The position numbers and the translations under genes were made by a program. A stretch of 5,370 nt of DNA from Candidatus Desantisiibacteriota bacterium (GTDB lineage: Bacteria; JACRDZ01), in assembly GCA_016209155.1 (NCBI GenBank), contig JACQWU010000229.1, forward strand, positions 1-5,370. The letters are read 5' to 3'. Of this stretch, positions 1 through 5,370 are shown in pieces; position 1 is the first letter of the stretch; every line of letters starts with the position of its first letter. A model generated the notes under the pieces. That model made no database searches and was not told the origin of the DNA. It saw only the letters and a list, made by a program, of their open reading frames with translations.

Positions 1-40
1 AAAATAAAAAAAGCATCTTAAAAACAGGATGCTCTTTTTA
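1..40 (-). terminator. Rho-independent terminator, bidirectional, stronger on the - strand
   Basis: The arms AGCATC (12-17) and GATGCT (28-33) form a 6-bp stem around a 10-nt loop. Read leftward, the stem can extend through a G-U wobble (34 with 11) and several A-U pairs, and it is followed by a run of seven U's and then AUUUU. Read rightward, position 11/34 is an A-C mismatch and the tail is CTTTTTA, so termination should be weaker but possible. The hairpin could end both a leftward transcript from 41-250 and a rightward gene lying left of the window. Confidence 0.7.
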
Positions 41-117
41 TAAAAGAACTTAAACTATAAAGTTTTGCTTTAATCTGTTTTTACTATTCACTACTTGATA
101 TATTTTCAAGGTGAAAG
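5..117 (-). ncRNA. Candidate small RNA of about 110 nt, unknown family
   Basis: This leftward transcription unit has a consensus promoter (124-151) and an intrinsic terminator (1-40), with no credible reading frame between them. The predicted start is near 117, and the end is in the U-tract near 5. The first bases fold into a hairpin: the 5' arm is UUCAC then CUUGA (complement of 115-106), the loop is 7 nt, and the 3' arm is UCAAG, a 2-nt bulge, then GUGAA (complement of 98-87). An A/U-rich middle follows, then the terminator hairpin. The longest open stretch noticed is a 13-codon GTG frame without a Shine-Dalgarno. It does not resemble 5S, 4.5S/SRP, 6S or tmRNA in length or motifs. The alternative is an attenuated 5' leader of a gene beyond the left edge. 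The structure is seen in the sequence; transcription is inferred. Confidence 0.42.
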
Positions 118-123
118 AAATAC

Positions 124-151
124 ATTATACTACCTTTTTTTTTAATGTCAA
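124..151 (-). promoter_or_regulatory. Strong sigma70-type promoter, leftward
   Basis: On the - strand the sequence reads TTGACA (complement of 146-151), a 16-nt spacer, then TATAAT (complement of 124-129). Both hexamers match consensus exactly. The bases behind the -35 (about 153-187) are A-tracts on this strand, which resemble an UP element. The predicted start is about 117. The spacer contains nine consecutive A's. Confidence 0.62.
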
Positions 152-248
152 GTACTTTTTTTATATTTTTTAATTTTTTTATTTCTTAATCTTTTCCAAG
201 ATCACTTGACATCTGCATATAATATCTAATCCTTTATCAAATGTCAAG
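144..248. repeat. Three copies of the 8-mer ATGTCAAG / CTTGACAT
   Basis: ATGTCAAG occurs at 145-152 and 241-248, and its inverse CTTGACAT at 205-212. The two direct copies supply the -35 hexamers of the two leftward promoters. The inverted copy sits at the predicted start of the upstream one, so the 205-248 interval is bracketed by an inverted repeat. This could be a paired operator, or simply -35 elements sharing a flanking C. Confidence 0.35.
219..247 (-). promoter_or_regulatory. Second leftward sigma70-type promoter
   Basis: On the - strand TTGACA (complement of 242-247) is followed by a 17-nt spacer and TATTAT (complement of 219-224), a 5/6 match to the -10. The predicted start is near 212. 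It would transcribe through the downstream promoter at 124-151 into the same terminator, giving a longer form of about 205 nt. An A-rich stretch lies behind the -35 (complement of 261-272). Confidence 0.45.
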
Positions 249-283
249 CACAAAATTATCTTTTTTTATTTTCCCCGTGAACA

Positions 284-311
284 TTGATATTATTATGCTT
301 CCGGCTATAAT
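284..311 (+). promoter_or_regulatory. Candidate rightward sigma70-type promoter far upstream of mraZ
   Basis: TTGATA (284-289), a 16-nt spacer and a perfect TATAAT (306-311) predict a start near 318. No reading frame with a ribosome binding site follows closely. If active, it would give either a short RNA or a leader of about 460 nt into mraZ that includes the inverted-repeat element at 559-620. The spacer shares 14 nt with the E. coli lac promoter spacer, probably by coincidence. Confidence 0.42.
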
Positions 312-558
312 CTGTCAGTCATCAGCTATTAACTAAAAAAAAATAGTTATTCTTTTCACCTGCTATATTTATTAGTGGCAAATAAAAACATAAGATAAGA
401 AATTAATATTATATTTTAATATACTTAAAACTAGTAGCTGAACGCTTATATTAATTACATTATTAATAATGGCATTTGCAAAATATAAACCTGTTGAAGA
501 CAAATGATATATGTTGAGCTCTCAAAGTTTTTGATTTCAAATAAACCAAAACAGTAAA
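312..558. other. Non-coding AT-rich stretch, nothing firm
   Basis: No gene is supported here. The best small frame is a 12-codon ATG frame at 469-507 with no Shine-Dalgarno. A weak all-but-A/T stem (TAACTA 330-335 with TAGTTA 344-349, loop of eight A's) is followed by TTCTTTT. A 12-bp palindrome, ATTATTAATAAT, lies at 459-470. Both are the kind of thing AT-rich DNA produces by chance. Confidence 0.5.
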
Positions 559-620
559 ATTCACCCTTATATAGCGGCTGGATTACCATCCAGCTTAAAC
601 AAGGTGAATGGTAATTCGCC
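559..620. repeat. Nested inverted-repeat element with alternative foldings
   Basis: The core is a 7-bp perfect hairpin, GCTGGAT (577-583) with ATCCAGC (588-594) and loop TACC. It is enclosed by a second 7-bp pairing, ATTCACC (559-565) with GGTGAAT (603-609). The 3' arm can instead fold on itself: GGTGAA (603-608) with TTCGCC (615-620), one G-U. A third option pairs ATTACCAT (582-589) with its inverse ATGGTAAT (608-615), extendable to 10 bp. These pairings exclude one another. The element is more GC-rich than its surroundings. It may be a REP-like palindromic repeat, a protein binding site, or an RNA switch in a long mraZ leader. It is not followed by a U-tract, so it is not a simple terminator. 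Confidence 0.5.
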
Positions 621-669
621 TACAAATACTATAATACGTATTTCACAGATACTATTAATATGTTTTATC

Positions 670-698
670 TTGACAAATTACATATAATAGTGTACTAT
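670..698 (+). promoter_or_regulatory. mraZ (dcw operon) promoter
   Basis: TTGACA (670-675), a 17-nt spacer and TACTAT (693-698, 4/6 match) predict a start near 705 and a 5' leader of about 73 nt. A perfect TATAAT at 683-688 is only 7 nt from the TTGACA and lacks a good -35 of its own (660-665 reads ATGTTT), so it is a less likely -10. The putative MraZ repeats overlap the -10 and the start, as expected for autorepression. Confidence 0.58.
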
Positions 699-725
699 TG
701 TGTATTGAAATGTAAAAAAGTGTAG
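686..725 (+). promoter_or_regulatory. Putative MraZ operator: four 10-bp direct repeats
   Basis: TGTA occurs at 691, 701, 711 and 721, exactly one helical turn apart. It is preceded by G in three copies and A in one, so the unit is roughly NNNN(G/A)TGTAN. The fourth unit contains AAAGTGT. MraZ of E. coli is known to bind TGGGN direct repeats spaced by 5 nt, and Mollicute MraZ binds AAAGTG(T/G)-type repeats, both with a 10-bp period just upstream of mraZ. The match in period, copy number and position makes autoregulatory binding the best explanation. Binding itself is inferred. Confidence 0.68.
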
Positions 726-777
726 AATGTTATATTTTTATTATTTTTGTGGATTTTGATATATAAGGAATCAGTAT

Positions 778-1221
778 ATGTTTATGGGTGAATATCAATA
801 TACTATTGATGAGAAAGGCAGACTTAGCATTCCCGCAAAATTCAGAGAAACTCTGGATGTAAAAGGTGAAAAACGGTTAGTTATTACTCGTGGGATGGAT
901 CATTGTTTGTTTGTTTTTCCGGGATACGAATGGCAAATATGGGAAAATAAAATTAAATCACTGCCTGTTACGCAAGCTTCAGCGCGCTCTTTTGTGCGTA
1001 TTATGCTTTCCGGCGCATTTGAAGCTGAACTTAATAAACAGGGAAGAATTCTTATACCTCAAAGTCTGCGGGATTATGCGGAAATAAAAAAAGATGCCGT
1101 GATTATCGGCATTTCCAATCGAATGGAAATATGGGACAAAGCCCGATGGGGAACGTATGTTGAATGTTCTGAAAAAAGTCTTGAAGAAATATCCGAAAAG
1201 CTTGTAAATTTTGGATTTTAA
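778..1221 (+). CDS. mraZ: Transcriptional regulator MraZ
   Basis: MraZ is a DNA-binding protein of the SpoVT/AbrB-like swapped-hairpin fold that forms ring oligomers and regulates its own dcw operon. At 147 aa it has the usual family length. Two homologous domains are visible: residues 5-50 with the signature DEKGRLSIP (11-19), and residues 80-124 with NKQGRILIP (86-94), where N86 replaces the more common Asp. The MFMGEY start is typical of the family. ATG at 778 is preferred over the in-frame ATG at 784 because AAGGA (765-769) lies 8 nt upstream of the first. The gene is first in the cluster, behind a promoter overlapped by four 10-bp repeats that are its probable target. A gap of 67 nt without a terminator separates it from rsmH. 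Confidence 0.97.
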   Translation: MFMGEYQYTIDEKGRLSIPAKFRETLDVKGEKRLVITRGMDHCLFVFPGYEWQIWENKIKSLPVTQASARSFVRIMLSGAFEAELNKQGRILIPQSLRDYAEIKKDAVIIGISNRMEIWDKARWGTYVECSEKSLEEISEKLVNFGF

Positions 1222-1288
1222 CCTAAACGGCAATTGATTATATTTCTCTTTAGTAATTTAGCATTCTATTACTTTAAGGTTTATTGCC

Positions 1289-2236
1289 ATGACTATAAAT
1301 TATCATATCCCAATATTTCGGGAGGAAATTTTAGCATTTTTGAATCTCGAAAATTCTAATGATAAAAAAATTTATGTAGATGCAACAATGGGTGACGGCG
1401 GGCATACATACGGGATAGCTTCATATTTAAAAAATAAAGGCCGAATAATAACGATAGATAAAGATAGTGAAGCCGTTAAACGGGCAAAGTTACGGCTTAA
1501 AAATTTCAGTAATATTATTTATGTTCATGATAATTATGAAAATCTGGAGAATATTCTTAAGTCACATAATATAAGCAAAATTGATGGAATAATTTTTGAT
1601 TTGGGTGTTTCTTCTTTTCAGCTTGATTCATCCGGCAGAGGATTCAGTTTTTCAAATTGTGAGCCTCTGGACATGAGGATGAATCCTGAGGCGTATATAA
1701 CAGCCCGGGATTTAATAAACACCTTACCGGAAGATGAGCTTTCCCGCATAATAAGGGAATTCGGGGAAGAAAAATGGAGCGGAAAAATCGCAAGAGAGAT
1801 AATAAAAGAAAGGATTAAGAATCCAATAAATGACACAGCTCTACTGGTTGAAATTATAAAAAGGTCTATTCCGCGTAAATTTTATCCTAAACATCATGTT
1901 GCAACTAAAACTTTTCAGGCTTTGCGGATAGCTGTTAATCAGGAACTGGTAGATTTAGAAAATGTTTTAATAAAAGCTTGCAGCTTTCTGAATATCGGAG
2001 GAAGAATATGTGTTATCAGTTTTCATTCATTAGAAGATAGAATAGTAAAAAAAACTTTTAGGTGGCTTCAAGGTGAATGCATATGTCCTCCCCGAATGCC
2101 GGTTTGCGGCTGTAATCCAAATAAAGCTTTAAAAATTTTGACATCAAAGGTACTGATTCCTTCGGAAAAAGAAATAGACGAAAATCCGCGATCAAGAAGT
2201 GCCAGATTAAGAGTTGGAGAAAAGATCGGAGATTGA
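1289..2236 (+). CDS. rsmH: 16S rRNA (cytosine(1402)-N(4))-methyltransferase RsmH
   Basis: RsmH (MraW) uses S-adenosylmethionine to methylate N4 of C1402 in the decoding centre of 16S rRNA, acting in the cytoplasm on the small subunit. The 315-aa length is normal. Motifs seen: SAM-binding DATMGDGGHT (31-40), acidic D57 at the end of a beta strand, DGIIFDLGVSS (99-109), DMRM (128-131), TFQALRIAVNQEL (208-220), VISFHSLEDRIVK (242-254), the CxCPPxxPxCxC cluster (264-275) and the C-terminal NPRSRSARLR (299-308). The usual PATR just before TFQALR reads VATK (204-207), a mild deviation. ATG 1289 has AAGG (1276-1279) 9 nt upstream, and the YHIPIFREEIL opening fits the family. The stop is only 3 nt before ftsL, so the two are probably translationally coupled. 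Confidence 0.97.
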   Translation: MTINYHIPIFREEILAFLNLENSNDKKIYVDATMGDGGHTYGIASYLKNKGRIITIDKDSEAVKRAKLRLKNFSNIIYVHDNYENLENILKSHNISKIDGIIFDLGVSSFQLDSSGRGFSFSNCEPLDMRMNPEAYITARDLINTLPEDELSRIIREFGEEKWSGKIAREIIKERIKNPINDTALLVEIIKRSIPRKFYPKHHVATKTFQALRIAVNQELVDLENVLIKACSFLNIGGRICVISFHSLEDRIVKKTFRWLQGECICPPRMPVCGCNPNKALKILTSKVLIPSEKEIDENPRSRSARLRVGEKIGD

Positions 2237-2239
2237 AGA

Positions 2240-2572
2240 ATGAAACCTATTTATCAAAAAAAATTTATGCAGGCTTACGCGGCTGAAAAAAATGCGATTT
2301 CTTTTCAATCGATGTTTTTTTATCTGATTATAATTTTGACATCTCTGGCAATTATTTTATCTTATGTTGGACTTAAGGTTAAGCTAACTCATCTTGGATT
2401 TGAAATTGAATCTATGGAAAAAATTGAAAAAGAATATATTAAAAAAAATCAGCAGCTAAAACTAAAACGCGAAATGCTTCTTTCACTGGAAAGAATTGAA
2501 AAAGTCGCAAAAGATAATCTGGGAATGCAGGTACCAGACAAGGTAAAAATAATACCGGTCAAAAAAGAATAG
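2240..2572 (+). CDS. ftsL: Cell division protein FtsL
   Basis: FtsL is a bitopic inner-membrane protein that forms a complex with FtsB/DivIC and FtsQ/DivIB and helps activate septal peptidoglycan synthesis by FtsWI. The family is poorly conserved in sequence, so the call rests on architecture and place. The 110 residues comprise a 24-residue cytoplasmic tail, one hydrophobic segment (about 25-44), an amphipathic Leu/Ile-rich coiled coil (about 46-86) and the end signature RIEKVAKDNLGMQVPDKV (85-102), typical of FtsL/DivIC proteins. It lies between rsmH and ftsI, the standard ftsL position. ATG 2240 has GGAG (2228-2231) 8 nt upstream, inside the end of rsmH. An FtsB/DivIC-type protein is the only serious alternative and is less likely here. 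Confidence 0.88.
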   Translation: MKPIYQKKFMQAYAAEKNAISFQSMFFYLIIILTSLAIILSYVGLKVKLTHLGFEIESMEKIEKEYIKKNQQLKLKREMLLSLERIEKVAKDNLGMQVPDKVKIIPVKKE

Positions 2573-2625
2573 GTACTGTCTAAAATAATTATAATATTAG
2601 CAATAACAGTTACGGAGATTTTCAG

Positions 2626-4548
2626 GTGAAAAAATTTAAATTTAGAATAAAAATAATATTCAGCGGAATATTCATATTCTTTTTTGTGATTTTTTATAAA
2701 TTAATAGTTATACAAGTTATTAACCACATAGAACCGCGGGAAGTGCACAAAACTCTGGAACCCAAAAGAGGAAGAATTCTGGATAGAAATTGTCAGGAAC
2801 TGGCTATAATGATTGATACTGATTCTCTTTATTGTGTAAAAGGGATACCTTCACCTTATAAAACATCAATTAAGTTGTCTAAGATACTTAATATAGATTT
2901 TAAAAAAATAAATAAAAAATTGCGTTCAGGAAAAGAGTTTACAAAAAAAAAAAAAAAAATTACTTATGAACAGAGTAAAGCTATTGAAAAATTAAATGAT
3001 CCATTTCTTGGATTTATTAAGGAATCTAAACGGATTTATCCAAACATGGAATTAGCTTCCAATATTATCGGGTTTAGTGATATTGATAATAACGGACTGG
3101 AGGGTATAGAATTTTACTATGATTCCTTTCTTATGGGAAAATCGGGATTACTAACAACTGAAAGAGATGCAAGGGGAAGGATTATCACTTCAAAGAACCG
3201 CGGTGTTGTCCCTGTTAAAAACGGATCCGACCTGGTACTGACAATAGATAAGGTTATTCAGCATATTGCAGAACAGGAATTAAAAAGAGCCGCCAGGGAG
3301 TATAATTCTGGCGGAGGTTCGGCAATTGTGATAGATCCTTACAGCGGTGAGATTCTGGCGATGGCGAATTTTCCGTCTTATGATCCGAATGAATTTAATC
3401 GATACGGTGCTTTGAAAAGACGCAATAGAGCTATTACAGATACATTCGAACCGGGATCAACCATGAAAATTTTTACTGCAATCGCCGGCCTCGAAGAAAG
3501 TGTTGTAAAACGCAATGAAATATTTAACTGTAAAAAAGGGAGCCTGGTTGTAGGGGGACATGTTGTTCATGACAGCAAGGAGCATGATTATTTAACTTTC
3601 CAGGGGGTGCTTGAAAAATCCAGCAATATAGGTGTAGTACGCGTTTCTATGCGTCTGGGTAAACAGCGTATATATGATTATTTTAAAAAATTCGGATTTG
3701 GAGAAAAAACAGGAATTGATTTATTGGGAGAAGTCAGGGGGAAGCTCACTCCACCTTCTAATTGGTCAGGTACTTCAATTACAGCAATTCCTATTGGACA
3801 GGAAGTAGGTGTTACTGCAATTCAACTTGCAAGAGCTATTGCTATAGTAGCCAACGGCGGGTATAAAGTAAAACCAATCCTGATTAAAAAAATTATCTCT
3901 TCAGAAGGTAAAACCATAAAAGAATCTCTTCCTGAAATAGGTGAAAAAATAATTTCGGATGCCACTTTAAAGGAAATGCAGATAATTCTTGAAAGTGTTG
4001 TGGAAGAGGGCACAGGAGGAAGAAGCAAAACAGAAGATTATACTGTTGCCGCAAAAACCGGAACCGCGCAAAAATTTGTACCCGGTAAAGGAGGGTATTC
4101 TTCGGGAGAAACAGTTCTTTCCTTTATAGGTTTTGCTCCCACTTCCAAACCCAGGCTTGGTATTGTAGTAATTCTTGACTGTCATGAAACTTCAGGATGG
4201 GCAGAAGGAATACTCGGACCGGTTTTTAAAAATATTGCACAACGCAGTTTGCATTATTTAAATGTGGTTCCTGACAAACCAATCATTGCAAAAAAAAGTA
4301 TAGATGAAGCTGTTTTGGCTTCCTCTTCTTTAGAAAAGAACCGAAAAGTTACAATGGCTTATAAATATCCGGGAAAAATTATGCCGTCATTAACCGGTAT
4401 GAGTATTAAAAAAACACTGGATATATTAAGTAATATGGCAATAGATATAAAAATCATCGGAGAAGGTGTAGTTATAAAACAGGATCCGCCGCCGGGAAGT
4501 CAAATAGAAAAAGGCGGATCATGTATAATTTATTTTGCCAAAAAATAG
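2626..4548 (+). CDS. ftsI: Septal penicillin-binding protein (FtsI/PBP3, class B) with PASTA domain
   Basis: This D,D-transpeptidase cross-links septal peptidoglycan, working with the FtsW glycosyltransferase. In order: a short basic cytoplasmic tail, one membrane anchor (about 11-31), a pedestal/dimerisation domain opening with RGRILDRN (48-55), and a transpeptidase domain (about 228-540). That domain carries the acylated serine motif STMK (278-281), SSN (332-334) and KTGT (477-480), so all catalytic motifs are intact. One C-terminal PASTA domain follows (about 583-638, from MPSLTGMS to the final beta strand). The 640-aa length fits PASTA-bearing FtsI/SpoVD-like proteins. The start is GTG 2626, with GGAG (2614-2617) 8 nt upstream. 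A run of 17 A's (2943-2959) encodes KKKKK near residues 107-111 in the pedestal domain. The gap after ftsL is 53 nt. SpoVD is an alternative name if the host sporulates, which the window does not show. Confidence 0.96.
   Translation: MKKFKFRIKIIFSGIFIFFFVIFYKLIVIQVINHIEPREVHKTLEPKRGRILDRNCQELAIMIDTDSLYCVKGIPSPYKTSIKLSKILNIDFKKINKKLRSGKEFTKKKKKITYEQSKAIEKLNDPFLGFIKESKRIYPNMELASNIIGFSDIDNNGLEGIEFYYDSFLMGKSGLLTTERDARGRIITSKNRGVVPVKNGSDLVLTIDKVIQHIAEQELKRAAREYNSGGGSAIVIDPYSGEILAMANFPSYDPNEFNRYGALKRRNRAITDTFEPGSTMKIFTAIAGLEESVVKRNEIFNCKKGSLVVGGHVVHDSKEHDYLTFQGVLEKSSNIGVVRVSMRLGKQRIYDYFKKFGFGEKTGIDLLGEVRGKLTPPSNWSGTSITAIPIGQEVGVTAIQLARAIAIVANGGYKVKPILIKKIISSEGKTIKESLPEIGEKIISDATLKEMQIILESVVEEGTGGRSKTEDYTVAAKTGTAQKFVPGKGGYSSGETVLSFIGFAPTSKPRLGIVVILDCHETSGWAEGILGPVFKNIAQRSLHYLNVVPDKPIIAKKSIDEAVLASSSLEKNRKVTMAYKYPGKIMPSLTGMSIKKTLDILSNMAIDIKIIGEGVVIKQDPPPGSQIEKGGSCIIYFAKK
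2943..2959 (+). repeat. A17 homopolymer inside ftsI
   Basis: Seventeen consecutive A's span the end of a Thr codon, five Lys codons and the first base of an Ile codon. The frame stays open on both sides at this length. Such tracts are prone to polymerase slippage during transcription and replication, and to sequencing error. Confidence 0.95.
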
Positions 4549-4552
4549 TAAT

Positions 4553-4556
4553 GGAG
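4553..4556 (+). promoter_or_regulatory. Shine-Dalgarno that sets the murF start
   Basis: GGAG lies 9 nt upstream of ATG 4566. An in-frame ATG at 4551 overlaps this GGAG and has no Shine-Dalgarno of its own (upstream bases are the end of ftsI, CCAAAAAATAGTA), so it would only add MEQRH. The downstream ATG is preferred. Confidence 0.75.
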
Positions 4557-4565
4557 CAAAGACAT

Positions 4566-5370
4566 ATGGAACAGGTATCTTTAAAATGGCTGGAAAAAGT
4601 CTTAAAAACCAGAGCCCTGGGTAATACTGATAACAATATTATTAATGATATTTCCACTGATACCCGAACCATAAAAAAAGGGAATCTTTTTATTGCTTTA
4701 AAAGGTGAAAATTTTAACGGGAATGATTTTATAAGTGAGGCTTTAAAAAAGGGGGCAATTGGCGCAGTAATACAAAAAGATGAAAGGATAAAAAATAAAA
4801 AATTTAATGATTTTTTTTTATTAGAAACAGAAGATACTTTATCTGCTCTTCACAAAATAGCAAAAGCATACAGACGGGAACATGCGCTTACTATGGTGAA
4901 TATAACAGGAAGTAACGGGAAAACAACAACAAAGGAAATGACTTATTCTGTTCTATCCACAGCTTTTAAAACTTATAAGACTAACGCGAATTTCAACAAT
5001 GAAATCGGGGTGCCAAAAGCAGTGCTTTCACTTGATAATACTTTTGATGCGGCTGTACTGGAACTGGGGATGACACATAAAGGAGACATACATAAACTTA
5101 TAAAAATAACTTCCCCGCGTATTCGTATTCTGACAAATATCGGACCTGCGCATCTTAAAAATTTTTCTTCGCTTGTTGATATTGCCAGAGCAAAAGCTGA
5201 AATATTTGACTGTTATAAACAAAAAGATATTGCTGTATTTAATATAGATGATTCTCTCGTTAAAAAAATGAGCTCGGGCTTTCCCGGGGAAAAAATAACT
5301 TTTGGTCTTTGCCCTGAAGCTATAATTCGTGCGCAGGAGATTGAGAATAATGGGTTTACACTGGTTATTA
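4566..5370 (+). CDS. murF: UDP-N-acetylmuramoyl-tripeptide--D-alanyl-D-alanine ligase MurF (partial, 3' end outside window)
   Basis: MurF joins D-Ala-D-Ala to UDP-MurNAc-tripeptide using ATP, the last cytoplasmic step in making the peptidoglycan pentapeptide. The frame is open to the window edge, giving 268 codons, roughly 60% of a typical 450-aa MurF. The N-terminal substrate domain (about 1-100) contains STDTRTIKKGNLFIALKG (30-47). The central ATPase domain has the P-loop GSNGKTT (115-121), then TKEM, TNANFNNEIGVP (139-150), LELGM (165-169), NIGPAHL (191-197) and AKAE (209-212), whose K210 fits the lysine carbamylated in Mur ligases. GSNGKTTTKEM and NFNNEIGVP separate MurF from MurE and from MurC/MurD. 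The C-terminal domain is not in view. It starts 17 nt after ftsI, where murE would usually be. Confidence 0.95.
   Translation, partial: MEQVSLKWLEKVLKTRALGNTDNNIINDISTDTRTIKKGNLFIALKGENFNGNDFISEALKKGAIGAVIQKDERIKNKKFNDFFLLETEDTLSALHKIAKAYRREHALTMVNITGSNGKTTTKEMTYSVLSTAFKTYKTNANFNNEIGVPKAVLSLDNTFDAAVLELGMTHKGDIHKLIKITSPRIRILTNIGPAHLKNFSSLVDIARAKAEIFDCYKQKDIAVFNIDDSLVKKMSSGFPGEKITFGLCPEAIIRAQEIENNGFTLVI

Follow-up and report, generated by a model that had tools for sequence, protein, structure and literature searches.

UpsM of Rhodobacter sphaeroides is a small RNA encoded upstream of mraZ; it is 206 nt long and lies within the 268-nt leader of mraZ (PMC5089854). UpsM is bound by Hfq and restricted to Rhodobacteraceae, and this one RNA is a terminated leader that probably also acts in trans (PMC5089854). 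The window analyzed here, a complete contig (C157) of 5,370 bp, contains a leftward unit that can be set beside UpsM by description: the predicted product is a short RNA ended by an intrinsic terminator, the unit is intergenic and lies before a dcw cluster, and constrained folding suggests a structure that could compete with the terminator. Unlike UpsM, which is read in the direction of mraZ, this RNA would be ~110 nt long, is encoded on the - strand, and points away from the + strand mraZ.

The predicted anatomy (own promoter, 5' hairpin, single-stranded middle, and terminator with U-tail) resembles that of intergenic trans-acting small RNAs. It also resembles that of attenuators and terminator-type riboswitches, as the RNA is leader-sized and is predicted to form a terminator and possibly a mutually exclusive fold; unlike those systems, it contains neither a known aptamer nor a leader peptide preceded by a ribosome-binding site. 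The features of the locus are as follows.

About 4 to 41, - strand: intrinsic terminator hairpin and T-tract (-14.2 kcal/mol, z -4.4)
7 to 117, - strand: predicted noncoding transcript of ~110 nt, deduced from promoter and terminator
21 to 81, - strand: possible antiterminator-like fold, formed by pairing of AAAACAG and CUGUUUU around two small hairpins, that would exclude the terminator
87 to 115, - strand: 5'-end hairpin of 10 pairs with a 2-nt bulge (-6.9 kcal/mol, z -3.0)
124 to 151, - strand: sigma-70-type promoter, TTGACA-N16-TATAAT (12/12 match)
152 to 200, - strand: A/T-tract region upstream of the -35 box, a possible UP-like element by its sequence, with a presumed function
219 to 247, - strand: second promoter-like site by sequence match, TTGACA-N17-TATTAT (11/12)
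Right of 777, + strand: mraZ, rsmH, ftsL, ftsI (PASTA domain) and the start of a Mur ligase gene, a dcw-type cell-division cluster

Setting of the locus

Position 1 of the window is a physical contig end, and the leftward unit sits at this edge, upstream of the division cluster and directed away from mraZ. The source assembly is a draft of 352 contigs and is 79% complete; no overlap of the C157 end with other contigs of the genome was found. Judged by its place, the Mur ligase at the right end of the contig is probably murF. Positions 1-777 form the intergenic stretch before mraZ, with 24% G+C (another figure for the stretch is 78% A+T). The nearest comparison genomes are related at the level of the phylum only, and RsmH is 46-48% identical to its best named relatives, so comparison at the DNA level is nearly impossible.

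Four TGTA repeats, spaced at 10-nt intervals, overlap the mraZ promoter (TTGACA-N17-TACTAT; window 670-735); they read GTGTA at 690, 700, and 720 and ATGTA at 710. The two nearest relatives in the phylum have GTGTA repeats before mraZ in the same 10-nt register; by sequence, the repeats at the mraZ promoter look like an MraZ operator with a GTGTA box. Within the same intergenic stretch, positions 571-620 hold one copy of a REP-like, GTAG-tagged palindromic repeat that is dispersed in the genome, with two palindromes face to face. In the repeat, GTAGCGG precedes CTGGAT..ATCCAG, GCGAAT..ATTCGC, or TGGGAT..ATCCCA, and the copies differ by paired changes; it has 29 sites in the genome, compared to none for the reversed pattern, and six frames in the genome are of the Y1 transposase type.

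In the relatives G001 and G003, rnhA and RNase P RNA lie upstream of mraZ, both rightward, so the relatives suggest no shared leftward gene. In both genomes, rnhA comes first and the RNase P RNA gene next (L131 7980-8458 in G003; L130 7391-7911 in G001). In G003, no clear rightward gene lies closer upstream of mraZ than the RNase P RNA gene; other frames intervene in G001.

Promoter, terminator and predicted RNA

The first-pass annotation had described a perfect leftward promoter with A-tracts behind it, and the promoter does match consensus at all 12 positions (-35 box TTGACA at 151-146, -10 box TATAAT at 129-124, 16-nt spacer), with A/T-rich DNA upstream. Based on its sequence match, the site at 219-247 is a possible tandem promoter. 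A perfect promoter on either strand arose in 6 of 2000 dinucleotide shuffles of 1-777. Genome-wide, TTGACA-N16-TATAAT occurs at 16 sites, compared to 3 for the reversed pattern that served as a control, and the N17 form occurs at 28 sites, compared to 6; based on this excess, roughly four-fifths of perfect matches lie above background.

Transcription is predicted to start at ~117, about 7 nt past the -10 box, and to stop near 7. The terminator had been placed ~85 nt from the start; we located it at about 41-4, with ~80 nt between the start and its stem. The hairpin (stem GAGCATC/GATGCTT, with a loop) is followed by a T-tract, and its energy compares to -5.6 kcal/mol in shuffles; terminators this strong are expected 0.007 times per shuffle of 1-777. 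On the + strand, the same hairpin is a weaker terminator (-9.4 kcal/mol). Chance alone would not be expected to produce either element in 1-777. Based on the shuffles and the genome-wide enrichment, the leftward unit is very unlikely to have arisen by chance, yet ~1/5 of such promoter matches may be chance.

As the first-pass annotation had also stated, no credible reading frame lies between promoter and terminator: the longest frames have 19 codons (from TTG) and 13 codons (from GTG), both lacking a Shine-Dalgarno sequence. Attenuation through a leader peptide was rejected, as these two frames have neither a ribosome-binding site nor a run of codons. A hairpin at the 5' end, likewise noted before, was recovered at about 115-87, with the arms UUUCACCUUGA...UCAAGUAGUGAA. 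The whole predicted RNA folds at -23.0 kcal/mol (z -2.7), and the predicted full-length structure consists of the 5' hairpin, a mostly open A/U-rich middle of 45 nt, and the terminator.

The competing fold borrows its CUGUUUU strand from the terminator and could form while the last terminator arm is still to be transcribed; folding of nt 1-97 of the RNA gives -18.5 kcal/mol (z -3.3). In a test devised after this fold had been seen, the terminator and the 5' hairpin were held fixed and the linker alone was shuffled (n=1000). The energy of the competing fold was matched in 13 shuffles, its pairs into the terminator arm in 37, and both in 4. In a separate test, the 9-nt complementarity alone was reached in 67 of 1000 and is not significant. 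Given this post hoc design, the modeled fold is suggestive in being somewhat stronger than shuffles.

Searches for related RNAs and comparable units

We ran Rfam covariance models over 1-160, a check that the first-pass annotation had proposed. At permissive thresholds, this search returned chance matches, mostly to the terminator and all far below gathering scores, so that no aptamer or leader family already described was matched; ARAGORN found no tRNA or tmRNA. The statement that no familiar RNA class fits was thus borne out. No further copy of the RNA was found in its own genome. A covariance search of 21 genomes, using a model built from one sequence that recovers itself, identified no recognizable homologue in the 20 other genomes; the best outside matches (E ~0.03) were equally good in an unrelated genome and in the phylum, and the match in G001 is an ordinary terminator after an ORF. 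The proposed comparison with relatives is answered only in part by these results, which come from a single-sequence model and from genomes of which the nearest share only the phylum. Exact-pattern searches of viral contigs and BLAST searches of phages and plasmids gave no meaningful match; one plasmid match (E 0.004) was rejected, as it covers the AT-rich promoter and upstream DNA and lies outside the RNA.

Within the window, the + strand at 284-420 has a TTGATA-N16-TATAAT site, and the following segment, 348-420, faintly resembles the leftward RNA's 5' half. As evidence for a divergent copy, this similarity was too weak (in a one-strand test, 7 of 300 shuffles attained its score), and the segment itself folds no more stably than its shuffles (z -0.05).

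The first-pass annotation had argued that promoters this close to consensus usually drive stable RNAs. This argument did not hold for the 44 perfect N16 or N17 promoters of the genome: 40 of them precede a frame of at least 50 codons that starts within 250 nt of the -10 box, and the retrieved loci include no tRNA. The interpretation as a small-RNA gene accordingly loses its argument from promoter strength and keeps that of a compact leftward unit outside any known RNA class. Only two of the 44 promoters, this one and one on contig C279, have a terminator, in place of a reading frame, within the next ~120 nt, and none of the genome's other perfect promoters has a terminator between promoter and gene.

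The C279 unit is also compact and leftward (90-223), with its promoter at 196-223 and its terminator ~71 nt past the -10 box. This terminator is very strong, and its stem shares DNA with the stop codon of a convergent gene. The product of this gene resembles Fe(2+)-trafficking proteins, a likeness that consists of a 27-residue Pfam fragment match (E 2e-5) below the family cut-off. Because the C279 unit converges on a gene end, compact terminated units that do not lead an adjacent co-oriented gene appear to exist in this genome. The RNAs of the two units are not demonstrably akin, as their sequence likeness is no better than that of shuffles (96/500).

Readings of the leftward unit

Our tentative first choice is a gene for a small noncoding RNA that stands on its own and is read leftward, in the direction away from mraZ. 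RNA polymerase would start near 117 at the consensus promoter and stop near 7, giving an RNA with a protective 5' hairpin, a middle that is A/U-rich and mostly open, and, at its 3' end, the terminator hairpin and U-tail. The open middle would most likely base-pair with target mRNAs; transcription, stability, target, and function are as we infer them. Such pairing, if any, would probably be independent of Hfq, since no Hfq gene was found: the Pfam model has no match in this genome, and the same model finds Hfq in control genomes such as E. coli and B. subtilis. With ~1/5 of the genome missing, this absence is an indication at most.

The unit may instead form the attenuated 5' leader of a gene that is also read leftward and lies past the contig end, a reading that is nearly as good, if more doubtful, and in which the nascent RNA would pick the antiterminator or the terminator, with the short RNA as the prematurely ended product. 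Up to position 1, both readings predict identical sequence anatomy. The leader reading is kept alive by the competing antiterminator-like fold, which suits it better than it suits a small RNA, and it agrees with the placement of most perfect promoters of the genome before nearby reading frames; that a homologue was found neither in the genome nor in relatives also counts against a small RNA. However, the evidence from the fold is post hoc, with complementarity that shuffles reach on their own. The small RNA is slightly preferred because its full-length anatomy is usual, no other perfect promoter has a terminator before its gene, and neither an aptamer or leader known to Rfam nor a leader peptide was recognized.

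It is distinctly unlikely that the hairpin is mainly the terminator of a gene converging from the left, which would also end a short leftward transcript with no function of its own. The hairpin can double as a + strand terminator, such a gene could end in the open + strand frame at 3-53, and C279 offers a precedent; however, the - strand terminator is clearly better in energy and T-tract, and an open frame of 16 codons is weak evidence. Least probable, and very improbable overall, is a chance match with an unused promoter. Although the reversed-pattern control leads us to expect chance for about one in five perfect N16 sites, and the stretch is A+T-rich, the intergenic place and the strong terminator jointly argue against it, as do the shuffle frequencies of both elements.

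It is unlikely that the unit is a new lineage-specific RNA regulator beside the division cluster, whether as a small RNA that works independently of Hfq or as a terminator-type riboswitch, so far undescribed, that binds a ligand of its own. The unit probably encodes a small RNA of an ordinary sort or a gene leader whose transcription ends early. The general picture would change only with a new riboswitch class or with control of the neighboring division genes; if expressed, the unit would extend the list of candidate regulatory RNAs by one, from a phylum that has been sampled poorly.
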